Source of the DNA: Pseudomonadota bacterium
GTDB lineage: Bacteria > Pseudomonadota > Gammaproteobacteria > Steroidobacterales > Steroidobacteraceae
DNA length: 64,000 nucleotides
NCBI GenBank assembly: GCA_037200975.1
Contig: JBBCGI010000001.1
Location: forward strand, 2,418,001-2,482,000
Direction of reading: 5' to 3'
In this document: positions 1 through 64,000 of the stretch, piece after piece
Layout: each line of letters opens with the position of its first letter
Numbering within the stretch: the first letter of the stretch is position 1
Program-made: the position numbers and the translations under genes
The notes under the pieces: generated by a model
The model's database searches: none
Seen by the model: only the letters and a program-made list of their open reading frames with translations
Told to the model about the DNA's origin: nothing

Positions 1-427
1 CCTGTGGTTCGGCGTGGGCAACGCCTCGCCTATCTACCTCATCTTCATCGCCTCGGTGTTTCCGATGATCGTGCAGACCACCGCCGGCGTGCACACCATC
101 GAGAAACGTTACCTGCGCGCGGCCGAGAACTTCGGCGTGTCGCGCAAGAAGCTTTTCCTGCAGGTGGTGATCCCGGCGACGCTGCCGGACATCATCGTCG
201 GCATGCGTATCGGCCTCGGCGTCGCCTGGCTGGTGGTGGTGGCCGCCGAAATGATCGCGCTGCGCTCGGGCCTGGGCTACCTGATCATTGACTCGCGCAA
301 CGCCGGCAACCGCTACGACCTGGTGATCGCCGGCATGATCATCATCGGCCTGATCGGGCTCATGCTCGACGGCATCATGAGGCTGCTCGAAAGCATGAAG
401 ATCGTGCGGTGGCGTTATGCCCACTAA
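1..427 (+). CDS. ABC transporter permease, NitT/TauT family (5' end cut off)
   Basis: This is the C-terminal part of an inner-membrane permease of the nitrate/sulfonate/taurine type (BPD_transp_1 fold). The open frame is already running at the window edge, so the start lies outside. The visible 141 residues hold hydrophobic segments and the EAA-loop region (RAAENFGVSRKKLFLQVVIPATLP), which docks on the ATPase. The segment after it, ending in RLLESMKIVRWRYAH, is typical of SsuC/TauC/NrtB proteins. Its last 11 bases overlap the next gene, an ATPase of the same family, so the two are translationally coupled. The substrate cannot be told because the binding protein is not in the window. Confidence 0.9.
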   Translation, partial: LWFGVGNASPIYLIFIASVFPMIVQTTAGVHTIEKRYLRAAENFGVSRKKLFLQVVIPATLPDIIVGMRIGLGVAWLVVVAAEMIALRSGLGYLIIDSRNAGNRYDLVIAGMIIIGLIGLMLDGIMRLLESMKIVRWRYAH

Positions 428-1172
428 CAACAAGATCCGGATCCAGAACGTCCACAAGGGCTTCGATGCCGACAAGGGCCGGCTCGAGGTCATCGACGAT
501 CTCAACATCGACGTGCGCGACGGCGAGTTCGTCGCCATCGTGGGCCCGTCGGGCTGCGGCAAGACGACGTTGATGAACATCATGGCGGGCTTCCTCGCGC
601 CGGATTCGGGTGCGGTGCTGGTCGACGGCAAGCCGCGTCTGAAGCCGAACCCGAAGGGTGTGCTGATCACCCAACAGGGTTCGGTGTTCCCGTGGCTCAC
701 CGTGAAACAGAATCTGCTGTTCGGCCTGCCCGAGGAAATGCCGAACCGCGACGCGCTGGCCGATGAATACGCCGCGCTCGTGGGCCTCAAGGGTTTCGAG
801 AACAACTATCCGCATGAACTCTCCGGCGGCATGCTGAAGCGCGCGGAGATCGCGCGCGCGCTGGTGGTGAAGCCCGAGATCCTCTACATGGACGAGCCGT
901 TCTCGGCGCTCGACGCGTTGATGAGCCTGCGCATGCAGAACGAACTATTGCGCATCCTCGCGAAGGAAAAACACACCGTCATGCTGATCACGCACGACGT
1001 CGAGGAAGCGATTCACGTGGCCGATCGCATCCTGGTGCTGTCGCCGCGGCCGGCGCGCATTCAGGCCTCGTTCGACGTGCCATTCGCGCATCCGCGCAAG
1101 CTGTCGAGCCCGCAGGCGCAGGCCCTGCGCGTCGCGATCCTCAAGGAGCTGGGCGTCGAAGAGACGGTCTGA
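417..1172 (+). CDS. ABC transporter ATP-binding protein, NitT/TauT family
   Basis: A 251-residue ATPase that powers the permease encoded just upstream. It has Walker A (GPSGCGKTT), a Q-loop (ITQQGSVFPWLT), the signature LSGGMLKRAEIARAL, Walker B (ILYMDEPFSALD) and the switch histidine (LITHDVEEA). The WLTV after the Q-loop and the DEPFSALDAL run are characteristic of SsuB/TauB/NrtD. The second signature position is LSGGM rather than the usual LSGGQ, a variant also seen in NitT-type ATPases. The start overlaps the permease by 11 bases. Likely substrates are sulfonates, nitrate-like anions or pyrimidine precursors; the sequence does not decide. Confidence 0.93.
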   Translation: MPTNNKIRIQNVHKGFDADKGRLEVIDDLNIDVRDGEFVAIVGPSGCGKTTLMNIMAGFLAPDSGAVLVDGKPRLKPNPKGVLITQQGSVFPWLTVKQNLLFGLPEEMPNRDALADEYAALVGLKGFENNYPHELSGGMLKRAEIARALVVKPEILYMDEPFSALDALMSLRMQNELLRILAKEKHTVMLITHDVEEAIHVADRILVLSPRPARIQASFDVPFAHPRKLSSPQAQALRVAILKELGVEETV

Positions 1173-1248
1173 CTATCCGGACGGCGTATTCGGCGGACCG
1201 GTGAGTCCTATCCAGTCGCCGTGCCTTGTTGTCCCGCCGCGCGCACGA

Positions 1249-2811
1249 TTACCACCACACCGCGTACAACGCGGCGAGCACACCCACCACGATCAGCGCC
1301 GCGACGTTGAAGAACGTGCCGGTCGAGAAATCGACGTTGTGGATGTCGACACGCATGGCCGCCTCGCTCTTCGGCGTCATCAGCGAGATCACCACCGCGA
1401 TCACGATGCCGGCGACGAAGCACCAGCCCACGCGGTTCATGAACGGATAGTCCGGCAGGTATTTGTAGAATACCCAGGACAACACGACCGTCGCGAGCAT
1501 CGACACCATCGCTGCGGTTGCCGTGGTGCGCGCCCAGAACAGGCCGAGCAGGAAGATCACGCAGATGCCCGGCGTGACGAAACCCGTGAAGTTCTGGATG
1601 TACTGGAAGCCCTGTCCGAAATTGCTGAGGAACGGCTTCGTGATGAAGATCGCGATGACCACCGATACCACCGCGACGATGCGGCCCACGAACACCAGCG
1701 TCTTCTGGTCCGTATCGGGCCGCGCGGCGCGATACAGATCCATCGTGAAGATGGTCGCGATCGAATTGATCTTGGAGCCCGTCGACGCGACGATCGCCGC
1801 CACCAGCGCGGCGAACACGATGCCCTTGATGCCGGTAGGCAGCATGGCCATGAGGCTCGGATACGCCTGGTCGGTGCGCTCGAGTCCGGGCACCAGCACC
1901 AGCGCGGCGATCCCGGGGATGACGATGATTGCCGGCATGATCAACTTGAGAAACGCCGCGAGCACGATGCCCTTCTGCGCCTCGTTCACGCTCTTGGCCG
2001 CGAGACCGCGCTGGATGATGTATTGATTGAAGCCCCAGTAGCTCACGTTCATCATCCACATGCCGCCTAACAACACGGCGAGACCCGGCAGGTCCTTGTA
2101 GTGCGGGTTGTCGGGCGACAGGATCATGTCGAACTTGTCCGGGTACTTCGTGGTGAGCGTCTGGAAACCCGCGATGACGCCTGCGCCATCGCCGACCTTG
2201 TCGAGCGAGATATACGTGATGATGATGCCGCCGAGCACCAGCAGCGACACCTGCACGATGTCGGTCAGCGCCACCGCCTTCAAGCCGCCGTACAGCGCGT
2301 AGACCAGCGCGAACAACGCGAGGCCGGTGATCGCAACCTGCAGGTCGACGCCCGCAATCGCATTCACCGCGAGCGAACCCAGCCACAGGATCGACGTGAG
2401 GTTCACGAACACGTACAGCGCGAGCCAGAACACCGCCATGACGTTGCGCACCGCCGGGCTGTAACGTTTCTCGAGGAATTCCGGCATCGTGTAGATGCCG
2501 TTCTTGAGGAACACCGGCAGGATCCATTTGCCGACGATGATCAGCGTGAGCGCCGCCATCCATTCGTAGGAGGCGATCGCCATACCCATCACGTAGCCGG
2601 AGCCGGACATGCCGACGATCTGTTCGGCCGAGATGTTCGCCGCGATCAGCGATGTGCCGATCGCCCACCAGGGCAACGCGCGCGAAGCGAGGAAGTAATC
2701 CTGCGCGCTCTTCTGGTGTTGCCCCTTCTCGCGCGATACCCATTGCGCGAGCACGAAGATGAAAACCGCGTAGATCGCGACGATCGCGATATCGAGAGTG
2801 GATAGAGACAT
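1249..2811 (-). CDS. Sodium:solute symporter (vSGLT-like sugar transporter)
   Basis: A 520-residue polytopic inner-membrane protein of the SSS family, close in style to the Vibrio sodium/galactose symporter. It shows about 13-14 hydrophobic segments and the conserved early stretch ANISAEQIVGMSGSGY. It also has KNGIYTMPEFLEKRY and YWGFNQYIIQR, hallmarks of the SGLT branch. It lies 34 bases downstream of the dgoA stop on the same strand, so it is probably the last gene of a dgoK-dgoA-symporter operon. The context suggests galactose or a galactose-derived sugar as cargo; this is inference. Confidence 0.9.
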   Translation of the reverse strand: MSLSTLDIAIVAIYAVFIFVLAQWVSREKGQHQKSAQDYFLASRALPWWAIGTSLIAANISAEQIVGMSGSGYVMGMAIASYEWMAALTLIIVGKWILPVFLKNGIYTMPEFLEKRYSPAVRNVMAVFWLALYVFVNLTSILWLGSLAVNAIAGVDLQVAITGLALFALVYALYGGLKAVALTDIVQVSLLVLGGIIITYISLDKVGDGAGVIAGFQTLTTKYPDKFDMILSPDNPHYKDLPGLAVLLGGMWMMNVSYWGFNQYIIQRGLAAKSVNEAQKGIVLAAFLKLIMPAIIVIPGIAALVLVPGLERTDQAYPSLMAMLPTGIKGIVFAALVAAIVASTGSKINSIATIFTMDLYRAARPDTDQKTLVFVGRIVAVVSVVIAIFITKPFLSNFGQGFQYIQNFTGFVTPGICVIFLLGLFWARTTATAAMVSMLATVVLSWVFYKYLPDYPFMNRVGWCFVAGIVIAVVISLMTPKSEAAMRVDIHNVDFSTGTFFNVAALIVVGVLAALYAVWW

Positions 2812-2845
2812 GTTGATCCCCCCGGGGAAAAATCGCCGCTGAACG

Positions 2846-3466
2846 TCAGAGCGGTTGCTTCGCGAGGGCCTGGACGACCCGCGCGGCTCGCGCCGTTATT
2901 TCTTCGAGTGTGAACTGAGGTTTGAACAATTCCGAGCCGAAACCGAACCCGCCGGCGCCCGCGTCGAGCCAGGGCCCGACATCTGCCGCGCCGATGCCGC
3001 CTACCGGATAGATCTTCGTGCCGGCGGGTAGCACTTCGCGCAGCGCACGCAGATGTTTTGGCCCGTACGTGGCGGCCGGAAACAGTTTGAGGATCTGCGC
3101 ACCCGCCTCCGCCGCGGCAAACGCTTCGCTCGCGGTGGCGAAACCCGGCATCACCTGCATGCCGCGCGCCAGCGCGGCACGGATGACCAGCGGATTCGTG
3201 TTTGGCGAAACTACCAGCCGGCCGCCGGCCGTGTAGGTACGTTCGACCTGCTCGACGCTGAGCACGGTGCCGGCGCCCACCAGGCAGTCGCCGCCGGATT
3301 CCGCGGCGAGCAGCTCGATGCTCTTGTATGGATCCGGAGAATTGAGCGGGACCTCGAGGATACGGATGCCGGCACCTCGCAACGCGCTGCCGACGGACGA
3401 GGCGCGATCCGGCGTGAGGCCGCGCAGGATCGCGACGATCGGAGTGGCCGTGTCAGCGTGTGGCAC
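2846..3466 (-). CDS. dgoA: 2-dehydro-3-deoxy-6-phosphogalactonate aldolase
   Basis: KDPG/KHG-type class I aldolase, about 206 residues, that splits 2-keto-3-deoxy-6-phosphogalactonate into pyruvate and glyceraldehyde-3-phosphate. Family marks are PIVAILRGL at the N-terminus, EVPLNSPDP, VGAGTVL, SPNTNP, MPGFATASEAF and the Schiff-base lysine in ILKLFPA. The N-at-SPNTNP and EVPLNSP forms resemble DgoA more than Eda. The frame stays open upstream, but GTG at 3466 has AGGAG six bases before it and fits the family start, so I chose it. It overlaps the end of dgoK by 14 bases, indicating coupled translation. Confidence 0.9.
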   Translation of the reverse strand: MPHADTATPIVAILRGLTPDRASSVGSALRGAGIRILEVPLNSPDPYKSIELLAAESGGDCLVGAGTVLSVEQVERTYTAGGRLVVSPNTNPLVIRAALARGMQVMPGFATASEAFAAAEAGAQILKLFPAATYGPKHLRALREVLPAGTKIYPVGGIGAADVGPWLDAGAGGFGFGSELFKPQFTLEEITARAARVVQALAKQPL

Positions 3467-4400
3467 GTTGCGCTCCTGCCGGCTGCGACAGACGGAATAT
3501 TTCACCGAGGCCCGCGATCGAGGCCGAGCCGCCATCGATGACGCCGCGAGTCAGCCCGAAGGCGCGCAAAGCAGTCGAGTACGCACGGATGAGTCCCGGC
3601 GCGGCGATCAGATAGACCGGATTGCCCGTCATTTCGTCCGCGAAAATGCGCGCCGCGCCGGCGACGTCACTGCCGATCAGCAGTCCCGACATGTAACTGG
3701 CCGCATCTTCCGCCGGCAATTCCGACAGCAGCCGGCGGCTGCGAACTTCGAACAGCCGGTGCAGCAGTTCAGTGCCGGGTTGCGTGCGTACGCGTTGCAA
3801 CGCGGCGTCGAAGGCCTGGTCGTTCATCGGGCGCTCATCGGCGCCGTCGCGCACCAGCACGCTGTGTTTGCTGAGCAGATCGAAGATCTCGCCGGTCGGC
3901 GCCGTGAGAAACTCGACGATGGCGCCGTCCCGCACCACCACCCACTTGGTGTGAGTGCCCGGCAGACAGAAGACGTGCTGGCCCGTACGCAGGCGCGGGT
4001 CGAGCACCAGGGCGCCGAGAATCTGGGTTTCTTCACCGCGCATGACGTCCGGCGCCGCAAGCCGGTTGCGGCAGCTCACTCCCGGCACGATGCGCACGCG
4101 TCCGGCGCGCAGGCTCACGCAGGCGGCGGCCAGGCCCTGCGGATCGGCTGGCGCAGGTAGATAGGGCGCCGGCACCCAGCCGATGCTCGATCCGATCATG
4201 CCGCACAACACGATCGGGAGCGGACCTGTGGAGCTTTCCCAGGCGGCGATCTCGCCGTCGAGCACGATCTCGTGTTCGCCGCGCGCCGCCGCCGCGCCGC
4301 GCGCCACGCGCGTCTCGAGCACTTTGTTGGCGGCATCACACAGATACAGGCGCAACTGGCTGGTGCCCCAGTCACCCGCGATGAAGGCACCGTGCGCCAT
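3453..4400 (-). CDS. dgoK: 2-dehydro-3-deoxygalactonokinase
   Basis: A 315-residue sugar-acid kinase that phosphorylates 2-keto-3-deoxygalactonate using ATP, the step before DgoA. The N-terminus carries the phosphate-binding GDWGTSQLRLYL stretch. The family blocks CGMIGSSIGW, VPGVSC, MRGEETQI and CLPGTHTKWV follow, then a C-terminal YLIAAPGL region. Length matches DgoK (about 290-330). It is the first gene of the leftward operon and diverges from the sugar dehydrogenase at 4616. The pairing with DgoA supports a De Ley-Doudoroff pathway. No lactonase or galactonate dehydratase is in the window. Confidence 0.92.
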   Translation of the reverse strand: MAHGAFIAGDWGTSQLRLYLCDAANKVLETRVARGAAAARGEHEIVLDGEIAAWESSTGPLPIVLCGMIGSSIGWVPAPYLPAPADPQGLAAACVSLRAGRVRIVPGVSCRNRLAAPDVMRGEETQILGALVLDPRLRTGQHVFCLPGTHTKWVVVRDGAIVEFLTAPTGEIFDLLSKHSVLVRDGADERPMNDQAFDAALQRVRTQPGTELLHRLFEVRSRRLLSELPAEDAASYMSGLLIGSDVAGAARIFADEMTGNPVYLIAAPGLIRAYSTALRAFGLTRGVIDGGSASIAGLGEIFRLSQPAGAQRATR

Positions 4401-4615
4401 CAGTTGCTGCCCGCAGGCGACGGAAGAATCCTGCCCATTTCCGAAAGATCCCCTCGTGCGGCATCGCGCGCCGCCCCGGCATGTTGCCTACTTGGGGCGC
4501 ATGCGCCTAGTCCCGGCTGCGTGTCCTGCTCCGCATATTCGCGTACGCTTCTGATGTGCGGCGGCAGCGGGTAGATTCTCCGCGACTACGACGGCAATTT
4601 CTGAGGGGATGGGAT

Positions 4616-5545
4616 ATGCGGCGCCTGCGCGTGGGTCTGCTCGGCATCGGAAAAATCGCGCGGGATCAGCACATCCCGGTTCTGCAGTCGAGTGAGCGCT
4701 TCGAATTGGTCGCCTGCGCCAGCCGCAATGCGCACGTCGAGGGCGTCGCGAGCTTCACCGATCTTCCCGCGATGCTGTCTGCGCGCCCGGATATCGACTG
4801 CATCAGCATCTGCACGCCGCCCCAGGCGCATTTCTCCGCCGCGGCGCTCGCGCTCGAGGCCGGCAAACACGTGTTGCTCGAGAAACCGCCGGCCACGACG
4901 ACGCGCGAGATCGCATTGCTCGCCGCACAGGCCGCGCGACTCGGGCCCACTTTGTTTCAGAGCTGGCACTCGCGATTCGCAGCCGGTGTAGCCCCGGCGC
5001 GCGACTGGCTGCGCAAACGCACGCTCAAACGCGGCCGCATCGTGTGGAAGGAAGACGTGCGTATCTGGCATCCAGGCCAGCAATGGATCTGGGAAGCCGG
5101 TGGCTACGGAGTGTTCGATCCCGGCATCAACGCGTTGTCGATGTTGACCGGGATCCTGTCGGCCGAAGTGCTGGTGACCTCCGCGCGCCTCAAGTTTCCA
5201 GCCAACAAACAGGCGCCGATCGCCGCCGATCTGCGAATGCGCACCGAAGATGGCGTCTCCATCGAAGCCGAGTTCGACTTTCGCTACACCGGCGTCCAGA
5301 CCTGGGACATCGAGCTCGATACCGATCAGGGCGCGCTCAAGCTGGCCATGGGCGGCAGCAAGTTCTCCATCGACGGAGCGCCACAGGAGCCGGGTGATCT
5401 GCGCGGCGAATACGCGCGCCTGTACGATCATTTCTTCGAGTTGTGCGAGGCGCGAAAATCCGAAGTGGATTGGCGGCCAATGCAGCTGGTCGCCGATGCC
5501 TTCCTGATCGGCGAGTGCGAGATTGTCGAACCATTCATCGACTGA
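4616..5545 (+). CDS. Gfo/Idh/MocA family oxidoreductase, probable D-galactose 1-dehydrogenase
   Basis: A 309-residue NAD(P)-dependent sugar dehydrogenase. The Rossmann start is VGLLGIGKIARDQHIP, followed by CASRN, ISICTPPQAHF and the catalytic-lysine motif GKHVLLEKPPATT. The C-terminal substrate domain contains WKEDVRIWHPGQQWIWEAGGYGVFDPGINAL, a block I associate with D-galactose 1-dehydrogenase/xylose dehydrogenase-like members. ATG at 4616 follows a GAGGGG ribosome site; the frame is open 60 bases further up, but without a ribosome site. It is divergent from dgoK and upstream of an SDR. The role as first enzyme of galactose oxidation is inferred from context; arabinose or fucose are alternatives. 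Confidence 0.82.
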   Translation: MRRLRVGLLGIGKIARDQHIPVLQSSERFELVACASRNAHVEGVASFTDLPAMLSARPDIDCISICTPPQAHFSAAALALEAGKHVLLEKPPATTTREIALLAAQAARLGPTLFQSWHSRFAAGVAPARDWLRKRTLKRGRIVWKEDVRIWHPGQQWIWEAGGYGVFDPGINALSMLTGILSAEVLVTSARLKFPANKQAPIAADLRMRTEDGVSIEAEFDFRYTGVQTWDIELDTDQGALKLAMGGSKFSIDGAPQEPGDLRGEYARLYDHFFELCEARKSEVDWRPMQLVADAFLIGECEIVEPFID

Positions 5546-5566
5546 CGACCATTCGAGGGGACGAAA

Positions 5567-6331
5567 TTGAAGATCGAAGACCTGGCGGGAAAACGCGTGT
5601 TGATCACGGGAGCGAGCACCGGCATCGGCGCGGCCGCCGCGGTTGCGTTCGCGGCGCAAGGATGTGCGGTAGCCATCCACTATCGAGAACACGAAGCCGA
5701 GGCACGCGCGGTCGCCGCGCAAGTCGAGGCGCGCGGCGCGAAAGCCGTCGTGTTGCGCGCGGACCTGGCCGCACGCGGCGCGCCGCAGCGGCTGGTGAAT
5801 GAAGCGGCGCAGGCGTTGGGCGGCCTCGACATCCTCATCAACAACGCCGGCTCGCTCATTACGCGCCGGCCGTTCGCGGACATCGACGACGCATTGATCG
5901 ACTCGGTATTCGACCTGAACGTGCGCGCGGTGATTCACGCCGTGCGCGCGGCGATCCCGCTGCTGGAAAAGAGCACGGCGCCGTCCGTGATCAACGTGGG
6001 CTCGATCGCGGGACTCGACGGCGGTGGCCCGGGTTCGGCGGTCTACGCCTCGAGCAAAGCCTTCATCCACAACCTGACGCGCCATCTGGCGCGCGATCTC
6101 GGCGCGCGCGGCATCCGCGTGAACACGGTGTCGCCCGGCGTCATCGCCACGCCATTTCACGATGCGACGCCGCCGGAACGGATGGAAGTCATGCGCAAGG
6201 CGGTGACGCTCGGGCGTGTCGGTACGCCGCAGGACTGCGTGGGAGCTTTCCTGTTCTTCGCCTCGGCTTCGCTCAGTGGCTACATCACGGGCCAGAACAT
6301 GCACGTCAACGGCGGCATGGCGATGCCATGA
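5567..6331 (+). CDS. SDR family oxidoreductase
   Basis: A classical short-chain dehydrogenase of 254 residues. It has the cofactor motif TGASTGIG, the NNAG motif, catalytic Ser in NVGSIAGLDGG, and YASSK with the Tyr-x-x-x-Lys pair. The adenine-ribose region VAIHYREH lacks an acidic residue at the usual NAD-selecting place, so NADP(H) is plausible. The C-terminal SGYITGQNMHVNGGMAM is typical. Translation seems to begin at TTG (5567), six bases after GAGGGG; no ATG lies close. It is 21 bases behind the galactose-dehydrogenase-like gene, so probably co-transcribed for sugar oxidation. The exact substrate is unknown. Confidence 0.88.
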   Translation: MKIEDLAGKRVLITGASTGIGAAAAVAFAAQGCAVAIHYREHEAEARAVAAQVEARGAKAVVLRADLAARGAPQRLVNEAAQALGGLDILINNAGSLITRRPFADIDDALIDSVFDLNVRAVIHAVRAAIPLLEKSTAPSVINVGSIAGLDGGGPGSAVYASSKAFIHNLTRHLARDLGARGIRVNTVSPGVIATPFHDATPPERMEVMRKAVTLGRVGTPQDCVGAFLFFASASLSGYITGQNMHVNGGMAMP

Positions 6332-6468
6332 TTCGGCTAACTACTTGAGACGCCGACGCACGGACCGGATCCGTACGCTCGGCGCAGTTGCCGCAACGGG
6401 GTTACCGCGCTCGATCCGTACGCGGCACGCAGCTTTGTAACTTTCGCCCCGGCGCCGCCGCCCGGGAT

Positions 6469-6486
6469 ATGTGATGCAGGTCACAT
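6469..6486 (+). promoter_or_regulatory. CRP/Clp-type binding site (perfect palindrome)
   Basis: ATGTGATGCAGGTCACAT contains exact TGTGA-N6-TCACA half-sites, and the outer A/T pair is also symmetric. It lies 110 bases upstream of the PEP-CTERM start codon, in a non-coding stretch. In Xanthomonas the CRP homologue Clp uses this consensus. Occupancy in this organism is inference. Confidence 0.75.
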
Positions 6487-6596
6487 GCCCGGCCTGCGCC
6501 GTGCTGTCCTACAACGCAGTCGTTCGCCCGCTGCGCTTATTGTCATACACGTTCCCCCTCGGTGGGCGGGCTCAATCAATCAGGCGAGGTACGACC

Positions 6597-7352
6597 ATGC
6601 AAAGGAATGCAATCGGGTTACTGGTGCTTTTGTCGGGCGCGATTGGCAACGCGGCCATCGCGATGCCTGTCTACCAGGACTCCGTGGGCCGTGAGTGGCT
6701 CGACCTCAACGACAGCAGGTACCGTTCCTGGGACGAGATCGCCGCGGTGTGCAGCGCCGCTTCTGGCGAATGTTCCGGAACACTCGCATCGACGGGCGCC
6801 TTCTCGGGCGATCTCGACGTCACGGGTTATCGATGGGCGTCGCGCAACGAAGTGCGCGATCTCTTTTATGAAGTGGCCGGCTTGCCGAGCGGTTCGCTCG
6901 ACGATTTTTCCGCCACATTCTCTGCCGCCGCCGGATATGGCGCGAACGTCTTCGGCACGTTCGAACCCACCATCCAGTTCGGTATCGGCCCGGGAATCAT
7001 GAACGTAATGAACGGTGTGACGCGCGATCTGTACGCCGGCATCGTTTTCAATGCGAGCACCGGCTTCGACTCCAGCACCAGCGCCGACACGTTCACGCTG
7101 ACCGGTCAACTGCCGGTGGACATGCGCGAAATTTCCATGGGTGTCTATCTATACAAGACGGCGGTGCCCGAGCCCGGCACGTTCGCGCTGTTTGCAGCCG
7201 GCTTGCTGGGGCTGGTGATCGTGGGCAAGCGGGGCCGCACACGCGTGGCGCGTCAGCCGGCCCGGAATGCGTACTCGAGCAGGATGCCGATGAAGATCGA
7301 GAGGCCTACGTACTGGTTGTTGAGGAACGCGGCGAAGCAGGCCTCGGGCTGA
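6597..7352 (+). CDS. PEP-CTERM sorting domain-containing exported protein
   Basis: A secreted protein of 251 residues. The N-terminus MQRNAIGLLVLLSGAIGNAAIA is a signal peptide. The body is a small domain that opens with VYQDSVGREWLDLNDS, of a kind often seen in PEP-CTERM proteins of unknown function. The sorting signal follows: VPEPGTF at about residue 190, a hydrophobic span, then GKRGRTRVAR. ATG at 6597 follows AGGCGAGG; the frame is open further up but lacks signal-peptide logic. Oddly, about 29 residues continue past the basic tail and overlap the 3' end of ubiA by 100 bases. No exosortase gene is in the window. A perfect CRP/Clp site lies upstream. Confidence 0.88.
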   Translation: MQRNAIGLLVLLSGAIGNAAIAMPVYQDSVGREWLDLNDSRYRSWDEIAAVCSAASGECSGTLASTGAFSGDLDVTGYRWASRNEVRDLFYEVAGLPSGSLDDFSATFSAAAGYGANVFGTFEPTIQFGIGPGIMNVMNGVTRDLYAGIVFNASTGFDSSTSADTFTLTGQLPVDMREISMGVYLYKTAVPEPGTFALFAAGLLGLVIVGKRGRTRVARQPARNAYSSRMPMKIERPTYWLLRNAAKQASG

Positions 7353-8188
7353 CGATTGCGGATCAACCATTGCTGCCAGGTGAAGAACACCGCGGCGCCG
7401 ACCAGTCCCGCGTTGTACCAGTAGCCGAACTCCATGTTCGTGCCGACCAGGTATAACGCGAACAACATCAGCGCCTGCAGCATGCCGATGATGAGCCGGT
7501 CCATGTCGCCGAACACGATGGCGCTCGATTTCACGCCGATCTTGAGATCGTCGTCACGGTCGACCATGGCGTACATCGTGTCGTAGACGGCCGCCCAGAT
7601 GATGCCGGCAAAAAAGATGATCCACGCGACGCGCGGGATGTTGCCGTTCTGCGCGTTGAAGGCCATCGGCACGCCCCAGCTGAAGGCCACGCCCAGGTAG
7701 AACTGCGGCAGCGGAAAGAAGCGTTTGAACAGTGGATAGGTGACCGCGAGAAACGCGCCGACCAGAGACATCCAGATGGTGAAGGGATCGAGCTGCACCA
7801 CCAGCGCGAGCGCGACGGCAATGAGCGCCAGGAACCACACCACGGCTTCGGCCGGCGAAATGCGGCGCGACGCCACCGGCCGGTCGCGCGTGCGTTTCAC
7901 GAACGGGTCGAAGTCGCGATCGAACAGGTCGTTGATCACGCAGCCGGCGGAGCGCATGGCGACGGTGCCGAGGACGAAGATCACGACAACCGTGGGACTC
8001 GGATGCGAACCGCCGGCGATCCATACCGCCCACAACACCGGCCACAGCAGCAACCAGATGCCGATCGGTCGGTGCAGGCGCGCGAGTTCGATGAGGTCAC
8101 GGATACGGCGCGAATAACGCAATGCCGCGAGGCGCGCGCCGGAAGGCGGCGGCGCGAGGTCGAAATCCGTCAGGAGCTGGTTAGCCAC
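7253..8188 (-). CDS. ubiA: 4-hydroxybenzoate octaprenyltransferase
   Basis: Integral inner-membrane prenyltransferase of ubiquinone synthesis that attaches the polyprenyl chain to 4-hydroxybenzoate. It is 311 residues with about eight hydrophobic segments. Both aspartate-rich motifs are intact: NDLFDRDFD (about residues 86-94), followed by KRTRDRPVAS, and YDTMYAMVDRDDD near residue 211. RLHRPIGIWLLLWPVLWA near the N-terminus is typical of UbiA. No ubiC is adjacent. The 3' end overlaps the tail of the convergent PEP-CTERM gene by 100 bases. Confidence 0.96.
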   Translation of the reverse strand: MANQLLTDFDLAPPPSGARLAALRYSRRIRDLIELARLHRPIGIWLLLWPVLWAVWIAGGSHPSPTVVVIFVLGTVAMRSAGCVINDLFDRDFDPFVKRTRDRPVASRRISPAEAVVWFLALIAVALALVVQLDPFTIWMSLVGAFLAVTYPLFKRFFPLPQFYLGVAFSWGVPMAFNAQNGNIPRVAWIIFFAGIIWAAVYDTMYAMVDRDDDLKIGVKSSAIVFGDMDRLIIGMLQALMLFALYLVGTNMEFGYWYNAGLVGAAVFFTWQQWLIRNRQPEACFAAFLNNQYVGLSIFIGILLEYAFRAG

Positions 8189-8213
8189 TGCCGTGAATCA
8201 TAACCGCGGAGGA

Positions 8214-8909
8214 TCAGCTGGCGCGCGGTTCGAATCCGATGGGAATGAGCACCTGCGCGGGCTTCGCGACGCCGTTGACTTCATACGGCCGGAACAGGAA
8301 TTTCGCGACCGCATCCCGCGCGGCGCTGTCGAGGCGTTCGTGCCCGCTCGAGCGTTCGATCTGGATCTGCGCCGGGCGCCCGAGCGCATCGACCAGCACG
8401 CGCAACACCACGGTGCCGTGTTCGCGCTTGCGCTGCGATTCGCGCGGATACACCGGCGGCGGCGCGCGCACGTATTCGACCGAATCGATCATCGGCGGGG
8501 CCGCGGTCGAGGGAGTGGGCGAAGTCGTGGTGGGAGTCGGCTCGGGAATCGTGATGGATTCCGTTTCGATCGAGAGGTCGATGGGAGTCGGCAACGAATA
8601 GACGACGTTGAGCGGCGGCGGCGTGTATTCGGGCGGCTTCTCGTCCGGCGCCGCGGGCGCTTCGATCAGTGAGGCGATGATGGGCGCGGGATCTGTCTTC
8701 GCGTGCTGGGCCATCTGCATCTGCATGAACGCAATCAGCGCGATCACGTGCATCGCAATCGTTCCGGCGAGGATCATGGCGCGGCCCGACCAGCGCGACT
8801 TCGGCGCGGAGGTGGAGCGCTGGAGATTCAGCTCGCGCAGGAACGCCCGGACCGGTTCACCTCGATGAACCTCGGCGTCGGGCATTTCATTGATGATTTG
8901 GACGGCCAT
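8214..8909 (-). CDS. Energy transducer TonB
   Basis: A 231-residue periplasm-spanning protein that passes proton-motive energy to outer-membrane receptors. There is a cytoplasmic lead of about 43 residues, one membrane segment (MILAGTIAMHVIALIAFMQM), then a Pro/Thr-rich rigid linker. The C-terminal TonB fold runs from YVRAPPPVYPRESQRKREHGTVVLRVLVDALGRP to FRPYEVNGVAKPAQVLIPIGF. It stands alone without exbB/exbD, so it may be one of several TonB paralogues. No clear ribosome site precedes ATG 8909. A Fur-like sequence lies 18-36 bases upstream. The large receptor at the right end of the window is a plausible client type. Confidence 0.88.
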   Translation of the reverse strand: MAVQIINEMPDAEVHRGEPVRAFLRELNLQRSTSAPKSRWSGRAMILAGTIAMHVIALIAFMQMQMAQHAKTDPAPIIASLIEAPAAPDEKPPEYTPPPLNVVYSLPTPIDLSIETESITIPEPTPTTTSPTPSTAAPPMIDSVEYVRAPPPVYPRESQRKREHGTVVLRVLVDALGRPAQIQIERSSGHERLDSAARDAVAKFLFRPYEVNGVAKPAQVLIPIGFEPRAS

Positions 8910-8926
8910 GTGTTTGGCCCACGAAT

Positions 8927-8945
8927 GTAAATGATTCGCATTTGG
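8927..8945 (-). promoter_or_regulatory. Possible Fur-box-like palindrome upstream of tonB
   Basis: The 19-mer around AAATGATTCGCATTT is an inverted repeat (AAATG, five bases, CATTT). By eye it matches 11 of 19 positions of the classical Fur consensus. Its place just ahead of a tonB gene makes iron control plausible, but the match is modest. Confidence 0.35.
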
Positions 8946-8993
8946 AGCTCAACCGCCATTCTTCTCTATGTGCCCGGATTGCGGGCCACAGCA

Positions 8994-11093
8994 CTAGCCG
9001 ATGCGGCCGTAACGCTCGCCGGCCCCGACCCAGCGGCGCGTAAGTCCGTGCACCGCCTCAGGATTATGTTTAAGCAGCACCTCTGCCGCCGATTGCACTT
9101 CAGGCAGCAGGTCTGAATCCCGCATGAGGTCCGCGACCCGCATTTCAGCGAGACCCGTCTGGCGCGTGCCGAGCAGTTCACCGGGGCCGCGCAGTTCCAG
9201 GTCGCGGCGCGCGATCACGAAGCCGTCGTTGGTTTCGCGAATCGCGGCCAGCCTGGCGCGCGCCATCTCGCTCAGCTTGCCCCCGTAGAGCAGCACGCAA
9301 TGGCTTTCGTGCGCGCCGCGCCCGACGCGGCCGCGTAATTGGTGTAACTGCGCGAGGCCCATGCGCTCGGCATTTTCGATCACCATCAGCGTGGCGTTGG
9401 GTACGTCGACACCGACTTCGATGACGGTGGTGGCGACTAACAACCCGATGGTGCCGGCCTTGAACGCATACATGCCGCGTTCTTTCTCGCGCGCCGGCAT
9501 GCGCCCGTGCACGAGGCCGACCCGGACTTCGGGCAACGCTTCGGCGAGCGCAGCGGCGGTTTCCTCGGCGGCCTGGTAGCGCAGTTCCTCCGATTCCTCG
9601 ATGAGCGGGCAGACCCAATACGCCTGCCGTCCTTCGAGCACCTGGCGATGAATGCGCTGCACGATCTCGTCGCGGCGGCTCTCCGGCAACACCACGGTCT
9701 TCACCGGTGTACGGCCCGGCGGCAGTTCATCGATCACCGACACATCGAGATCGGCGTAGGCGGTCATCGCCAGCGTGCGTGGAATGGGAGTCGCCGTCAT
9801 GATCAACTGGTGCGGCAACTGGCCCGCGCGGGCGCCCTTCTCGCGCAGCGCCAGCCGCTGATGCACGCCGAAGCGATGTTGCTCGTCGACGATGACGAGC
9901 CCGAGCCGCGCGAATTCCATGGATTCCTGGAACAACGCGTGTGTGCCCACGACTAGTTTGATCTCGCCTCCCGCCACGGCTTCGAGTGCGCTGCGCCGCG
10001 TGCGTGCCGGCAGTGAGCCCGTCACCAATGCCACCGGGATGCCGAGCGGCCGGAACCACTGCTCGAAATTCTTCGCGTGCTGTTCGGCCAGCAACTCGGT
10101 GGGCGCCATCAGCGCAGCCTGCAAGCCGGAGCCCACGGTGCGCGCAGCGGCGGCGGCGGCCACGACGGTCTTGCCGCAACCCACGTCGCCCTGCACCAGC
10201 CGCACCATGGGCCGGTCGGCGAGCAGATCCCGATCGACTTCATCAAGCGTGCGGCGCTGCGCGCCGGTCAACGCGAATGGCAGCGATTCTAACAGCCGAC
10301 GCTCGAGCTTTTCCGGATCGTGCAGCGGCGCGGCCGGATCCGCTTGGATCGTCTGCCGCAGCAGGCGCAGCGACAACTGGTGGGCCAACAGCTCTTCGAA
10401 CGCGAGACGCCGCTGCGCCGGATGGCGGCCGCTCAGCAATTCGCCCAGATGCGCGGCGCGCGGCGGCCGATGCATCATGGACAGCGCATCCACCAGCGTC
10501 GGCAGCCCGAGTTTCGCGAGCATCTCCGGCGGAATCCAGTCGCGCACGCCCGAGCGTTCCGCCTCCTGCAGCGCGAGGTCTATGAGCGAGCGCAGGCGCG
10601 CCTGCGGTACGCCCTCGGTGGTCGGGTAGATAGGCGTGAGCACCTCTTCGAGCGCCTCGGAAACCTCGGCGGTGCGCCGGTACTCCGGATGGACGATTTC
10701 GAGGCCGAGCGGCCCGCGCCGCACCTCACCGAAACAACGCAGGCGCGTGCCGCGCTGCAAACCCGCCTGTTGCGCGCCGGAAAAGTAGAAGAACCGCAAC
10801 GTGAGCGAGCCGGTGCCGTCGCTGATGCGGCACAGGAGCTGGCGCCGCCGCCGATAGGCGACCTCGGTGAGCTGGATCTCGCCTTCGACCACCGCGCGCA
10901 TGCCGTGGCGCACGGAGCCGATCTCGGAAATCTGCGTGCGATCCTCATAACGCGACGGCAGCACGAACAGCAGGTCCTGCACCTGCGTGACGCCGAGTTT
11001 CCCGAGTTTTTCCGCGAGCGCCGGTCCCACGCCGCGCAACGAACCGACGGGACGTTGCTCGAGCGGCGTGACGTGTGGCGCCGGTGTTGCCAC
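8994..11093 (-). CDS. recG: ATP-dependent DNA helicase RecG
   Basis: A 699-residue branch-migration helicase for stalled forks and recombination intermediates. The N-terminal wedge/OB domain begins with LRGVGPALAEKLGKLGV. The helicase core carries QGDVGCGKTVVA (Walker A), APTELLAEQH, VDEQHRFG (the DEQH form of motif II), TATPIPRT, ATTVIEVGVDVPNAT and QLRGRVGRG. It ends in the RecG tail DLELRGPGELLGTRQTG. Length matches the family (about 690). GTG at 11093 is the family-consistent start. It lies 15 bases after ridA, in the spoT-ridA-recG order. Confidence 0.97.
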   Translation of the reverse strand: MATPAPHVTPLEQRPVGSLRGVGPALAEKLGKLGVTQVQDLLFVLPSRYEDRTQISEIGSVRHGMRAVVEGEIQLTEVAYRRRRQLLCRISDGTGSLTLRFFYFSGAQQAGLQRGTRLRCFGEVRRGPLGLEIVHPEYRRTAEVSEALEEVLTPIYPTTEGVPQARLRSLIDLALQEAERSGVRDWIPPEMLAKLGLPTLVDALSMMHRPPRAAHLGELLSGRHPAQRRLAFEELLAHQLSLRLLRQTIQADPAAPLHDPEKLERRLLESLPFALTGAQRRTLDEVDRDLLADRPMVRLVQGDVGCGKTVVAAAAAARTVGSGLQAALMAPTELLAEQHAKNFEQWFRPLGIPVALVTGSLPARTRRSALEAVAGGEIKLVVGTHALFQESMEFARLGLVIVDEQHRFGVHQRLALREKGARAGQLPHQLIMTATPIPRTLAMTAYADLDVSVIDELPPGRTPVKTVVLPESRRDEIVQRIHRQVLEGRQAYWVCPLIEESEELRYQAAEETAAALAEALPEVRVGLVHGRMPAREKERGMYAFKAGTIGLLVATTVIEVGVDVPNATLMVIENAERMGLAQLHQLRGRVGRGAHESHCVLLYGGKLSEMARARLAAIRETNDGFVIARRDLELRGPGELLGTRQTGLAEMRVADLMRDSDLLPEVQSAAEVLLKHNPEAVHGLTRRWVGAGERYGRIG

Positions 11094-11108
11094 GGTAGCG
11101 GGAAACCT

Positions 11109-11498
11109 TCAGCCCAGGTGCAGCGTGCACTCGACTTCGACGCGCGCGTTGCGCGGCAGCGCCGCGACTGCGACGGTCGAACGCGCCGGATACGGGGCCT
11201 TGCAGTACTCGGCCATGATTTCGTTCACCTTGGCGAAATTGGCGAAGTCGGTCAGGAAAATGGTGACCTTGACGATGTGTTCGAAACCGCCGCCCGCCGC
11301 CGCGATGACCGCCTTGATGTTCTCGAACACGCGGCGCGCTTCCTTCTCGAAGTCGCCCTCGACCATCTGCATCGTGACGGGATCGAGCGGAATCTGGCCG
11401 GCCATGTACACCGTGTCGCCGACGCGGATGGCCTGGGAATAAGGGCCAATGGCCTTGGGGGCCTGATCCGAATGGATGGCCTGGCGGACGATGGACAT
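11109..11498 (-). CDS. ridA: RidA family enamine/imine deaminase
   Basis: A 129-residue YjgF/YER057c/UK114 protein that hydrolyses reactive 2-aminoacrylate-type enamines made by PLP enzymes. The N-terminus [40 protein letters not shown] is diagnostic. The substrate-binding arginine lies in [22 protein letters not shown]. The frame is open upstream to 11561, but ATG 11498 has AGGAG six bases before it. It sits between spoT and recG, the place of trmH in Escherichia coli. Confidence 0.95.
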
Positions 11499-11523
11499 CA
11501 CGAACTCCTGGAATTGATTCGAG

Positions 11524-13707
11524 CTAGTCGGACGAGCGCGCGGCGCGTCCGTGGCTCGCAATTGTACGCGTCACCTTCAGCACTTCGGGCATGCGGCGGA
11601 TGACTTTCACGACGCGCGCCAGGTGTTCGCGATTACGCACACGCAATTCGAATACCAGTGAGGAACTGTCGGCGTCCTTCTCCTCGACCGCCACGCGCTC
11701 GATGTTGGTATCGCCGGCAGAAATGGCCGCCGCGACCGCGGCCAGCACGCCCATCTTGTTGGCGACGTCGACGCGGATCTCCGAACTGAACACCTTGTCA
11801 GTGGTCGCCTGCCACGCGACGGGCAGCCAGTTCTCGGGATGTTTGCGGTAGTCCTCGACGTTCACGCAGTTCTCGCGGTGCACCACCACGCCGCGGCCCG
11901 TCGAGAGGAACGCGAAGATCGGATCGTCGGGAATCGGGAAGCAGCAGCGCGCATAGGCCACCAGCAGGCCTTCGGTGCCGGCGATGGCGAGCGGCGCCGG
12001 CGCGCCGGAAAATGATTCCTCGCTGGCTTTCGTCGGCAGCAGCCGCCGCGCGACCAGTGGCGCGAGGCGTTCGCCCAGTCCCACCTTCTCGTACAGCTCG
12101 TCGACATCGTGCATGCCGAGCTCGACCACGGCCGCGTTCAGCGTCTCTGCAGCCACCTCTTCGAGCGACAGCCGGAACTCGCCCAGCGCCTGGTTGATGA
12201 GACGTGCGCCGAGCTCGATGGCTTCCTGGCGCCGCAGACCCTTCAGATAGTGACGCACGGCGGCGCGCGCCTTGGCGGTGACGACGAAGTTCACCCAGGA
12301 AGGATTCGGCATCGCGCCCTTCGCGGTGATGATCTCCACCGTCTGCCCGTTGCGCAGCGGCGTGCGCAGCGGCGTCAGGCGCCTGTCTACCTTGGCGGCG
12401 ACGCAGCGATTGCCGACGTCCGTGTGCACGGCGTAGGCGAAGTCCACGACGGTCGCGCCGCGCGGCAGCCGCAGGATCTCGCCCTTGGGAGTGAACACAT
12501 AGACCTTGTCGGGAAACAGGTCGACCTTGACGCTCTCGAGAAAATCCTCCGAGCTGCCGCCTTCCTGCATGTCGACGAGATTCGCCAGCCACTCGCGCGC
12601 GCGTTCGTCCTGTCCGCCTTCGCTGTCGCTGACCTTGTATTTCCAGTGCGCGGCGATGCCGGCCTCGGCCACGCGATGCATGTCCTCGGTGCGGATCTGC
12701 ACTTCGATCGGGATGCCGTTGGGGCCGAACAACGTGGTGTGCAACGATTGATAGCCGTTGACGCGCGGAATCGCGATGTAATCCTTGAAGCGGCCGGGCA
12801 TCGGCTTGTACGCCGCGTGCACGACGCCGAGCGCGCGATAACAGGAGTCCGCCTTGTCGACCACGACGCGTAATCCGAATACGTCGACGATCTCCGAAAG
12901 CGGCGCGGCCTTGCGCAGCATCTTGCTGTAGATGCTGTAGAGGTGTTTCTCGCGCGTGCTGACGTCGGCTTTCATGTCCGCCTTGAGTAATGCCACGCGC
13001 ATCGTCTCGGCGATCTTGTTGAGGAACTGCTTCTGGTTGCCGCGCGCCTTTTTCAGCGCGCGATCCAGCACCTTGTAGCGATGCGGAAACGCCGCTTCGA
13101 AGCCGAGATCTTCGAGCTCGAGCTTCATGTTGTAGAGCCCGAGGCGCCCGGCGATGGGCGCGTAGATGTCGAGCGTCTCGCGCGCCACCGCGCGGCGGCG
13201 CGCCGGCGCCATCGCATCGAGCGTGCGCATGTTGTGCGTGCGGTCGGCTAGTTTGACCAGGATGACGCGCAGATCGCGCACCATCGCGAGCACCATCTTG
13301 CGGAAGGATTCCGCCTGCGCCTCGGCGCGCGACTTGAACTGGATCTGGTCGAGTTTGGTGACGCCGTCGACGATCTCCGCCACCGGCGCGCCAAACTTCT
13401 CCGACAGCTCTTCCTTGGAGATCGGCGTGTCTTCGATGACGTCGTGCAGGATCGCCGCAATGATGGTGTCGGGGTCGAGATGCAGGTCCGCGAGGATCTG
13501 CGCGGCCGCGAGCGGGTGCGCGATGTAAGGCTCGCCCGAGAGCCGTTTCTGCCCCTCGTGGGCCTCGGCGCCGAATTCCACGGCCGCACGTACCCGGCCT
13601 ACCTGTTCGGCTGGCAGGTACGTCTCGAGGCTGTTGAGCAACTCGCGCAGGCCCGGCAGACGCCGGGCACTGGGCAGAAGCTGAAGGAGCGTCGACGCGT
13701 AATCCAT
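11524..13707 (-). CDS. spoT: Bifunctional (p)ppGpp synthetase/hydrolase
   Basis: A 727-residue Rel/SpoT enzyme controlling the stringent-response alarmone. Domain order: HD hydrolase ([14 protein letters not shown] and [11 protein letters not shown], residues about 50-200), synthetase (SKMLRK...[41 protein letters not shown]), TGS ([29 protein letters not shown]), helical/zinc-finger region ([12 protein letters not shown]) and a C-terminal ACT domain. The hydrolase residues look intact, so it should both make and degrade (p)ppGpp. The gene follows rpoZ by 41 bases, the conserved gmk-rpoZ-spoT arrangement. This links omega, a ppGpp target site, with the alarmone enzyme. Confidence 0.97.
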
Positions 13708-13748
13708 GGCGGCGCGGGCGCTCCTTGAAGAAGGATCAGGCGGAGGAT

Positions 13749-14048
13749 TTATTCCTGAACGTCACGATCGCCTTGCAGGCCGAATTGCGGCGCCCGGAAC
13801 AGGGACTGGTTGTCGGCATCGGGCAGGGTCGCTTCCGGCGGCGGCGGCTCGGGCTCGCGCAGCATCTCGGGGGTGATGTTGCCCTCGGCGATCTCACGCA
13901 GCGCGACCACGGTCGGCTTGTCGTTTTCCCATGGCACGGTCGGCTCGGCGCCATTGGCAAGGCGGCGCGCACGCGCGGCGGCCAGCAACACGAGCTGGAA
14001 GATGTTCTCGACGTTCGGCAGGCAGTCTTCGACGGTAATACGGGCCAT
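13749..14048 (-). CDS. rpoZ: DNA-directed RNA polymerase subunit omega
   Basis: A 99-residue polymerase subunit that helps fold beta-prime and forms part of ppGpp site 1. It begins [30 protein letters not shown], with [15 protein letters not shown], the standard omega core. The C-terminus is a longer Pro/Glu-rich tail ([16 protein letters not shown]) than in Escherichia coli (91 residues). ATG 14048 follows GAGAG and matches the family start; the 12 residues upstream in frame are not family-like. It sits between gmk and spoT. Confidence 0.96.
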
Positions 14049-14165
14049 GAATCTCTCAGGTGACCAAAGCTGCGGGGGGTGCAAAGTCTACTGGAAAAAC
14101 GTGTGGTTTTGCCGGGATTTGCACCAGCCGCCGAGGTTCCAGCACCGAACCGGTGGACCGGCGCC

Positions 14166-14786
14166 TCAGGCGAGCAGTTCTGCCAGCAGCGGCTCGAGCT
14201 CTGCGCGCCCGGGGGCGAAACCCGCGTCACCCCGCAGGATTTCCAGCAGGTGGGCGACCGCCGCTTCAAATTCGTCGTTGACGATCACACAGTCGAACTC
14301 GGCGAAATGCGACATGTCCGCGATCGAATCGCGCAGGCGCCGCTCGATGACCTCATCGCTGTCGGTCTTGCGATTGCGCAGCCGTGTTTCGAGTTCGCGC
14401 CGGGAGGGCGGCAGGATGAAGACGGATTTGCAGTCGGGCTGCGCGGCGCGCACCTGGCGCGCACCCTGCCAGTCGATCTCGAGAATCACATCGTGGCCGG
14501 CGTTGCGCAGCGCTTCGACCTGCGCGCGGCCGGTGCCGTAGAAGTTGTCGAACACCTGCGCATGTTCGAGGAATTCGCCCGCGTCGCGCAGGCGCTTGAA
14601 CTCATCGACGTTGACGAAGTTGTAGTCCCGGCCCGGGATTTCCTTCTCGCGCTGTTTGCGCGTCGTGTGCGACACGGACACGCGCAATGAAGGATCGCGC
14701 TCGAGCACCGCTTTGACGAGGCTCGTCTTGCCGGCGCCCGACGGCGCAGCGATCACGAACAGCGCACCACGCCGTGCGGCGCTCAT
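14166..14786 (-). CDS. gmk: Guanylate kinase
   Basis: A 206-residue nucleotide kinase converting GMP to GDP with ATP. The P-loop is IAAPSGAGKTSLV. The GMP-binding elements SVSHTTRKQREKEIPGRDYNFV and FLEHAQVFDNFYGT follow, then LEIDWQGARQV and the lid FILPPSRRELETRLRNR. The reading frame runs far upstream, but ATG 14786 is the family start and overlaps the yicC stop in an ATGA, implying coupled translation. Confidence 0.97.
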   Translation of the reverse strand: MSAARRGALFVIAAPSGAGKTSLVKAVLERDPSLRVSVSHTTRKQREKEIPGRDYNFVNVDEFKRLRDAGEFLEHAQVFDNFYGTGRAQVEALRNAGHDVILEIDWQGARQVRAAQPDCKSVFILPPSRRELETRLRNRKTDSDEVIERRLRDSIADMSHFAEFDCVIVNDEFEAAVAHLLEILRGDAGFAPGRAELEPLLAELLA

Positions 14787-15646
14787 TCGACGTTCTGCAC
14801 CTGTTCGCGCATCTGCTCGATCAGCACTTTCATGTCGACCGTGATGCGCGTGGTGTCCAGATCCTGCGATTTGGACGCCAGCGTATTCGCTTCGCGATTG
14901 AGCTCCTGCATCAGGAAATCGAGCCTGCGGCCCGCGCCCTCGCTGGCACCCATCACGCGGCGCGTTTCTTCGATGTGGCCGGTGAGGCGATCCAGCTCTT
15001 CGGCGACATCGAGACGCTGCAGCTGCAGGACGATCTCCTGCTCGACGCGTTCGCGGTCCACGGTGGCCAGCAATTCGGCGACGCGCTCGTGCAACCGGGT
15101 ACGCACCCGCGCCTGGATTTCCGGCAATCGCGCGCGCACCTGCGTGACGTGGGTGGCGAGGCCGACGCAACGCTGCTCGATCAATTCGCCCAGGCGTTTG
15201 CCTTCGCGCAGCCGCATCGCGCCGAGCTCTTCGAGCGTCTGCTGAAACAGCGTGCGGCCCGCACCTAACAAGGCTTCCGAGTCCGGATTGGCGGCCTCGA
15301 TGACGCCCGGCCAGCGCAGCACCTCGACGGCATCGACCGTGGAACCCGGCACCGCCCGTGAGACGAGACCTACAGCGGTGGCGACGCGAGCCAGCGCGGC
15401 CTGGTCGATACGCAGCTCACGCTCGGAAGCCTGCACGCTGCGCAGATGCACCGTGCAATCGACCTTGCCGCGTTTCAGGTGCTTCGCCAGCAGTTGTCTT
15501 AAGTCGAATTCGAGAGGCCGCAGCTCTTCCGGCAGCCGGAATCCCGGCTCCAGGTAGCGGTGGTTCACGCTGCGGATCTCGCAGGTGAGCGTGCCCCAAG
15601 TGCCCGCCAGTTCGCGACGTGCGAAACCCGTCATGCTTGCGATCAT
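14783..15646 (-). CDS. yicC: YicC family endoribonuclease
   Basis: A 287-residue protein of the YicC family; Escherichia coli YicC is reported as an endoribonuclease acting on small RNA. The start MIASMTGFARRE and ICEIRSVNHRYLEPGFRLPEELR-type block define YicC_N. The C-terminal DUF1770-like part ends QELNREANTLASKSQDLDTTRITVDMKVLIEQMREQVQNVE. It overlaps gmk by 4 bases and diverges from the PP2C gene, whose start is uncertain. In Escherichia coli yicC is the divergent neighbour of rph; here a phosphatase gene is inserted between the two. Confidence 0.94.
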   Translation of the reverse strand: MIASMTGFARRELAGTWGTLTCEIRSVNHRYLEPGFRLPEELRPLEFDLRQLLAKHLKRGKVDCTVHLRSVQASERELRIDQAALARVATAVGLVSRAVPGSTVDAVEVLRWPGVIEAANPDSEALLGAGRTLFQQTLEELGAMRLREGKRLGELIEQRCVGLATHVTQVRARLPEIQARVRTRLHERVAELLATVDRERVEQEIVLQLQRLDVAEELDRLTGHIEETRRVMGASEGAGRRLDFLMQELNREANTLASKSQDLDTTRITVDMKVLIEQMREQVQNVE

Positions 15647-15723
15647 GGCGCTTGAAGTTCTCGGTTCTTGGGGGAAGCAGTGCAGTAGACTGCGCGGCAG
15701 TTTATCAGACCCCCCACCACGCC

Positions 15724-16473
15724 TTGCGCATCGAATACGCCGAAGTCAGCCTGCTAGGTTGTCGCAGCGACAATCAGGATCGCGTCTCCGTTGCGGTCTC
15801 GGAGCATTCGGCCCTGCTCGTCGTGATCGATGGCATGGGCGGTCATTCCGACGGTGCCAAGGCCGCCGAGACCGCCATCAAGGTGCTGGTCGAGGCGTTC
15901 TGGCATACGCCGCAGCCGATCCTCGATCCGCTCGGGTTCCTGCATATTTCGCTGGGACGTGCGCACGAGGAAGTCGCCAAACTCGGCACCAATCTGCCGC
16001 TGGAACATCGGCCGCGCGCCACTTGCGCGGTGTGCCTGGTGCAGAACGGCAGCGCGTTCTGGGCCCACATCGGCGACAGCCGCGTCTATCTCCTGCGCCG
16101 TGGCAAGGTCCTCAAACGCACGCGCGATCACAGCCATGTCGAATTCCTGCTGCGCGAGGGTGTCATCACCGCCGATCAGGCGTTGTCGCATCCCATGCGC
16201 AACTTCGTCGAATGTTGCCTCGGCGGCGAACCCTTCCTGCCGGAGATGTCGCTGGGCACCCGCGAGCCGCTCGAGGCCAACGACATCTTGTTAGTGTGCT
16301 CGGATGGCTTGTGGGGCGGTCTCGAAGATGCCGATATTGGCGCCGCCTTTCCCCCGGCACGCGCGCCATTGCGTGACGAACTGGTGCGGCTCGCCGAACG
16401 TTCGATCAGCGCGGTCGGCGCCGGCAGCGACAACACCTCCGCGGCGGTCGTGCGCTGGATCGGTAACGGCTGA
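15724..16473 (+). CDS. PP2C-family serine/threonine phosphatase
   Basis: A metal-dependent protein phosphatase of about 249 residues. It has the PP2C signatures [79 protein letters not shown] and [12 protein letters not shown]. The metal-binding Asp residues of DGMGG, SDGLW and SDN are present. The start is unsure: no ATG lies close, and TTG 15724 gives a family-like N-terminus but no clear ribosome site. The frame is open back to ATG 15619, inside the divergent yicC start. It overlaps rph by one base. No partner kinase is nearby. Confidence 0.9.
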
Positions 16474-17198
16474 TGGCCACCCGTCCCAGCGGCCGCGCAC
16501 CGGATGAGTTGCGCGCAGTGCGTTTCACCCGTCGATTCACACAGCACGCCGAAGGGTCGGTGCTGGTCGAGTTCGGCCAGACGCGCGTGCTCTGTACCGC
16601 CACCGTCGAAGAAGGCGTGCCGGGGTTTCTGCGCGGCAAAGGCCAGGGGTGGGTCACCGCCGAATACGGCATGTTGCCGCGCGCCACGCACACCCGCAGC
16701 CCGCGCGAGGCCGCCAAGGGAAAGCAAAGCGGACGCACCCAGGAAATCCAGCGATTGATTGGCCGCAGCATGCGCGCGGTGACCAACATGGCCGGGCTCG
16801 GCGAACGCACGATCACGCTCGATTGCGACGTACTGCAGGCGGACGGGGGCACGCGCACCGCGGCCATTACCGGGGCCTACGTCGCGATGGCCGATGCCTG
16901 CGACGCGCTGGTCGCGAAGCGGTTCATCAACGCATCGCCGCTGCATGGCCAGGTGGCCGCCATCTCGGTCGGCATCTGCAACGGTGTTCCGGTCATCGAC
17001 CTCGATTACGCTGAAGATTCGGGCGCCGAAACCGACATGAACGTCGTCATGAACAACGGCGGCGGCTTCATCGAAATCCAGGGCACGGCGGAAGGCCACG
17101 CATTCCGCCGTCACGAGCTCGACGCGCTGCTCGATCTGGCGGCCAGCGGCATCGCGAAACTCCACCAGTTGCAGACCGAAGTGCGCACGGCCGCCTGA
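16473..17198 (+). CDS. rph: Ribonuclease PH
   Basis: A 241-residue phosphate-dependent 3'-5' exoribonuclease that trims tRNA 3' ends. The sequence is canonical: [73 protein letters not shown] and [23 protein letters not shown] overlaps the TGA of the phosphatase gene, so they are coupled. rdgB and hemW follow at once, a conserved gammaproteobacterial run. Confidence 0.98.
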
Positions 17199-17216
17199 CC
17201 CGCGGTCGACGCAGCC

Positions 17217-17825
17217 ATGGAAGTGCAACGCGTCGTGCTCGCCAGCGGCAATGCCGGCAAGTTGCGCGAGTTCTCGGAGTTGTTAGCCGCCAGCGGCCTT
17301 GTCCCGGTTCGTCAGTCGGATTTCGGCGTCGTGCCGCCGCCTGAAACGGGCGGCACTTTCCTCGAAAACGCGCTCATCAAGGCCCGCAACGCGGCGCGTA
17401 TCACCAGACTTCCCGCGATCGCCGACGACTCGGGCATCGAGGTCGACGCGCTGGGCGGCGCGCCCGGTGTGTATTCCGCGCGTTATGCCGGCGAGGACGC
17501 CAGTGACGCGGACAATCTGTCGAAGTTGTTAGGCGCGTTGGCGGGGCTGCCCGATGCGAAACGCACCGCTCGCTACCGCTGCGTGATCGTCTACGTGAAC
17601 CAGGCGGAAGACTCGCACCCGCTCATCGCCGCGGGAACCTGGGAAGGCCGGATCATCGACGCGCGCCGCGGCAGCAACGGATTCGGCTACGACCCGTCAT
17701 TCGTGCCCGCGGGCGACACGCGCACCGTGGCCGAAATACCGCAGGACGAGAAGAATCTGGCCAGTCATCGCGGGCAGGCGATGCGCGCATTCCTGGCGCA
17801 ACTTGGCGCGCGGACGCGCCCGTGA
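17217..17825 (+). CDS. rdgB: Non-canonical purine NTP pyrophosphatase (RdgB/HAM1)
   Basis: A 202-residue house-cleaning enzyme that hydrolyses dITP, XTP and related nucleotides. It has VLASGNAGKLREFSELL, PETGGTFLENALIKARNAA, the catalytic region ADDSGIEVDALGGAPGVYSARYAG, and GFGYDPSFVP near the C-terminus. Length fits the family. It lies 18 bases after rph and overlaps hemW by 4 bases. Confidence 0.97.
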   Translation: MEVQRVVLASGNAGKLREFSELLAASGLVPVRQSDFGVVPPPETGGTFLENALIKARNAARITRLPAIADDSGIEVDALGGAPGVYSARYAGEDASDADNLSKLLGALAGLPDAKRTARYRCVIVYVNQAEDSHPLIAAGTWEGRIIDARRGSNGFGYDPSFVPAGDTRTVAEIPQDEKNLASHRGQAMRAFLAQLGARTRP

Positions 17826-18982
17826 AAGCACCGCCGCTCGCCTTGTATGCGCACTTCCCGTGGTGCGTGCAGAAGTGCCCCTACTGCGATTTCAATTCGT
17901 ACACGCTGCGCGACGAATTGCCCGAACAGCGTTACCTCGATGCGCTGCTGCGCGATTTCGACGCGCAAGTGCCGGCCGTCGCGGAACGCGCGCTCAGCAG
18001 CATTTTCCTCGGAGGCGGCACGCCCAGTCTGTTTTCACCGGCGTCGATCGGACGTTTGATCACACACGCCAGGTCTCGGCTTGGGTTTGCCGGCGCCGCC
18101 GAGGTCACGCTGGAGGCCAATCCGGGCACCATCGAGCGCGGCCGCTTCGCGGAGTACCGCGCCGCCGGTGTCACGCGGGTTTCGCTCGGTGCCCAGAGTT
18201 TCGACGCGCGGCAGCTCAAGTTGTTAGGCCGCATCCATTCGGCCGACGAAACACGGCGCGCGGCGGAAGAACTGCATGCCGCGGGCCTGTCGAATTTCAA
18301 TCTCGATCTCATGTACGCGTTGCCCGGGCAGACGGGGGAGGAAGCGGAAGCAGATCTGCGCGCGGCGCTCGCGCTCGAACCTGCGCATCTGTCGCAATAT
18401 CACCTGACGATCGAGCCCGGTACCTTGTTCGCGGCGGCGCCGCCAGTGCAGCCGGCCGACGATATCGTCGACGACATGCTGGATCGTTCCTTGAACACGC
18501 TCATGCAGGCGGGGTTCGAGCAATACGAAGTGTCCGGCTATGCGCGCGCGGGCAGGCGCTGCGAACACAATCTCAACTACTGGACGTTCGGCGACTACCT
18601 CGGCATCGGCGCCGGCGCTCACGGCAAGATCACCGATCCAGATCTGGGTCAGATCGTGCGAACGCAGCGGATGCGAGAGCCGCGCCGCTACCTTGCCGAG
18701 GAGCCGGACTCGCTGATGCGTAAACCGATCGCAGTCCGCGACTTGCCGTTCGAGTTCGCGATGAATGGCTTCCGCCTCGTGGAAGGCTTTTCGGACGAGC
18801 TGTTCGAAAGCCGGACCGGACTTCGCGGCACGGTTCTGGAGGAAGCGCTCGGCGGTCTGGTCGGTCGCGGCCTCGTTCAAAGACAGCCGGGCCGATGGGC
18901 TGCCACCTCCAAAGGCTTCCGATTTCTCAACGACATACTGGTCGAACTGTTGCCAGCGGCAGGGCCCGTAGCAGCGCCGTGA
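17822..18982 (+). CDS. hemW: Radical SAM family heme chaperone HemW
   Basis: A 386-residue radical SAM protein that binds heme. The cluster motif FPWCVQKCPYCDFNSY gives CX3CX2C, as in HemW. FLGGGTPSLF, EANPGTIE and RVSLGAQSFD follow, then NFNLDLMYALPGQT and the HemN_C domain (HNLNYWTFGDYLGIGAGAHG). The extra cysteine motifs of HemN (coproporphyrinogen dehydrogenase) are absent, so HemW is preferred over the old annotation. GTG at 17822 overlaps rdgB by 4 bases. Confidence 0.95.
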   Translation: MKAPPLALYAHFPWCVQKCPYCDFNSYTLRDELPEQRYLDALLRDFDAQVPAVAERALSSIFLGGGTPSLFSPASIGRLITHARSRLGFAGAAEVTLEANPGTIERGRFAEYRAAGVTRVSLGAQSFDARQLKLLGRIHSADETRRAAEELHAAGLSNFNLDLMYALPGQTGEEAEADLRAALALEPAHLSQYHLTIEPGTLFAAAPPVQPADDIVDDMLDRSLNTLMQAGFEQYEVSGYARAGRRCEHNLNYWTFGDYLGIGAGAHGKITDPDLGQIVRTQRMREPRRYLAEEPDSLMRKPIAVRDLPFEFAMNGFRLVEGFSDELFESRTGLRGTVLEEALGGLVGRGLVQRQPGRWAATSKGFRFLNDILVELLPAAGPVAAP

Positions 18983-18991
18983 ACGTTCGCG

Positions 18992-19011
18992 CGCCACCGC
19001 TGGGCGTTTTT
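18992..19011 (+). terminator. Weak intrinsic terminator after hemW
   Basis: A short CGCC/GGCG stem around a seven-base loop is followed by five T residues, ten bases past the hemW stop. The stem is short, so termination may be partial. Confidence 0.4.
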
Positions 19012-19223
19012 ATGCACAGATGCCCATCGAGGGGCACACAAACAATGGGATTACGGCAGGTTTCAATCCTGTTGCACTACAAAGTGCCCGTAAACGATTG
19101 ATTAAAAAGCGCTTAATGCAATGGTCATTATTTGACCAAGGTAACGGATTTGCGCAGATCGCAGCGCTTTTGGCTCCAGAAAACGGCACTACCCACAGAG
19201 TTATCCACACTTTCTGTGGATAA
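19010..19223. other. DnaA-box cluster in the non-coding region before rpmE
   Basis: The stretch 18983-19348 holds no gene. It carries TTATGCACA (19010-19018, fits TTATNCACA), a degenerate box CTACCCACA (19189-19197), and two perfect TTATCCACA boxes facing each other (19201-19209 on +, 19215-19223 on -) five bases apart. Between them lies an AT-rich part (about 19093-19137). It includes the inverted repeat TGGTCA-TTATT-TGACCA (19122-19138). The facing pair could also form a hairpin in RNA. The function is not shown; options are DnaA-regulated rpmE transcription or a titration or reactivation locus. Confidence 0.6.
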
Positions 19224-19243
19224 CGCCGGGTTGTTTTTCGCGC

Positions 19244-19272
19244 TTGAGAACCCACACATGGCCCGCTAGACT
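19244..19272 (+). promoter_or_regulatory. Sigma-70 promoter of rpmE
   Basis: TTGAGA (19244-19249), a 17-base spacer, and TAGACT (19267-19272) form a good sigma-70 promoter. The expected start near 19279 gives a leader of about 70 nt. That leader contains a GGCTGG/CCAGCC hairpin (19310-19327) ahead of the rpmE ribosome site. Confidence 0.65.
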
Positions 19273-19348
19273 GCGCGCCCTTTTTCCAAGCCCTGTCTTC
19301 TCAGCATCAGGCTGGCAAAATCCAGCCAAACCAAAAGAGAGATCTCCC

Positions 19349-19561
19349 ATGAAAGCCGATACGCATCCTGAATACGCCGAAATCAACGTGACCTGCACGT
19401 GCGGCAACGCGTTCAAGACGCGCTCGACTCTGGGACACGATCTGCAGGTCGAAGTCTGCTCGAACTGCCATCCGTTCTATACGGGCAAGCAGAAGATCGT
19501 CGACACCGCCGGCCGCGTCGACAAATTCCGCAAGAAATACGCCGCGGCATCCACGCGCTGA
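19349..19561 (+). CDS. rpmE: 50S ribosomal protein L31
   Basis: A 70-residue large-subunit protein of the zinc-binding (C+) type. The N-terminal [22 protein letters not shown] and the downstream [31 protein letters not shown] carry the CxC and CxxC cysteine pairs. ATG 19349 follows AGAGAGA. The presence of the zinc form suggests a zinc-free paralogue may exist elsewhere under Zur control, which cannot be checked here. The gene is monocistronic by its own promoter and strong hairpin. Confidence 0.97.
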
Positions 19562-19588
19562 AGAACTCTTCCAGCGGTCACCGCTACT

Positions 19589-19616
19589 CACAAAGGCGCC
19601 TTCGGGCGCCTTTGTG
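19589..19616 (+). terminator. Hairpin terminator after rpmE
   Basis: A perfect 12-bp stem (CACAAAGGCGCC and its complement) closed by a TTCG tetraloop starts 27 bases after the rpmE stop. The 3' arm supplies only TTTGTG, not a full T-tract, so it may act as a terminator or as a stabilising 3' end. Confidence 0.7.
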
Positions 19617-19718
19617 CTGTGGGGCCCGGGCACTCGTAATGTGGCGCGCCGGAACTTGTCGGGTCAGAGCGGGATCGTAGTTAAATACGCGCTCGGCCCC
19701 GTCCGCGGAGACCCAATA

Positions 19719-21191
19719 ATGAAGCGCTCTGTTCATGCCCTGTTCGTCGTAACGGCGTCCTGCGTCCTGGCTTTGGGTTGCGTGAGCAATCCGTCCACCG
19801 GTGGCAAGAGCGTCGGCGTCGGCGGCATGGAAGGCGAAAAGAAGACGGTCCAGAAGAATCACCAGGAAATCGTCAAGGCGCTGGGTCTGTACGACGATCA
19901 GGCCACGCAGGAATACGTGAACGTGGTGGGGCAACGCGTCGCCCTCGTGAGCGATCTGCCCAACGAGGAATTCAAATTCTTCGTCATCGACGACGAGGCG
20001 ATCAACGCATTCACGACCGGATGCTGCAACGTCTACGTCAATCGCGGCCTGCTGCTGAACCTCAATTCAGAAGCGGAGCTCGCCGGTGTGCTCGGGCACG
20101 AGATCGGTCACGTCACCGCGCGTCATCCCGCCCGTCGCCAGGCGCGCGGTGTTGCCGCCTCGCTCGGTGCGATGGCTGCAGCGATCCTCACCGGTTCGAA
20201 CGCCATCGGTCAGCTGGCCAACATCGGCGGGCAGGCCTGGATGATGGGATACGGGCGGGAAAACGAGATGGAAGCCGATCGGCTTGGTCTCAAGTACATG
20301 GTGAAGGCCGGGTACGATCCCGAATCGATCGGCCACGTCTTCTCGATGTTTCAGGCCGGCGAGAAATTCGAGCGCGCGCGTGCGCAGGCCGAGGGCCGGG
20401 AGCCGCGCCTCTATCACGGCGTTTTCTCGAGCCACCCGAGTCCTGATGAGCGCGCCGTCCAGGCGGCGAAGGGCTCCGCGAACATCAAGACAGAGCCGCC
20501 GGGCGGATGGATCGAGCGGCACGACGAGTATCTGACCACCATCAACGGAATCGCCTACGGCTCGAGCAAGGCGCAAGGCATCGTGCGTGACAACCGTTTC
20601 TATCACGCCGACATGGGCATTACCGTCGCCTTCCCGAAAGGCTGGACCATCGAAAATCAGCGGGATCGCCTGCTTGCGTACACTCCGAAGAAGGACGCGC
20701 TCATTCAGATACTGATCGACAGGAAGCCGGACAAGCAGGCACCGCGCGAATTTCTTTTGAGCAAGTTGCAGGGCGCGTCGGTATTCAAGGGCGAGCCGAT
20801 CACAACGAGCGAAGGGAACGAGGGCTACACCATCGTGACCCGCAATGGATCTCCAATCGACAACGGTCCGGCGCGCTGGGCGGCGGTGTATCGCGGCAAC
20901 AGTGTGTTCTTGACGGCGGGCGCGAGCCGCTCGGCCTTGAATGGAGTGCCGGAGATTGATGGGATCGTCTTGTCGGTAGCCGAAACGCTGCGCGGTCTGC
21001 GTCCCGCGGAATTTCCGCTCGCGGAGCCGTATCGCCTGAAAGTCGTGAAGGCCACCGAGCAGACCAAGTTGTCCGACTACGCGGCCGACATGCCAGAGGA
21101 CAAGTTCAAGAAGGAAACGCTCGAGCTCATCAACGCGATGTACCCGAACAAGAAGCCCAAGCCGGGTCAGTTGTTCAAGATCGTCGAGTAG
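19719..21191 (+). CDS. M48 family zinc metalloprotease, lipoprotein
   Basis: A 490-residue predicted periplasmic lipoprotein peptidase. The signal MKRSVHALFVVTASCVLALGC ends in a lipobox with the acylated Cys, followed by SNPSTGGK. The peptidase domain has NAFTTGCCNVYVNRGLLLNL, the zinc motif HEIGH in LGHEIGHVTARH, and the third ligand in ENEMEADRLGLKYMVKAGYDP. A C-terminal domain of about 200 residues ends with YPNKKPKPGQLFKIVE, like the long M48 proteins annotated as putative Zn-dependent proteases. The role is probably envelope quality control (compare BepA/LoiP). ATG 19719 follows GGAG; the longer upstream frame lacks a signal peptide. Confidence 0.9.
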   Translation: MKRSVHALFVVTASCVLALGCVSNPSTGGKSVGVGGMEGEKKTVQKNHQEIVKALGLYDDQATQEYVNVVGQRVALVSDLPNEEFKFFVIDDEAINAFTTGCCNVYVNRGLLLNLNSEAELAGVLGHEIGHVTARHPARRQARGVAASLGAMAAAILTGSNAIGQLANIGGQAWMMGYGRENEMEADRLGLKYMVKAGYDPESIGHVFSMFQAGEKFERARAQAEGREPRLYHGVFSSHPSPDERAVQAAKGSANIKTEPPGGWIERHDEYLTTINGIAYGSSKAQGIVRDNRFYHADMGITVAFPKGWTIENQRDRLLAYTPKKDALIQILIDRKPDKQAPREFLLSKLQGASVFKGEPITTSEGNEGYTIVTRNGSPIDNGPARWAAVYRGNSVFLTAGASRSALNGVPEIDGIVLSVAETLRGLRPAEFPLAEPYRLKVVKATEQTKLSDYAADMPEDKFKKETLELINAMYPNKKPKPGQLFKIVE

Positions 21192-21311
21192 GTGCCGATG
21201 ACGACGCGCATGTTCGCGCGTCCGTTGCCTTGATTCCATACGCGGGCCGTGTAAGTCTCGTCTCGATCCAGTTTTTCCACGCGCCGTGTGCGTTTTCAGG
21301 GCCTCTTCGTC

Positions 21312-22607
21312 ATGTCCGATAAGAAACTCGAGCTTCTCGATCCCGCCACCGGCAAGAAAGCCGTGTTGCCCGTGCGCTTCGGCACGATTGGTCCCTCCGT
21401 CGTCGACATCGCGCCGATGGTCAAGGAATTCGGCGCCTTCACCTACGACCCGGGCTACGGCGCCACCGCCGCAGTCGAGAGCAAGATCACCTATATCGAT
21501 GGCGATGCGGGCGTCCTCATGCATCGCGGTTATGCGATCGAGCAGCTCGCCGAGAAGAGCTCTTTCATCGAGGTCTGCTATCTACTGCTGAACGGCAATC
21601 TGCCGACCCGGCCCGAACTGGACGAGTTCACGCACAGCATTCGCAATCACACGATGATCAACGAGTCGCTGCTGCGCTTCTTCGGTGGTTTCCACCACAA
21701 TGCGCATCCGATGGCGATGGTGTCCGCCGTGGTCGCGTCGATGTCGGCGTTCTATCACGACTCGATGGACATCCATAACCCGCGGCACCGCGAGATCTTC
21801 GCGCACCGCATCGTCGCGAAATTGCCGACGATTGCCGCGGCGGCTTACAAACATTCGCTCGGCCAGCCGTTCGTGTACCCGCGCAACGATCTCGACTACT
21901 GCTCGAACATGCTGCACATGTTCTTCGCGGTGCCCTGCGAGAAATACAACGTCGATCCGGTCGCGGCCGAAGCGCTCGATCTGCTGTTCATCCTGCACGC
22001 CGATCACGAGCAGAACGCGAGTACTTCGACGGTGCGGCTGGCCGGCTCGACCGGCGCAAACCCCTACGCGGCGATTTCCGCCGGCGTGTCCGCGCTCTGG
22101 GGGCCCGCGCATGGCGGCGCCAACGAGGCCGTGCTGCAGATGCTCGAGGAAATCGGCACTGCCGATCAGATTCCGAAATACCTCGCGATGGCCAAGGACA
22201 AATCCAGTCACTTCCGTCTCATGGGTTTCGGCCACCGCGTCTACAAGAACTTCGATCCGCGCGCCAAGATCATCCGCGACATGTGCCACAAGGTGCTGAA
22301 GAAGCTGGGCAAGCAGGACAATCCGCTGCTCGAGTTGGCTCAGCGCCTCGAAGAGGCGGCGCTCAAGGACGAATACTTCGTCGCACGCAAGCTCTATCCC
22401 AATGTCGATTTCTACTCGGGCATCATCTATTCGGCGCTCGGCATTCCGCGCTCCATGTTCACGGTGATGTTCGCGATCGCGCGCACCGTGGGCTGGGTGG
22501 CGCACTGGCAGGAGATGATTTCCGACCCTGCCATGCGGATCGGCCGGCCGCGTCAGCTCTATACGGGCCCGACGCTGCGTCAGTACCAGGACATCGGCAC
22601 GCGTTAG
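21312..22607 (+). CDS. gltA: Citrate synthase (type II, hexameric type)
   Basis: A 431-residue TCA-cycle entry enzyme condensing acetyl-CoA and oxaloacetate. It begins [21 protein letters not shown], as in gammaproteobacterial GltA. Catalytic blocks are [47 protein letters not shown] (His), [17 protein letters not shown] (His) and [14 protein letters not shown] (Asp). Length fits GltA (427 in Escherichia coli). An in-frame ATG lies 24 bases upstream, but 21312 gives the family N-terminus. The 120-base gap before it holds a GACGCGC/GCGCGTC hairpin (21203-21222) and no clear promoter. Confidence 0.97.
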
Positions 22608-22615
22608 CCGCCTCG

Positions 22616-23242
22616 CTACTGCGCGAGCGGCGCGTCCTCGACGTCCAACAGCACCTCGAGCTCGTCGGCATCGATGCGGCGCATCGGCTTGCCGTCGACC
22701 GGGCTGACGGGCGCCTGCCGGATTCCATCCACCGGGAACACCGTCGCATCCACGACGTGGTCTTCGAACTCGAAGTGCACTCCCGGATAGGCGACGACAC
22801 GATCGACCCCGAAGCGCACGCGCCGTTCCACCACTTCATGGTCGATGCCGAAATCCATGAGCCGGAAGGTGATGGACTCCGGCCTTTCCGCGAACAGATG
22901 CAGCTGGATGTCGTTGTGCTCGGTGGCCGTACCGGAGAGCACCGGACCGACCAGCCGCGGCTGGAAGTCCGACAACATCTGCATCGCCGACAACGCAGCG
23001 TTGCGTTGCGCCGCCAGCGTTTCACCATGTCTGGTGCCGCCGAATAGCCGCTGATACTCGGCGAGCGCATCCTCGATCTCGGTGTTCTTGGGCAGCACCG
23101 AACCGTCGGTGACGCCGAATCTCTCCGCCGCCTTGCGCTTGGCCGTGAGGAAATCGCGAATGCCGTGCTCGGACATGATGCGCGCCGCCTCCTGGGCGAG
23201 CGCGCGACGCAGATTTTCAGCGCGTGGAGGCAATTTCTTCAT
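22616..23242 (-). CDS. Conserved hypothetical protein, possible nucleotidyltransferase-like fold
   Basis: A 208-residue soluble protein, not confidently recognised. The N-terminal half is helical and basic (MKKLPPRAENLRRALAQEAARIMSEHGIRDFLTAKRKAAERFGV), ending in EYQRLFGG. The middle LVGPVLSGTATEHNDIQLHLFAERPESITFRLMDFGI resembles the G-S/T-x-x-x-x-D-I/V arrangement of small nucleotidyltransferases, but this is only a resemblance. The C-terminus is acidic. It lies 3 bases downstream of the penicillin-binding protein gene on the same strand, so they are probably co-transcribed, and it is convergent with gltA. Confidence 0.75.
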   Translation of the reverse strand: MKKLPPRAENLRRALAQEAARIMSEHGIRDFLTAKRKAAERFGVTDGSVLPKNTEIEDALAEYQRLFGGTRHGETLAAQRNAALSAMQMLSDFQPRLVGPVLSGTATEHNDIQLHLFAERPESITFRLMDFGIDHEVVERRVRFGVDRVVAYPGVHFEFEDHVVDATVFPVDGIRQAPVSPVDGKPMRRIDADELEVLLDVEDAPLAQ

Positions 23243-23245
23243 GGT

Positions 23246-25735
23246 TCAGAAGATCGGGTCAGCTCCGCCTTGCGGGGTGTTGGGGGAACTCGGATCGATG
23301 TCCTGCGGGCCGACGGATTCGCTGCCGATATAACCCTCCTCCGTCGGCAACATGTCGGCGCGGAAGTATTCGAACAAGGGATCTGCATCCGCATTCCTGG
23401 TTCCGCCGGTTGCCGCGTTCACCTTCATCTCGACGATTCCCTCGGGAATCGTGCGCGCTTTCTCGGGCACGCCGCGCAGAGCTTCGCGCATGAAATCGAC
23501 CCAGATCGGCACCGCGGTGCGCGCGCCTTCTTCGCCGGCGCCGAGCGGCCCGGGTTCGTCGAGGCCAACCCAAACACTCGCCACGATGTTGTCATTGAAG
23601 CCATTGAACCAGGTGTCGAAATTCAGGTTGGTCGTTCCGGTCTTGCCGCGCAGATCCGAGCGACCGAGCGCGAGTGCGCGGCGTCCGGTTCCGCGGGTGA
23701 TCACCTCGCGCATGATGTCGTTCATGAGGAACGATACCTGCGGCGTGATGGCCTGTTCGACGGGCTCAGTGCGGCGCGGGCCGGCCAGCGGCGTGGGCGG
23801 CACGTAAGTCGCGCTGACGTCGGCCTGTTTCGCGCGCTCGGCGTCGCTCACGGTGACGATGGGTTGGACGCAGTCCGCGCATACCGTCTTCGGCTCCGCG
23901 CTGAAGACGATCTGACCACCAGGACCCTCGATGCGATCTATATAGAACGGCTCGACGCGGTACCCGCCGTTGGCGAACACGGCAAAGCCGCGCGCAACCT
24001 CCAGCGGAGTCGCCGGCATGCTGCCGAGAGCCAACGTCAGGTTGGTGGGCAACTGCTGCTTCGTGAAACCGAAATTCTGCACGTAGTCGATGACCGGCTT
24101 GACGCCCATCTCCTTGAGCAGCCGAATCGATACGAGGTTGCGAGATTGAACGAGCGCCTCGCGCAGCCGCAAGGGCCCGCGAAACCCACCGCCGGAATTT
24201 TCCGGACGCCACACCTCTTCGAGATTGCTGTCGTCGAGAATGATCGGCGCATCGAGGATCACCGACGATGGTGTGTAGTTGCCCGCCATCGCGGCGGCGT
24301 ACATGAACGGCTTGAAACCCGAGCCAGGTTGCCGGTGCGCCATCGTTACGCGGTTGAATTTGCCCAGGGTCTTGTCGAAGTAATCGAACCCGCCGACCAG
24401 CGAGAGGATCGCACCGTTGTTCGGATCGAGTGCGACCAGCGCACTCTCGGCCTCCGGTATCTGCGCGAGGGCGGCGGGCGCATCGGCCTTCTCGCGAACG
24501 ACGTACACCACGTCACCGCGCGCCAGAATTTCACCGGCCGTCTTGGGGTCCGGCCCGAGCGGGCTGCCATCCAGCCGTCGTTTCGCCCACGACATGCCGG
24601 GCCATTCAATCGTTGAGTCGCCCGCACCCTTGATGAACACCTGGGCCTGCTTCTCACCCACGTTCTTGACGAGCGCGGGTTGCAGGATTCCGACGCTGCC
24701 GTACTCATCGAGCAGTAATTCCAGCGCTTCGGCAGTTTCGTTGCCCGAAAGCTCGACCTTATTGATGGCGCCGCGCCAGCCCTGTCTGCGGTCGTAGTCG
24801 ATCAGCCCGATCCGCAGCGCGCGATCCGCGGCGGTCTGCAGCCGGCCATCGAGCGTGGTGTAGACCTTGTAACCCGCGTCCTGCGCCGCCGCGCCGAAGC
24901 GTTTGATGATCTCGAGGCGAACCATCTCGGCGACGTAGGGCGCCTCGACGTCGGCGAGCGCACGGTGCGCTTCCGCTCTAACTACTTCGTGCGAGGCAGC
25001 CTCGGCGGCGGCCGGGTCGATGAAGCCGAGTTCGCGCATGCGGCGCAGCACGTAGCCGCGGCGTTCGGCGGCGCCGGTCGGATTCGTGATCGGGTTGTAC
25101 CGGGAAGGCCACTGCGGCACGCGCGCGAGTGTTGCCGCCTCGCCGAGCGTGAGTTGATCGAGCGGCTTGCCGAAATAGGTTTCCGCCGCCGACGCCACGC
25201 CATAGGAGCGTTGACCGAAGAAAATCACGTTGAGATACAGCGCGAGGATTTCCGGCTTGGTGAATTCGCGCTCGAGGCGATAGGTGACGAACACCTCCTG
25301 CAACTTGCGGCGCACGGTCTGTTCCTGCGTGAAAAACGCGCTGCGCGCCGCCTGCATGGTGATGGTGCTGGCGCCCTGCAATTCGCCCGAGGTCGCGTTG
25401 ACGAACAAGGTGCGCAGGATGCCCTGCCAATCGAAGCCGTGGTGCTCGAAGAACCGGTCGTCCTCCGCCGCGATGAAAGCCTGGCGCACGATCAGGGGGA
25501 TCTGGTCGTATTTGACCGGGTTGCGGCGCTGTTCGCCGATCTGGGCGATCAGGTCGCCGGAGCGGGTATAGACCCGCAATGGCACCGCGAGCTCGTTGTT
25601 TTTCATCGCAGCGACGGTGGGGAGCGTCGGTTCCAGGTACACGTAGCTGCAGACGAAGGCATAGGCGACTGCAAGTGTGAACGCCGTCACACCCAAGACC
25701 GCCTGCACGAACAATCGAAAGTAGTTTGGCTTCAC
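23246..25735 (-). CDS. mrcA: Penicillin-binding protein 1A (class A)
   Basis: An 829-residue bifunctional peptidoglycan synthase. A short cytoplasmic tail and a membrane anchor (AVLGVTAFTLAVAYAFVCSYV) come first. The GT51 glycosyltransferase follows: AAEDDRFFEHHGFDWQGI, GASTITMQAARSAFFTQEQTVRRKLQEVF and EFTKPEILALYLNVIFFGQRSYGVASAAETYFGK. A mid domain precedes the transpeptidase, with SxxK in QPGSGFKPFMYAAA, SRN in QSRNLVSIRLL and KTGT in RGKTGTTNLNF. The extended C-terminus fits PBP1A. It is divergent from the pilMNOPQ operon; PBP1A-pilM adjacency is common in gammaproteobacteria. Confidence 0.96.
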   Translation of the reverse strand: MKPNYFRLFVQAVLGVTAFTLAVAYAFVCSYVYLEPTLPTVAAMKNNELAVPLRVYTRSGDLIAQIGEQRRNPVKYDQIPLIVRQAFIAAEDDRFFEHHGFDWQGILRTLFVNATSGELQGASTITMQAARSAFFTQEQTVRRKLQEVFVTYRLEREFTKPEILALYLNVIFFGQRSYGVASAAETYFGKPLDQLTLGEAATLARVPQWPSRYNPITNPTGAAERRGYVLRRMRELGFIDPAAAEAASHEVVRAEAHRALADVEAPYVAEMVRLEIIKRFGAAAQDAGYKVYTTLDGRLQTAADRALRIGLIDYDRRQGWRGAINKVELSGNETAEALELLLDEYGSVGILQPALVKNVGEKQAQVFIKGAGDSTIEWPGMSWAKRRLDGSPLGPDPKTAGEILARGDVVYVVREKADAPAALAQIPEAESALVALDPNNGAILSLVGGFDYFDKTLGKFNRVTMAHRQPGSGFKPFMYAAAMAGNYTPSSVILDAPIILDDSNLEEVWRPENSGGGFRGPLRLREALVQSRNLVSIRLLKEMGVKPVIDYVQNFGFTKQQLPTNLTLALGSMPATPLEVARGFAVFANGGYRVEPFYIDRIEGPGGQIVFSAEPKTVCADCVQPIVTVSDAERAKQADVSATYVPPTPLAGPRRTEPVEQAITPQVSFLMNDIMREVITRGTGRRALALGRSDLRGKTGTTNLNFDTWFNGFNDNIVASVWVGLDEPGPLGAGEEGARTAVPIWVDFMREALRGVPEKARTIPEGIVEMKVNAATGGTRNADADPLFEYFRADMLPTEEGYIGSESVGPQDIDPSSPNTPQGGADPIF

Positions 25736-25754
25736 AGAATCTGGCTCTCGTCAG

Positions 25755-25783
25755 TTGCGCGGTCAAATAGCCGGTTGCATAGT
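25755..25783 (+). promoter_or_regulatory. Candidate promoter for the riboswitch leader
   Basis: TTGCGC (25755-25760), 17 bases, CATAGT (25778-25783) would start RNA near 25790, almost exactly where the riboswitch aptamer begins. Both hexamers are moderate matches. Confidence 0.5.
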
Positions 25784-25785
25784 AA

Positions 25786-25885
25786 CCGCCGTCGATATGC
25801 ATACTCACCGAAAGGTGGGGACGCAAAGCTTCCGGTCTAAGGGTCAGCGCATTGGCCTACGACAGCGGGGTTGCCGGCTCGAACA
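25786..25885 (+). ncRNA. Cyclic di-GMP-I (GEMM-I) riboswitch
   Basis: The stretch carries the GEMM-I core in order. A GAAA-capped hairpin (CACC-GAAA-GGTG) comes first, then GGGACGCAAAGCTTCCGG with TCTAAGG (tetraloop-receptor and A-bulge region), and last the second arm ending GACAGCGGGGTTGCCGG. These match the Vibrio Vc2 aptamer blocks GGGACGCAAAGCCUCCGGCCUAA and GUAGCGGGGUUACCG almost base for base. Aligned by eye, the base matching Vc2 G20 is G and that matching C92 is C, favouring c-di-GMP over cGAMP. It reads towards pilM, 225 bases upstream. The rest of the leader has a GCCCG-AAA-CGGGC hairpin but no T-tract, so the output mechanism is unclear. Confidence 0.93.
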
Positions 25886-26020
25886 CTTCACAGTTCGAGT
25901 TGATACGGACAACTGCCGTCTGGTTCCAATGCTCGTCCCCCGGCATCGTGAGTTCCCGGCCCGAAACGGGCTTCCAAGGGGTATCCCGAGGAATCCGTTA
26001 GTTTCGTGAGGAGCGTCTCG

Positions 26021-26049
26021 TTCAATTTAACTTCACGCTGATATATAGT
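26021..26049 (+). promoter_or_regulatory. Second possible promoter close to pilM
   Basis: TTCAAT (26021-26026), 17 bases, TATAGT (26044-26049) lies 60 bases before the pilM GTG and downstream of the riboswitch. If used, it would give transcripts that escape the riboswitch. A small CCCTG/CAGGG hairpin follows it. Confidence 0.45.
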
Positions 26050-26109
26050 GCCCTGGGTTTAAGACAGGGTGCGCGATTCTCGCAATAACACTATGAAAGG
26101 ACTGCGAAA

Positions 26110-27174
26110 GTGCTGTTCTTAACGCGCAAGTATCGTCCCGTACTCGGGCTTGACATAACGACATCGTCGGTCAAGTTGATCGAGCTCGTGATGAGTGGTG
26201 GTTCGTATCGCGTCGAATCGTACGCAGCCGAACCAACACCGCAGAACGCGATGAACGAAAAGGCGATCGTCGACGCAGAAGCCGTCGGTGAGGCCATTCG
26301 TCGTGCCGTCAAACGCTCTGGCGCCGGTGCCAAGGAAGTCGCCATCGCGATCTCCGGTGACGCCGCGATCACCAAGGTGATCCAGATGCCGCGCAGTCTG
26401 CGCGAGCGCGATCTCGAAGCTCAGGTCGAGATGCAGGCCGATCAATACATTCCATTCCCGATGGACGAAGTCAGCTACGACTTCGAGGTGTTAGGCCCAT
26501 CCGAGAAAGATCCCGAAACCAACGACGTGTTGTTAGTCGCGACGCGTACGGAAAACGTCGAGCAGCGCCAGGCCGCGGTGAATGCCGCCGGTCTCACGGC
26601 CAAGATCGTCGACGTCGAAGCTTTCGCCCTGGAAAACGCCTGCAAACTGATGACGCATCAGATGCCCGATGGCGGCATCGATCGCACCATCGCAGTCGTC
26701 GACTTCGGCGCGAGCAGCACCACGTTCAGCGTGTTGCGCAATCTCAAGGTTGTTTACACGCGTGACTTCGCGTTCGGCGGGCAGCAGCTCACCGAAGAAA
26801 TCATGCGTACTTATGGCCTCTCGATGGAAGAAGCCGGCCGCGCCAAGAAAGAAGGCGGGTTGCCCGGTAATTTCCAGGCCGAAGTGCTCGATCCGTTCAT
26901 CGACGACATGACGCAGCAGGTCAGTCGCTCGCTGCAGTTCTATCTGGCTTCAGGTTCGGGGCGCGATCAGCCCGAGAAGATCCTCATCTGCGGTGGCTGC
27001 GCCAACATCTCCGGCGTGTCCGACGTGATCTCGAGCCGCGTCGGTATCTCCGCAGAGAAGGGCGACCCGCTGGGCCAGATGAAACTTTCCTCCCGCGCCA
27101 AGGCGCAGGCGGTGGCCCGTGACGCGACCGCGCTGCTCACGGCCTGCGGACTCGCACTGCGGAGCTTCGACTAA
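26110..27174 (+). CDS. pilM: Type IV pilus assembly protein PilM
   Basis: A 354-residue actin-like cytoplasmic ATPase-fold protein, the inner ring partner of PilN in the pilus alignment subcomplex. It starts with GTG (AAGGA upstream) and reads MLFLTRKYRPVLGLDITTSSVKLIEL. It keeps AIAISGDAAITKVIQMP, MQADQYIPFPMDEVSYDFEVLGPS, AVVDFGASSTTFSVL and ILICGGCANISGVSDVI, all standard PilM blocks. Its stop overlaps the pilN start. A c-di-GMP riboswitch heads the operon, so pilus assembly is likely tuned by c-di-GMP. Confidence 0.97.
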   Translation: MLFLTRKYRPVLGLDITTSSVKLIELVMSGGSYRVESYAAEPTPQNAMNEKAIVDAEAVGEAIRRAVKRSGAGAKEVAIAISGDAAITKVIQMPRSLRERDLEAQVEMQADQYIPFPMDEVSYDFEVLGPSEKDPETNDVLLVATRTENVEQRQAAVNAAGLTAKIVDVEAFALENACKLMTHQMPDGGIDRTIAVVDFGASSTTFSVLRNLKVVYTRDFAFGGQQLTEEIMRTYGLSMEEAGRAKKEGGLPGNFQAEVLDPFIDDMTQQVSRSLQFYLASGSGRDQPEKILICGGCANISGVSDVISSRVGISAEKGDPLGQMKLSSRAKAQAVARDATALLTACGLALRSFD

Positions 27175-27776
27175 TGCCTCGCATAAACCTACTTCCCTGG
27201 CGCGACGAACAACGCAAGGAGCGCAAGCTCCGCTTTCTCGTCTGGCTCGGCGGCGCGGCCATTGGTGCCTGCCTCACCGCGTTCGTCGGCTATCTGCTGA
27301 TGGATTCGATGGTCAGTGCCCAGGACGCGCGCAATCAGACTCTCAAGACCGAAATCGCCGAGCTCGACAAGCAGATCGAAAAGATCAACAGCCTCGAGGC
27401 TGACAAGGCGCGATTCATCGCGCGTATGGACGTCATCGAGAAGCTGCAGCGCTCGCGTCCCGAAATCGTGCACATCTTCGACGAGATCGCCAAGCAGTTG
27501 CCCGATGGCGTCTATCTGACGGGCATCACGCAGACCGGAAGCCGCTTGAAGTTCGAAGGCGTCGCGCAGTCTTCGACGCGCGTATCCGCCTTCATGCGCA
27601 ATATCGACGGATCGAGTTATCTCAAGAACCCCGAGCTCGAAGTCGTGCGCACCGAAAAGAGTGCGACGACCGGCGCCAGCTTTGTGTTGTATGCCGATCA
27701 ATCGGGCGCTCCGGCCGAGCCGGAAGCCGATCCGAACAAACCCAAGCGGCGCATCGCGTCCGCGGGGGGCAACTAA
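27174..27776 (+). CDS. pilN: Type IV pilus assembly protein PilN
   Basis: A 200-residue bitopic inner-membrane protein. The PilM-binding start MPRINLLPWRDEQRKERKLRFL is diagnostic. One membrane segment follows (about residues 25-45), then a periplasmic coiled coil (EIAELDKQIEKINSLEADKARFIARMDVIEKLQRSRP) and the ferredoxin-like domain ending in LYADQS. It overlaps both pilM and pilO by one base, a fully coupled operon. Confidence 0.96.
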   Translation: MPRINLLPWRDEQRKERKLRFLVWLGGAAIGACLTAFVGYLLMDSMVSAQDARNQTLKTEIAELDKQIEKINSLEADKARFIARMDVIEKLQRSRPEIVHIFDEIAKQLPDGVYLTGITQTGSRLKFEGVAQSSTRVSAFMRNIDGSSYLKNPELEVVRTEKSATTGASFVLYADQSGAPAEPEADPNKPKRRIASAGGN

Positions 27777-28417
27777 TGAGCATTCTCGACGATCTCAAAT
27801 CACTCGATCCCAACGACCCGGGCCGCTGGCCGCTGCCGGTGCGCGCGGGGACCGTGGCGTTGTGCTTCGTGATTCTGTCGGCCGCGCTGTTCTACTTCTT
27901 TGTGTGGAGCGACCAGAAGCCGCGCCTCGATCAGGCGGCGACCGAAGAACAGGAACTGCGCAACGTCTTCAAGACCAAGCACTCGAAGGCCGTGAATCTT
28001 GCGGTCTATCAGCAGCAGCTCGCGGACATCGAGCGTTCGTTCGGCGCGTTACTGCGCCAGCTGCCCGGTCGCACCGAAGTGCCGAACCTGTTGGTCGACA
28101 TTTCGCAGGTCGGCGTGGGCGCCGGCCTCGAAGAGAAACTCTTCCAGCCCTCCGCAGAGGTCAAGAAGGACTTCTACGCGGAACTGCCGATCAAGATCAG
28201 GCTGACCGGGTCCTATCACCAGATGGGTGAATTCGTCAGTGGCATCGCGGCGCTGCCGCGCATCGTCACGCTCGGCGACCTGACGATCAAACCGGAGACC
28301 AAGGACGCCTACGACGTCCTGTCATTCGAGTTGACGGCGAAGACCTACCGCTACCTTGACGACGCCGAAGTTGCCGCGGAGAAGGGCAAGACTTCGCCGA
28401 CTCGGCCGACCGGTTAA
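27776..28417 (+). CDS. pilO: Type IV pilus assembly protein PilO
   Basis: A 213-residue inner-membrane protein that pairs with PilN. The short cytoplasmic part MSILDDLKSLDPNDPGRWPLPVR and a membrane segment lead to a coiled coil (QAATEEQELRNVFKTKHSKAV). The periplasmic core follows with LLRQLPGRTEVPNLLVDISQVG and YHQMGEFVSGIAALPRIVTLGDLTI. It sits between pilN and pilP. Confidence 0.96.
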   Translation: MSILDDLKSLDPNDPGRWPLPVRAGTVALCFVILSAALFYFFVWSDQKPRLDQAATEEQELRNVFKTKHSKAVNLAVYQQQLADIERSFGALLRQLPGRTEVPNLLVDISQVGVGAGLEEKLFQPSAEVKKDFYAELPIKIRLTGSYHQMGEFVSGIAALPRIVTLGDLTIKPETKDAYDVLSFELTAKTYRYLDDAEVAAEKGKTSPTRPTG

Positions 28418-28440
28418 CAGCGAAAACACAGGTAACGGAT

Positions 28441-28962
28441 ATGTTTTCGAAACAGAAGAACAGTTGGCTTGTTGTCAGCGCCTTGTTGCTTGCCGCGAGC
28501 GCTCTTTCGGGATGCTCGAGCAGGGACGAAGAACTCGATCAGTTCATCGCCGACACCAAAAAAGAGCCCGGCGGCCGCGTCGAGCCGCTACCGGAACTCA
28601 AGCCCTATGAGACTTACGGGTATGAGTCCGCGAGCATGCGCTCGCCGTTCATGCCTGGCGGCTCGGGTGGAGGAGCCGCAGGTTCTCTGCGTCCCGACCA
28701 GCGCCGCAATCGCGAATTCCTCGAGCAATTTTCGCTCGATACGCTGCGAATGGTGGGCACGTTGCGCCTGGCTGATCGCACCTACGGTTTGATCAAAACG
28801 AAAGACGGCCTCGTACATCGCGTGCTCCCGGGCAACTACCTGGGGCAGGCCGACGGCAGGGTCACCGAGATATCGCCTTCGAAGATTAGTGTCGTGGAAA
28901 TCGTTCCGGACGGACTTGGCGGCTACATGGAACGGCCTGCCTCGCTCGGCTTGAACAATTGA
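28441..28962 (+). CDS. pilP: Type IV pilus assembly lipoprotein PilP
   Basis: A 173-residue periplasmic lipoprotein linking PilNO to the secretin. The signal ends in the lipobox LSGC (about residue 24), followed by SSRDEELDQFIADTKKEPGGRVEPLPELKPYETYGYES, typical PilP. The C-terminal beta-sandwich (LRMVGTLRLADRTYGLIKTKDGLVHRVLPGNYLGQADGRV) is the part that binds PilQ. The gene is 23 bases after pilO. Confidence 0.95.
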   Translation: MFSKQKNSWLVVSALLLAASALSGCSSRDEELDQFIADTKKEPGGRVEPLPELKPYETYGYESASMRSPFMPGGSGGGAAGSLRPDQRRNREFLEQFSLDTLRMVGTLRLADRTYGLIKTKDGLVHRVLPGNYLGQADGRVTEISPSKISVVEIVPDGLGGYMERPASLGLNN

Positions 28963-28987
28963 AGACCACGTCAGGGAGTAGATGCGA

Positions 28988-31180
28988 ATGAACAAGATCA
29001 CCATCCGTCAGCTGGCCACCTCGACCCTTTCGTGGCTCGCTGCGTGTGTCATCGTGGCGCTCGCCAGCAAGGCGGCTTATGCACAGGGCACACCCAACAA
29101 GCTCGAGTCGGTGGACGTGCAGAACCTTGCCGGCCAGCAGATTCAGCTGACGCTGCATCACTCGGCACCGCCCGCCGAGCCGGTCGCGTTCACCATCGAC
29201 AATCCCGCGCGCATCTCGCTGGATCTGGCGAATACCGCGCTGGCACTTCCCTCGCGCCGCATCGACGTCCGCTCCGGTGGTGTCGACTCTGTCCTGGCCG
29301 CCGAAGCCTCAGGCCGCACGCGCCTCGTTCTGAACCTCGACCGACTGATGCCGTATACGACGCGCGTCTCGGGCAATGACGTCATCGTCCTCATCGGTGG
29401 CGCGGCATCATCGCCTGCCGCTGCGGCGGCCGCTTCGAGTGGTGCGGCCGGTTCGCCGTCTGCCCCGCGTTCGGCTTCCGCCGCTCCCTCCGGTCCGCGC
29501 GCGATTCGCGGGATCGACTTCCGCCGCGGCAATGGCGGCACGGGCCGCATCATCGTTCGTCTGTCCGACCCGCGTACACCCGCCAGCCTGCGCCAGCTCG
29601 GCAACCAGATCGTCGTGGATTTCGCGGGCGCGGAAATCGCCAGCAACCTGGCGCGCCGTTATGACGCGGCAGATTTTGCCACCCCGGTTACGGGCTTCGA
29701 CGTTGTGCGCGTAGGCGACGGTGTGCGCCTGTCCATCAGCGCCGCCGGTGATTTCGAGCAGCTTGCTTATCAGTCCGACGACCAATATGTCGTCGAAGTG
29801 CAGCCGGCCCGCAAGGCCGCGCAGAAAGCCGAAGAGAAACGCGTCTACACCGGCGAGCGCCTGACACTGAACTTCCAGGACATCGAAACCCGCGCAGTGC
29901 TGCAGCTCCTCGCGGACGCCAGCGGCCAGAACATCGTTGTATCGGACTCCGTCTCGGGCAGCGTCACGCTGCGCCTGCAGAATGTCCCGTGGGATCAAGC
30001 GCTGGACATCGTCCTGCGCACCAAGGGCCTCGACAAACGTCGCAACGACAACGTGATCATCGTGGCGCCGACCGAAGAACTCGCGGCGCGTGAGAAGGCA
30101 GAACTGGCGGCTCGCGCCGACGTTCAGGATCTGGCTCCGCTGCGTTCCGAATACCTGCAGGTCAACTACGCCAAGGCCGAAGATCTGGCCAACTTGATCA
30201 AATCGTCGGGTGGCGAAGCCGGTCTGCTTTCCAAGCGCGGCACGGTTGCCGTGGACGAACGCACCAACACCTTGCTGCTGCAGGATTCGGCCGATCGTCT
30301 CGATGACATCCGCCGCCTGGTGGGCACGCTCGATATCCCGATCCGCCAGGTGCAGATCGAGGCGCGCATCGTGATCGTCAGCGATGACTTCTCACGCGAG
30401 CTCGGCGCCCGCGCCGGCTTCTCCGGCTTCGACTTCTTCGGCAACAACCTCGGATACACCAGCGGATCGGCCCTCGCCAACGATACGGCGATCAGCGATT
30501 TCCTGGAGCGGGCCAACGACGCTGATGCGACCAACGACGGCGTGCCCTTCGTGTTCTCCGACAGTCCGGGCACCGCATCGCCGCGTTATAACGTGAACCT
30601 GCCGGTGGCGAGCCCCGCGGGCAGCCTGGCTTACATGCTCCTCGGTAAAGACTTCCTGATCGATCTGGAGCTGTCGGCGGCCCAGGCCGAAGGCCGTGGC
30701 GAAGTCATCTCGACCCCGCGCGTCATCACCGCCAACCAGCGCGAAGCCATGATCGAACAGGGCACGGAAATTCCGTACCAGGAATCCGCTTCTTCCGGTG
30801 CAACGACCATCTCGTTCAAGAAGGCCGTGCTGTCGCTGAAAGTCACCCCGCAGGTCACTCCGGACAACCGCGTGGTTCTGGACCTCGTCGTCAAGAAAGA
30901 CAGCGTTGGCCAGATCATCGTCGGCGGCGCCGGCCAGCAGGTGCCCTCGATCGACACCCGCACGATCACGACCTCGGTCATCGTCAACGATGGTCAGACG
31001 GTGGTGCTCGGCGGCATCCTCGAGACCGAACGCCGCGAGACGGAGAAGAAGGTTCCGTACCTCGGCGACGTGCCGGTCCTGGGCCGCCTCTTCAAGACCA
31101 CCGGCAAGACGAACAACAAGGACGAGCTGCTGATCTTCGTAACGCCGAAGATCCTGCGCGAAGGCGTCACCGTCTACTGA
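28988..31180 (+). CDS. pilQ: Type IV pilus secretin PilQ
   Basis: A 730-residue outer-membrane secretin through which the pilus exits. A signal peptide ends AAYA, followed by two AMIN domains (about residues 40-135 and 170-265) that bind peptidoglycan. A Ser/Ala/Pro-rich linker lies between them. Then come the STN/N0 domain (LTLNFQDIETRAVLQLLADASGQNIV), an N1 domain (YLQVNYAKAEDLANLIKS) and the secretin barrel (VDERTNTLLLQDSADRLDDI, RVITANQREAMIEQGTEIPYQ, VPYLGDVPVLGRLFKTT). ATG 28988 is nine bases after GGGAG; ATG 28982 is also in frame but too close to it. Last gene of pilMNOPQ. Confidence 0.96.
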   Translation: MNKITIRQLATSTLSWLAACVIVALASKAAYAQGTPNKLESVDVQNLAGQQIQLTLHHSAPPAEPVAFTIDNPARISLDLANTALALPSRRIDVRSGGVDSVLAAEASGRTRLVLNLDRLMPYTTRVSGNDVIVLIGGAASSPAAAAAASSGAAGSPSAPRSASAAPSGPRAIRGIDFRRGNGGTGRIIVRLSDPRTPASLRQLGNQIVVDFAGAEIASNLARRYDAADFATPVTGFDVVRVGDGVRLSISAAGDFEQLAYQSDDQYVVEVQPARKAAQKAEEKRVYTGERLTLNFQDIETRAVLQLLADASGQNIVVSDSVSGSVTLRLQNVPWDQALDIVLRTKGLDKRRNDNVIIVAPTEELAAREKAELAARADVQDLAPLRSEYLQVNYAKAEDLANLIKSSGGEAGLLSKRGTVAVDERTNTLLLQDSADRLDDIRRLVGTLDIPIRQVQIEARIVIVSDDFSRELGARAGFSGFDFFGNNLGYTSGSALANDTAISDFLERANDADATNDGVPFVFSDSPGTASPRYNVNLPVASPAGSLAYMLLGKDFLIDLELSAAQAEGRGEVISTPRVITANQREAMIEQGTEIPYQESASSGATTISFKKAVLSLKVTPQVTPDNRVVLDLVVKKDSVGQIIVGGAGQQVPSIDTRTITTSVIVNDGQTVVLGGILETERRETEKKVPYLGDVPVLGRLFKTTGKTNNKDELLIFVTPKILREGVTVY

Positions 31181-31203
31181 TCGGCCATTCATTCCGGCTA
31201 GAT

Positions 31204-31233
31204 AGCGGCCGCCTTCGGGCGGCCGCTTCTTTT
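31204..31233 (+). terminator. Intrinsic terminator after pilQ
   Basis: A perfect 10-bp stem (AGCGGCCGCC and its complement) with a TTCG loop is followed by TCTTTT, starting 24 bases after the pilQ stop. It separates the pilus operon from aroK-aroB, at least in part. Confidence 0.85.
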
Positions 31234-31252
31234 CCGCTATTCTCAATGGCGA

Positions 31253-31786
31253 ATGACATCACGCAATTCCAATGTTTTCCTCGTAGGCCCCATGGGTTCG
31301 GGCAAGACCGCCGTGGGCAAACACCTGGCGCGCCTGCTGCGTGCGCCTTTCCGGGACAGCGATGCGGAAATCGAATCCCGTACCGGCGTCGACATCTCGT
31401 ATATTTTTTCGCGCGAGGGTGAGGCCGGTTTTCGGCAGCGCGAGCGCGAAGTTCTCGAGGATGTCACCCGCGAATGCCCGATCGTGCTTGCGACCGGTGG
31501 TGGCGCTATCCTGCTCGAGGAAAATCGCAAAGCGCTGCATGAACGCGGCTTCGTGGTGTATCTGCGTACTTCGCTCGAACAACAGGTGGAGCGAGTTCGC
31601 CAGGGACGCAACCGGCCGCTGCTGCACGACGTCGATCCGCTGACCAAACTCACCGAACTCATGGTCGTGCGCGAGCCGCTCTACGAGTCGCTGGCGGATT
31701 TCAGCATTGGCACGGACGGGCGCAAGGTACACGTCGTCGCGGACTCGATTTTTGCAGCGTTCAAGGCCGCGCAGAACACCGCTTGA
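31253..31786 (+). CDS. aroK: Shikimate kinase
   Basis: A 177-residue kinase of the aromatic amino-acid pathway (shikimate to shikimate 3-phosphate). The P-loop is FLVGPMGSGKTAVGK. The shikimate-binding DSDAEIESRTGVDISYIF and FRQREREVL follow, then ATGGGAILLEENR and the lid region RNRPLL. It comes directly after the pilQ terminator and before aroB, the usual gammaproteobacterial order. Confidence 0.96.
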   Translation: MTSRNSNVFLVGPMGSGKTAVGKHLARLLRAPFRDSDAEIESRTGVDISYIFSREGEAGFRQREREVLEDVTRECPIVLATGGGAILLEENRKALHERGFVVYLRTSLEQQVERVRQGRNRPLLHDVDPLTKLTELMVVREPLYESLADFSIGTDGRKVHVVADSIFAAFKAAQNTA

Positions 31787-31840
31787 GGCCGCTTATACTT
31801 CGCTACCGCGGCCAATGAGGCCGGCTGATCTGGAACACGC

Positions 31841-32917
31841 GTGCAGCGCATCGAAGTAAGACTGGGATCTCGCAGCTATCCGATATTCATCGGCGCCGGA
31901 GCGATGACGCATGCGGAAGAATTCGCGCGCGCCATTCCGGCCCGCGACGTTCTGCTTGTGACGAATACGACGGTCGGGCCGTTGTACGCCGCAAAACTGA
32001 CCGCCGCGCTAGCGCCTCGACGTTGCATCGAGTTGACGCTGCCGGACGGCGAGGTTCACAAGACCTTCGCGAACATCTCGCGAATGCTCGACGTGCTTGT
32101 TGCGAATCGCTTCGCGCGCGATGCCTGCGTCGTTGCGCTCGGCGGCGGTGTGGTCGGCGACATGGCGGGCTTCGCAGCGGCGTGTTACCAGCGCGGCATC
32201 GCCTTCGTGCAGGTCCCGACGACCTTGTTGGCGCAGGTCGATTCCTCGGTTGGCGGGAAAACCGGCGTCAATCACCCGGGTGGCAAGAACCTCATCGGCG
32301 CTTTCCATCAGCCGGCCGCGGTTTTTGCCGACACCGATACGCTCGCCACGCTGCCCGATCGGGAGCTGCGCGCCGGACTTGCCGAAGTCATCAAGTACGG
32401 CCTCATCGTCGACGCGCAGTTTTTTAACTGGCTCGAGGCGAACGCGGCCAGGTTGCTGTCGCGTGATGCCGCTGCGCTCACTCACGCCATCAAGCGTTCG
32501 TGCGAAATCAAGGCGGACATCGTCGCGCGCGACGAGCGTGAGCAGGGCGATCGCGCCCTGCTGAATCTCGGCCACACTTTCGGCCATGCCATCGAGAGCG
32601 CGACTAGCTACTCGACCTGGCTGCATGGCGAAGCGATTGGCGCCGGGATGCTGCTGGCGGCCGACATGTCGCAGCGACTGGGCTGGCTCAAAGCCCCTGA
32701 CGTGGCGCGCGTGGAACAGGTGCTGCAGGCGTTCGGTTTACGAACCGACGTTCGCGAACTCTCGGCAGCCACGTTGGCGGAGAAGATGAAGATCGACAAG
32801 AAGGTGGCAGCCGGCAGGATTCGCCTCGTGCTGCTCAACGCCATCGGAAAATCCGTGGTGACCGGCGACTATGACGACGCGGCGTTGCGAGAGACGCTGC
32901 GCGTCCGTTGCGGATAG
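31841..32917 (+). CDS. aroB: 3-dehydroquinate synthase
   Basis: A 358-residue NAD- and metal-dependent enzyme making 3-dehydroquinate from DAHP. It starts with GTG (31841) and reads VRLGSRSYPIFIG after the first residues. It has LPDGEVHKTFANISRMLD, VALGGGVVGDMAGFAAACYQRGI, QVPTTLLAQVDSSVGGKTGVNHP and KNLIGAFHQP. The metal ligands lie in GLAEVIKYGLI, LNLGHTFGHAIE and WLHGEAIGAGML. The gene follows aroK by 54 bases. Confidence 0.97.
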   Translation: MQRIEVRLGSRSYPIFIGAGAMTHAEEFARAIPARDVLLVTNTTVGPLYAAKLTAALAPRRCIELTLPDGEVHKTFANISRMLDVLVANRFARDACVVALGGGVVGDMAGFAAACYQRGIAFVQVPTTLLAQVDSSVGGKTGVNHPGGKNLIGAFHQPAAVFADTDTLATLPDRELRAGLAEVIKYGLIVDAQFFNWLEANAARLLSRDAAALTHAIKRSCEIKADIVARDEREQGDRALLNLGHTFGHAIESATSYSTWLHGEAIGAGMLLAADMSQRLGWLKAPDVARVEQVLQAFGLRTDVRELSAATLAEKMKIDKKVAAGRIRLVLLNAIGKSVVTGDYDDAALRETLRVRCG

Positions 32918-32919
32918 CC

Positions 32920-34086
32920 ATGAACGAGCCGCTCGCGCCGTATGCCGCGATCGACGAACGAAGTCGCGGACGCCGATTTCCAGAGCCGCCACCGCGGTTT
33001 CGCAGCGAATTTCAGCGCGATCGCGATCGAATCATCCATTCGAATGCATTCCGTCGCCTCGTCTACAAGACCCAGGTGTTCGTCAATCACGAGGGCGATC
33101 TGTATCGCACGCGAATTACGCACTCCCTGGAAGTTGCGCAGATCGGCCGCACCGTTGCGCGCGCGTTGCGTATCAACGAGACGCTGACCGAAGCGATCTG
33201 CCTGGCGCACGATCTCGGTCATACGCCGTTCGGCCACGCCGGCCAAGACGCACTCAACGAATGTATGCGCGACTACGGCGGTTTTGAACACAACCTGCAA
33301 TCGCTGCGCGTCATCGACGAGCTCGAAGAACGCTATGCGGATTTTTCGGGCCTCAATCTCACGTTCGAGTGCCGCGAGGGAGTGCTCAAACATTGTTCCG
33401 TGCAGAACGCGAGACTGCTCGGCGATGTTGGCGAGCGATTCCTGCACCGGACGCAGCCCGGTCTCGAAGCACAGCTGTCGAATATTGCGGATGCTATTGC
33501 GTACAACAATCACGATGTCGACGACGGCGTGCGCGCCGGGTTGATCAGCGTGGAAGAGCTGCGCGACGTACGAGTTTTCGAGCGCTTGCATTCACAGGTG
33601 CTCGAGAAGTATCCCGAGGTGTCTGCGCGCCGGCAGCTCTACGAGACCATCCGGCGAATGGTCGATTTCCTCGTGAGCGATTTGATCATGCATTCGCAGA
33701 GGAATGTCAGCGATGCCCGCGTCGACAGTATCGATGCGGTGAGAGTTCATGCGCGGCCGCTGATCGCGCTGAGCGAGGAGGCGCTCGAGCAGCATCAGGA
33801 ATTGAAGCGTTTCCTGCGCACGAAGCTCTACAATCACCCAAGAGTCAGGGAAGTCATGGATGAAGCGAGCGCCACGCTCAAGACACTTTTTGAGGCGTAC
33901 ATGAAGGATCCGTCGCGCCTGCCGCCAGAACATCAGTCGCTTGCTGCTCGTGCCGACGCCGAGGGCGGTGAGGCCGCGCGTGCCCGCGTCGTGGCGGACT
34001 ATGTGGCGGGGATGACGGATAGGTTTGCGTACCTGGAAAGGTCGAAGATTGCACGGTTGTCCGACTACCAGAACGGCGTCGCGTAA
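32920..34086 (+). CDS. dgt: Deoxyguanosinetriphosphate triphosphohydrolase-like protein
   Basis: A 388-residue HD-domain dNTPase (type 2 dGTPase-like). It has FRSEFQRDRDRIIHSNAFRRLVYKTQVF, TRITHSLEVAQIGR, the HD motif LAHDLGHTPFGHAGQDALNE, GFEHNLQSLRV and NIADAIAYNNHDVDDGVRAGLI. The metal ligands H...HD...D are present. ATG 32920 lies two bases past the aroB stop. It is the last gene of ordinary GC content before the AT-richer accessory segment. Confidence 0.93.
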   Translation: MNEPLAPYAAIDERSRGRRFPEPPPRFRSEFQRDRDRIIHSNAFRRLVYKTQVFVNHEGDLYRTRITHSLEVAQIGRTVARALRINETLTEAICLAHDLGHTPFGHAGQDALNECMRDYGGFEHNLQSLRVIDELEERYADFSGLNLTFECREGVLKHCSVQNARLLGDVGERFLHRTQPGLEAQLSNIADAIAYNNHDVDDGVRAGLISVEELRDVRVFERLHSQVLEKYPEVSARRQLYETIRRMVDFLVSDLIMHSQRNVSDARVDSIDAVRVHARPLIALSEEALEQHQELKRFLRTKLYNHPRVREVMDEASATLKTLFEAYMKDPSRLPPEHQSLAARADAEGGEAARARVVADYVAGMTDRFAYLERSKIARLSDYQNGVA

Positions 34087-34114
34087 GCTGCGCTGCGATA
34101 CAGGTGAATAGCTG

Positions 34115-34990
34115 ATGCCAAACAATTCGCGCGACCAACTACTTTATGCTTTTCGCAGAGTATTGCGGCCGCTAATGCGAATCTTAGTTAGGTCGGGGGT
34201 TCGATATGACGAATTCCTTGAGCTGATCCGTGGCGTGTATGTCGAAACTGCTGTCCGTGACGGCTTGGGCGATGGCGCCAAGCCATCGCGGGCAAAGGTC
34301 TCGATTTCGACTGGCGTCCCACGCAGCGATGTAGATCGTTTTATCGACAACGATGGCGCGCTTCCTCTGCCGCCGAAGACTTTGACGGCCACTCTCTCGG
34401 AAATCCTTAACAAGTGGCACACCGATCCACAGTTTGTCGGTCCATATGGGATTCCGTTAGAACTTGAAGTCAAAAGCCACAAGACCCGCTCATTTTCTGA
34501 GCTTGTGAATGCAGTTGACTCTCAGGTAAGTGTTCATGATGTTTTAGAAGAGCTAATTCGATTGCGCACCGTTGTTTGGTCTGGCGATACGCACGTCCGA
34601 ACTGTGTCTCGAGCATTCATTCCGATCGAAGAGATGTCGCCTGCGCAGCTTGAGTTTTTTGGCAATGCACTGACTCGGCTCGCCAATACACTCCAGTTCA
34701 ACATGGACCGGCTGAATTCGACTAAGCGTCTAGAGCGCTCAGTCATCTCAGATCGCGGCCTGCCTACCTCGGTAGTGCCAATCTTTGAGAAACATGTTCG
34801 GGAGCGCGTTTCAGAACTGCTTATCGACTTGGACAACTGGCTCAGCCCTTACTCCGCGCAGGTAGAGCCGGGTGTTGAGTTTGAGAAGGTGGGATTGGCT
34901 GTATTTCAATTCGTTGATCCTGTTGTCGATTCGACCCCCCTTCGCGAGAAAGTAGCGTCCGATGCCCGTGACGCTAGGCCCGTCGTCTAA
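34115..34990 (+). CDS. DUF6502 family protein (copy A)
   Basis: A 291-residue soluble protein of the DUF6502 type; function not known. The N-terminal helical block LRPLMRILVRSGVRYDEFLELIRGVYVETA looks like a DNA-binding or dimerisation helix bundle, and PSRAKVSISTGVPRSDVDRFI resembles an HTH. The family hallmark comes next: ILNKWHTDPQFVGPYGIPLEL, then FSELVNAV and VHDVLEELIRLRTV. The C-terminus has LDNWLSPY and GLAVFQFVD. Base composition is clearly AT-richer than the flanking genes. It is followed by the exported repeat protein and two more diverged relatives. A regulatory role is inference. Confidence 0.82.
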   Translation: MPNNSRDQLLYAFRRVLRPLMRILVRSGVRYDEFLELIRGVYVETAVRDGLGDGAKPSRAKVSISTGVPRSDVDRFIDNDGALPLPPKTLTATLSEILNKWHTDPQFVGPYGIPLELEVKSHKTRSFSELVNAVDSQVSVHDVLEELIRLRTVVWSGDTHVRTVSRAFIPIEEMSPAQLEFFGNALTRLANTLQFNMDRLNSTKRLERSVISDRGLPTSVVPIFEKHVRERVSELLIDLDNWLSPYSAQVEPGVEFEKVGLAVFQFVDPVVDSTPLREKVASDARDARPVV

Positions 34991-35052
34991 ACATCTCTGC
35001 TGTCGTTTTTGTGCGTCCCTTTTGACTTAAGGGCTCAATTGGCAGTAATGTT

Positions 35053-35068
35053 TGTGACGCAGGTCGCA
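35053..35068 (+). promoter_or_regulatory. CRP/Clp-like site before the repeat-protein gene
   Basis: TGTGACGCAGGTCGCA has one mismatch to TGTGA-N6-TCACA and is identical in 14 of 16 bases, including most of the spacer, to the site at 6470-6485. A -10-like TAAAAT lies at 35086-35091, so the site would centre near -36. It is 59 bases upstream of the start codon. Confidence 0.5.
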
Positions 35069-35127
35069 GTTTTGGTCTCGTTTTGTAAAATGTCGTCCAC
35101 CTCATGGATTGGGCGCGGGAATCACAT

Positions 35128-36102
35128 ATGGGCATCACTGGAAGATTCCGCTTTGGAGCAGCCGTGCTTGCTGCAAGTCTTTGTGCAAACGCAAGCGCTG
35201 ACAACGTCATCGCCGTGGGCCCAGTGGAAAGAGTTTCGGTCGACGGATCGGTTGTTCAAGTCCTCGGCCAAGTGTTCAAGATTCGCAGCTCTCATTCCAT
35301 TGAGGGTAGGGCGGAGTATTCGGACACATCATTGAATCTGCGCTTGGGAGCCTACCTGTATATCGAGGGGGAACGTTCCGCCGACGGCTCGTTGGTCGCA
35401 TCTTCATTCCTTGTTGACGAATCGCCTTACGTCGCTGGCGCGAGCGAAGTCCTGCTGGCAGGTATAGTTTCGAAGTTTGATCAACTAACAGGCTTGGCAA
35501 CGATCGGGAGCGCGCAGATCTATGTGTCTGACGCATCTGTTGAGGTAGCAACACCGATTTCGGTCGGCGCTACGATCACGGTTGTGGGCTACCAGGCGAA
35601 CCCGCGCCAGCAGATTTGGGCAACCCAAATCGACAGTAATGAGCCGATCAGCATTCTGGAGACGGGGATTGACAGCCTCAGCATCCAGGGCACCGGCAAG
35701 CAGAGCATTCAAGGTACGGGCGTCAAAAGCCTCAGCATCCAGGGCACCGGCAAGCAGAGCATTCAAGGTACGGGCGTCAAAAGCCTCAGCATCCAGGGCA
35801 CCGGCAAGCAGAGCATTCAAGGTACCGGCGCTAACAGCCTCAGCATCCAGGGCACCGGCAAGCAGAGCATTCAAGGTACGGGCGTCAAAAGCCTCAGCAT
35901 CCAGGGCACCGGCAAGCAGAGCATTCAAGGTACCGGCGCTAACAGCCTCAGCATCCAGGGCACCGGCAAGCAGAGCATTCAAGGTACCGGCGCTAACAGC
36001 CTCAGCATCCAGGGCACTGGCAAGCAGAGCATTCAAGGTACCGGCGTCAAAAGCCTCAGCATCCAGGGCACCGGCAGGCAGAGTATCCAAGGTACCGGTT
36101 AG
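35128..36102 (+). CDS. Exported protein with OB-like domain (DUF5666-like) and C-terminal SIQGTG repeats
   Basis: A 324-residue predicted secreted protein. MGITGRFRFGAAVLAASLCANASA is a signal peptide; ATG 35104 upstream is less likely. Residues about 25-180 hold three short beta-rich modules (VGPVERVSVDGSVVQVLGQVFKI, GAYLYIEGERSADGSLVASSFLV, VLLAGIVSKFDQLTGLATIGS), as in DUF5666-type OB folds. The rest is eight copies of an 18-residue unit SLSIQGTGKQSIQGTG plus VK or AN, giving 16 SIQGTG motifs to the very C-terminus. Such short Gly/Thr/Gln repeats may form a stacked beta structure. It lies between DUF6502-type genes, a pairing I recall elsewhere but cannot verify here. Function unknown. Confidence 0.8.
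   Translation: MGITGRFRFGAAVLAASLCANASADNVIAVGPVERVSVDGSVVQVLGQVFKIRSSHSIEGRAEYSDTSLNLRLGAYLYIEGERSADGSLVASSFLVDESPYVAGASEVLLAGIVSKFDQLTGLATIGSAQIYVSDASVEVATPISVGATITVVGYQANPRQQIWATQIDSNEPISILETGIDSLSIQGTGKQSIQGTGVKSLSIQGTGKQSIQGTGVKSLSIQGTGKQSIQGTGANSLSIQGTGKQSIQGTGVKSLSIQGTGKQSIQGTGANSLSIQGTGKQSIQGTGANSLSIQGTGKQSIQGTGVKSLSIQGTGRQSIQGTG
35674..36099 (+). repeat. 54-bp tandem repeat, 7.9 units, coding
   Basis: In-frame units of 54 bp, almost identical at DNA level. They differ mainly in the last two codons: gtc-aaa (VK) or gct-aac (AN), in the order VK, VK, AN, VK, AN, AN, VK, then a final short unit with Arg for Lys. The near-identity, silent sites included, points to recent expansion by slippage or recombination. 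Confidence 0.97.
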
Positions 36103-36387
36103 CTACTTTTTTGGGATACGAGCAAAGTTCCCGGCGATCAATAAGCACAAAAATTGTTCATATCTCCCGAAGCGGTAAATAGCTTCTGGAGGGTTCACGC
36201 GAATCCGCAATCGCTTCGTGTGCCATGCCGCCACGCGAGTTTCGCGGAACTCAATAGTGCTTTTCGCTGCGAATGACGTGAAATTCGGTTAGCAGTCTCC
36301 GCGTCGCCGCGTACAAAGTTCCCAGCACAACAGCTTCCGAACAGAAGGCCCGGCCGCACTGCGCGATCCTCTATCCTTCCGTCGAAC

Positions 36388-37245
36388 ATGAAACGTCGAG
36401 CACGCATAGTAGGGCGCCAAAAAAGGAACGCCCGAGCACCCGCGCTTTCGGCGTCGAATCAGATCGATCGACACTTGATGCAGATACTAGTAAACGTTGC
36501 GCAACTGCTCTTGCGGAACGGCTACGGGTTCCGTCGCTTCAATAAACTCGCGAGATTGGCGTTTGTTGAAGCTGCTGTAGCTCTCGATGCAGGTTCGGAT
36601 TTGCGACCAAGCATCGCGAGAATCGCGGCCGCCACTGGGCTAACACGCATTGAGGTGTCGCAGCTTCGACGGGCCAGATCGGCATCGCAACTAACTGAAA
36701 CCACCCCATTGAATCGAGCACTAAGCGTCGCATTAGGCTGGAGTTCTGATGCGGCCTTCCTTGGCGAAAGAAACCGACCACGGCGCTTGCCGTTTGCCGC
36801 CTCTGACGCAAGCTTTACTAGGCTCGTCAAAAAATATAGCGGTGATATTCCTGCTCGAGCAATGCTTCTTGAGATGGAACGACTAGGAATGGTGAGAGAA
36901 AGCGAGATTGGATTCGTCGAACTAGTCAGAGGAAATTCACGGGCAGTAAAGCCAGCGCTTGCGGCTATTCGAGCGATCTCCCCATGGGTGAACTTCTTCA
37001 GCAAGTCGGGCGATGAGGGAGGCAATGAAGACCTGACTTCCACAGCACGACAGCTAAAAATTCATTTCGAGTCGCTGCCTCAGGTTTATGCGGCCGTACG
37101 AGAGATCGAGAATCGGCGAGCATCGTTTATTACAGGCCTGGAACTTCTCGGTACTCGATCAAGTAAAAATGCGGAATATGAGCTCACCATCTCGGTTGCA
37201 GTTGCAGCCGCAAAGCCTCTGCGCGCAAAGAAAGCTAGTCGATAG
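36388..37245 (+). CDS. DUF6502-like protein (copy B, diverged)
   Basis: A 285-residue protein with a basic N-terminus (MKRRARIVGRQKRNARAPALS). LVNVAQLLLRNGYGFRRFNKLARLAFVEAA then aligns by eye with the same region of copy A. SIARIAAATGLTRIEVSQLRRARS is a good HTH candidate. The central block SVALGWSSDAAFLGERNRPRRLPF matches the DUF6502 hallmark loosely, followed by FTRLVKKYSGDIPARAMLLEMERLGMV. No ribosome site precedes ATG 36388; ATG 36478 is an alternative. AT-rich codon use sets it apart from the core genome. The 285 bases before it hold no gene; only a 10-base direct repeat CAAAGTTCCC (near 36125 and 36315) was noticed. Confidence 0.72.
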   Translation: MKRRARIVGRQKRNARAPALSASNQIDRHLMQILVNVAQLLLRNGYGFRRFNKLARLAFVEAAVALDAGSDLRPSIARIAAATGLTRIEVSQLRRARSASQLTETTPLNRALSVALGWSSDAAFLGERNRPRRLPFAASDASFTRLVKKYSGDIPARAMLLEMERLGMVRESEIGFVELVRGNSRAVKPALAAIRAISPWVNFFSKSGDEGGNEDLTSTARQLKIHFESLPQVYAAVREIENRRASFITGLELLGTRSSKNAEYELTISVAVAAAKPLRAKKASR

Positions 37246-37267
37246 TTATTGCCTCACGGAGCTGAAC

Positions 37268-37996
37268 ATGAACCGAGCGCAACTGACAAGCGATCGAAAA
37301 CTTGTGATTCGCGAAGCCGTAGTCCAACTATTCGCGCTTCAGCTTGGTTCTGGGACCAGTCTCGACGCCCTTAGGCTTTTCGCACTGGAGTGCGTGGACT
37401 CGGCATCAAAGAAAGCCAATATTGACCCACAAGAAACAATCGGGTCCGATGTTCAAACTATTGGCAGTCTACTTAGGACGTGGCATCGGGAAACGAAATA
37501 CCTTTCGAAGGATGGTTTACCGCGCCCGCTCGGGCTCACCGGAAAAAATGGCCTTCGAAAGCTCGTCGGTTCGTACTTTGATCCTGAGAAATTTGAAACT
37601 GTAGTTGACGGGCTACGAAAATCTGGATTAATCAAAGAGACGAGGCAAAAGAAGTGGATTCCTACGGGGAAGTATGGTGTGGTGCCAATGATTTCCCAGG
37701 AGTTGTTAGCACACTTGGCCGAAGGCGTTTCCCGGTACGTGGAGACCGTTACTAGAAACGTCACAACGCGCCGGAAGGAAAACACCTTGTTCGAACGGTC
37801 AAGTAAAGTCCGCGAATTCCCTGTCTCCGCTGCCCCAGATTTTCGAACGCTTGTGAATCAACAAGCTATTGCATTCTTGGCTGTCGTGGATGACTGGCTC
37901 GAAGCGCGTGTCGAGGAGTCGAGCAAGTCCCGTTCAAAGAAATGCACCGCGGGCGTGTTTGCATTTGCATTCCTCGATGAAAGTGCGATGGACTAG
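37268..37996 (+). CDS. DUF6502-like protein (copy C, diverged)
   Basis: A 242-residue protein. The start at ATG 37268 has CGGAG six bases before it; the frame is open further up into copy B but without a ribosome site. REAVVQLFALQLGSGTSLDALRLFALECVDSA corresponds to the N-terminal helices of copies A and B. SLLRTWHRETKYLSKDGLPRPLGL is a clear version of the WH...DG.P.PL hallmark, followed by FETVVDGLRKSGLI. The C-terminus VDDWLEARVEE...GVFAFAFLDE matches the D-x-WL...F-x-F-x-D end of copy A. It lies 22 bases after copy B, so the two are likely co-transcribed. Confidence 0.75.
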   Translation: MNRAQLTSDRKLVIREAVVQLFALQLGSGTSLDALRLFALECVDSASKKANIDPQETIGSDVQTIGSLLRTWHRETKYLSKDGLPRPLGLTGKNGLRKLVGSYFDPEKFETVVDGLRKSGLIKETRQKKWIPTGKYGVVPMISQELLAHLAEGVSRYVETVTRNVTTRRKENTLFERSSKVREFPVSAAPDFRTLVNQQAIAFLAVVDDWLEARVEESSKSRSKKCTAGVFAFAFLDESAMD

Positions 37997-38019
37997 CAGT
38001 TGTCGATGCGCACGCTCGA

Positions 38020-39690
38020 TCAGGCCTTCGGCAACTCCTCCCTCAGCGCCCTCCTCAAAATCTTCCCCACATTCGTCTTCGGCAGTTCAGCCCTGAAATA
38101 CACGTGCTTCGGCACCTTGTACCCCGTCAACGCTTTCCTGCAGTGCTCGATCACCTGCTGTTCAGTAAGGCTCGGATCCTTCTTCACGACAAACAGCGCG
38201 ACAACCTCTCCCGACTTCTCATCCGGCTGCGCAATCGCGGCGGCCTCGAGCACGCCAGGATGCGTCACGGCGACGCTCTCGACTTCATTCGGATAAACAT
38301 TGAATCCCGATACGAGGATCATGTCCTTCTTCCGGTCCTCGATGAACACGAGTCCGCGCTCATCGATCCGCCCGATATCTCCGGTGCGCAGCAGATCGGC
38401 GCCGATCATCACGTTCGCGGTTTCATCTGGCCGATTCCAGTAACCAGCCATCACCTGCGGGCCGCGCACACAAATCTCCCCCACTTCATTGATCCCTAGC
38501 TCATTACCCGCATCGTCGCGGATGCTGATCTCGGTCGACGGAATCGGATAACCGATAGACCCGTTGAAGTCGTCGCCCGGCTTGTTGATACACGCTGCCG
38601 GCGATGTCTCGGTGAGCCCCCACGCCTGCGTGAGAATCTTCCCGGTCACTTCCTTCCAGCGCTTCGCGACAGCCTCCTGCACGGCCATGCCTCCTCCAAG
38701 CGTGATGCGCAAGCTGCTGAAATCGACGGTGTCAAAACCGGGCGTATGTAGCAACGCGTTGAACAGGGTGTTCACGCCGCTGATGTACGTAAACTTGTAC
38801 TTCTTGAGCTCCGCCACAAACGCCGGGAAATCGCGCGGGTTCGTGATGAGCACGTTGCGCCAGCCGAGCACCACGAACAGCAGGCAGTTCGCCGTCAGTG
38901 CGAAGATGTGATACAGCGGCAGCGCGGTTATCAACGTAGCCGGATCGCGCGGAAACGCCGGGCCTATCCACTCGAGCGCCTGCAAAACGTTCGCCACCAT
39001 GTTGCCGTGCGTGAGCATCGCGCCCTTGGCGATACCGGTGGTGCCGCCGGTGTACTGCAGAAACGCGATGTCGCTGTGGTTCAACGACACGGGCTGCATC
39101 CGGACCTTGGAGCCGGCCTTGAGCGCCTGCTTGAACTTCCATGCGCCGGGCAAACTGAACGGTTTCACCTGTTTGCGTTTGTGCCGCACGACGAAGTCGA
39201 CGATGTTGCCCTTCGGGAACCCCAGCATCTCGCCGACACTGGTCAGCACGACATGTTTGATAGGCGTGTGCGCGATCACTTCCTGCAGCACGTGCGCGAA
39301 GTTCTCGACGATCACGATCACAGTGGCGCCGGAATCGCTGAGCTGATGCTCGAGCTCGGGCGCGGTATACAGGGGATTGGTATTGACGATGGTAAAGCCG
39401 GCGCGCAGCGCGCCAAGCACGACGATGGGGTACTGCAGAGTGTTGGGCATCATCACGGCGACGCGGTCGCCCTTCTTGAGCCCGCAGCTCGTCTGCAGGA
39501 ACGCGCCGAACTGCGCCGACAGCACATCGAGCTCGCCGTACGTCATGGCCTTGCCCATCTGGACATAGGCATCGCGCACGGAGTGGATGGCGAGCCCGCG
39601 CTCGATCATCTCCTTGAGCGAGGGGTATTCGTTGACATTGATTTCAGCGCGGACACCCGGCGGATAAGACTTGAGCCAATGCTTTTCCAC
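38020..39690 (-). CDS. fadD: Long-chain fatty acid--CoA ligase
   Basis: A 556-residue AMP-forming enzyme that activates fatty acids to acyl-CoA at the inner membrane. It starts VEKHWLKSYPPGVRAEINVNEYPSLKEMIERG, like gammaproteobacterial FadD. The AMP-binding P-loop is QYTGGTTGIAKGAMLTHGNMVAN. LTETSPAACINKPG, GDIGRIDERGLVFIEDRKKDMILVSGFNVYPNEVE and PKHVYFRAELPKTNVGKILRR follow. GTG 39690 with GAGGGG upstream is preferred to the in-frame ATG 39744. It is convergent with DUF6502 copy C. Confidence 0.95.
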   Translation of the reverse strand: MEKHWLKSYPPGVRAEINVNEYPSLKEMIERGLAIHSVRDAYVQMGKAMTYGELDVLSAQFGAFLQTSCGLKKGDRVAVMMPNTLQYPIVVLGALRAGFTIVNTNPLYTAPELEHQLSDSGATVIVIVENFAHVLQEVIAHTPIKHVVLTSVGEMLGFPKGNIVDFVVRHKRKQVKPFSLPGAWKFKQALKAGSKVRMQPVSLNHSDIAFLQYTGGTTGIAKGAMLTHGNMVANVLQALEWIGPAFPRDPATLITALPLYHIFALTANCLLFVVLGWRNVLITNPRDFPAFVAELKKYKFTYISGVNTLFNALLHTPGFDTVDFSSLRITLGGGMAVQEAVAKRWKEVTGKILTQAWGLTETSPAACINKPGDDFNGSIGYPIPSTEISIRDDAGNELGINEVGEICVRGPQVMAGYWNRPDETANVMIGADLLRTGDIGRIDERGLVFIEDRKKDMILVSGFNVYPNEVESVAVTHPGVLEAAAIAQPDEKSGEVVALFVVKKDPSLTEQQVIEHCRKALTGYKVPKHVYFRAELPKTNVGKILRRALREELPKA

Positions 39691-39718
39691 GGCGACCCCT
39701 CGAATATGGTGTCGCAGG

Positions 39719-40366
39719 CTAGCTTGCGGGTTTCCCCGGAGCAACTAGCAGCGGCTTGAGCTTCGGCCAGAGGTTTTCGAGCAGCTGCGGCTGCCCGAGC
39801 GCATTGGGATGCAGCCCATCGGCCTGCATGAGATCGGGCTTGAGCGCCACCTGGTCGAGAAAAAACGGCACGAACGCCACGGGGTACTTGGCCGCCAGCG
39901 CGGCAAACATGTCGCGGAATTCCTGGCCGTAACGCGCACCGTAGTTAGGCGGTATCACCATGCCGACGAGCACGACGCGCGCTTTCGCCGCGCTCGCACG
40001 CTCGACGATTTGCCGCAGATTCTCGCGGCTGGTGGCGAGCGGCAGGCCGCGCAACCCATCATTGCCACCAAGTTCCACGATCACGATGGCCGGCTTGTGC
40101 GATTCGAGCACCCGCGGCAGCCGCGCGAGTCCTCCCTGGGTGGTTTCGCCGCTCACGCTGGCATTGATCACGCTGTATCCGTACCCTTCGGAAGCGAGCC
40201 GCTTCGACAGCAGGTTTACCCAGCCTTCCTGAACCTTGATGCCATAGCCGGCGCTGAGACTGTCGCCCAGCACGACGATGGTGCGCGGCGCTGGGGTCGC
40301 GGCAATCGCAGGCATCGCCAGCGCGAACAGCAATACCAACTGAATGGATCTGATGAGCGTACTCAA
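39719..40366 (-). CDS. tesA: Arylesterase / acyl-CoA thioesterase I (GDSL, TesA-like)
   Basis: A 215-residue periplasmic SGNH hydrolase. The signal peptide [22 protein letters not shown] is followed by the four family blocks: IVVLGDSLSAGYGI (Ser), NASVSGETTQGGLARLP (Gly), VIVELGGNDGLRG (Asn) and ADGLHPNALGQPQ (Asp/His). The start looks to be TTG 40366, nine bases after GAGG; the frame extends upstream without signal-peptide logic. This places the start inside the 5' end of the divergent ybbA. The tesA/ybbA-ybbP layout is as in Escherichia coli. Confidence 0.92.
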   Translation of the reverse strand: MSTLIRSIQLVLLFALAMPAIAATPAPRTIVVLGDSLSAGYGIKVQEGWVNLLSKRLASEGYGYSVINASVSGETTQGGLARLPRVLESHKPAIVIVELGGNDGLRGLPLATSRENLRQIVERASAAKARVVLVGMVIPPNYGARYGQEFRDMFAALAAKYPVAFVPFFLDQVALKPDLMQADGLHPNALGQPQLLENLWPKLKPLLVAPGKPAS

Positions 40367-41015
40367 AGCCGAAAACCTCACAAAAAAGGTGACCAGTCCC
40401 GAAGGGATGCTGACCATCGTAGACGACGTGTCATTGGACATCGCGGCGGCGGAATCAGTTGCCATCGTCGGCGCCTCGGGCGCAGGTAAATCTACGCTGC
40501 TGGCACTGCTGGCTGGCCTCGATTCTCCGACTTCCGGGCGCATCACGCTCGCCGGCGCCGACTTGACGGCGCTCGACGAAGACGGGCGCGCGCGCCTGCG
40601 CGCGGAACGCGTGGGTTTTGTCTTCCAGTCGTTCCATCTGGTGCCGTCGCTGACGGCGCTCGAAAACGTGATGTTGCCGCTCGAACTGGCCGGCCGCCGC
40701 GACGCGCGGGAAGCGGCCAGCGAAACGCTCGGCCGCGTCGGCCTTGGACAGCGCACGGGGCACTACCCGCGCCAGCTTTCCGGCGGTGAACAACAACGCG
40801 TCGCCATCGCGCGTGCGTTCGTGACGCGGCCGGCCGTCTTGTTTGCCGATGAGCCGACGGGAAATCTCGATCAGCACACCGGCGAGAAAATCGTCTCACT
40901 GTTGTTCGACCTCAATGCCCAGTCGCACACCACGCTGGTGCTGGTGACCCACGACCGCACGGTGGCGGCGCGCTGCGGCCGTCTCCTGCAGATGGATGCG
41001 GGCCAGCTCAAATGA
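40353..41015 (+). CDS. ybbA: ABC transporter ATP-binding protein YbbA
   Basis: A 220-residue ATPase of the LolD/MacB class. It has Walker [20 protein letters not shown]-loop [23 protein letters not shown], signature [15 protein letters not shown] and Walker [16 protein letters not shown] 40353 ([13 protein letters not shown]) has GGA four bases before it; ATG 40344 is also in frame. Its 5' end overlaps the divergent tesA coding region by 14 bases. Partner of the permease that follows. Confidence 0.94.
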
Positions 41016-41025
41016 TCGCCGGGTC

Positions 41026-43515
41026 ATGAGGGCACTCACCATCGCACTGCGGACTCTGTTCCGCGAGTGGAAGTCGGGTGAACTCGGCGTGCTGGTGCTC
41101 GCGATTACGGTGGCCGTGGCAGCGCTCACCGGAGTCGGCTTTCTCGTCGATCGCATCAGCGCCGCGGTGGACAACCAGGCGGGCGAAGTGCTCGCCGCGG
41201 ATTTGCGGCTGGAATCGTCGCAGCCATTCGACTCCAAAGCTTCTGACGAAGCCACGAAGCGTGGCATCGAGGTCGCGCGCAGCACCGGCATGTTCAGCGT
41301 GGTGTTCAACGGCGATGTGAGCCAGCTGACGGCCGTGCGCGCGGTGTCGCCGGAATATCCGCTGCGCGGAAAAGTCATGTTGTCGGACCAGCCCTTCGGC
41401 GCGCCGACGGCGGTGGTCGGCAATCCGGGCCGCGGGGAGGTCTGGCCGGATTCGCGGCTCGCGGCGGCACTGGGCGCCAGCATCGGTACCGAGCTTTCGA
41501 TCGGCGCGAGCAAGTTCCGCGTCGCACGCATCATGATCAGCCGGCCGGACCAGGGCGCGACGTTCGTCGATCTCGCGCCCAGCCTGCTCATGAACGAACA
41601 GGACATCGAGGCGACGCAGCTCATCCAGCCCGGCAGCCGGCTCACGCGCGCGCTGCTGTTCGCGGGCGGCCGTTCCGACATCGATTCCTTCGAAGCATGG
41701 CTCAAAGCCAACAAACAGGATTCCGAACGCCTGCTCGACGTCGACGAGACGGCGCCGCAGATCAAGACCGCCATCGATCGCGCCGGCCGGTTCCTGAGCC
41801 TTGCCAGCCTGGTCGCCGTGCTGCTCTGTTCAATCGCAGTCGCGATGGCTGCACGGCGTTACGTGCAGCGTCATCTCGACTCGGTGGCGCTGATGAAGAC
41901 GCTGGGCGCCACGCGTGCCTTCACGCTCACCGTCAGCCTTACGCAGCTCATCCTAGTCGGATTGCTGGCCGCGGTCTTCGGATCGATCCTGGGCTTCGGT
42001 GCGCAGGCCTGGCTGGTCGTCGCGCTCGCGGATCTGCTCAAGGGGGAACTGCCGGCGCCGAGCCTCGCACCGCTCGGCATTGGCTTCCTGACCGCGGTGG
42101 CCGTACTGGGCGGCTTCGCGCTGCCGCCCTTGTTGCAGCTGTCGCGCACGCCAGCCCTGCGGGTCCTGCGCCGCGACATCGGGCCGCCGCCGCCGCTGGT
42201 TATCCTGGCGTTCGGCCCGGCGATGCTGGCGATCGTATTCCTGGTCTACTGGGTGCTCCGCGATCCGGTCATCTTTGGAAGCTTCATTGGTGGCCTTGCG
42301 GCGTTCGTCATCGTCGTCGCCACGGCCGGCTGGCTGCTGGTCAAGCTGACGACCCGCTTCCGCGGTGGCGTCGGAGTTTCCTGGCGCTACGGGGTCGCCA
42401 ATCTCGGCCGCCGCCGCACCGAGAGCGTGGTGCAGCTCACCGCGTTCGCGCACGGCATCATGATGCTGCTGTTGCTCGTGGTCGTGCGCAACGACCTGCT
42501 CAATGACTGGCGCCGCAGCCTGCCGGCCGATACGCCCAACTTCTTCTTCATCAATATCCCGCCCGATGAACACCAGGCCTTCGCCAAGTTCCTGAGCGAC
42601 CGCGGTGCGGAACGTACGCGCGCATTGCCGATGGTTCGCGCCCGCATGACGCACATCAACGGCAAGCCGATCGACGACATGAAGTTCGCGACGCCGCGCG
42701 CCCGGGAATTCGCCACGCGCGACCAGAACATCACCTGGGCCGAACAACTCGGGCGCGACAACGAAATCACGGCGGGCCGCTGGTTCACGCCGGAAGACAA
42801 AGGCAAGCCGCTCGTTTCAGTCTCGACCGAGTACGCCCAGGAGCTCAACCTCAAACTCGGCGACACACTGCAGTTCGACGTGGCCGGTGAAACCCAGACC
42901 GCGAGCGTGAGCAGCGTCCGCCGCGTGAAGTGGGACAGTTTCCAGCCCAACTTCTTCCTCATGTTCGCGCCCGGATTGCTCGAGGGCGCGCAAGGCACGT
43001 GGATGACCGCGGCGCATCTCGATGGGACCAACCCAAAGACCGTGGCGGACCTGGTGCGTCGTTTCCCGAGCGTGTCGGTCTTCAACGTCGACGATCTGCT
43101 CGGGCAAGTCCGTTCGGTGATCGACAAGGCGCTGGCGGCGGTGCAGAGCGTCTTCCTGTTCACGCTGATGGCCGGGCTCGTCGTGCTGGTGGCGGCGGTG
43201 CAGGCGAGCCGCGAAGAACGCCGCTTCGAAAGCGCGATCCTGCGAACGCTCGGCGCCAATCGTTCCACCGTGCTCAAGGGCCTGCTGGCGGAGTTCGCCG
43301 CCCTCGGCATCTTGTCGGGAGCACTCGCGGCGGCGGGTGCATCCATCGCGGGCGCCTACATCGCCAAACGGGTGCTGCAGATTCCGTATTCGCCGGATCC
43401 ATGGGTCTGGTTCTACGGGCTCGTCGGCGGCGGGTTGTTAGTTTGTTTCGCCGGCTGGCTGGTCACCCGATCGGTGGTCAATCAACCTCCGGTGCTCACA
43501 CTGCGGAGCTCCTGA
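41026..43515 (+). CDS. ybbP: ABC transporter permease YbbP (FtsX/MacB-type)
   Basis: An 829-residue membrane protein with ten predicted segments arranged as two FtsX modules and large periplasmic domains. It opens ALRTLFREWKSGELGVLVLAITVAVAALTGVGFLVDRI. SLASLVAVLLCSIAVAMAARRYVQRHLDSVALMKTLGATRAFTL and EERRFESAILRTLGANRSTVLKGLLAEFA are the paired FtsX cores. The family extracts or moves envelope substrates by mechanotransmission rather than import. It follows ybbA by ten bases and overlaps the metallophosphoesterase by one base. Confidence 0.94.
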   Translation: MRALTIALRTLFREWKSGELGVLVLAITVAVAALTGVGFLVDRISAAVDNQAGEVLAADLRLESSQPFDSKASDEATKRGIEVARSTGMFSVVFNGDVSQLTAVRAVSPEYPLRGKVMLSDQPFGAPTAVVGNPGRGEVWPDSRLAAALGASIGTELSIGASKFRVARIMISRPDQGATFVDLAPSLLMNEQDIEATQLIQPGSRLTRALLFAGGRSDIDSFEAWLKANKQDSERLLDVDETAPQIKTAIDRAGRFLSLASLVAVLLCSIAVAMAARRYVQRHLDSVALMKTLGATRAFTLTVSLTQLILVGLLAAVFGSILGFGAQAWLVVALADLLKGELPAPSLAPLGIGFLTAVAVLGGFALPPLLQLSRTPALRVLRRDIGPPPPLVILAFGPAMLAIVFLVYWVLRDPVIFGSFIGGLAAFVIVVATAGWLLVKLTTRFRGGVGVSWRYGVANLGRRRTESVVQLTAFAHGIMMLLLLVVVRNDLLNDWRRSLPADTPNFFFINIPPDEHQAFAKFLSDRGAERTRALPMVRARMTHINGKPIDDMKFATPRAREFATRDQNITWAEQLGRDNEITAGRWFTPEDKGKPLVSVSTEYAQELNLKLGDTLQFDVAGETQTASVSSVRRVKWDSFQPNFFLMFAPGLLEGAQGTWMTAAHLDGTNPKTVADLVRRFPSVSVFNVDDLLGQVRSVIDKALAAVQSVFLFTLMAGLVVLVAAVQASREERRFESAILRTLGANRSTVLKGLLAEFAALGILSGALAAAGASIAGAYIAKRVLQIPYSPDPWVWFYGLVGGGLLVCFAGWLVTRSVVNQPPVLTLRSS

Positions 43516-45173
43516 TGCCCGGGCAGAAGCCGCGGCGGCGTTCGATGGTCGGCTGGTACGACCCGCGCGTGCTGGCGCACTCGGCCTACCTCGTGGCGAT
43601 CGCCAACGTCTTCGGGCGTCACTCCGACACGCGCCTCATCGAAGCGCTCGCCAGCCAGCCGCAGAACGAGTTCGACTACTCCGCGACACCGCCGTCCGGC
43701 GATTTCTGGTTCGACTACGCCGCAGACATCGGCGATGGCTGGAATCCGACTTACGCCATCGCGGACGCGATCGCGCAGCCAACACTCGACCTGCAATCCG
43801 GCGACACGGTCGAACCAACAAAGGCGGGCAGCCTGCTCGTCTTCGGTGGCGACGAGGTCTATCCATACCCGTCGCGCTCGGAATACGACGTGCGCACGGA
43901 GACGCCCTACAAGATGGCCTTTGCCGGCCGCGCGCATCCGGACGTCTTCGCGATACCCGGCAACCACGACTGGTACGACAGCCTGGTCGCGTTCTCGCGC
44001 ACCTTCTGCCGGCCGGAGCGCGGCTTCGCGGGCTGCGCCACGCGCCAGACGCGCAGCTATTTTGCGCTCAAACTACCCGCCAACTGGTGGTTGCTGGCGA
44101 TCGATCTGCAGCTCGGCGCCGACCTCGACGAGCCGCAGGTGCAGTACTTCCAGAAAGTCGCGGCGCGTATGGACGATGCGGCACGACTCATCTTCTGCGT
44201 GCCCGAGCCGCGCTGGATCTTCGAGGACGCGTATCCGCGCCACGTGAGTTACGAGGAGCAAACCAGCACGCGTTTCCTCGAAGAGGAAGTATTCAAGCGC
44301 AAGGCGCGCGTGTTCCTCACCGGCGACCTGCACTTCTACAAGCGCCATGAAAACGCGGCTGGCGTGCAGAAGATCACCGCCGGCGGCGGTGGCGCCTTCC
44401 TGCACCCGACACACGCGCCCGCCACCAAACTACTGCGCAACGGCTTCGAGCAGCGGGCCGTCTATCCCGACGAACAGACCTCCCGCCGGCTGACGTGGCG
44501 CAATTTCCTGTTTCCCTTCCTGAATCCGAAAGCCGGATGGTTGTACGCCTTTCTGTACGCCATGTCGGCGTGGCTGGCCTCGGCCAGTCTCGAGGCGTCC
44601 GATGTCATCGACCTGCCGAGTGCGTTGAGCGCGGCGATCAATGCCGCGATCCGCGACCCGCTCAACGGGATGTGGCTGATCACGATCGTCGCGGGGTTCA
44701 TCTTCTTCACCGACACACACGTCCGTTCCTGGCGGGTGGTGGGCGGCGCCAGTCACGCGCTGCTGCACCTGGCCGCGGCGTTTCTGGTCGGCTGGTGCGC
44801 CTTGTTGATCACGGTACGCGGATTCGATCTCCACTACGGCAGCCTGCTGCAGCTGCTGTTGTCGGGGCTGGTTGCCGTCATCCTGGGCGCGATCGTCGGC
44901 CCGTTCATCCTCGGGCTCTATCTATTCGCCTCCATCCGCATCTTCGGCCGGCATTCGACCGAGGCCTTCTCGTCGCTGCGCATCCAGGATTTCAAGCAAT
45001 GGCTGCGACTGCGCATCGATGCATCGGGGACGCTCACCATCTACTCGATCGCCATCGACCGGGTGCCGCGCCGTTGGCGAACGACGATACGTGGAGGAGA
45101 GGAGACCGCCGTAGCCGACGACCCGCGCGCGAGTGCGCCGCGGCTCATCGACAAGATTTCCGTGCGCGGCTGA
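43515..45173 (+). CDS. Metallophosphoesterase with C-terminal membrane domain
   Basis: A 552-residue protein. The N-terminal calcineurin-like domain (about residues 50-300) has DYAADIGDGWNPTYAIAD, VFGGDEVYPYPS, the GNHDWYDS motif and FLTGDLHFYKRH, a set of metal-ligand blocks. GGGGAFLHPTH follows. The C-terminal part has four or five hydrophobic segments (GWLYAFLYAMSAWLAS, GMWLITIVAGFIFFT, LLHLAAAFLVGWCALLITV, LLQLLLSGLVAVILGAIVGPFILGLYLFASI). GGAG precedes ATG 43515, which overlaps the ybbP stop, so it is coupled to the YbbAP transporter. The substrate is unknown; a lipid or cell-envelope phosphoester is a guess from context. Confidence 0.85.
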   Translation: MPGQKPRRRSMVGWYDPRVLAHSAYLVAIANVFGRHSDTRLIEALASQPQNEFDYSATPPSGDFWFDYAADIGDGWNPTYAIADAIAQPTLDLQSGDTVEPTKAGSLLVFGGDEVYPYPSRSEYDVRTETPYKMAFAGRAHPDVFAIPGNHDWYDSLVAFSRTFCRPERGFAGCATRQTRSYFALKLPANWWLLAIDLQLGADLDEPQVQYFQKVAARMDDAARLIFCVPEPRWIFEDAYPRHVSYEEQTSTRFLEEEVFKRKARVFLTGDLHFYKRHENAAGVQKITAGGGGAFLHPTHAPATKLLRNGFEQRAVYPDEQTSRRLTWRNFLFPFLNPKAGWLYAFLYAMSAWLASASLEASDVIDLPSALSAAINAAIRDPLNGMWLITIVAGFIFFTDTHVRSWRVVGGASHALLHLAAAFLVGWCALLITVRGFDLHYGSLLQLLLSGLVAVILGAIVGPFILGLYLFASIRIFGRHSTEAFSSLRIQDFKQWLRLRIDASGTLTIYSIAIDRVPRRWRTTIRGGEETAVADDPRASAPRLIDKISVRG

Positions 45174-45944
45174 CTAGCGCGCGACGGTAAAGCGGAACCA
45201 GGCGACCGGCAGCCCTTCGCGGCGCATGTTCAGCCCGTCGAGCTGGACCATGTAGTCGCCGGGACCGAACGCACCCGCGTTGAGCGAGAGGCGCACATGG
45301 CCGTTGGAATCCTTGGCAATGCCATCGATGACGGCAACACGCCCCTGGTTCACGCGATCGATCGCCACTTTGAACGTGCCGTAACGGGTCCAGGAAAGAT
45401 CTGCCTTGAACTCGGCGAAATCGCCGGAGGCGATGGTGAACGTAGACTGGGACGGCGGACCGTTGCGCGCGGTACCGACGAGAATCGTGCGTTTGTGCGT
45501 GGAAGGGGCGATCGGACGATCGTGATTTTCGGCCTTGAGCTTGGTGATTGCCGAGTCTCGCGAGGACACCTGCATGGCAAGCACCGCGCATCCGATCACC
45601 GCAACTGCGGCCAGTGCGGCGGCGCCGAGGGCAAAGGCCGGCTTCTCCCAGGCCTTTTTTTCCTTCTCCGCCCAAGGTTCGGCCACGCCGGCCGCGTCTA
45701 ACAGACGCAGACCCGCATTGACCTTTTCGGGCAGCCCCAGCTCTTCGATGAGCTCCGGGCGCTGACGGATCAGTCTTTCGAAATCGGTGACGCCTTTGGG
45801 CGGCAGACGGCCGGCGAGATATCGCTCGACGATCTGGTTCTTGATGATGAATTCACGATCCATGGCGGGCGCCTGCATGCCCGGCGTGGTTGCACCTGGC
45901 AGCTTGTTTACACCAGAGGTATCGATACGAGTCGCAGCTTCCAT
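45174..45944 (-). CDS. Anti-sigma-factor-like single-pass membrane protein, function unknown
   Basis: A 256-residue protein. The cytoplasmic N-terminal part (about 100 residues) includes NQIVERYLAGRLPPKGVTDFERLIRQRPELIEEL, reminiscent of the helical sigma-binding region of anti-sigma factors but without the zinc Cys/His motif. One membrane segment (ALGAAALAAVAVIGCAVLAMQ) is followed by a periplasmic beta-rich domain ending RREGLPVAWFRFTVAR. No sigma factor gene is adjacent. Its stop codon abuts that of the convergent metallophosphoesterase with no base between. It is divergent from the DUF4139 gene across 224 non-coding bases. Confidence 0.75.
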   Translation of the reverse strand: MEAATRIDTSGVNKLPGATTPGMQAPAMDREFIIKNQIVERYLAGRLPPKGVTDFERLIRQRPELIEELGLPEKVNAGLRLLDAAGVAEPWAEKEKKAWEKPAFALGAAALAAVAVIGCAVLAMQVSSRDSAITKLKAENHDRPIAPSTHKRTILVGTARNGPPSQSTFTIASGDFAEFKADLSWTRYGTFKVAIDRVNQGRVAVIDGIAKDSNGHVRLSLNAGAFGPGDYMVQLDGLNMRREGLPVAWFRFTVAR

Positions 45945-46168
45945 CGTGGTTCGAAGTTCCGCAGAGTCTTGGCCGGTTTAATGCGCCGCAAAAATGCCAG
46001 ACGCCATTCGGGCTGGTAACGGCCATTGGTCCTACAGGATCGCACCCGCTTATGCTGCGATTCTTATGTCCGGAAGCCGCTGCGGCGCTTCACATTCCGC
46101 GCACGGGCTCCCCGCAAACCTGCGACGCAGTTCGCAGTTTGTCCCTATCTAACGAGGTCTATGTGTCC

Positions 46169-47701
46169 ATGAAGTCGAATCGCAAACCGCTCGCCCTTGC
46201 CGTCGCCGCCAGCCTGGGAATGGCCCACATTGCAGCGGCCGCCGGATCTTCGTCGACCGCGATCACCATCTACAGCTCCGCCCAGCCGGGCGCGATTTCT
46301 CCCGAGTTCTATCGCCCGCTGCCCGGGCAGGGTGTGCCCAACGCGATGTCGGTGCCGGGTTACGCGCTGGTGCGCGACGATCGCGAAATCAAAGTCACCA
46401 AGGGCCGCTCGCAGCTGTCGTTCACCGATGTCGCGGCGTTGATCGATCCGACCACCGTCACGTTCACGTCGTTGTCGGATCCGGCGACGCGCGTGCTGGA
46501 GCAGAATTTCCAGTTCGACCTCGTGAGCACGCAGAAGCTGTTGCTCAAGTTCATCGACAAGCAGATCACGGTCGACAAGAACGTGGGCAACACGGTGACA
46601 CCGATCACCGGCACGCTGCTCTCGGCCGTCGACGGGATCGTTCTGCGCGGCACCGATGGCTCCATCTACTCGCTGCCCGCGTATACCTCGGTCAGGTTTC
46701 CCGACCTGCCAGGCGGCCTCAACACGCGCCCGACGCTGGTGTGGGATGTGTCCTCGCCATCGGGCGGTACGCAGAAAACGCGCGTCACCTACCAGACCGG
46801 CGGCATCACCTGGTGGGCGGACTACAATCTCACGTTCAACGAAGGCGCCGATGCGAACAGCGGTCTGCTCGACCTGTCGGCCTGGGTGAGCATCATCAAT
46901 CAGTCGGGCGCCACGTTCGAAGAGGCGAAGCTCAAGCTCATCGCGGGCGATGTGAACCGCGTGCAGCCGCAGACCGACATGCGCGTCAAACGCGAATTGA
47001 TGATGGCCGCCTCGGTGGCGGACCGCGCGGACGAGGGTTTCGCGCAAAAGGATTTCTTCGAATTCCACCTGTACACGCTCGGCCGCCCGACCACGCTGCC
47101 CAACAATTCCACCAAGCAGATCGAGCTTTTCGACCAGGCGAAGCAGATCCCGGCAAAGAAGGTGCTGACGTACTACGGCGCCCCGCAGCCGTATTTTTAC
47201 CCGACGCCATACACGGACCGGAACATGGGAATCGCCATGAACACGAAGGTCGACGTGTATCTCGAATTCAAGAACGACAAGCAGTACGGGCTCGGCGTGC
47301 CGCTGCCCGCGGGCCGCCTGCGCGTCTCGCAACTCGACAAGGCCGACGGCAGCCTGGAATTCATCGGCGAAGACAAGATCGACCACACACCCAAGGACGA
47401 GCAGGTGCACATCAAGCTCGGCTCCGCCTTCGATGTCGTGGGTGAACGCCGCCAGGTCAACTTCTCGATCGACACGAACGCGAAAGTGATGGAAGAGGAG
47501 ATCGAGGTGAAGCTGCGCAATCACAAATCGCAGCCGGTCGACGTGGTGGTGAAGGAAAACCTCTACCGCTGGAGCAACTGGAAAATCCTCACGAAGACGC
47601 ACGAGTTCCAGAAGGAAGATGCGCGCACCATCAATTTCCCGGTGAAGGTCGCGAAAGATGGCGAGACGGTGGTCCGTTATCGCGTGCGCTACACGTGGTG
47701 A
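46169..47701 (+). CDS. DUF4139 domain-containing exported protein
   Basis: A 510-residue predicted periplasmic or surface protein. MKSNRKPLALAVAASLGMAHIAAA is a signal peptide. The middle GGTQKTRVTYQTGGITWWADYNLTFNEG and LDLSAWVSIINQSGATFEEAKLKLIAGDVNRV define a DUF4139-type beta-sandwich. LPAGRLRVSQLDKADGSLEFIGEDKIDHTPKDEQVHIKLGSAFDVVGERRQ and KVMEEEIEVKLRNHKSQPVDVVVKENLYRWSNWKI continue it. The function of the family is not established. GAGG lies 11 bases before ATG 46169 and 5 bases before an in-frame GTG at 46163, so the start may be two residues earlier. It converges on the LytTR regulator gene. Confidence 0.85.
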   Translation: MKSNRKPLALAVAASLGMAHIAAAAGSSSTAITIYSSAQPGAISPEFYRPLPGQGVPNAMSVPGYALVRDDREIKVTKGRSQLSFTDVAALIDPTTVTFTSLSDPATRVLEQNFQFDLVSTQKLLLKFIDKQITVDKNVGNTVTPITGTLLSAVDGIVLRGTDGSIYSLPAYTSVRFPDLPGGLNTRPTLVWDVSSPSGGTQKTRVTYQTGGITWWADYNLTFNEGADANSGLLDLSAWVSIINQSGATFEEAKLKLIAGDVNRVQPQTDMRVKRELMMAASVADRADEGFAQKDFFEFHLYTLGRPTTLPNNSTKQIELFDQAKQIPAKKVLTYYGAPQPYFYPTPYTDRNMGIAMNTKVDVYLEFKNDKQYGLGVPLPAGRLRVSQLDKADGSLEFIGEDKIDHTPKDEQVHIKLGSAFDVVGERRQVNFSIDTNAKVMEEEIEVKLRNHKSQPVDVVVKENLYRWSNWKILTKTHEFQKEDARTINFPVKVAKDGETVVRYRVRYTW

Positions 47702-47729
47702 TGCGCTCGCCGCCGGCCCGCCCGCCCGG

Positions 47730-48554
47730 TCAATGCGGGCGCGGCCGCTTCAGGAAGTATTCGACCTTGTCCCGGTAGGTACGCGACAACTTGAGTTCCT
47801 GCCCACCTTCCAGCCGCAGGAAGTATTCGCCGTTCATGTGCGCGCGCAGGCTCTTGACGCGCGTGAGGTTGACGATGGTGGAACGATGCACGCGCTGGAA
47901 CAGGCGTGGATCGAGCAGATTTTCCATCTCGCGCATGGTGGCGCGCAGGATGTGTGTATGCCCGCTGGCGTGAATGCATAGATAGTCGCCGGCGGCGTCC
48001 ACCCACTCGATGGCCTCGACCGGCACTCGCACGGTCTCGCGCCCGTTGCGGATCGGCAGCCAGTTCGGCGTCTGCGCCCCGTTGGTTGCCTCGCCCGGCT
48101 CGATCTCGCCGCTGCCGCGCAGCTCGGCCAGCAGGTTCACCAGCTGATCGCGCTCCGCCACCGCGGTGCGCTGATCGTTGAGCTCGCGCACGTGGGTGAG
48201 CGTCGCGGCCAGGCGCACGTCGTCCACGGGTTTCAGCACGTAGTCGATGGCGCGTGCTTCGAAGGCCTGCACGGCGAAGCGGTCGTACGCCGTAACGAAC
48301 ACGATCATCGGCAGTTCGTGCGGCTGCAACTCGGCCAGCACGTCGAAGCCGGACAGCCCCGGCATCTGGATGTCGAGGAATACCAGATCCGGCTGATGCG
48401 CACGGATGGCTGCGAGCGCTTCGCGGCCATTGGTGCACTGGCCGACGATCTCGATGTCGTTCGCCATGCGCAGCCGCAGCTCGAGGCCACGCCGCGACAG
48501 CGCCTCGTCGTCGACCAGCAGGGTTCGCAGCTTGCGCGCGGCATTGGGCGTCAT
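47730..48554 (-). CDS. LytTR family response regulator transcription factor
   Basis: A 274-residue regulator. The receiver domain has LLVDDEALSRRGL, phosphoacceptor Asp in LVFLDIQMPGLSG, and VTAYDRFAVQAFEARAIDYVLKPVD. A linker leads to the LytTR DNA-binding domain: ETVRVPVEAIEWVDAAGDYLCIHASGHTHILRATMREMENLLDPRLFQRVHRSTIVNL. It overlaps the kinase gene by 4 bases (ATGA), so the two make one two-component system. Targets are unknown; LytTR proteins bind paired short repeats. DUF4139 next door is a possible target. Confidence 0.95.
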   Translation of the reverse strand: MTPNAARKLRTLLVDDEALSRRGLELRLRMANDIEIVGQCTNGREALAAIRAHQPDLVFLDIQMPGLSGFDVLAELQPHELPMIVFVTAYDRFAVQAFEARAIDYVLKPVDDVRLAATLTHVRELNDQRTAVAERDQLVNLLAELRGSGEIEPGEATNGAQTPNWLPIRNGRETVRVPVEAIEWVDAAGDYLCIHASGHTHILRATMREMENLLDPRLFQRVHRSTIVNLTRVKSLRAHMNGEYFLRLEGGQELKLSRTYRDKVEYFLKRPRPH

Positions 48555-49615
48555 TGCGGAGCAACCTCCGTCGGCAATCCCAGCTCGATGCGAAGCCCGG
48601 GCTTGTTGTCGAGCGTCACGAAGCGATGGCGGTCCTCATACAGCACGGCCAGCCGCTCGCACGTGTTGCGCAATCCGACGCCGCGACCCGTGCCCGGAAC
48701 CGCGCCGGCGCTCATGCCCGGGCCGTCATCCGCGACCGCGAGCTCGAGCATCGAACCGCGCGTGCGGGCTTCGATGCGGATCGCACCGCCTTTCTCGGAA
48801 GGCGAAACCGCGTACTTCACCGCGTTTTCGATCAGCGGTTGCAGCAGCAGGCTCGGCACCAGCGCATCGAGCGCCGCGTCTTCCACCGCGTACTCGAGCT
48901 TGAGGCGATCGCCGAAACGCAGCTTCTCCGTGGTCAGGTAGAGGTTCATCGCCTCGATCTCCTGCCGCAGCGTCACCTTCTTCATCGGGTCCTGGTCGAG
49001 TGTGTAGCGCAGGAACTCGGACAGCCGCATCACCGTCTGGTTGGCGGTGCGGTTCTCGTTGTCGAGGATCAGCGTCGAGATCGCGTTCAACGTGTTGAAC
49101 AGGAAATGCGGATTGAGCTGGTAACGCAGCATCTTGAGCTGCGCTTCCTGCGCCAGCGTGCCGGCGCGCAGCGTCGCCTCGCGCTGCTCCTGCAGCGATT
49201 CGTAATACTTGACGCCGAAGTAGATAGCCGACCAGCACAGCAGCAGGTACATCGACGACATGGTCGCGCCGAAGATCTCGAGGATGCTGCGCATCTCCAT
49301 TTCGGGCTCGACCAGCATCCAGGTGCCGTTGATGACGATGCGCTGCAGCAGCGCGAACACGTAACAACAGACGAGCGCACCGATGACGATCACGCGCGGG
49401 CTTCGCGTCCACAGCCGCCGATAGATGTAGCGCAGCTCGAGCGTGAACAGGAATCCGCTGACCGCCGCCAACGTGACGATCAGCAGATAACCCGTCATCT
49501 TTTCGTAGATGAATGCGCCCAGGTATTGGGTCAGCGCGTAACCCAGCCAGCCGCCGACGTGTAACGTCCAGAAGAGCGAATTGCGGTTGTGTCGCAGCGG
49601 GTCGAAGCCGGCCAT
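48551..49615 (-). CDS. Sensor histidine kinase, LytS/YehU type
   Basis: A 354-residue membrane kinase. Four hydrophobic segments (about residues 13-135) are followed by a short coiled coil. The His_kinase core has the phosphoacceptor in LRYQLNPHFLFNTLNAIS, then LSEFLRYTLDQDP, the N-box LIENAVKYAV and the G-box VADDGPGMS, with GTGRGVGLRNTCERL. The HPHFLFN-type motif defines the PF06580 class. ATG 49615 is chosen because MAGFDPLRHNRNSLFWTLHVGGWLGYAL begins the membrane domain; no strong ribosome site is seen. It is upstream of and coupled to its LytTR partner. Confidence 0.94.
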   Translation of the reverse strand: MAGFDPLRHNRNSLFWTLHVGGWLGYALTQYLGAFIYEKMTGYLLIVTLAAVSGFLFTLELRYIYRRLWTRSPRVIVIGALVCCYVFALLQRIVINGTWMLVEPEMEMRSILEIFGATMSSMYLLLCWSAIYFGVKYYESLQEQREATLRAGTLAQEAQLKMLRYQLNPHFLFNTLNAISTLILDNENRTANQTVMRLSEFLRYTLDQDPMKKVTLRQEIEAMNLYLTTEKLRFGDRLKLEYAVEDAALDALVPSLLLQPLIENAVKYAVSPSEKGGAIRIEARTRGSMLELAVADDGPGMSAGAVPGTGRGVGLRNTCERLAVLYEDRHRFVTLDNKPGLRIELGLPTEVAPQ

Positions 49616-49685
49616 CGCGCAAAGGTACGGGAGCTGGGCGCGCCGGACAAACGTCCTGGCGATCAAACCACTCGACTCGGCGTAA

Positions 49686-51551
49686 TTACTTGCCGGAAGC
49701 GGCGGCGAGAGTGACCAGCGCCTTCGGCTGGTCGAGCAGGAAGCCCTGCGCGTAGTCGATACCCACCGCGGCCAGCCACTCGCGTACCGCCGGCGTGTCG
49801 ACGCGTTTGGCGACACACGACAGCCCGAGCACCTTGGACGCCTGGCAGATCGCCACCACCAGCGCCTGCGGCACGCGTTCTTTCATCGCGATGGCGGTGA
49901 TCTTCGGCTCGAGCTTGAGGAACTTGACCGCGCTCGAGCCTAACCAGCGCACCGAATTGTGGTGGAAGGTGAAGTCGTCGAGCACGATGTGGCAGCCTAT
50001 CTTTTCGCAAGCCTGCACGAACATGTCGACGTCGCGTACCTGCTCGACGCACGACTTCTCGGTGATCTCGAAGCCGAGCGCCTTGGCCGGCACCTTGTGA
50101 TTCTTGAGCACGGTGGCGACGAAGCTGGCGAATTTCGGATCCGCGATGGTGCCCATGCCGACGTTCACGGAGAAGCTGGCCGGATCGGAATCCCAGGCCT
50201 CGTGATTCTCGCCGAGCCAGGTCACGAGCTGCTCGACCACGATGCGATCGAGATCGGAATTGGCGCTCGGGTCGTGCACGTCCTGCATGACCCGTTCCGG
50301 CGCGACCCCGAATTCATTGTCGGCGTGTGCGTCGCGCACCAGCACCTCGAAACGACGCGTGCCGCCGCCGGCGCGCAGCTTCACCAGCTGCTGCACGTGG
50401 AGTTCGAAGATCTGGCCGTAGAACTCGAACTGGCCGGCGCCGGCCGACATCTGCGGCGTTTCTTCGACGAACTGCGGTTCGACGTCCATGTTGGATTCGG
50501 AATCCGCCAGCGCTTCGACCTCGGTGGTCGGTTCTTCGGCGGTAATTTCTTCGTATTGCTCGACCGGCCCGTCGATCGACATCTCTTCCGGTATTTCCAC
50601 CGGCGTGTCGTCGGCGATGAGCTCGGGGATGGGATCCGACGCGAGCGACAGCTCGAGCGTCGGCAGGCGATCGGTCTGCACCACGCGCAGGTCGGGCCGC
50701 TTGGGTTCCTGCGCGGCGGATTTCTGCGTGCCTTTGAGCAGCGACTTGGGATCGATATCCGAAATCTCGAACGCGATCGAATCGGCTTCCACGCCGGTCG
50801 ACGGGCGCTGCGGATGTTGTGAGGCGGCGGGTTTCGCGGCCGGTGCCGCCGGACGCGCTGGCGGAGCCGGCGGGCGAACGGGCATGGGCTGGGCAGCTTT
50901 CGGCGGCGGCGCGGCGGGTCGGGCCGGCGCGGCCGGACGCGTTGCAGCCGGCGGCGGCGTTGCGGGTCTGGCGGGCGGAACGGCCGCACGCTGCGCGGCA
51001 GGAGTGCCCGAAGCCTGCGGCCGAGCGGGAGCCGCGGGCACACCCGGTCGGGAGCCGGCGGCCGGAGTTCCCGGCCTCGCCGGCGGAGCCGGCTGGCTAA
51101 CTACCTTGGCGCCGACGGCGGGAGCCGGCGGCGCGGCCGGCGCAGGCGGCTTGCGCAGGAATGCCAGGCGGCGCATGAGATTCGTGTTGGTCGGCGTGAC
51201 GAATTTTGCCGCGCCCTTGCTGTCGAGAAATTTCGCGTCCGCGATGATCATCGCGAGACCGACCAGGTCGTTGAGCGGCGAACGCGCCGGCAGGAAAGCC
51301 GCCGCGCGGCCGTCACCGATGCCCTGGAAAACGTAGGTCTTGTCCGGGCCGGCGGCGAGGGCCGCGGCGGCTTCGACCACGAGATTGTGTTCGTCGGGAC
51401 CGAGCGCGCCTTCGTCTAACCACAGGACGTCGCCGCGTTCGTCGTGCAGGGAAATGGATTGCAGTCGGTTGCCGGAAAGCGCCTGCTTCAGCGCTTCGCC
51501 GATCGCGGCTTTCGAATCGCCCGTAGCTGTGACACTCGCGCTCGCCTGCAT
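49686..51551 (-). CDS. Degenerate EAL-domain protein with Pro/Ala-rich linker
   Basis: A 621-residue cytoplasmic protein. Residues about 10-120 form a small alpha/beta domain (LQSISLHDERGDVLWLDEG, LNDLVGLAMIIADAKFLDS) that looks GAF- or roadblock-like. A long Pro/Ala-rich linker (about 130-240) and an acidic stretch follow. The C-terminal EAL-like domain (about 385-615) has EVL for EAL, FEITEKS for ELTE, and DDF kept. KLE replaces KID and AKRVD replaces AEGVE, so metal and catalytic residues are lost. It is probably a non-catalytic c-di-GMP sensor or scaffold. No clear operon partner. The 256 bases upstream hold no gene. Confidence 0.88.
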   Translation of the reverse strand: MQASASVTATGDSKAAIGEALKQALSGNRLQSISLHDERGDVLWLDEGALGPDEHNLVVEAAAALAAGPDKTYVFQGIGDGRAAAFLPARSPLNDLVGLAMIIADAKFLDSKGAAKFVTPTNTNLMRRLAFLRKPPAPAAPPAPAVGAKVVSQPAPPARPGTPAAGSRPGVPAAPARPQASGTPAAQRAAVPPARPATPPPAATRPAAPARPAAPPPKAAQPMPVRPPAPPARPAAPAAKPAASQHPQRPSTGVEADSIAFEISDIDPKSLLKGTQKSAAQEPKRPDLRVVQTDRLPTLELSLASDPIPELIADDTPVEIPEEMSIDGPVEQYEEITAEEPTTEVEALADSESNMDVEPQFVEETPQMSAGAGQFEFYGQIFELHVQQLVKLRAGGGTRRFEVLVRDAHADNEFGVAPERVMQDVHDPSANSDLDRIVVEQLVTWLGENHEAWDSDPASFSVNVGMGTIADPKFASFVATVLKNHKVPAKALGFEITEKSCVEQVRDVDMFVQACEKIGCHIVLDDFTFHHNSVRWLGSSAVKFLKLEPKITAIAMKERVPQALVVAICQASKVLGLSCVAKRVDTPAVREWLAAVGIDYAQGFLLDQPKALVTLAAASGK

Positions 51552-51807
51552 TTGCGAAATTTCCCCGGATTGAAGATGCAGAGTCGCAAATCAGCGAATG
51601 TCCCGCCGTGACATAGCTCGCGTTCCCCGACAAGGCGTCGCGGGCTTTTGACGCCGTTATGTCGAATGCGGTCCGGTTTCGCGCAGCAGGTCACATTGGC
51701 TGTTTTACGCGGGAAAAGGCCCGCGAATCGGCGCTGCGCAGGTACACCTGCCGCATGCCCGGCGTCGATCTAACCACCAGCAATTTTCCTCGCCGGCCTT
51801 TTTTGCG

Positions 51808-52311
51808 TCAGCCGCCGAGGAAGTCGCGCTTGCCGATGTCCACGCCGTTGTGCCGCAGCAGGTTGTACGCGGTCACGTGGTGGAAGAAGAAATTCGGGAT
51901 CGCCCAGTTCTGCAGATAGGCGAGGCCCTTGAACTCGACCGTGCGGTCGCGCAGCGGAATCTTGATGTCGCGGCTTTCGCTGCCCTCGAGCGCGGCGGCC
52001 GGCACCGTGGCGATGTAGTCGAGCGTCTTCTTCACGCGTGCGACCAGGTCGTCCATGGTGACTTCGTTGTCTTCGAACTTCGGCGGATCGAGCGCCGCGA
52101 GCCGCGCCACGGTGCTCTTGGCGAAATCGCTGGTGAGCTGTATCTGCTTCGCGAAAGACAGCATGTCGGGCGCCAGTCGCGCGTTGACCAGCACGCTCAC
52201 ATCGAAGCCGCGTGCCTTGGCATTCGCCACGCCCTTCTCCATGACGAACAGCAGCTGCGTGAGCGCGCGCTGGAACACGTCGTGACTCATCGCGTGCATC
52301 GAAATCTTCAT
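51808..52311 (-). CDS. DUF1993 family protein
   Basis: A 167-residue soluble protein. MKISMHAMSHDVFQRALTQLLFVMEKG, LAPDMLSFAKQIQLTSDFAKSTVARLA, and YLQNWAIPNFFFHHVTAYNLLRHNGVDIGKRDFLG are the DUF1993 signature blocks. The fold is DinB-like and helical; enzymatic function is not known. ATG 52311 follows AAGGA. It diverges from the LysR gene across a 67-base gap that carries a 9-8-9 palindrome, so it is the likely target of that regulator. Confidence 0.88.
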   Translation of the reverse strand: MKISMHAMSHDVFQRALTQLLFVMEKGVANAKARGFDVSVLVNARLAPDMLSFAKQIQLTSDFAKSTVARLAALDPPKFEDNEVTMDDLVARVKKTLDYIATVPAAALEGSESRDIKIPLRDRTVEFKGLAYLQNWAIPNFFFHHVTAYNLLRHNGVDIGKRDFLGG

Positions 52312-52349
52312 GAGGTCTTTCCTTTTTAGATTCTTTAGTGGAACAATGG

Positions 52350-52375
52350 GCGCACCAACGGTGGCTTTGGTGCGC
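52350..52375. promoter_or_regulatory. Palindromic operator between DUF1993 and the LysR gene
   Basis: GCGCACCAA (52350-52358) and its exact complement TTGGTGCGC (52367-52375) are separated by eight bases. It sits four bases before the LysR start codon and 38 bases from the divergent DUF1993 start, the usual place of a LysR autoregulatory and activation site. Confidence 0.6.
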
Positions 52376-52378
52376 ATT

Positions 52379-53275
52379 ATGAGTGAATTGTGGTCAGCAG
52401 CTCAGCTCGCCGTATTCGCCCGGGTCGTCGAGCTCAACGGCTTCTCCGCCGCCGCGCGTGCCTACCAGGTGCCGAAAGTCGCCATCAGTCGCGCCATCGC
52501 GGATCTGGAAAAATCCATCGGCGTGCAGCTCATGAAGCGTACCACCCGGCGTATTTTTCTCACCGCCGCGGGCGAGGCCGTCCTGCCGCACGCGCGCGCC
52601 ATCGGCATCGAGGTCGAGAAGGTACGCCAGCTCGCGGAAGGCTTCGCGACAAAGAGCACCGGCCCGCTGCGCGTCATCGCCGATCCGACCTACGGCCGCG
52701 TGTTGCTGGCGCCGCTCGTGCCGCGATTCCTCGACAGCTTTCCCGACATCGCGCTCGACGTGGTGCTGGATGCGGATGACAGCACGGAGTGGGACGTCGC
52801 CATCCGCGCCGGCAAGTCCGACGACCCGAAACTCGGTGCGCGGCTGCTCGGCGCGCCGCCCGCGGTGTTGTGCGCTACGCCAGCCTATCTGCAAAAGCAT
52901 CCGGCGCCGGAGCGGCCCGAAGGTCTGCGCGATCACGCGCTGCTGACACCCGCCGGCGTCGGAGCCGAGTATCACTTCCAGATGACAAAGGCGTCGGCGC
53001 GCGCCGAAGTGCGCGTTCGCCCCAAACTCGCCGTGGACGATCCAGCGGTGCTGCACAGTGCGACGGTTGCCGGACTCGGCATCGGCCTGCTGCCCGAGTT
53101 CCTGTGCCGCCAAGGCGTGGCCACGGCGAAACTGCGCAAGGTGCTCGCCGATTGGCAGGCTCCCTCCGCTGCGCCACTGTATGCGGTATTTCCCGCCGGC
53201 CTCGAGGACGACCATCGCGTGCGCAGCTTCGTGGAATTCGCCGCCGCGAACATCGTGCCGGCGCTGGCCAGCTGA
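52379..53275 (+). CDS. LysR family transcriptional regulator
   Basis: A 298-residue regulator. The N-terminal winged HTH is MSELWSAAQLAVFARVVELNGFSAAARAYQVPKVAISRAIADLEKSIGVQLMKRTTRRIFLTAAGEAVLPHA. The effector domain (GPLRVIADPTYGRVLLAPLVPRFLDSFPDIALDVVLDADD onwards) is of the CrgA-like branch. ATG 52379 is the family start; the frame is open upstream into the divergent DUF1993 leader. It probably represses or activates DUF1993 through the palindrome between them. The downstream acyl-CoA dehydrogenase, 19 bases away, may be co-transcribed. Confidence 0.94.
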   Translation: MSELWSAAQLAVFARVVELNGFSAAARAYQVPKVAISRAIADLEKSIGVQLMKRTTRRIFLTAAGEAVLPHARAIGIEVEKVRQLAEGFATKSTGPLRVIADPTYGRVLLAPLVPRFLDSFPDIALDVVLDADDSTEWDVAIRAGKSDDPKLGARLLGAPPAVLCATPAYLQKHPAPERPEGLRDHALLTPAGVGAEYHFQMTKASARAEVRVRPKLAVDDPAVLHSATVAGLGIGLLPEFLCRQGVATAKLRKVLADWQAPSAAPLYAVFPAGLEDDHRVRSFVEFAAANIVPALAS

Positions 53276-53294
53276 TTCGAAGGAGGCGCTCTCG

Positions 53295-55112
53295 ATGTAT
53301 CGCGCACCGGTCAAGGATCTCCGGTTTGTTCTCGATGAACTGATCGGCACCGAAGGCTTGCGGGGCTGCCCCGAATTTGCCGAATACTCCAGCGAAACGG
53401 CCGACGCCGTGCTCGGCGAGGCCGCGCGCTTCGCGGAAGTCGTGCTCGAACCGCTGTGCCAGAGCGGCGATCGCGAAGGCGCGTCATGGTCGCCTAATGG
53501 CGTGACCATGCCGGCGGGTTTCCGCGACGCCTATCAGCAGTTCTGCGAGAGCGGCTGGCCGGCCCTGCGCTCGAAGTCCGAATACGGCGGGCAGAACGCG
53601 CCCACCGTGCTCGGCACCGCGGTGGAAGAGCTCTGGGCGGCATCCAATCTCGCATTCAAGCTCTGCCCGATGCTCACCCAGGGTGCCATCGAGGCGCTGC
53701 AGCACTTCGGCTCGCCACAGCAACAGCAGCTGTACCTGCCGAAGATGGTGAGCGGTGAATGGACCGGCACCATGAACCTCACCGAGCCGCAGGCCGGCTC
53801 GGACCTGGCGCAGGTGCGCACCCGCGCGGTGCCCACCGGATCTAACTACCGCATCAACGGGCAGAAGATCTTCATCACCTACGGCGAGCACGACATGGCG
53901 GCCAACATCGTGCACATGGTGCTGGCGCGCATCGAGGGCGCGCCGCCCGGGGTGCGCGGCATCTCGCTGTTCATCGTGCCGAAGTTCCGGGTCAACGCCG
54001 ACGGCACACTCGGACCCCGCAACGACGTGAACTGCGCGTCGATCGAACACAAGCTCGGCATCCACGCGAGCCCCACCTGCGTGATGATGTACGGCGAAAA
54101 CGAAGGCGCGCTCGGTCTGCTGGTGGGCGAAGCCAATCGCGGCCTCGAATACATGTTCGTGATGATGAACGCTGCACGCCTGTCCGTCGGGCTCGAAGGT
54201 TATGCGCAGGGCGAACGTGCCTTTCAACGCGCGGCGGAATGGGCGCGTACCCGCGTGCAGGGCAAACCCCCGGTGCCGCTCGCCAGGATCTCGGGATCGG
54301 CTTCGATGGGCACGGGCTCCTCTCCGGCGCCGATCATCGGGCACCCCGACGTCAAGCGCATGTTGCTGGAAATGAAATCCACGGTCGAAGCCTGCCGGGC
54401 GCTGGCGCTGTACGCCGCTCACCAGCTCGATCTCGGCGCCGCGCATGCGGATGACGCCGTGCGCGCGGCGGCGCAAGCGCGCGGCGACCTGCTGATCCCC
54501 ATCGTGAAAGGCTTCTGCACCGAGGCCGGCATCGACATCGCCTCGACCGGCATCCAGGTGCACGGCGGCATGGGCTACATCGAAGAAACCGGCGCCGCGC
54601 AGATCTTCAGGGATGCGCGCATCACGTCCATCTATGAAGGCACCACGGGCATCCAGTCGAACGACCTGATCGGCCGCAAATTCGGCCGCGACCGCGGCGC
54701 CACGCTGTTTGCCTTCATCGGCGAAATGCAGACGTCGCTCGAGGCGCTCGCCGCCGGCCGCGTCGAGGCGGTCCAGTCGCGCGCGGCGGCGCTCGACGCG
54801 CTGGTGCGGTTGCGCAAGTCTTCGGACAGCTTGCTAGGGTCTTTGTCCACGGCGCCGGATCGCGCCATGGCCGTATCGGTACCGTTTCTCAAGTTGTGCG
54901 GTCTGGCCATCGGTGGCTGGCTGATGGCACGCGCGGCCGATGTCGCGGCGCAAAAACTCGCCGCGGGCACGGCCGACCGGCCGTTCTTCGAAGCGAAGCT
55001 CGCGACCGCGCATTTCTACGGATCGCAAGTGTTGCCAGAAGTGCTGGCGCTGGAACAGATTGTCAGCCACGGCAGCGATGCGGTGGTGGGCACCGATGCC
55101 GCGCTGATTTGA
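53295..55112 (+). CDS. Acyl-CoA dehydrogenase (large, DmdC/FadE5-like)
   Basis: A 605-residue flavoenzyme. A perfect AGGAGG precedes ATG 53295 by eight bases. MYRAPVKDLRFVLDELIG is typical of this large branch. GEWTGTMNLTEPQAGSDLAQVRTRA (FAD/substrate), NGQKIFITYGEHDM, IEHKLGIHASPTCVM, IQVHGGMGYIEETGAAQIFRDARITSIYEGTTGIQSNDLIGRK and an extra C-terminal domain follow. The family includes 3-methylmercaptopropionyl-CoA dehydrogenase (DmdC) and mycobacterial FadE5. The substrate cannot be set from sequence; a medium or long acyl-CoA is likely. It is 19 bases after the LysR gene. Confidence 0.92.
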   Translation: MYRAPVKDLRFVLDELIGTEGLRGCPEFAEYSSETADAVLGEAARFAEVVLEPLCQSGDREGASWSPNGVTMPAGFRDAYQQFCESGWPALRSKSEYGGQNAPTVLGTAVEELWAASNLAFKLCPMLTQGAIEALQHFGSPQQQQLYLPKMVSGEWTGTMNLTEPQAGSDLAQVRTRAVPTGSNYRINGQKIFITYGEHDMAANIVHMVLARIEGAPPGVRGISLFIVPKFRVNADGTLGPRNDVNCASIEHKLGIHASPTCVMMYGENEGALGLLVGEANRGLEYMFVMMNAARLSVGLEGYAQGERAFQRAAEWARTRVQGKPPVPLARISGSASMGTGSSPAPIIGHPDVKRMLLEMKSTVEACRALALYAAHQLDLGAAHADDAVRAAAQARGDLLIPIVKGFCTEAGIDIASTGIQVHGGMGYIEETGAAQIFRDARITSIYEGTTGIQSNDLIGRKFGRDRGATLFAFIGEMQTSLEALAAGRVEAVQSRAAALDALVRLRKSSDSLLGSLSTAPDRAMAVSVPFLKLCGLAIGGWLMARAADVAAQKLAAGTADRPFFEAKLATAHFYGSQVLPEVLALEQIVSHGSDAVVGTDAALI

Positions 55113-55132
55113 CCCAGATCGGAGGAATGGCG

Positions 55133-56092
55133 ATGGACCGAAGAAGTTTTCTTGCGATGGGCGGTGTTGCGGCGGTCGCCGGGGCAACCACCGCTGGCGG
55201 CCATGACATCGGGTTTCCGCACGAACACCTGCCGGACGGCACGATCATTCCCACGGGCTCGCTGCTGACGCGGCGCATCCCGTCGACCGGGGAAGCAATT
55301 CCAGCCATCGGCCTCGGCACCTCGGGTCCGTTCGAAGTCGGCGCGGACGAAGCCGCGCGCGCACCACTGCGCGAAGTGCTGAAGGCGTTCTTCCTCGCGG
55401 GCGCCCGGCTCATCGACACCTCGCCAATGTATTCCACGGCGGAGGCGGTGCTCGGCGACCTGCTCACGCCGGAGCAGCAGGCGAAGGCGTTTGTCGCCAC
55501 CAAGGTGTGGACGCCGGGCTCCGGCAATGCGGCCGAACAGAAAGGCATCGAGCAGATGCAGCGTTCGATGGCGCTGCTCAAACATCCGCGCATTGAGCTC
55601 ATGCAGGTTCACAACCTGGTCGACCTGGAGCCGCACCTGAAGACGCTGCGGCGCTGGAAGGCGGAAGGCAAGATCAAGTACCTCGGCGTGACGCACTACA
55701 CCACCAGTTCTTACCCCGACCTGATCGCCATCATCGAGCGCGAAAAACCCGACTTCGTGCAGTTCAACTATTCGGTGGTGACGCGCGAAGCGGAGCAGCG
55801 GCTGCTGCCGTTGTGCGCCGACAAGGGCGTCGCGGTGATCGTCAATCGCGCCTTCGAAGACGGCAACCTGTTCAGCAAGGTGCAGGGCAAGCCGCTGCCG
55901 CCGTGGGCCGCGGACTTCGGCGCGAAGAGCTGGGCGCAGGTGTTCCTCAAATTCGTGTTGTCGCACCCGGCCGTGACCTGCGTGATCCCGGCCACCGGCA
56001 AGGCGCGCAATCTGGTCGACAATCTCGGCGCCGCGATCGGCAAACTACCCGACGGCAAGCAGCGCGCGCAGATCATCGCCGCGGTGGGTTGA
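55133..56092 (+). CDS. Tat-exported aldo/keto reductase
   Basis: A 319-residue protein with a twin-arginine signal (MDRRSFLAMGGVAAVAGATTAGG, RRSFL motif), then an aldo/keto reductase barrel. The catalytic tetrad seems complete: Asp and Tyr in LIDTSPMYSTAEAVLGDLL, Lys in FVATKVWTPG and His in IELMQVHNLVD. HYTTSSY, VQFNYSVVTREAEQRLLPLC and VIPATGKARNLVDNLGAA follow. ATG 55133 is seven bases after GGAGG; ATG 55127 is too close to it. It follows the acyl-CoA dehydrogenase by 20 bases. Export of an NADPH-type enzyme is unusual. A 41-bp inverted repeat begins right after the stop. Confidence 0.9.
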   Translation: MDRRSFLAMGGVAAVAGATTAGGHDIGFPHEHLPDGTIIPTGSLLTRRIPSTGEAIPAIGLGTSGPFEVGADEAARAPLREVLKAFFLAGARLIDTSPMYSTAEAVLGDLLTPEQQAKAFVATKVWTPGSGNAAEQKGIEQMQRSMALLKHPRIELMQVHNLVDLEPHLKTLRRWKAEGKIKYLGVTHYTTSSYPDLIAIIEREKPDFVQFNYSVVTREAEQRLLPLCADKGVAVIVNRAFEDGNLFSKVQGKPLPPWAADFGAKSWAQVFLKFVLSHPAVTCVIPATGKARNLVDNLGAAIGKLPDGKQRAQIIAAVG

Positions 56093-56180
56093 GTGGTGCC
56101 GGGAAGGGGGTTCCGGGGGTTTCGAAAAATGGGACATTCCCCATTTTTCGAAACCCCCGGAACCCCCTTCCCGGCACCAC
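56093..56180. repeat. Perfect 41-bp inverted repeat (long hairpin) between convergent genes
   Basis: The arms 56093-56133 and 56140-56180 are exact reverse complements over 41 bases, with the six-base loop ACATTC. The outer end is GTGGTGCCGG and the inner end is CGAAAAATGGG. It begins at the first base after the aldo/keto reductase stop and ends four bases before the stop of the convergent sugar dehydrogenase. It would form a very stable hairpin in RNA from either strand, so a bidirectional terminator is possible, although no T-tract follows. It could also be a dispersed REP/REPIN-like element. Confidence 0.97.
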
Positions 56181-56184
56181 CCTC

Positions 56185-57756
56185 CTACGGCGCCTCGATG
56201 AGTTTGTAGAACCGGCTGTCGCGCACGTCCACGAGATACAGCTCCCCATCGAAATCCTGCGCGAACGAGGTGACGTGTACGTCCGAATCCCAGCCGTCGG
56301 CGTAGGAGAGGGGTAGCGTCGGCGCGGTATTCGTCGGAATCGTCCAGATCAACTGCGAGCTGTAGTCGCCGAACACATAGCGTCCGGTGAGCGCCGGGAT
56401 CGCCGTGCCGTGGTAGACGAAGCCGCCGGTCACCGCCTGGCCCACCGGATGCTCGTACTCGGCCACGGGCAGAATGAGCGGCGTCGCAGGGCTGCCGCAG
56501 GTGAGCGCCGTGTCGAGCGTGCCTTCCTTGCAGCGCCAGCCGTAGTTGCCACCCTTGGTGACGAGATCGATTTCCTCGCGCGTATGCGACCCCACGTCGC
56601 CGAGCCACAACGCGCCGGTCGCGCTGTCGAAGGTCCAGCGCCACGGATTGCGGAATCCCCAGGCGAAGATTTCCGGGCAATCGGCGCTGCCGCTGCCGTC
56701 GAGATTGCACAGCGCATTGGCGGCGAATGGGTTGTCCGCGGGAATGCGATACAGACGCCCGGCCGTCGTGCCGCTCACATCGATGCGCAGGATCTTGCCG
56801 AGCAGGTTGTTGGTGAGCTGGCCATTGCCGGCCTGGGCGGAGTCGCTGTCGTCGTTGCCGCCGTCGCCCATGCCGATGTAGAGATATCCATCCGGTCCGA
56901 ACAGCAGATGTCCGCCGTTGTTGTGGCCACCCGGTTGCGCCATCTCGAACACGATCTGTTCGGAGCCGGGGTTGAGGGTCGCGCCATTGTCCGCGGTGGT
57001 GAACACCGACACGCGCAACACGATCACTCCCGGGGTGGTCTCATGCGTGTAGGCCACCCAGGCGCGGTGGTCGGCCGGGAAGTCGGGATGAAAGGCCAGG
57101 CCTAACAACCCGTGCACGTTGCGGAAGACCACGCGGTCGCTGATGTCGAGGACGTTGCTGGTCGCGGTGACGTTGGCGGCATCCGCGAAACTGACGACGT
57201 GGCCATCCTGCTGCACGATGATCCAGCGGCTCGTGTCATGCGGGGCGCGCAGCAGCGAATGGGCGGCGACGGGTCCCGTGGGCCCCTCGAGTCCCGCATA
57301 TACCCTCTGCACTGCGAGACGCAGTGGACCCGGTGGTGGTGACGGCGGGAGCGCCAGCGTGGTCGCACTCGCAGCGCTCGAAGCCGCCGACACATTGGGC
57401 GCAGCGGCGGCATCGACCGCGACAACCGTATAGCTATAAGCGGTGGCGGCAACGAGCGCAGTGTCGGTGTACGAAGTCGCCGTGAGAGTCGCGACCGGCG
57501 TCGCGCCCGCATCGCGGAACACGCGATATTCGGCAATGCCGCTGGCGTCGGTGGACGCGGTCCAGCTCACGAGCACCGAAGTGGGCGATTGAGCCACGGC
57601 GGTCACGCCCACGGGCACCGACGGCGGAGTCGTATCGGCCGCGGGCGGCTGCACGGGCTGCGACGGTGGGGGAGAGGAGCCTTCGCCGCCGCCGCCACAG
57701 GCGGACAGCAAAAGTCCCAGCGACAGCGCCGCCGCGAATGCCATCTTCCGAGTCAT
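56185..57756 (-). CDS. PQQ-type glucose/sorbosone dehydrogenase lipoprotein with FnIII domain
   Basis: A 523-residue predicted lipoprotein. The signal ends LLLSAC, followed by a Gly/Ser/Pro spacer. Residues about 40-135 are a fibronectin type III domain (PSVPVGVTAVAQSPTSVLVSWTASTDASGIAEYRVFRDA). The GSDH beta-propeller follows: RWIIVQQDGHVVSF, GLLGLAFHPDFPADHRAWVAYTHE, GHNNGGHLLFGPDGYLYIGMGDGG, IFAWGFRNPWRWTFDSATGALWLGDVGSHTREEID and GNYGWRCKEG. Such proteins usually oxidise aldose sugars in the periplasm with PQQ. PQQ and calcium binding are expected from the family; I did not check each residue. Confidence 0.9.
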   Translation of the reverse strand: MTRKMAFAAALSLGLLLSACGGGGEGSSPPPSQPVQPPAADTTPPSVPVGVTAVAQSPTSVLVSWTASTDASGIAEYRVFRDAGATPVATLTATSYTDTALVAATAYSYTVVAVDAAAAPNVSAASSAASATTLALPPSPPPGPLRLAVQRVYAGLEGPTGPVAAHSLLRAPHDTSRWIIVQQDGHVVSFADAANVTATSNVLDISDRVVFRNVHGLLGLAFHPDFPADHRAWVAYTHETTPGVIVLRVSVFTTADNGATLNPGSEQIVFEMAQPGGHNNGGHLLFGPDGYLYIGMGDGGNDDSDSAQAGNGQLTNNLLGKILRIDVSGTTAGRLYRIPADNPFAANALCNLDGSGSADCPEIFAWGFRNPWRWTFDSATGALWLGDVGSHTREEIDLVTKGGNYGWRCKEGTLDTALTCGSPATPLILPVAEYEHPVGQAVTGGFVYHGTAIPALTGRYVFGDYSSQLIWTIPTNTAPTLPLSYADGWDSDVHVTSFAQDFDGELYLVDVRDSRFYKLIEAP

Positions 57757-57888
57757 GCCGAAGTCCCACTTTTTATTGGAGTCGTGTGGTCGACAATATG
57801 GGGCGCATGGGTACTCCGCGCCGTCGGACGGGATCGCGTCGCAGGCGCCCGGCCGAGAAAACGGGCGTAGGAAGGCGCCGATCCGGCG

Positions 57889-58548
57889 CTATTTCGCGTC
57901 GATTCGCGCGATCAGCTCATCCATCGAGCGGATCACCGAAGCGCCGCTCGCACGCATTGCCTCGAATGCCGTCCCGGGCGCGTAGCCGATGGCACGCATT
58001 CCGGCGGCGCGGGCAGCGGCCGCGCCCGCGGGTGAATCCTCTATGACGACGCAATCCACGGGCGCCGCGCCGAGCCGCTCCGCCGCCAGTAGATAGACAT
58101 CGGGCGCGGGTTTGGGCCGCGCGACCATCGAGCTCACGTAGATGTGTTCGCCGAACTGGCCCGCGAGTCCCGCGACCTGCAGCGACAGCTGCACGCGTGC
58201 CAGCGGCGACTGCGACGCGACCGCCATGCGATGCCCGCGGCGCCGCAGCGTCTCGATGGCGACGCCGACGCCGTCGACCGCCTTGAGCTCGCGCATGAAT
58301 GCGTGCGCGGTCGCGAACGCCCAGTTGTAGATCCAGGATGAGCCGGGCCGCGTGCCGGTGCGCGCCGCGATCGCATCGAGAACGCCGTCGACCGTCTTGC
58401 CGAGGAACAACGCATGCGCCTCCTCGACCCCGAGCTCCACGCCGAGCGCGTGTAATTGCTCGCTCTCCACCCGGCTCGCGAGGTACTCGCTGTCTATCAA
58501 TACACCGTCGCAGTCGAAGATCAGCGCGGGCAGGGATGAGTCGCTCAA
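57889..58548 (-). CDS. HAD-IA family hydrolase (beta-phosphoglucomutase/phosphatase-like)
   Basis: A 219-residue HAD phosphatase. Motif I is IFDCDGVLIDSE, the cap domain spans about residues 20-95, motif II is VASQSP, Lys lies in MVARPKPAPDVYLLAAERLG and motif III is CVVIEDSPAGAAAARAAGM. The start is TTG 58548 with GAGAGGG just before it. It is third in a leftward run terC - small membrane protein - HAD. Sugar-phosphate phosphatase or mutase activity is likely; the substrate is not determined. Confidence 0.92.
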   Translation of the reverse strand: MSDSSLPALIFDCDGVLIDSEYLASRVESEQLHALGVELGVEEAHALFLGKTVDGVLDAIAARTGTRPGSSWIYNWAFATAHAFMRELKAVDGVGVAIETLRRRGHRMAVASQSPLARVQLSLQVAGLAGQFGEHIYVSSMVARPKPAPDVYLLAAERLGAAPVDCVVIEDSPAGAAAARAAGMRAIGYAPGTAFEAMRASGASVIRSMDELIARIDAK

Positions 58549-58557
58549 ACTACCCTC

Positions 58558-58764
58558 TCAACCCTTGCGCAGGCGCGCGCGCCCGGCGGCCGAAAATATT
58601 GCGATCGGCCACAGCAGCGCCATGCGCAGGCGCGATTGCCAGCGCAGCGAACGGTCCGGCTGGCGTTCGCCCGAAAACAGGTAGCTCGACGTGGCGCTGG
58701 CGGTGAACAGCAACGCGCCGAAGAACCACACCATTCCGAACAATCGCAGCAGTATCGCGGGCAT
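58558..58764 (-). CDS. Small membrane protein, function unknown
   Basis: A 68-residue protein, MPAILLRLFGMVWFFGALLFTASATSSYLFSGE and on, with one strong membrane segment and a weaker second one (LLWPIAIFSAAGRARL). ATG 58764 has GGAG eight bases upstream, and the gene lies 23 bases after terC and 9 bases before the HAD start. That close packing supports it being real. No family was recognised. Confidence 0.65.
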   Translation of the reverse strand: MPAILLRLFGMVWFFGALLFTASATSSYLFSGERQPDRSLRWQSRLRMALLWPIAIFSAAGRARLRKG

Positions 58765-58787
58765 CGCAGCGGCTCCGGTTCACCTGG

Positions 58788-59546
58788 CTACTTCTTGTAG
58801 GGCTCGTGCAATTCCACCGGCGAGGGTTTCGCCTTTTTCTTGCGCATGCGGATGTTGAGCATCTCCACCGCCACCGAGAAGGCCATCGCGAAGTAGATGT
58901 AGCCCTTCGGCACCTTGTGATCGAAGCCCTCGGCCATGAGCATGACGCCGACCACCAGCAGGAACGACAAGGCCAGCATCTTGATCGATGGATGCGCCGA
59001 GACGAACTCACCGATGCCGCGCGCGAACAACATCATCAGGCCGACCGAAGCGACCACCGCGGCGATCATCACCGAAACGTTGTCGACCATGCCGACGGCC
59101 GTGATGATGGAGTCGAGCGAGAACACCATGTCGATGACGATGATCTGCAGGATGACCGCGGCGAAGGCGTTCTTGACCGCGCCGGAGGCGTGCCCCTCTT
59201 CGCCCTCGGTGAGCTGGTGAATCTCCTTGGTGGATTTCCAGACCAGGAACAGGCCACCCGCGATGAGGATCAGATCGCGACCCGAGATAGGTTCGCCGAG
59301 CAGCGTGATCAAAGGCGCGGTGAGGCCGACGATCCACGACAGCACCAGCAGCAGGCCAACGCGCATGAACATCGCGAGGAACAGGCCGATGCGCCGGGCC
59401 CGTTCGCGCTGCACGGGCGGCAGCTTGTCGACCAGGATCGAGATGAAAATGATGTTGTCGATGCCGAGCACGAGCTCGAGCGCCGTCAAAGTGAAGAATG
59501 CGATCCAGACTTGTGGATCGGACAGCAGCGCGAGAATGGCTTCCAT
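58788..59546 (-). CDS. TerC family integral membrane protein
   Basis: A 252-residue protein with seven or so membrane segments. ALELVLGIDNIIFISILVDKLP and VILQIIVIDMVFSLDSIITAVGMVD are the paired acidic motifs of the TerC/YkoY family (compare YgdQ), proposed metal exporters for manganese or calcium. SGRDLILIAGGLFLVWKSTKEIHQ also fits. It leads the leftward terC - small protein - HAD run. I looked upstream for a yybP-ykoY manganese riboswitch and saw none. Confidence 0.93.
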   Translation of the reverse strand: MEAILALLSDPQVWIAFFTLTALELVLGIDNIIFISILVDKLPPVQRERARRIGLFLAMFMRVGLLLVLSWIVGLTAPLITLLGEPISGRDLILIAGGLFLVWKSTKEIHQLTEGEEGHASGAVKNAFAAVILQIIVIDMVFSLDSIITAVGMVDNVSVMIAAVVASVGLMMLFARGIGEFVSAHPSIKMLALSFLLVVGVMLMAEGFDHKVPKGYIYFAMAFSVAVEMLNIRMRKKKAKPSPVELHEPYKK

Positions 59547-59639
59547 GAGTGGGCGCGATATTAGCTCAAGTGGCGATGCGCAATGACAGGCCGGACGAGT
59601 ATTGGTTTACCGCAACGCGTTGTAGTCTTGCGGCCATTC

Positions 59640-61562
59640 ATGACTGCGCCACGGACATCCGGACACCGCCTGTTTCTGCCGCTGATCGCGACGCTGTGGC
59701 TCGCGGGTTTTCCCCCGGCGTCGTTCGCGCGGCTGCAATCGGGCGAAGTGCCGGTATGGCAGGTGCAGGAAGTCACGTTCGAGGCGGCCCGCGATTACGC
59801 AAATCCTTACGTCGACGTCGAATTCTGGGTCGATCTTTCCGGGCCGGGATTCTCGCGGCGCGTGTACGGGTTCTGGGATGGTGGACGCACGTTCAAGGCA
59901 CGCTTCGTCGCGACGCAGCCCGGTGAATGGAGCTGGACGTCGGGCGCAAATCAAGCGAACGATTCCGGACTCAACGGCGGCGGCGGAAAATTCCAGGCGG
60001 TTGGCTGGAGCGCGGCCGAGCTCGAGGAGAATCCGAACCGCCGCGGTTTCGTGCGCGCCAGCGAGAATGGTCATGCGCTGCGCTACGCGGATGGCACGCC
60101 GTTCTTCCTGGTGGGCGACACCTGGCTGGCCGCATCGACGTGGCGATTGCCATGGAAGGGGAGCCAGCCGACCGCGGACTATCTACCCGCGCCGGGCATC
60201 GGCTTCGAGGAGGCGGTGTCGTACCGCAAGCGCCAGGGGTTCAACTCCGTCTCGTTCATCGCTGCGTTTCCGAACTGGGCAGCGGATGCACGCGGCGCGA
60301 CCTTTGCGAACAAGGATGGAGTCTTCCTGCGCAATGCCTGGGAGAAGTTCGGCTATTGGGCACCGAACGCGAAGATTTCCACCGCCGACGGCGCGACCAC
60401 CACCGCGAAGGACATGCACGACGAACATGGCAACCGCCCGTTCGAAGTGTTCGCGGATCGCGAGGGCTTGGCCAATTTCGATCGCATCAATCCGCAATAT
60501 TTCGCCAGCCTCGATCGCAAGATGCGTTACCTGTCCGACCAGGGATTCGTGCCGTTTCTCGAAACGATCCGCCGCGACAACGCTCCCTCGTGGAAGGCCT
60601 ACTTCGATTTCAACGCCTCGTACGGCCGCTTCGTGCAGTACCTCATCGCGCGGTACGGCGCGTTCAATCTCATCTTCAGTGGCATCCATCTCGACTGGAT
60701 ACCGAAGGAATTCAGTCTCACCGCGGATGAGTTCAATGCCGCGCTTACCCAGCACCACGCAAAGTACGGCCCGTTGCCGTTCGGCCAGCCGTATACGACG
60801 CTCATCGATCGATCCACCTACAAGGCATTCGGGCATGGCGCCGCCGCGCCCTGGCTCACGATGCACACGGTGGGCAACAATCCGCGCAATCACGCCATCT
60901 ACGCCTCGATCGAAGAGCTCTTCCGCCTGCAGCCGCCTTATCCGGCCGCGAACCTCGAGCCTTACTACACGGGCTGGAATCATTCGATCAATCGCCCGGG
61001 TGGCGAAACGCCGGCCGAGAATTCCGCGCGCGACAATTATTTCGCGCGCGCGATGATGTACGGCTCGGTGCTGTCGGGCGCGCTGGCGGGTCATGTACAT
61101 GGCACCGGTGCGTACGACGTGACCTCCACTGGCGAGCCGCCTGGTTGGCGTCCATACATCTGGACCGCGCTGCGTTACGAATCCGGCGCGCAGATGCGGC
61201 ACCTCGCCGCGTTCGTGTTGTCGGAAGGCGCGCGTTACCAGCAGTTGCAACTCGCCTCGGCCGATCTCCTGCCGCGCGGAATTCCGGGTGCCCGCGACGA
61301 CGGTCTCGACGGCTGGGGCTTTCTCATGCGCACCCCCGATCGAGCCTTCGCGCTGCTGTATTTCGAAAAGGGCGCGCCGCCGCCGCGGATGCGCGGCTTC
61401 AATCCACAGACTAACTACTCGTTCACGGCCTTCGATCCGCGCACCGGGTCATGGGCCCGCGCGCGTTTGCTGAGAAGCGACGCCGCCGGGCTGCTGACGC
61501 TGCCGGTCCCGAAAGCGGGGTCGGCAGAAGACTTCGCGGGGAAAATACTCGCGATGCCGTGA
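59640..61562 (+). CDS. DUF5060/DUF4038 glycoside hydrolase-like exported protein
   Basis: A 640-residue secreted protein. The signal peptide is MTAPRTSGHRLFLPLIATLWLAGFPPASFA. A DUF5060 beta-sandwich follows (VWQVQEVTFEAARDYANPYVDVEFWVDLSGPGFSRRVYGFWDGGRTFKARF), then the DUF4038 TIM-barrel region (YADGTPFFLVGDTWLAASTWRLPW, FLETIRRDNAPSWKAYFDFNASYGRFVQYLIARYGAFNLIFSGIHLDWIP, TMHTVGNNPRNHAIYASIEELF). The C-terminal part is a collagen-binding-like domain. The family includes apiosidase-type glycosidases, so a plant-polysaccharide role is plausible. ATG 59583 is an upstream alternative without a signal. It precedes the TonB-dependent receptor in the same direction. Confidence 0.85.
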   Translation: MTAPRTSGHRLFLPLIATLWLAGFPPASFARLQSGEVPVWQVQEVTFEAARDYANPYVDVEFWVDLSGPGFSRRVYGFWDGGRTFKARFVATQPGEWSWTSGANQANDSGLNGGGGKFQAVGWSAAELEENPNRRGFVRASENGHALRYADGTPFFLVGDTWLAASTWRLPWKGSQPTADYLPAPGIGFEEAVSYRKRQGFNSVSFIAAFPNWAADARGATFANKDGVFLRNAWEKFGYWAPNAKISTADGATTTAKDMHDEHGNRPFEVFADREGLANFDRINPQYFASLDRKMRYLSDQGFVPFLETIRRDNAPSWKAYFDFNASYGRFVQYLIARYGAFNLIFSGIHLDWIPKEFSLTADEFNAALTQHHAKYGPLPFGQPYTTLIDRSTYKAFGHGAAAPWLTMHTVGNNPRNHAIYASIEELFRLQPPYPAANLEPYYTGWNHSINRPGGETPAENSARDNYFARAMMYGSVLSGALAGHVHGTGAYDVTSTGEPPGWRPYIWTALRYESGAQMRHLAAFVLSEGARYQQLQLASADLLPRGIPGARDDGLDGWGFLMRTPDRAFALLYFEKGAPPPRMRGFNPQTNYSFTAFDPRTGSWARARLLRSDAAGLLTLPVPKAGSAEDFAGKILAMP

Positions 61563-61685
61563 GCGCTAGCCCCACGCATCCCGGGACAAGATCATTTCAT
61601 CCTGCTTTTGTTGACTCGCCCCCGGGTTTCACAACATCCTGCCTCCTGGCGATCAAGCCGGATTGCAGGGTCAAGGGAGCAAATC

Positions 61686-64000
61686 ATGCGTGGATCGAAG
61701 CCATTGCCGTTGTTCTTGAGCGCGGTTCTGGGGGCGCTTGCGTCCTCCGGGGCACCTGCCCAGGAGAGCCCCGCGGCCGACCAGGCGATTGAAGAAGTGG
61801 TCGTCACCGGGTCGCGTATCCGGCAGACCGAACAAGGCTTCGCGAATCCCGTGACCACGTTTTCTGCGGAAAACATCGTCCAATCCGGCAAGACGGACCT
61901 GGCGGACTTTCTCGCGCAGTCACCCGCACTGGTCGGATCCATCACCGGCGACCTGACGGCCGGGTCCAACCCCGGATTCGGCGAGGTGGGCCTGAACCTG
62001 CTCGACCTGCGCCACCTCGGTGTAGCCCGCACGCTCGTACTGGTGGACGGACGCCGCCACGTGTCCGGCCTCGCGGGTTCCGCGGCGGTCGACATCGACG
62101 CGATCCCGACCGATCTGCTGGAGGCGGTGGACGTGCTGACGGGCGGCGCCTCCGCCATCTACGGTGCCGACGGTGTGTCGGGCGTGGTCAATTTCCGGCT
62201 CAAGAAGGATTTCGAGGGCATCACCTTCCGTGGGCAGACGAGCGCGTCGGAACATGGCGATGGCCAGAACAATTTCGCCGCGCTGACCGCCGGCATGAAT
62301 TTCGCGGAAGGCCGCGGCAATGTCGCGCTGGCGTACGAGTTCAGCGCGGACCAGCGCGTGAACGACCAGGCCCGCTCCTTCCTGCGCGCACCGCGCGCCG
62401 CCGAGCTCGCGCAGAACCAGGATGATCTGGACGACGATCCGAACGTACCCGACAACATTCCCTACAACGACATCCGTTACGCCGACAGCTCGCCCACCGG
62501 TGCGGTCGACGTGGACTTCGATTTCGCCCCGGATTTCGAAGGCAATGGCAGCGTGTACGACCGCGGCTTCCTGCTCGAAAACTCCGGCGGTTACACGCAG
62601 GGTGGATCGAGCACCCCGGTAAACGGCTACCAGGGAGATCTGTTCCCCAAGATGGATCGCCACCTGGTCAACCTGGTGAGCCACTTCGACGTGAGCGATT
62701 CGCTGACGATTACCGCCGAGGGCAAGTACGTGCGCTCGCACGCTTTTTCGGTGGCGCAGCCGTCGTACGACTTCTACCTCTTCATGACGCCTGACAACCC
62801 GTACATGCCCGACGAGATCCGCGACGCAATCGTGCCGGGCGCGGCAGCGGAATATTTCGAGGATCCCGAGACGCCCGACGGCGTGCTGCTCACGCGCGAC
62901 AACTACGATCTCGGCGTCAACGCGGAAGACACCACGCGCGAGACGCTGCGCGGCGTGCTGGCCGCGAACGGCACGGTGAGCGATCACCTGCAATACGAAG
63001 CTTCTTATGTCTACGGTGAAACCAAGAGCCGGATCGTCACGATCAAGAACCGCTCCGAAGACAACTGGGCTGCGGCGATCGATGCCGTCACCGACCCGAT
63101 CACCGGGGTGCCGGTCTGCCGCCGCTCGCTCGATCCGGAAGCGGAGGACTACCTCGCCGGCTGCGTTCCCTACAACATCTTCGGCAACGATGTGCGGAAC
63201 CAGGGCGCGGCCGATTTCGTCAACACCGACAGCGTTTCGCACACGAAGGTGACCCAGCAGGTCGTCTCGGGTTCGATGTCCGGCGATTTCGGCGATGCCC
63301 TGAAACTCCCGGGAGGTTCGATCGGCTTCGCGTTCGGCGCCGAATATCGGCGCGAAACCAGCGACTCCGTGCCTGCGCCCGAGATCCAGGACGGCTCGTC
63401 GTGGAGCGGTCCCGTCACACCGTCTTATGGCAGCTTCGACGTCAAGGAAGTTTTCGCCGAGGTGAACGTGCCGCTGCTCAAGGACGCGCGGTTCGCGGAA
63501 CGGCTGTCGTTCGGCGCCGCCTTCCGTGCGTCGGACTACAGCACGGTGGGTTCCACCAGTTCATGGAAGGTCGATGCGGTATATGCGCCGGTGCGTTCGG
63601 TGACGCTGCGCGGCACATACGCCCAGGCCGTGCGCGCGCCGAACATCGCCGAGCTGTTTTCCCCGGAAACCACCACGTTCCATTTCATCACCGATCCTTG
63701 CGACATCAACGAGCTGAACAACGGCACGAGCACGCGTGAAGAGAATTGCGCCGAGTTGTTGACCGGGCTGGGTGTCGATCCGGGGTCGTTCCTGCCGTCG
63801 AACACGACGCAGGCGACCTTGTACACAGAGGGCATCTACGGCGGCAACCGCGCGCTGCGCGAGGAGACTGCGACCACGTGGACGGCGGGCGTGGTGCTGC
63901 GGCCGGAGTTCGCGTCCGGCCTGACCGTGGCGCTCGACTGGTACGACATCGAGATCGAGGACGCCATCAACACACCCGAGGCGCAGGAAGTGGCGCAGCT
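61686..64000 (+). CDS. TonB-dependent receptor (3' end beyond the window)
   Basis: An outer-membrane receptor; 771 codons are visible and the frame is open at the window edge. ATG 61686 follows AAGGGAG. The signal peptide MRGSKPLPLFLSAVLGALASSGAPAQ is followed by IEEVVVTGSRIRQTE and the plug domain (NIVQSGKTDLADFLAQSPAL, LNLLDLRHLGVARTLVLVDGRRHVSG, DIDAIPTDLLEAVDVLTGGASAIYGADGVSGVVNF). Barrel strands then follow. The VDGRR and GGASAIYGADGVSGVVN blocks are typical of the large receptors of Xanthomonadales, Caulobacterales and Sphingomonadales. The glycosidase gene just upstream suggests an oligosaccharide ligand; this is inference. Confidence 0.94.
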   Translation, partial: MRGSKPLPLFLSAVLGALASSGAPAQESPAADQAIEEVVVTGSRIRQTEQGFANPVTTFSAENIVQSGKTDLADFLAQSPALVGSITGDLTAGSNPGFGEVGLNLLDLRHLGVARTLVLVDGRRHVSGLAGSAAVDIDAIPTDLLEAVDVLTGGASAIYGADGVSGVVNFRLKKDFEGITFRGQTSASEHGDGQNNFAALTAGMNFAEGRGNVALAYEFSADQRVNDQARSFLRAPRAAELAQNQDDLDDDPNVPDNIPYNDIRYADSSPTGAVDVDFDFAPDFEGNGSVYDRGFLLENSGGYTQGGSSTPVNGYQGDLFPKMDRHLVNLVSHFDVSDSLTITAEGKYVRSHAFSVAQPSYDFYLFMTPDNPYMPDEIRDAIVPGAAAEYFEDPETPDGVLLTRDNYDLGVNAEDTTRETLRGVLAANGTVSDHLQYEASYVYGETKSRIVTIKNRSEDNWAAAIDAVTDPITGVPVCRRSLDPEAEDYLAGCVPYNIFGNDVRNQGAADFVNTDSVSHTKVTQQVVSGSMSGDFGDALKLPGGSIGFAFGAEYRRETSDSVPAPEIQDGSSWSGPVTPSYGSFDVKEVFAEVNVPLLKDARFAERLSFGAAFRASDYSTVGSTSSWKVDAVYAPVRSVTLRGTYAQAVRAPNIAELFSPETTTFHFITDPCDINELNNGTSTREENCAELLTGLGVDPGSFLPSNTTQATLYTEGIYGGNRALREETATTWTAGVVLRPEFASGLTVALDWYDIEIEDAINTPEAQEVAQ

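Follow-up and report, generated by a model that had tools for sequence, protein, structure and literature searches.

What is the role of three diverged DUF6502 genes grouped around an exported repeat protein between dgt and fadD? In the stretch of 64,000 nucleotides analysed here (the window), four plus-strand genes, termed A, S, B and C, fill the interval between these two neighbors. For coordinates and internal features see Table 1. A previous sequence-only reading had described the three DUF6502 genes, an exported DUF5666-like protein with 16 SIQGTG motifs between A and B, and a base use that differs from the surroundings, and all three observations were confirmed. In a Pfam profile search the products of A, B and C matched PF20112 (DUF6502) with 87.4, 84.4 and 35.6 bits and S matched PF18914 (DUF5666) with 35.1 bits, the curated cut-off being 27 bits for both families. 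SIQGTG occurs in S exactly 16 times. The four genes A, S, B and C have a GC content of 51–57%, compared with 60% for dgt and fadD and 63% for the window as a whole. Within the genome of 4.65 Mb, DUF6502 was found only in A, B and C and DUF5666 only in S.

Table 1. Features of the A-S-B-C locus and its two neighbors, in window coordinates.
Feature	Position	Strand	Remarks
dgt	32908–34086		left-hand neighbor of A
Gene A	34115–34990	+	DUF6502, 291 aa; full HetR-like architecture (predicted)
Helix-turn-helix of A	34289–34348	+	residues 59–78; AF2 helices 59–66 and 70–78
Winged-helix/flap-like part of A	34493–34603	+	residues 127–163
Hood-like C-terminal part of A	34640–34915	+	residues 176–267
Conserved non-coding blocks	35020–35103	+	upstream of S; probable promoter/regulatory region
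Gene S	35128–36102	+	exported DUF5666 protein with hexapeptide repeats
Putative signal peptide of S	35128–35199	+	MGITGRFRFGAAVLAASLCANASA; recognized by eye
DUF5666 domain of S	35218–35403	+	ORF residues 39–100 (Pfam)
16 SIQGTG hexapeptides	35674–36098	+	one array with a 54-bp tandem unit, 7.9 copies, 94% match (TRF)
Gene B	36388–37245	+	DUF6502; HTH kept, hood-like motifs lost
Gene C	37268–37996	+	DUF6502; hood-like motifs kept, HTH motif lost
fadD	38020–39744	−	right-hand neighbor of C

Gene C starts 22 bases past the end of B and its start is preceded by GGAG. For S, the second ATG (35128) is a more probable start than position 35104, where the open reading frame opens. Non-coding blocks upstream of S, such as TTTTGACTTAAGG and TGTCGTCCA, are also present in the congener L065, and are thus kept between two congeners although the N-domain of S is just 35% identical. 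A search for inverted repeats as operator sites yielded none, and NCBIfam and PHROGs searches of the genes gave no useful match.

A tree of 67 DUF6502 proteins resolved three groups, with support values of 97 for C, 96 for A and 83 for B. These subfamilies are ancient and differ in the motifs they retain. The helix-turn-helix (HTH) motif TG[LIVFM]x[RK] is present in 15/18 A, 22/22 B and 0/23 C proteins, the C-terminal hood motif D-x-W-[LMIV] in 12/18 A, 1/22 B and 18/23 C proteins, and an ER segment in 13/18, 2/22 and 16/23 proteins, respectively. The Pfam matches are distributed accordingly, with B covering model positions 9–158 and C positions 91–241. B and C are complementary halves, with the DNA-binding half in B and the hood-like half in C, and these complementary losses suggest that adjacent B and C act as partners. 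At two other loci, two tandem A-type DUF6502 genes stand ahead of S (L084, 7684–9461; L080, 981–2746) and no B or C was seen; the S genes that follow contain 21 GIRGTG and at least 9 GIIGSG words, respectively.

As modeled by AF2 with a pLDDT of 88.9, A comprises two long N-terminal helices, an HTH, a winged-helix-like part and two long C-terminal helices. The TG-x-x-R motif of the HTH is conserved in the alignment. The flap-like part is built up from two helices (residues 127–134 and 140–149) and a β-hairpin (residues 153–163). It is followed by the hood-like part, in which a helix (residues 176–197), an RLER segment, a long helix with the D-x-W-L motif (residues 218–247) and a strand-like end succeed one another. 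This order of elements was compared by eye with that of the HetR hood, which is α-β-α-β (PMC4649674).

A Foldseek search of 350,542 PDB chains with the model of A returned three HetR entries first (4izz, 4j00 and 3qod, with E-values of 2.7e-3, 3.4e-3 and 5.3e-3). A second DUF6502 model from another genome (L045, pLDDT 91.5 from AF2), which is not fully independent of the first since their alignments share most sequences, again had HetR as its best hit (4j00, E-value 3.9e-5, probability 1.00, 300 columns, full length), with the next unrelated match at 0.099. Anabaena HetR entries were absent from the 50 matches listed. The TM-scores to HetR were only 0.43–0.48 for the monomer model, with an r.m.s.d. 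above 8 Å; such values are expected if domains move, yet they are no proof.

Kinship to HetR was also sought by sequence, without a significant result. Comparisons of DUF6502 with two and then 104 HetR sequences in hhalign gave P = 0.14 and, in an alignment that was not colinear, P = 0.05, and hmmsearch was not significant in either direction. In 16 cyanobacterial genomes the Pfam DUF6502 profile had no match at hetR, the HetR_C profile matched nothing at the A-S-B-C locus of this genome, and a search for HetR on plasmids found none. Among PDB sequences, the matches of the DUF6502 profile were limited to designed repeat proteins and short segments. Because of the moderate TM-scores and the non-significant profile comparisons we limit the claim to architecture: that DUF6502 has a HetR-like architecture is a strong prediction, whereas membership in the HetR family is not proven.

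The repeated words of the S proteins had been recognized before the fold search pointed to HetR. Beside DUF6502 they differ between genomes (SIQGTG, SILGSG, GIIGSG, GITGSG, GISGSG, GIDGSG, AIRGSG, GIRGTG, GLGGSG, GITGVG, GLNGVG, AIVGTG) but mostly have the shape [GSA]-I-x-G-[ST]-G; words found across the phylum are GIGGTG, GMGGTG, GIRGTG, GILGTG and GIIGTG. Exceptions to the shape are SIGGGD, SISGGD, GQTGSDR and SMGSG-type repeats. Besides a pattern-based codon analysis of the words in 13 proteins, seven S proteins were read column by column, taking whole repeat units without selecting for the motif. The six word columns showed 0 nonsynonymous differences, most of them varying synonymously, whereas the spacers of the same proteins vary nonsynonymously. 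The array of S in the window has two kinds of copy, between which the word differs only synonymously; since its units are nearly identical, it is the least informative of the arrays read. The words are exact despite irregular, unrelated spacers (15–38 residues in L102, 15–32 in L008), and minimal S genes encode a signal peptide and 3–6 words only. The hexapeptide is under purifying selection and, as its amino acids are invariant while the spacers change, is itself the selected unit.

Larger DUF5666 relatives contain several such domains and a lipoprotein N-terminus, repeat-type S proteins add many hexapeptides to the domain, and some relatives do without it altogether. In the canonical DUF5666 lipoproteins of L085–L098, one motif resembling a word (GIEGTG, GIGRTG, GIDRGG) stands just past the lipobox linker, and the repeats may have originated from it.

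Of 98 relatives, 70 have DUF6502, as do 25 of 397 genomes sampled throughout the phylum, and it adjoins DUF5666 or S genes phylum-wide. In counts that took the best matches rather than a random sample, 22 of 30 DUF5666-centered loci had DUF6502 at a distance of at most 1.5 kb, 25 of 30 DUF6502-centered loci had a DUF5666/S gene, and 17 of 20 phylum-wide loci had a DUF5666-like gene by profile (an eighteenth, by motif only, is probably due to chance). Together with family membership and the predicted HetR-like fold with its HTH, this neighborhood supports the functional tie of A, B and C to S that the sequence-only reading had suspected. That reading had missed the hexapeptide as the selected unit, the complementarity of B and C and the link to an oligopeptide-binding protein. 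A gene of the latter type (SBP_bac_5) adjoins DUF6502 at 0–533 bp in eight genomes from three families, although genomes have only 1–3 such genes each (16 genomes counted). The eight cases, in which the product is an oligopeptide-binding lipoprotein encoded directly beside DUF6502 (L066, L069, L073, L074, L082, L087, L088 and L091), do not represent eight independent events, since several loci share inherited context. In another family of the class, two DUF6502 genes (L266, 4213–5052; L268, 4432–5271) have no DUF5666 or word-repeat neighbor and are possibly orphan regulators.

Peptide control of HetR is a textbook example of how bacteria form patterns. According to published descriptions, HetR is confined to filamentous cyanobacteria and its flap and hood have novel folds (PMC4649674, PMC7761841). 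An RG(S/T)GR hexapeptide that binds along strand β-3 of the hood turns HetR off, detaching it from DNA (PMC4649674). RG(S/T)GR is the core of PatS and PatX (PMC7761841). The precursor PatX accompanies all HetR; it bears a Sec signal peptide, and its export and cleavage yield HRGTGR (PMC12756182, PMC7761841). The system described here resembles HetR with PatX, PatS and HetN in that DUF6502 has a predicted HetR-like fold with an HTH and a C-terminal hood-like part, its partner S has a signal peptide and short G-(S/T)-G peptides, and regulator and precursor co-occur; by the neighborhood counts, S genes occur where a regulator of predicted HetR-like fold is encoded, as expected of a PatX-like precursor. 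In contrast to HetR, DUF6502 is proteobacterial, with sequence homology to HetR undetected, and occurs in up to three paralogues with complementary losses, in some genomes with the oligopeptide-binding protein gene next door. The S precursor often has DUF5666 domains, and its words are present in up to dozens of copies, mostly without arginine. S itself has SIQGTG rather than RGTGR. The words of relatives that come nearest to RG(S/T)GR are AIRGSG and GIRGTG, and S words sometimes contain RGSG or RGTG.

RRNPP-type pheromones of Firmicutes involve an exported precursor, its re-import, an oligopeptide-binding protein and a cytoplasmic HTH receptor of the TPR fold. DUF6502 and S would share this logic of exported precursor, oligopeptide-binding protein and cytoplasmic HTH receptor. 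The receptor fold, however, is predicted to be HetR-like and not TPR, the hosts are Gram-negative, and import is only proposed. Pfam DUF6502 is a family without described function, and in the open-access literature we found no paper that names it, nor any on "HetR-like" proteins or on HetR beyond the cyanobacteria. Both its HetR-like fold and its division into three subfamilies are proposals of the present analysis.

From these observations we propose, with a probability of roughly 50%, that A-S-B-C is a HetR/PatX-like peptide-regulated signaling and regulatory module. A would be a DNA-binding regulator, with its N-terminal helices and HTH followed by the winged-helix/flap-like middle and the hood-like end. 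S would be exported via its signal peptide, carrying many copies of SIQGTG, and peptides would be freed from it, as HRGTGR is from PatX. These peptides would then be taken back up, probably via the oligopeptide-binding protein and its transporter. Inside the cell the peptide would bind to the hood-like part of A and/or C and thereby change DNA binding, for which S and the regulator genes are the likely targets. B, with an HTH but no hood motifs, and C, with hood motifs but no HTH, would be partners in a split version of the A-type switch. The parts of this proposal differ in strength. Family membership, the HTH, the conserved neighborhood, purifying selection on the hexapeptide and the complementary losses in B and C are results of computation. 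The HetR-like fold is likely, as judged from the models, and the link between the genes is strong; the peptide steps (release, uptake and binding), the target promoters and the pairing of B with C are inferred.

The main way in which this proposal could be wrong is a chance likeness of a G-(S/T)-G repeat to the HetR ligand. The arginines that hold PatS in HetR are absent from most words, and some words depart further from the ligand (SIGGGD, GQTGSDR). It also counts against a peptide switch that there are no protease or transporter genes within the A-S-B-C locus, that in this genome SBP_bac_5 is encoded some 90 kb from it, and that many canonical DUF5666 proteins bear one word or a looser form of it (GIDRGG).

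The HTH, the predicted fold and the operon-like neighborhood would also suit an arrangement in which A, B and C regulate S alone. S would then be a structural protein of the surface or matrix, with repeats for adhesion or assembly and no peptide feedback. Surface proteins commonly bear glycine-rich repeats, and many partners have DUF5666 domains and lipoprotein-type N-termini. We nevertheless regard this as rather unlikely, because the words are exact in spite of their irregular spacing and differ by genome, minimal S genes have only a signal peptide and words, DUF6502 is linked with the oligopeptide-binding protein, and the likeness to HetR ligands would have to be a coincidence. Assembly factors, which the sequence-only reading had named next to regulators, are a much poorer fit: the conserved gene neighborhood would agree with cytoplasmic DUF6502 factors that assemble or secrete the DUF5666 protein, but A and B have a conserved HTH, the fold matches a transcription factor and no similarity to chaperones was found. 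The link to S stands, with regulators as the better description, and a role in assembly is very improbable.

Comparison with congeners bears on two further explanations. In the congener G001, dgt (placed by tblastn) is followed by A-S-B-C and then fadD. Identity amounts to 82% for A, 84% for dgt and 86% for fadD (flanks 84–88%), but to 44% for B, 45% for C and 35% for the N-domain of S. Between the two congeners, B and C (window 36388–37996 against L065 11077–12668) and the S N-domain have a much higher rate of evolution than A and its flanking neighbors. This divergence, and words that vary by genome, would be expected of a self/non-self or conflict locus. There, words specific to the species would be displayed outside by S, and B and C, which evolve fast, would recognize or answer them in kin discrimination or phage defense. 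Yet SIQGTG is common to both congeners, A, S, B and C all lack a PADLOC match to known anti-phage defense systems, and B and C have no effector domain, which makes such a role improbable. A recent foreign origin of four AT-rich genes with no joint function would account for a GC content below that of the flanks, and the segment had indeed been called accessory. This was wrong. A recent horizontal island is rejected by the same order and place in the congener and by the identity of A, which is like that of dgt and fadD; in other genera of the family, variant sets occupy the dgt–fadD interval or a site next to ligA-zipA-smc, and three old subfamilies travel together. The low GC content is an old property, given the same genes and place in the congener and the habit of DUF6502 genes, which lie below the GC of the remaining locus in 26 of 28 loci. 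Synteny already contradicts a recent foreign origin, which is hardly credible.

Returning to the peptide-regulated module, we tentatively extend it to the family, with somewhat less than even confidence: throughout Pseudomonadota, the large DUF6502 family may consist of transcription factors that resemble HetR and are controlled by peptides, with the DUF5666/repeat neighbors as precursors of genome-specific hexapeptide signals, and in this lineage the receptor may be split into a DNA-binding B and a peptide-sensing C. HetR-like regulators beside hexapeptide precursors in proteobacteria would give two DUF families a function, and the DUF6502-S set suggests a peptide signaling system in bacteria where none was known. 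Such regulators would also offer a peptide signal that can be tested in Gram-negative bacteria, and would hint at the origin of HetR. If the proposal is true, HetR/PatX is one branch of a wider signaling class and not a cyanobacterial invention.
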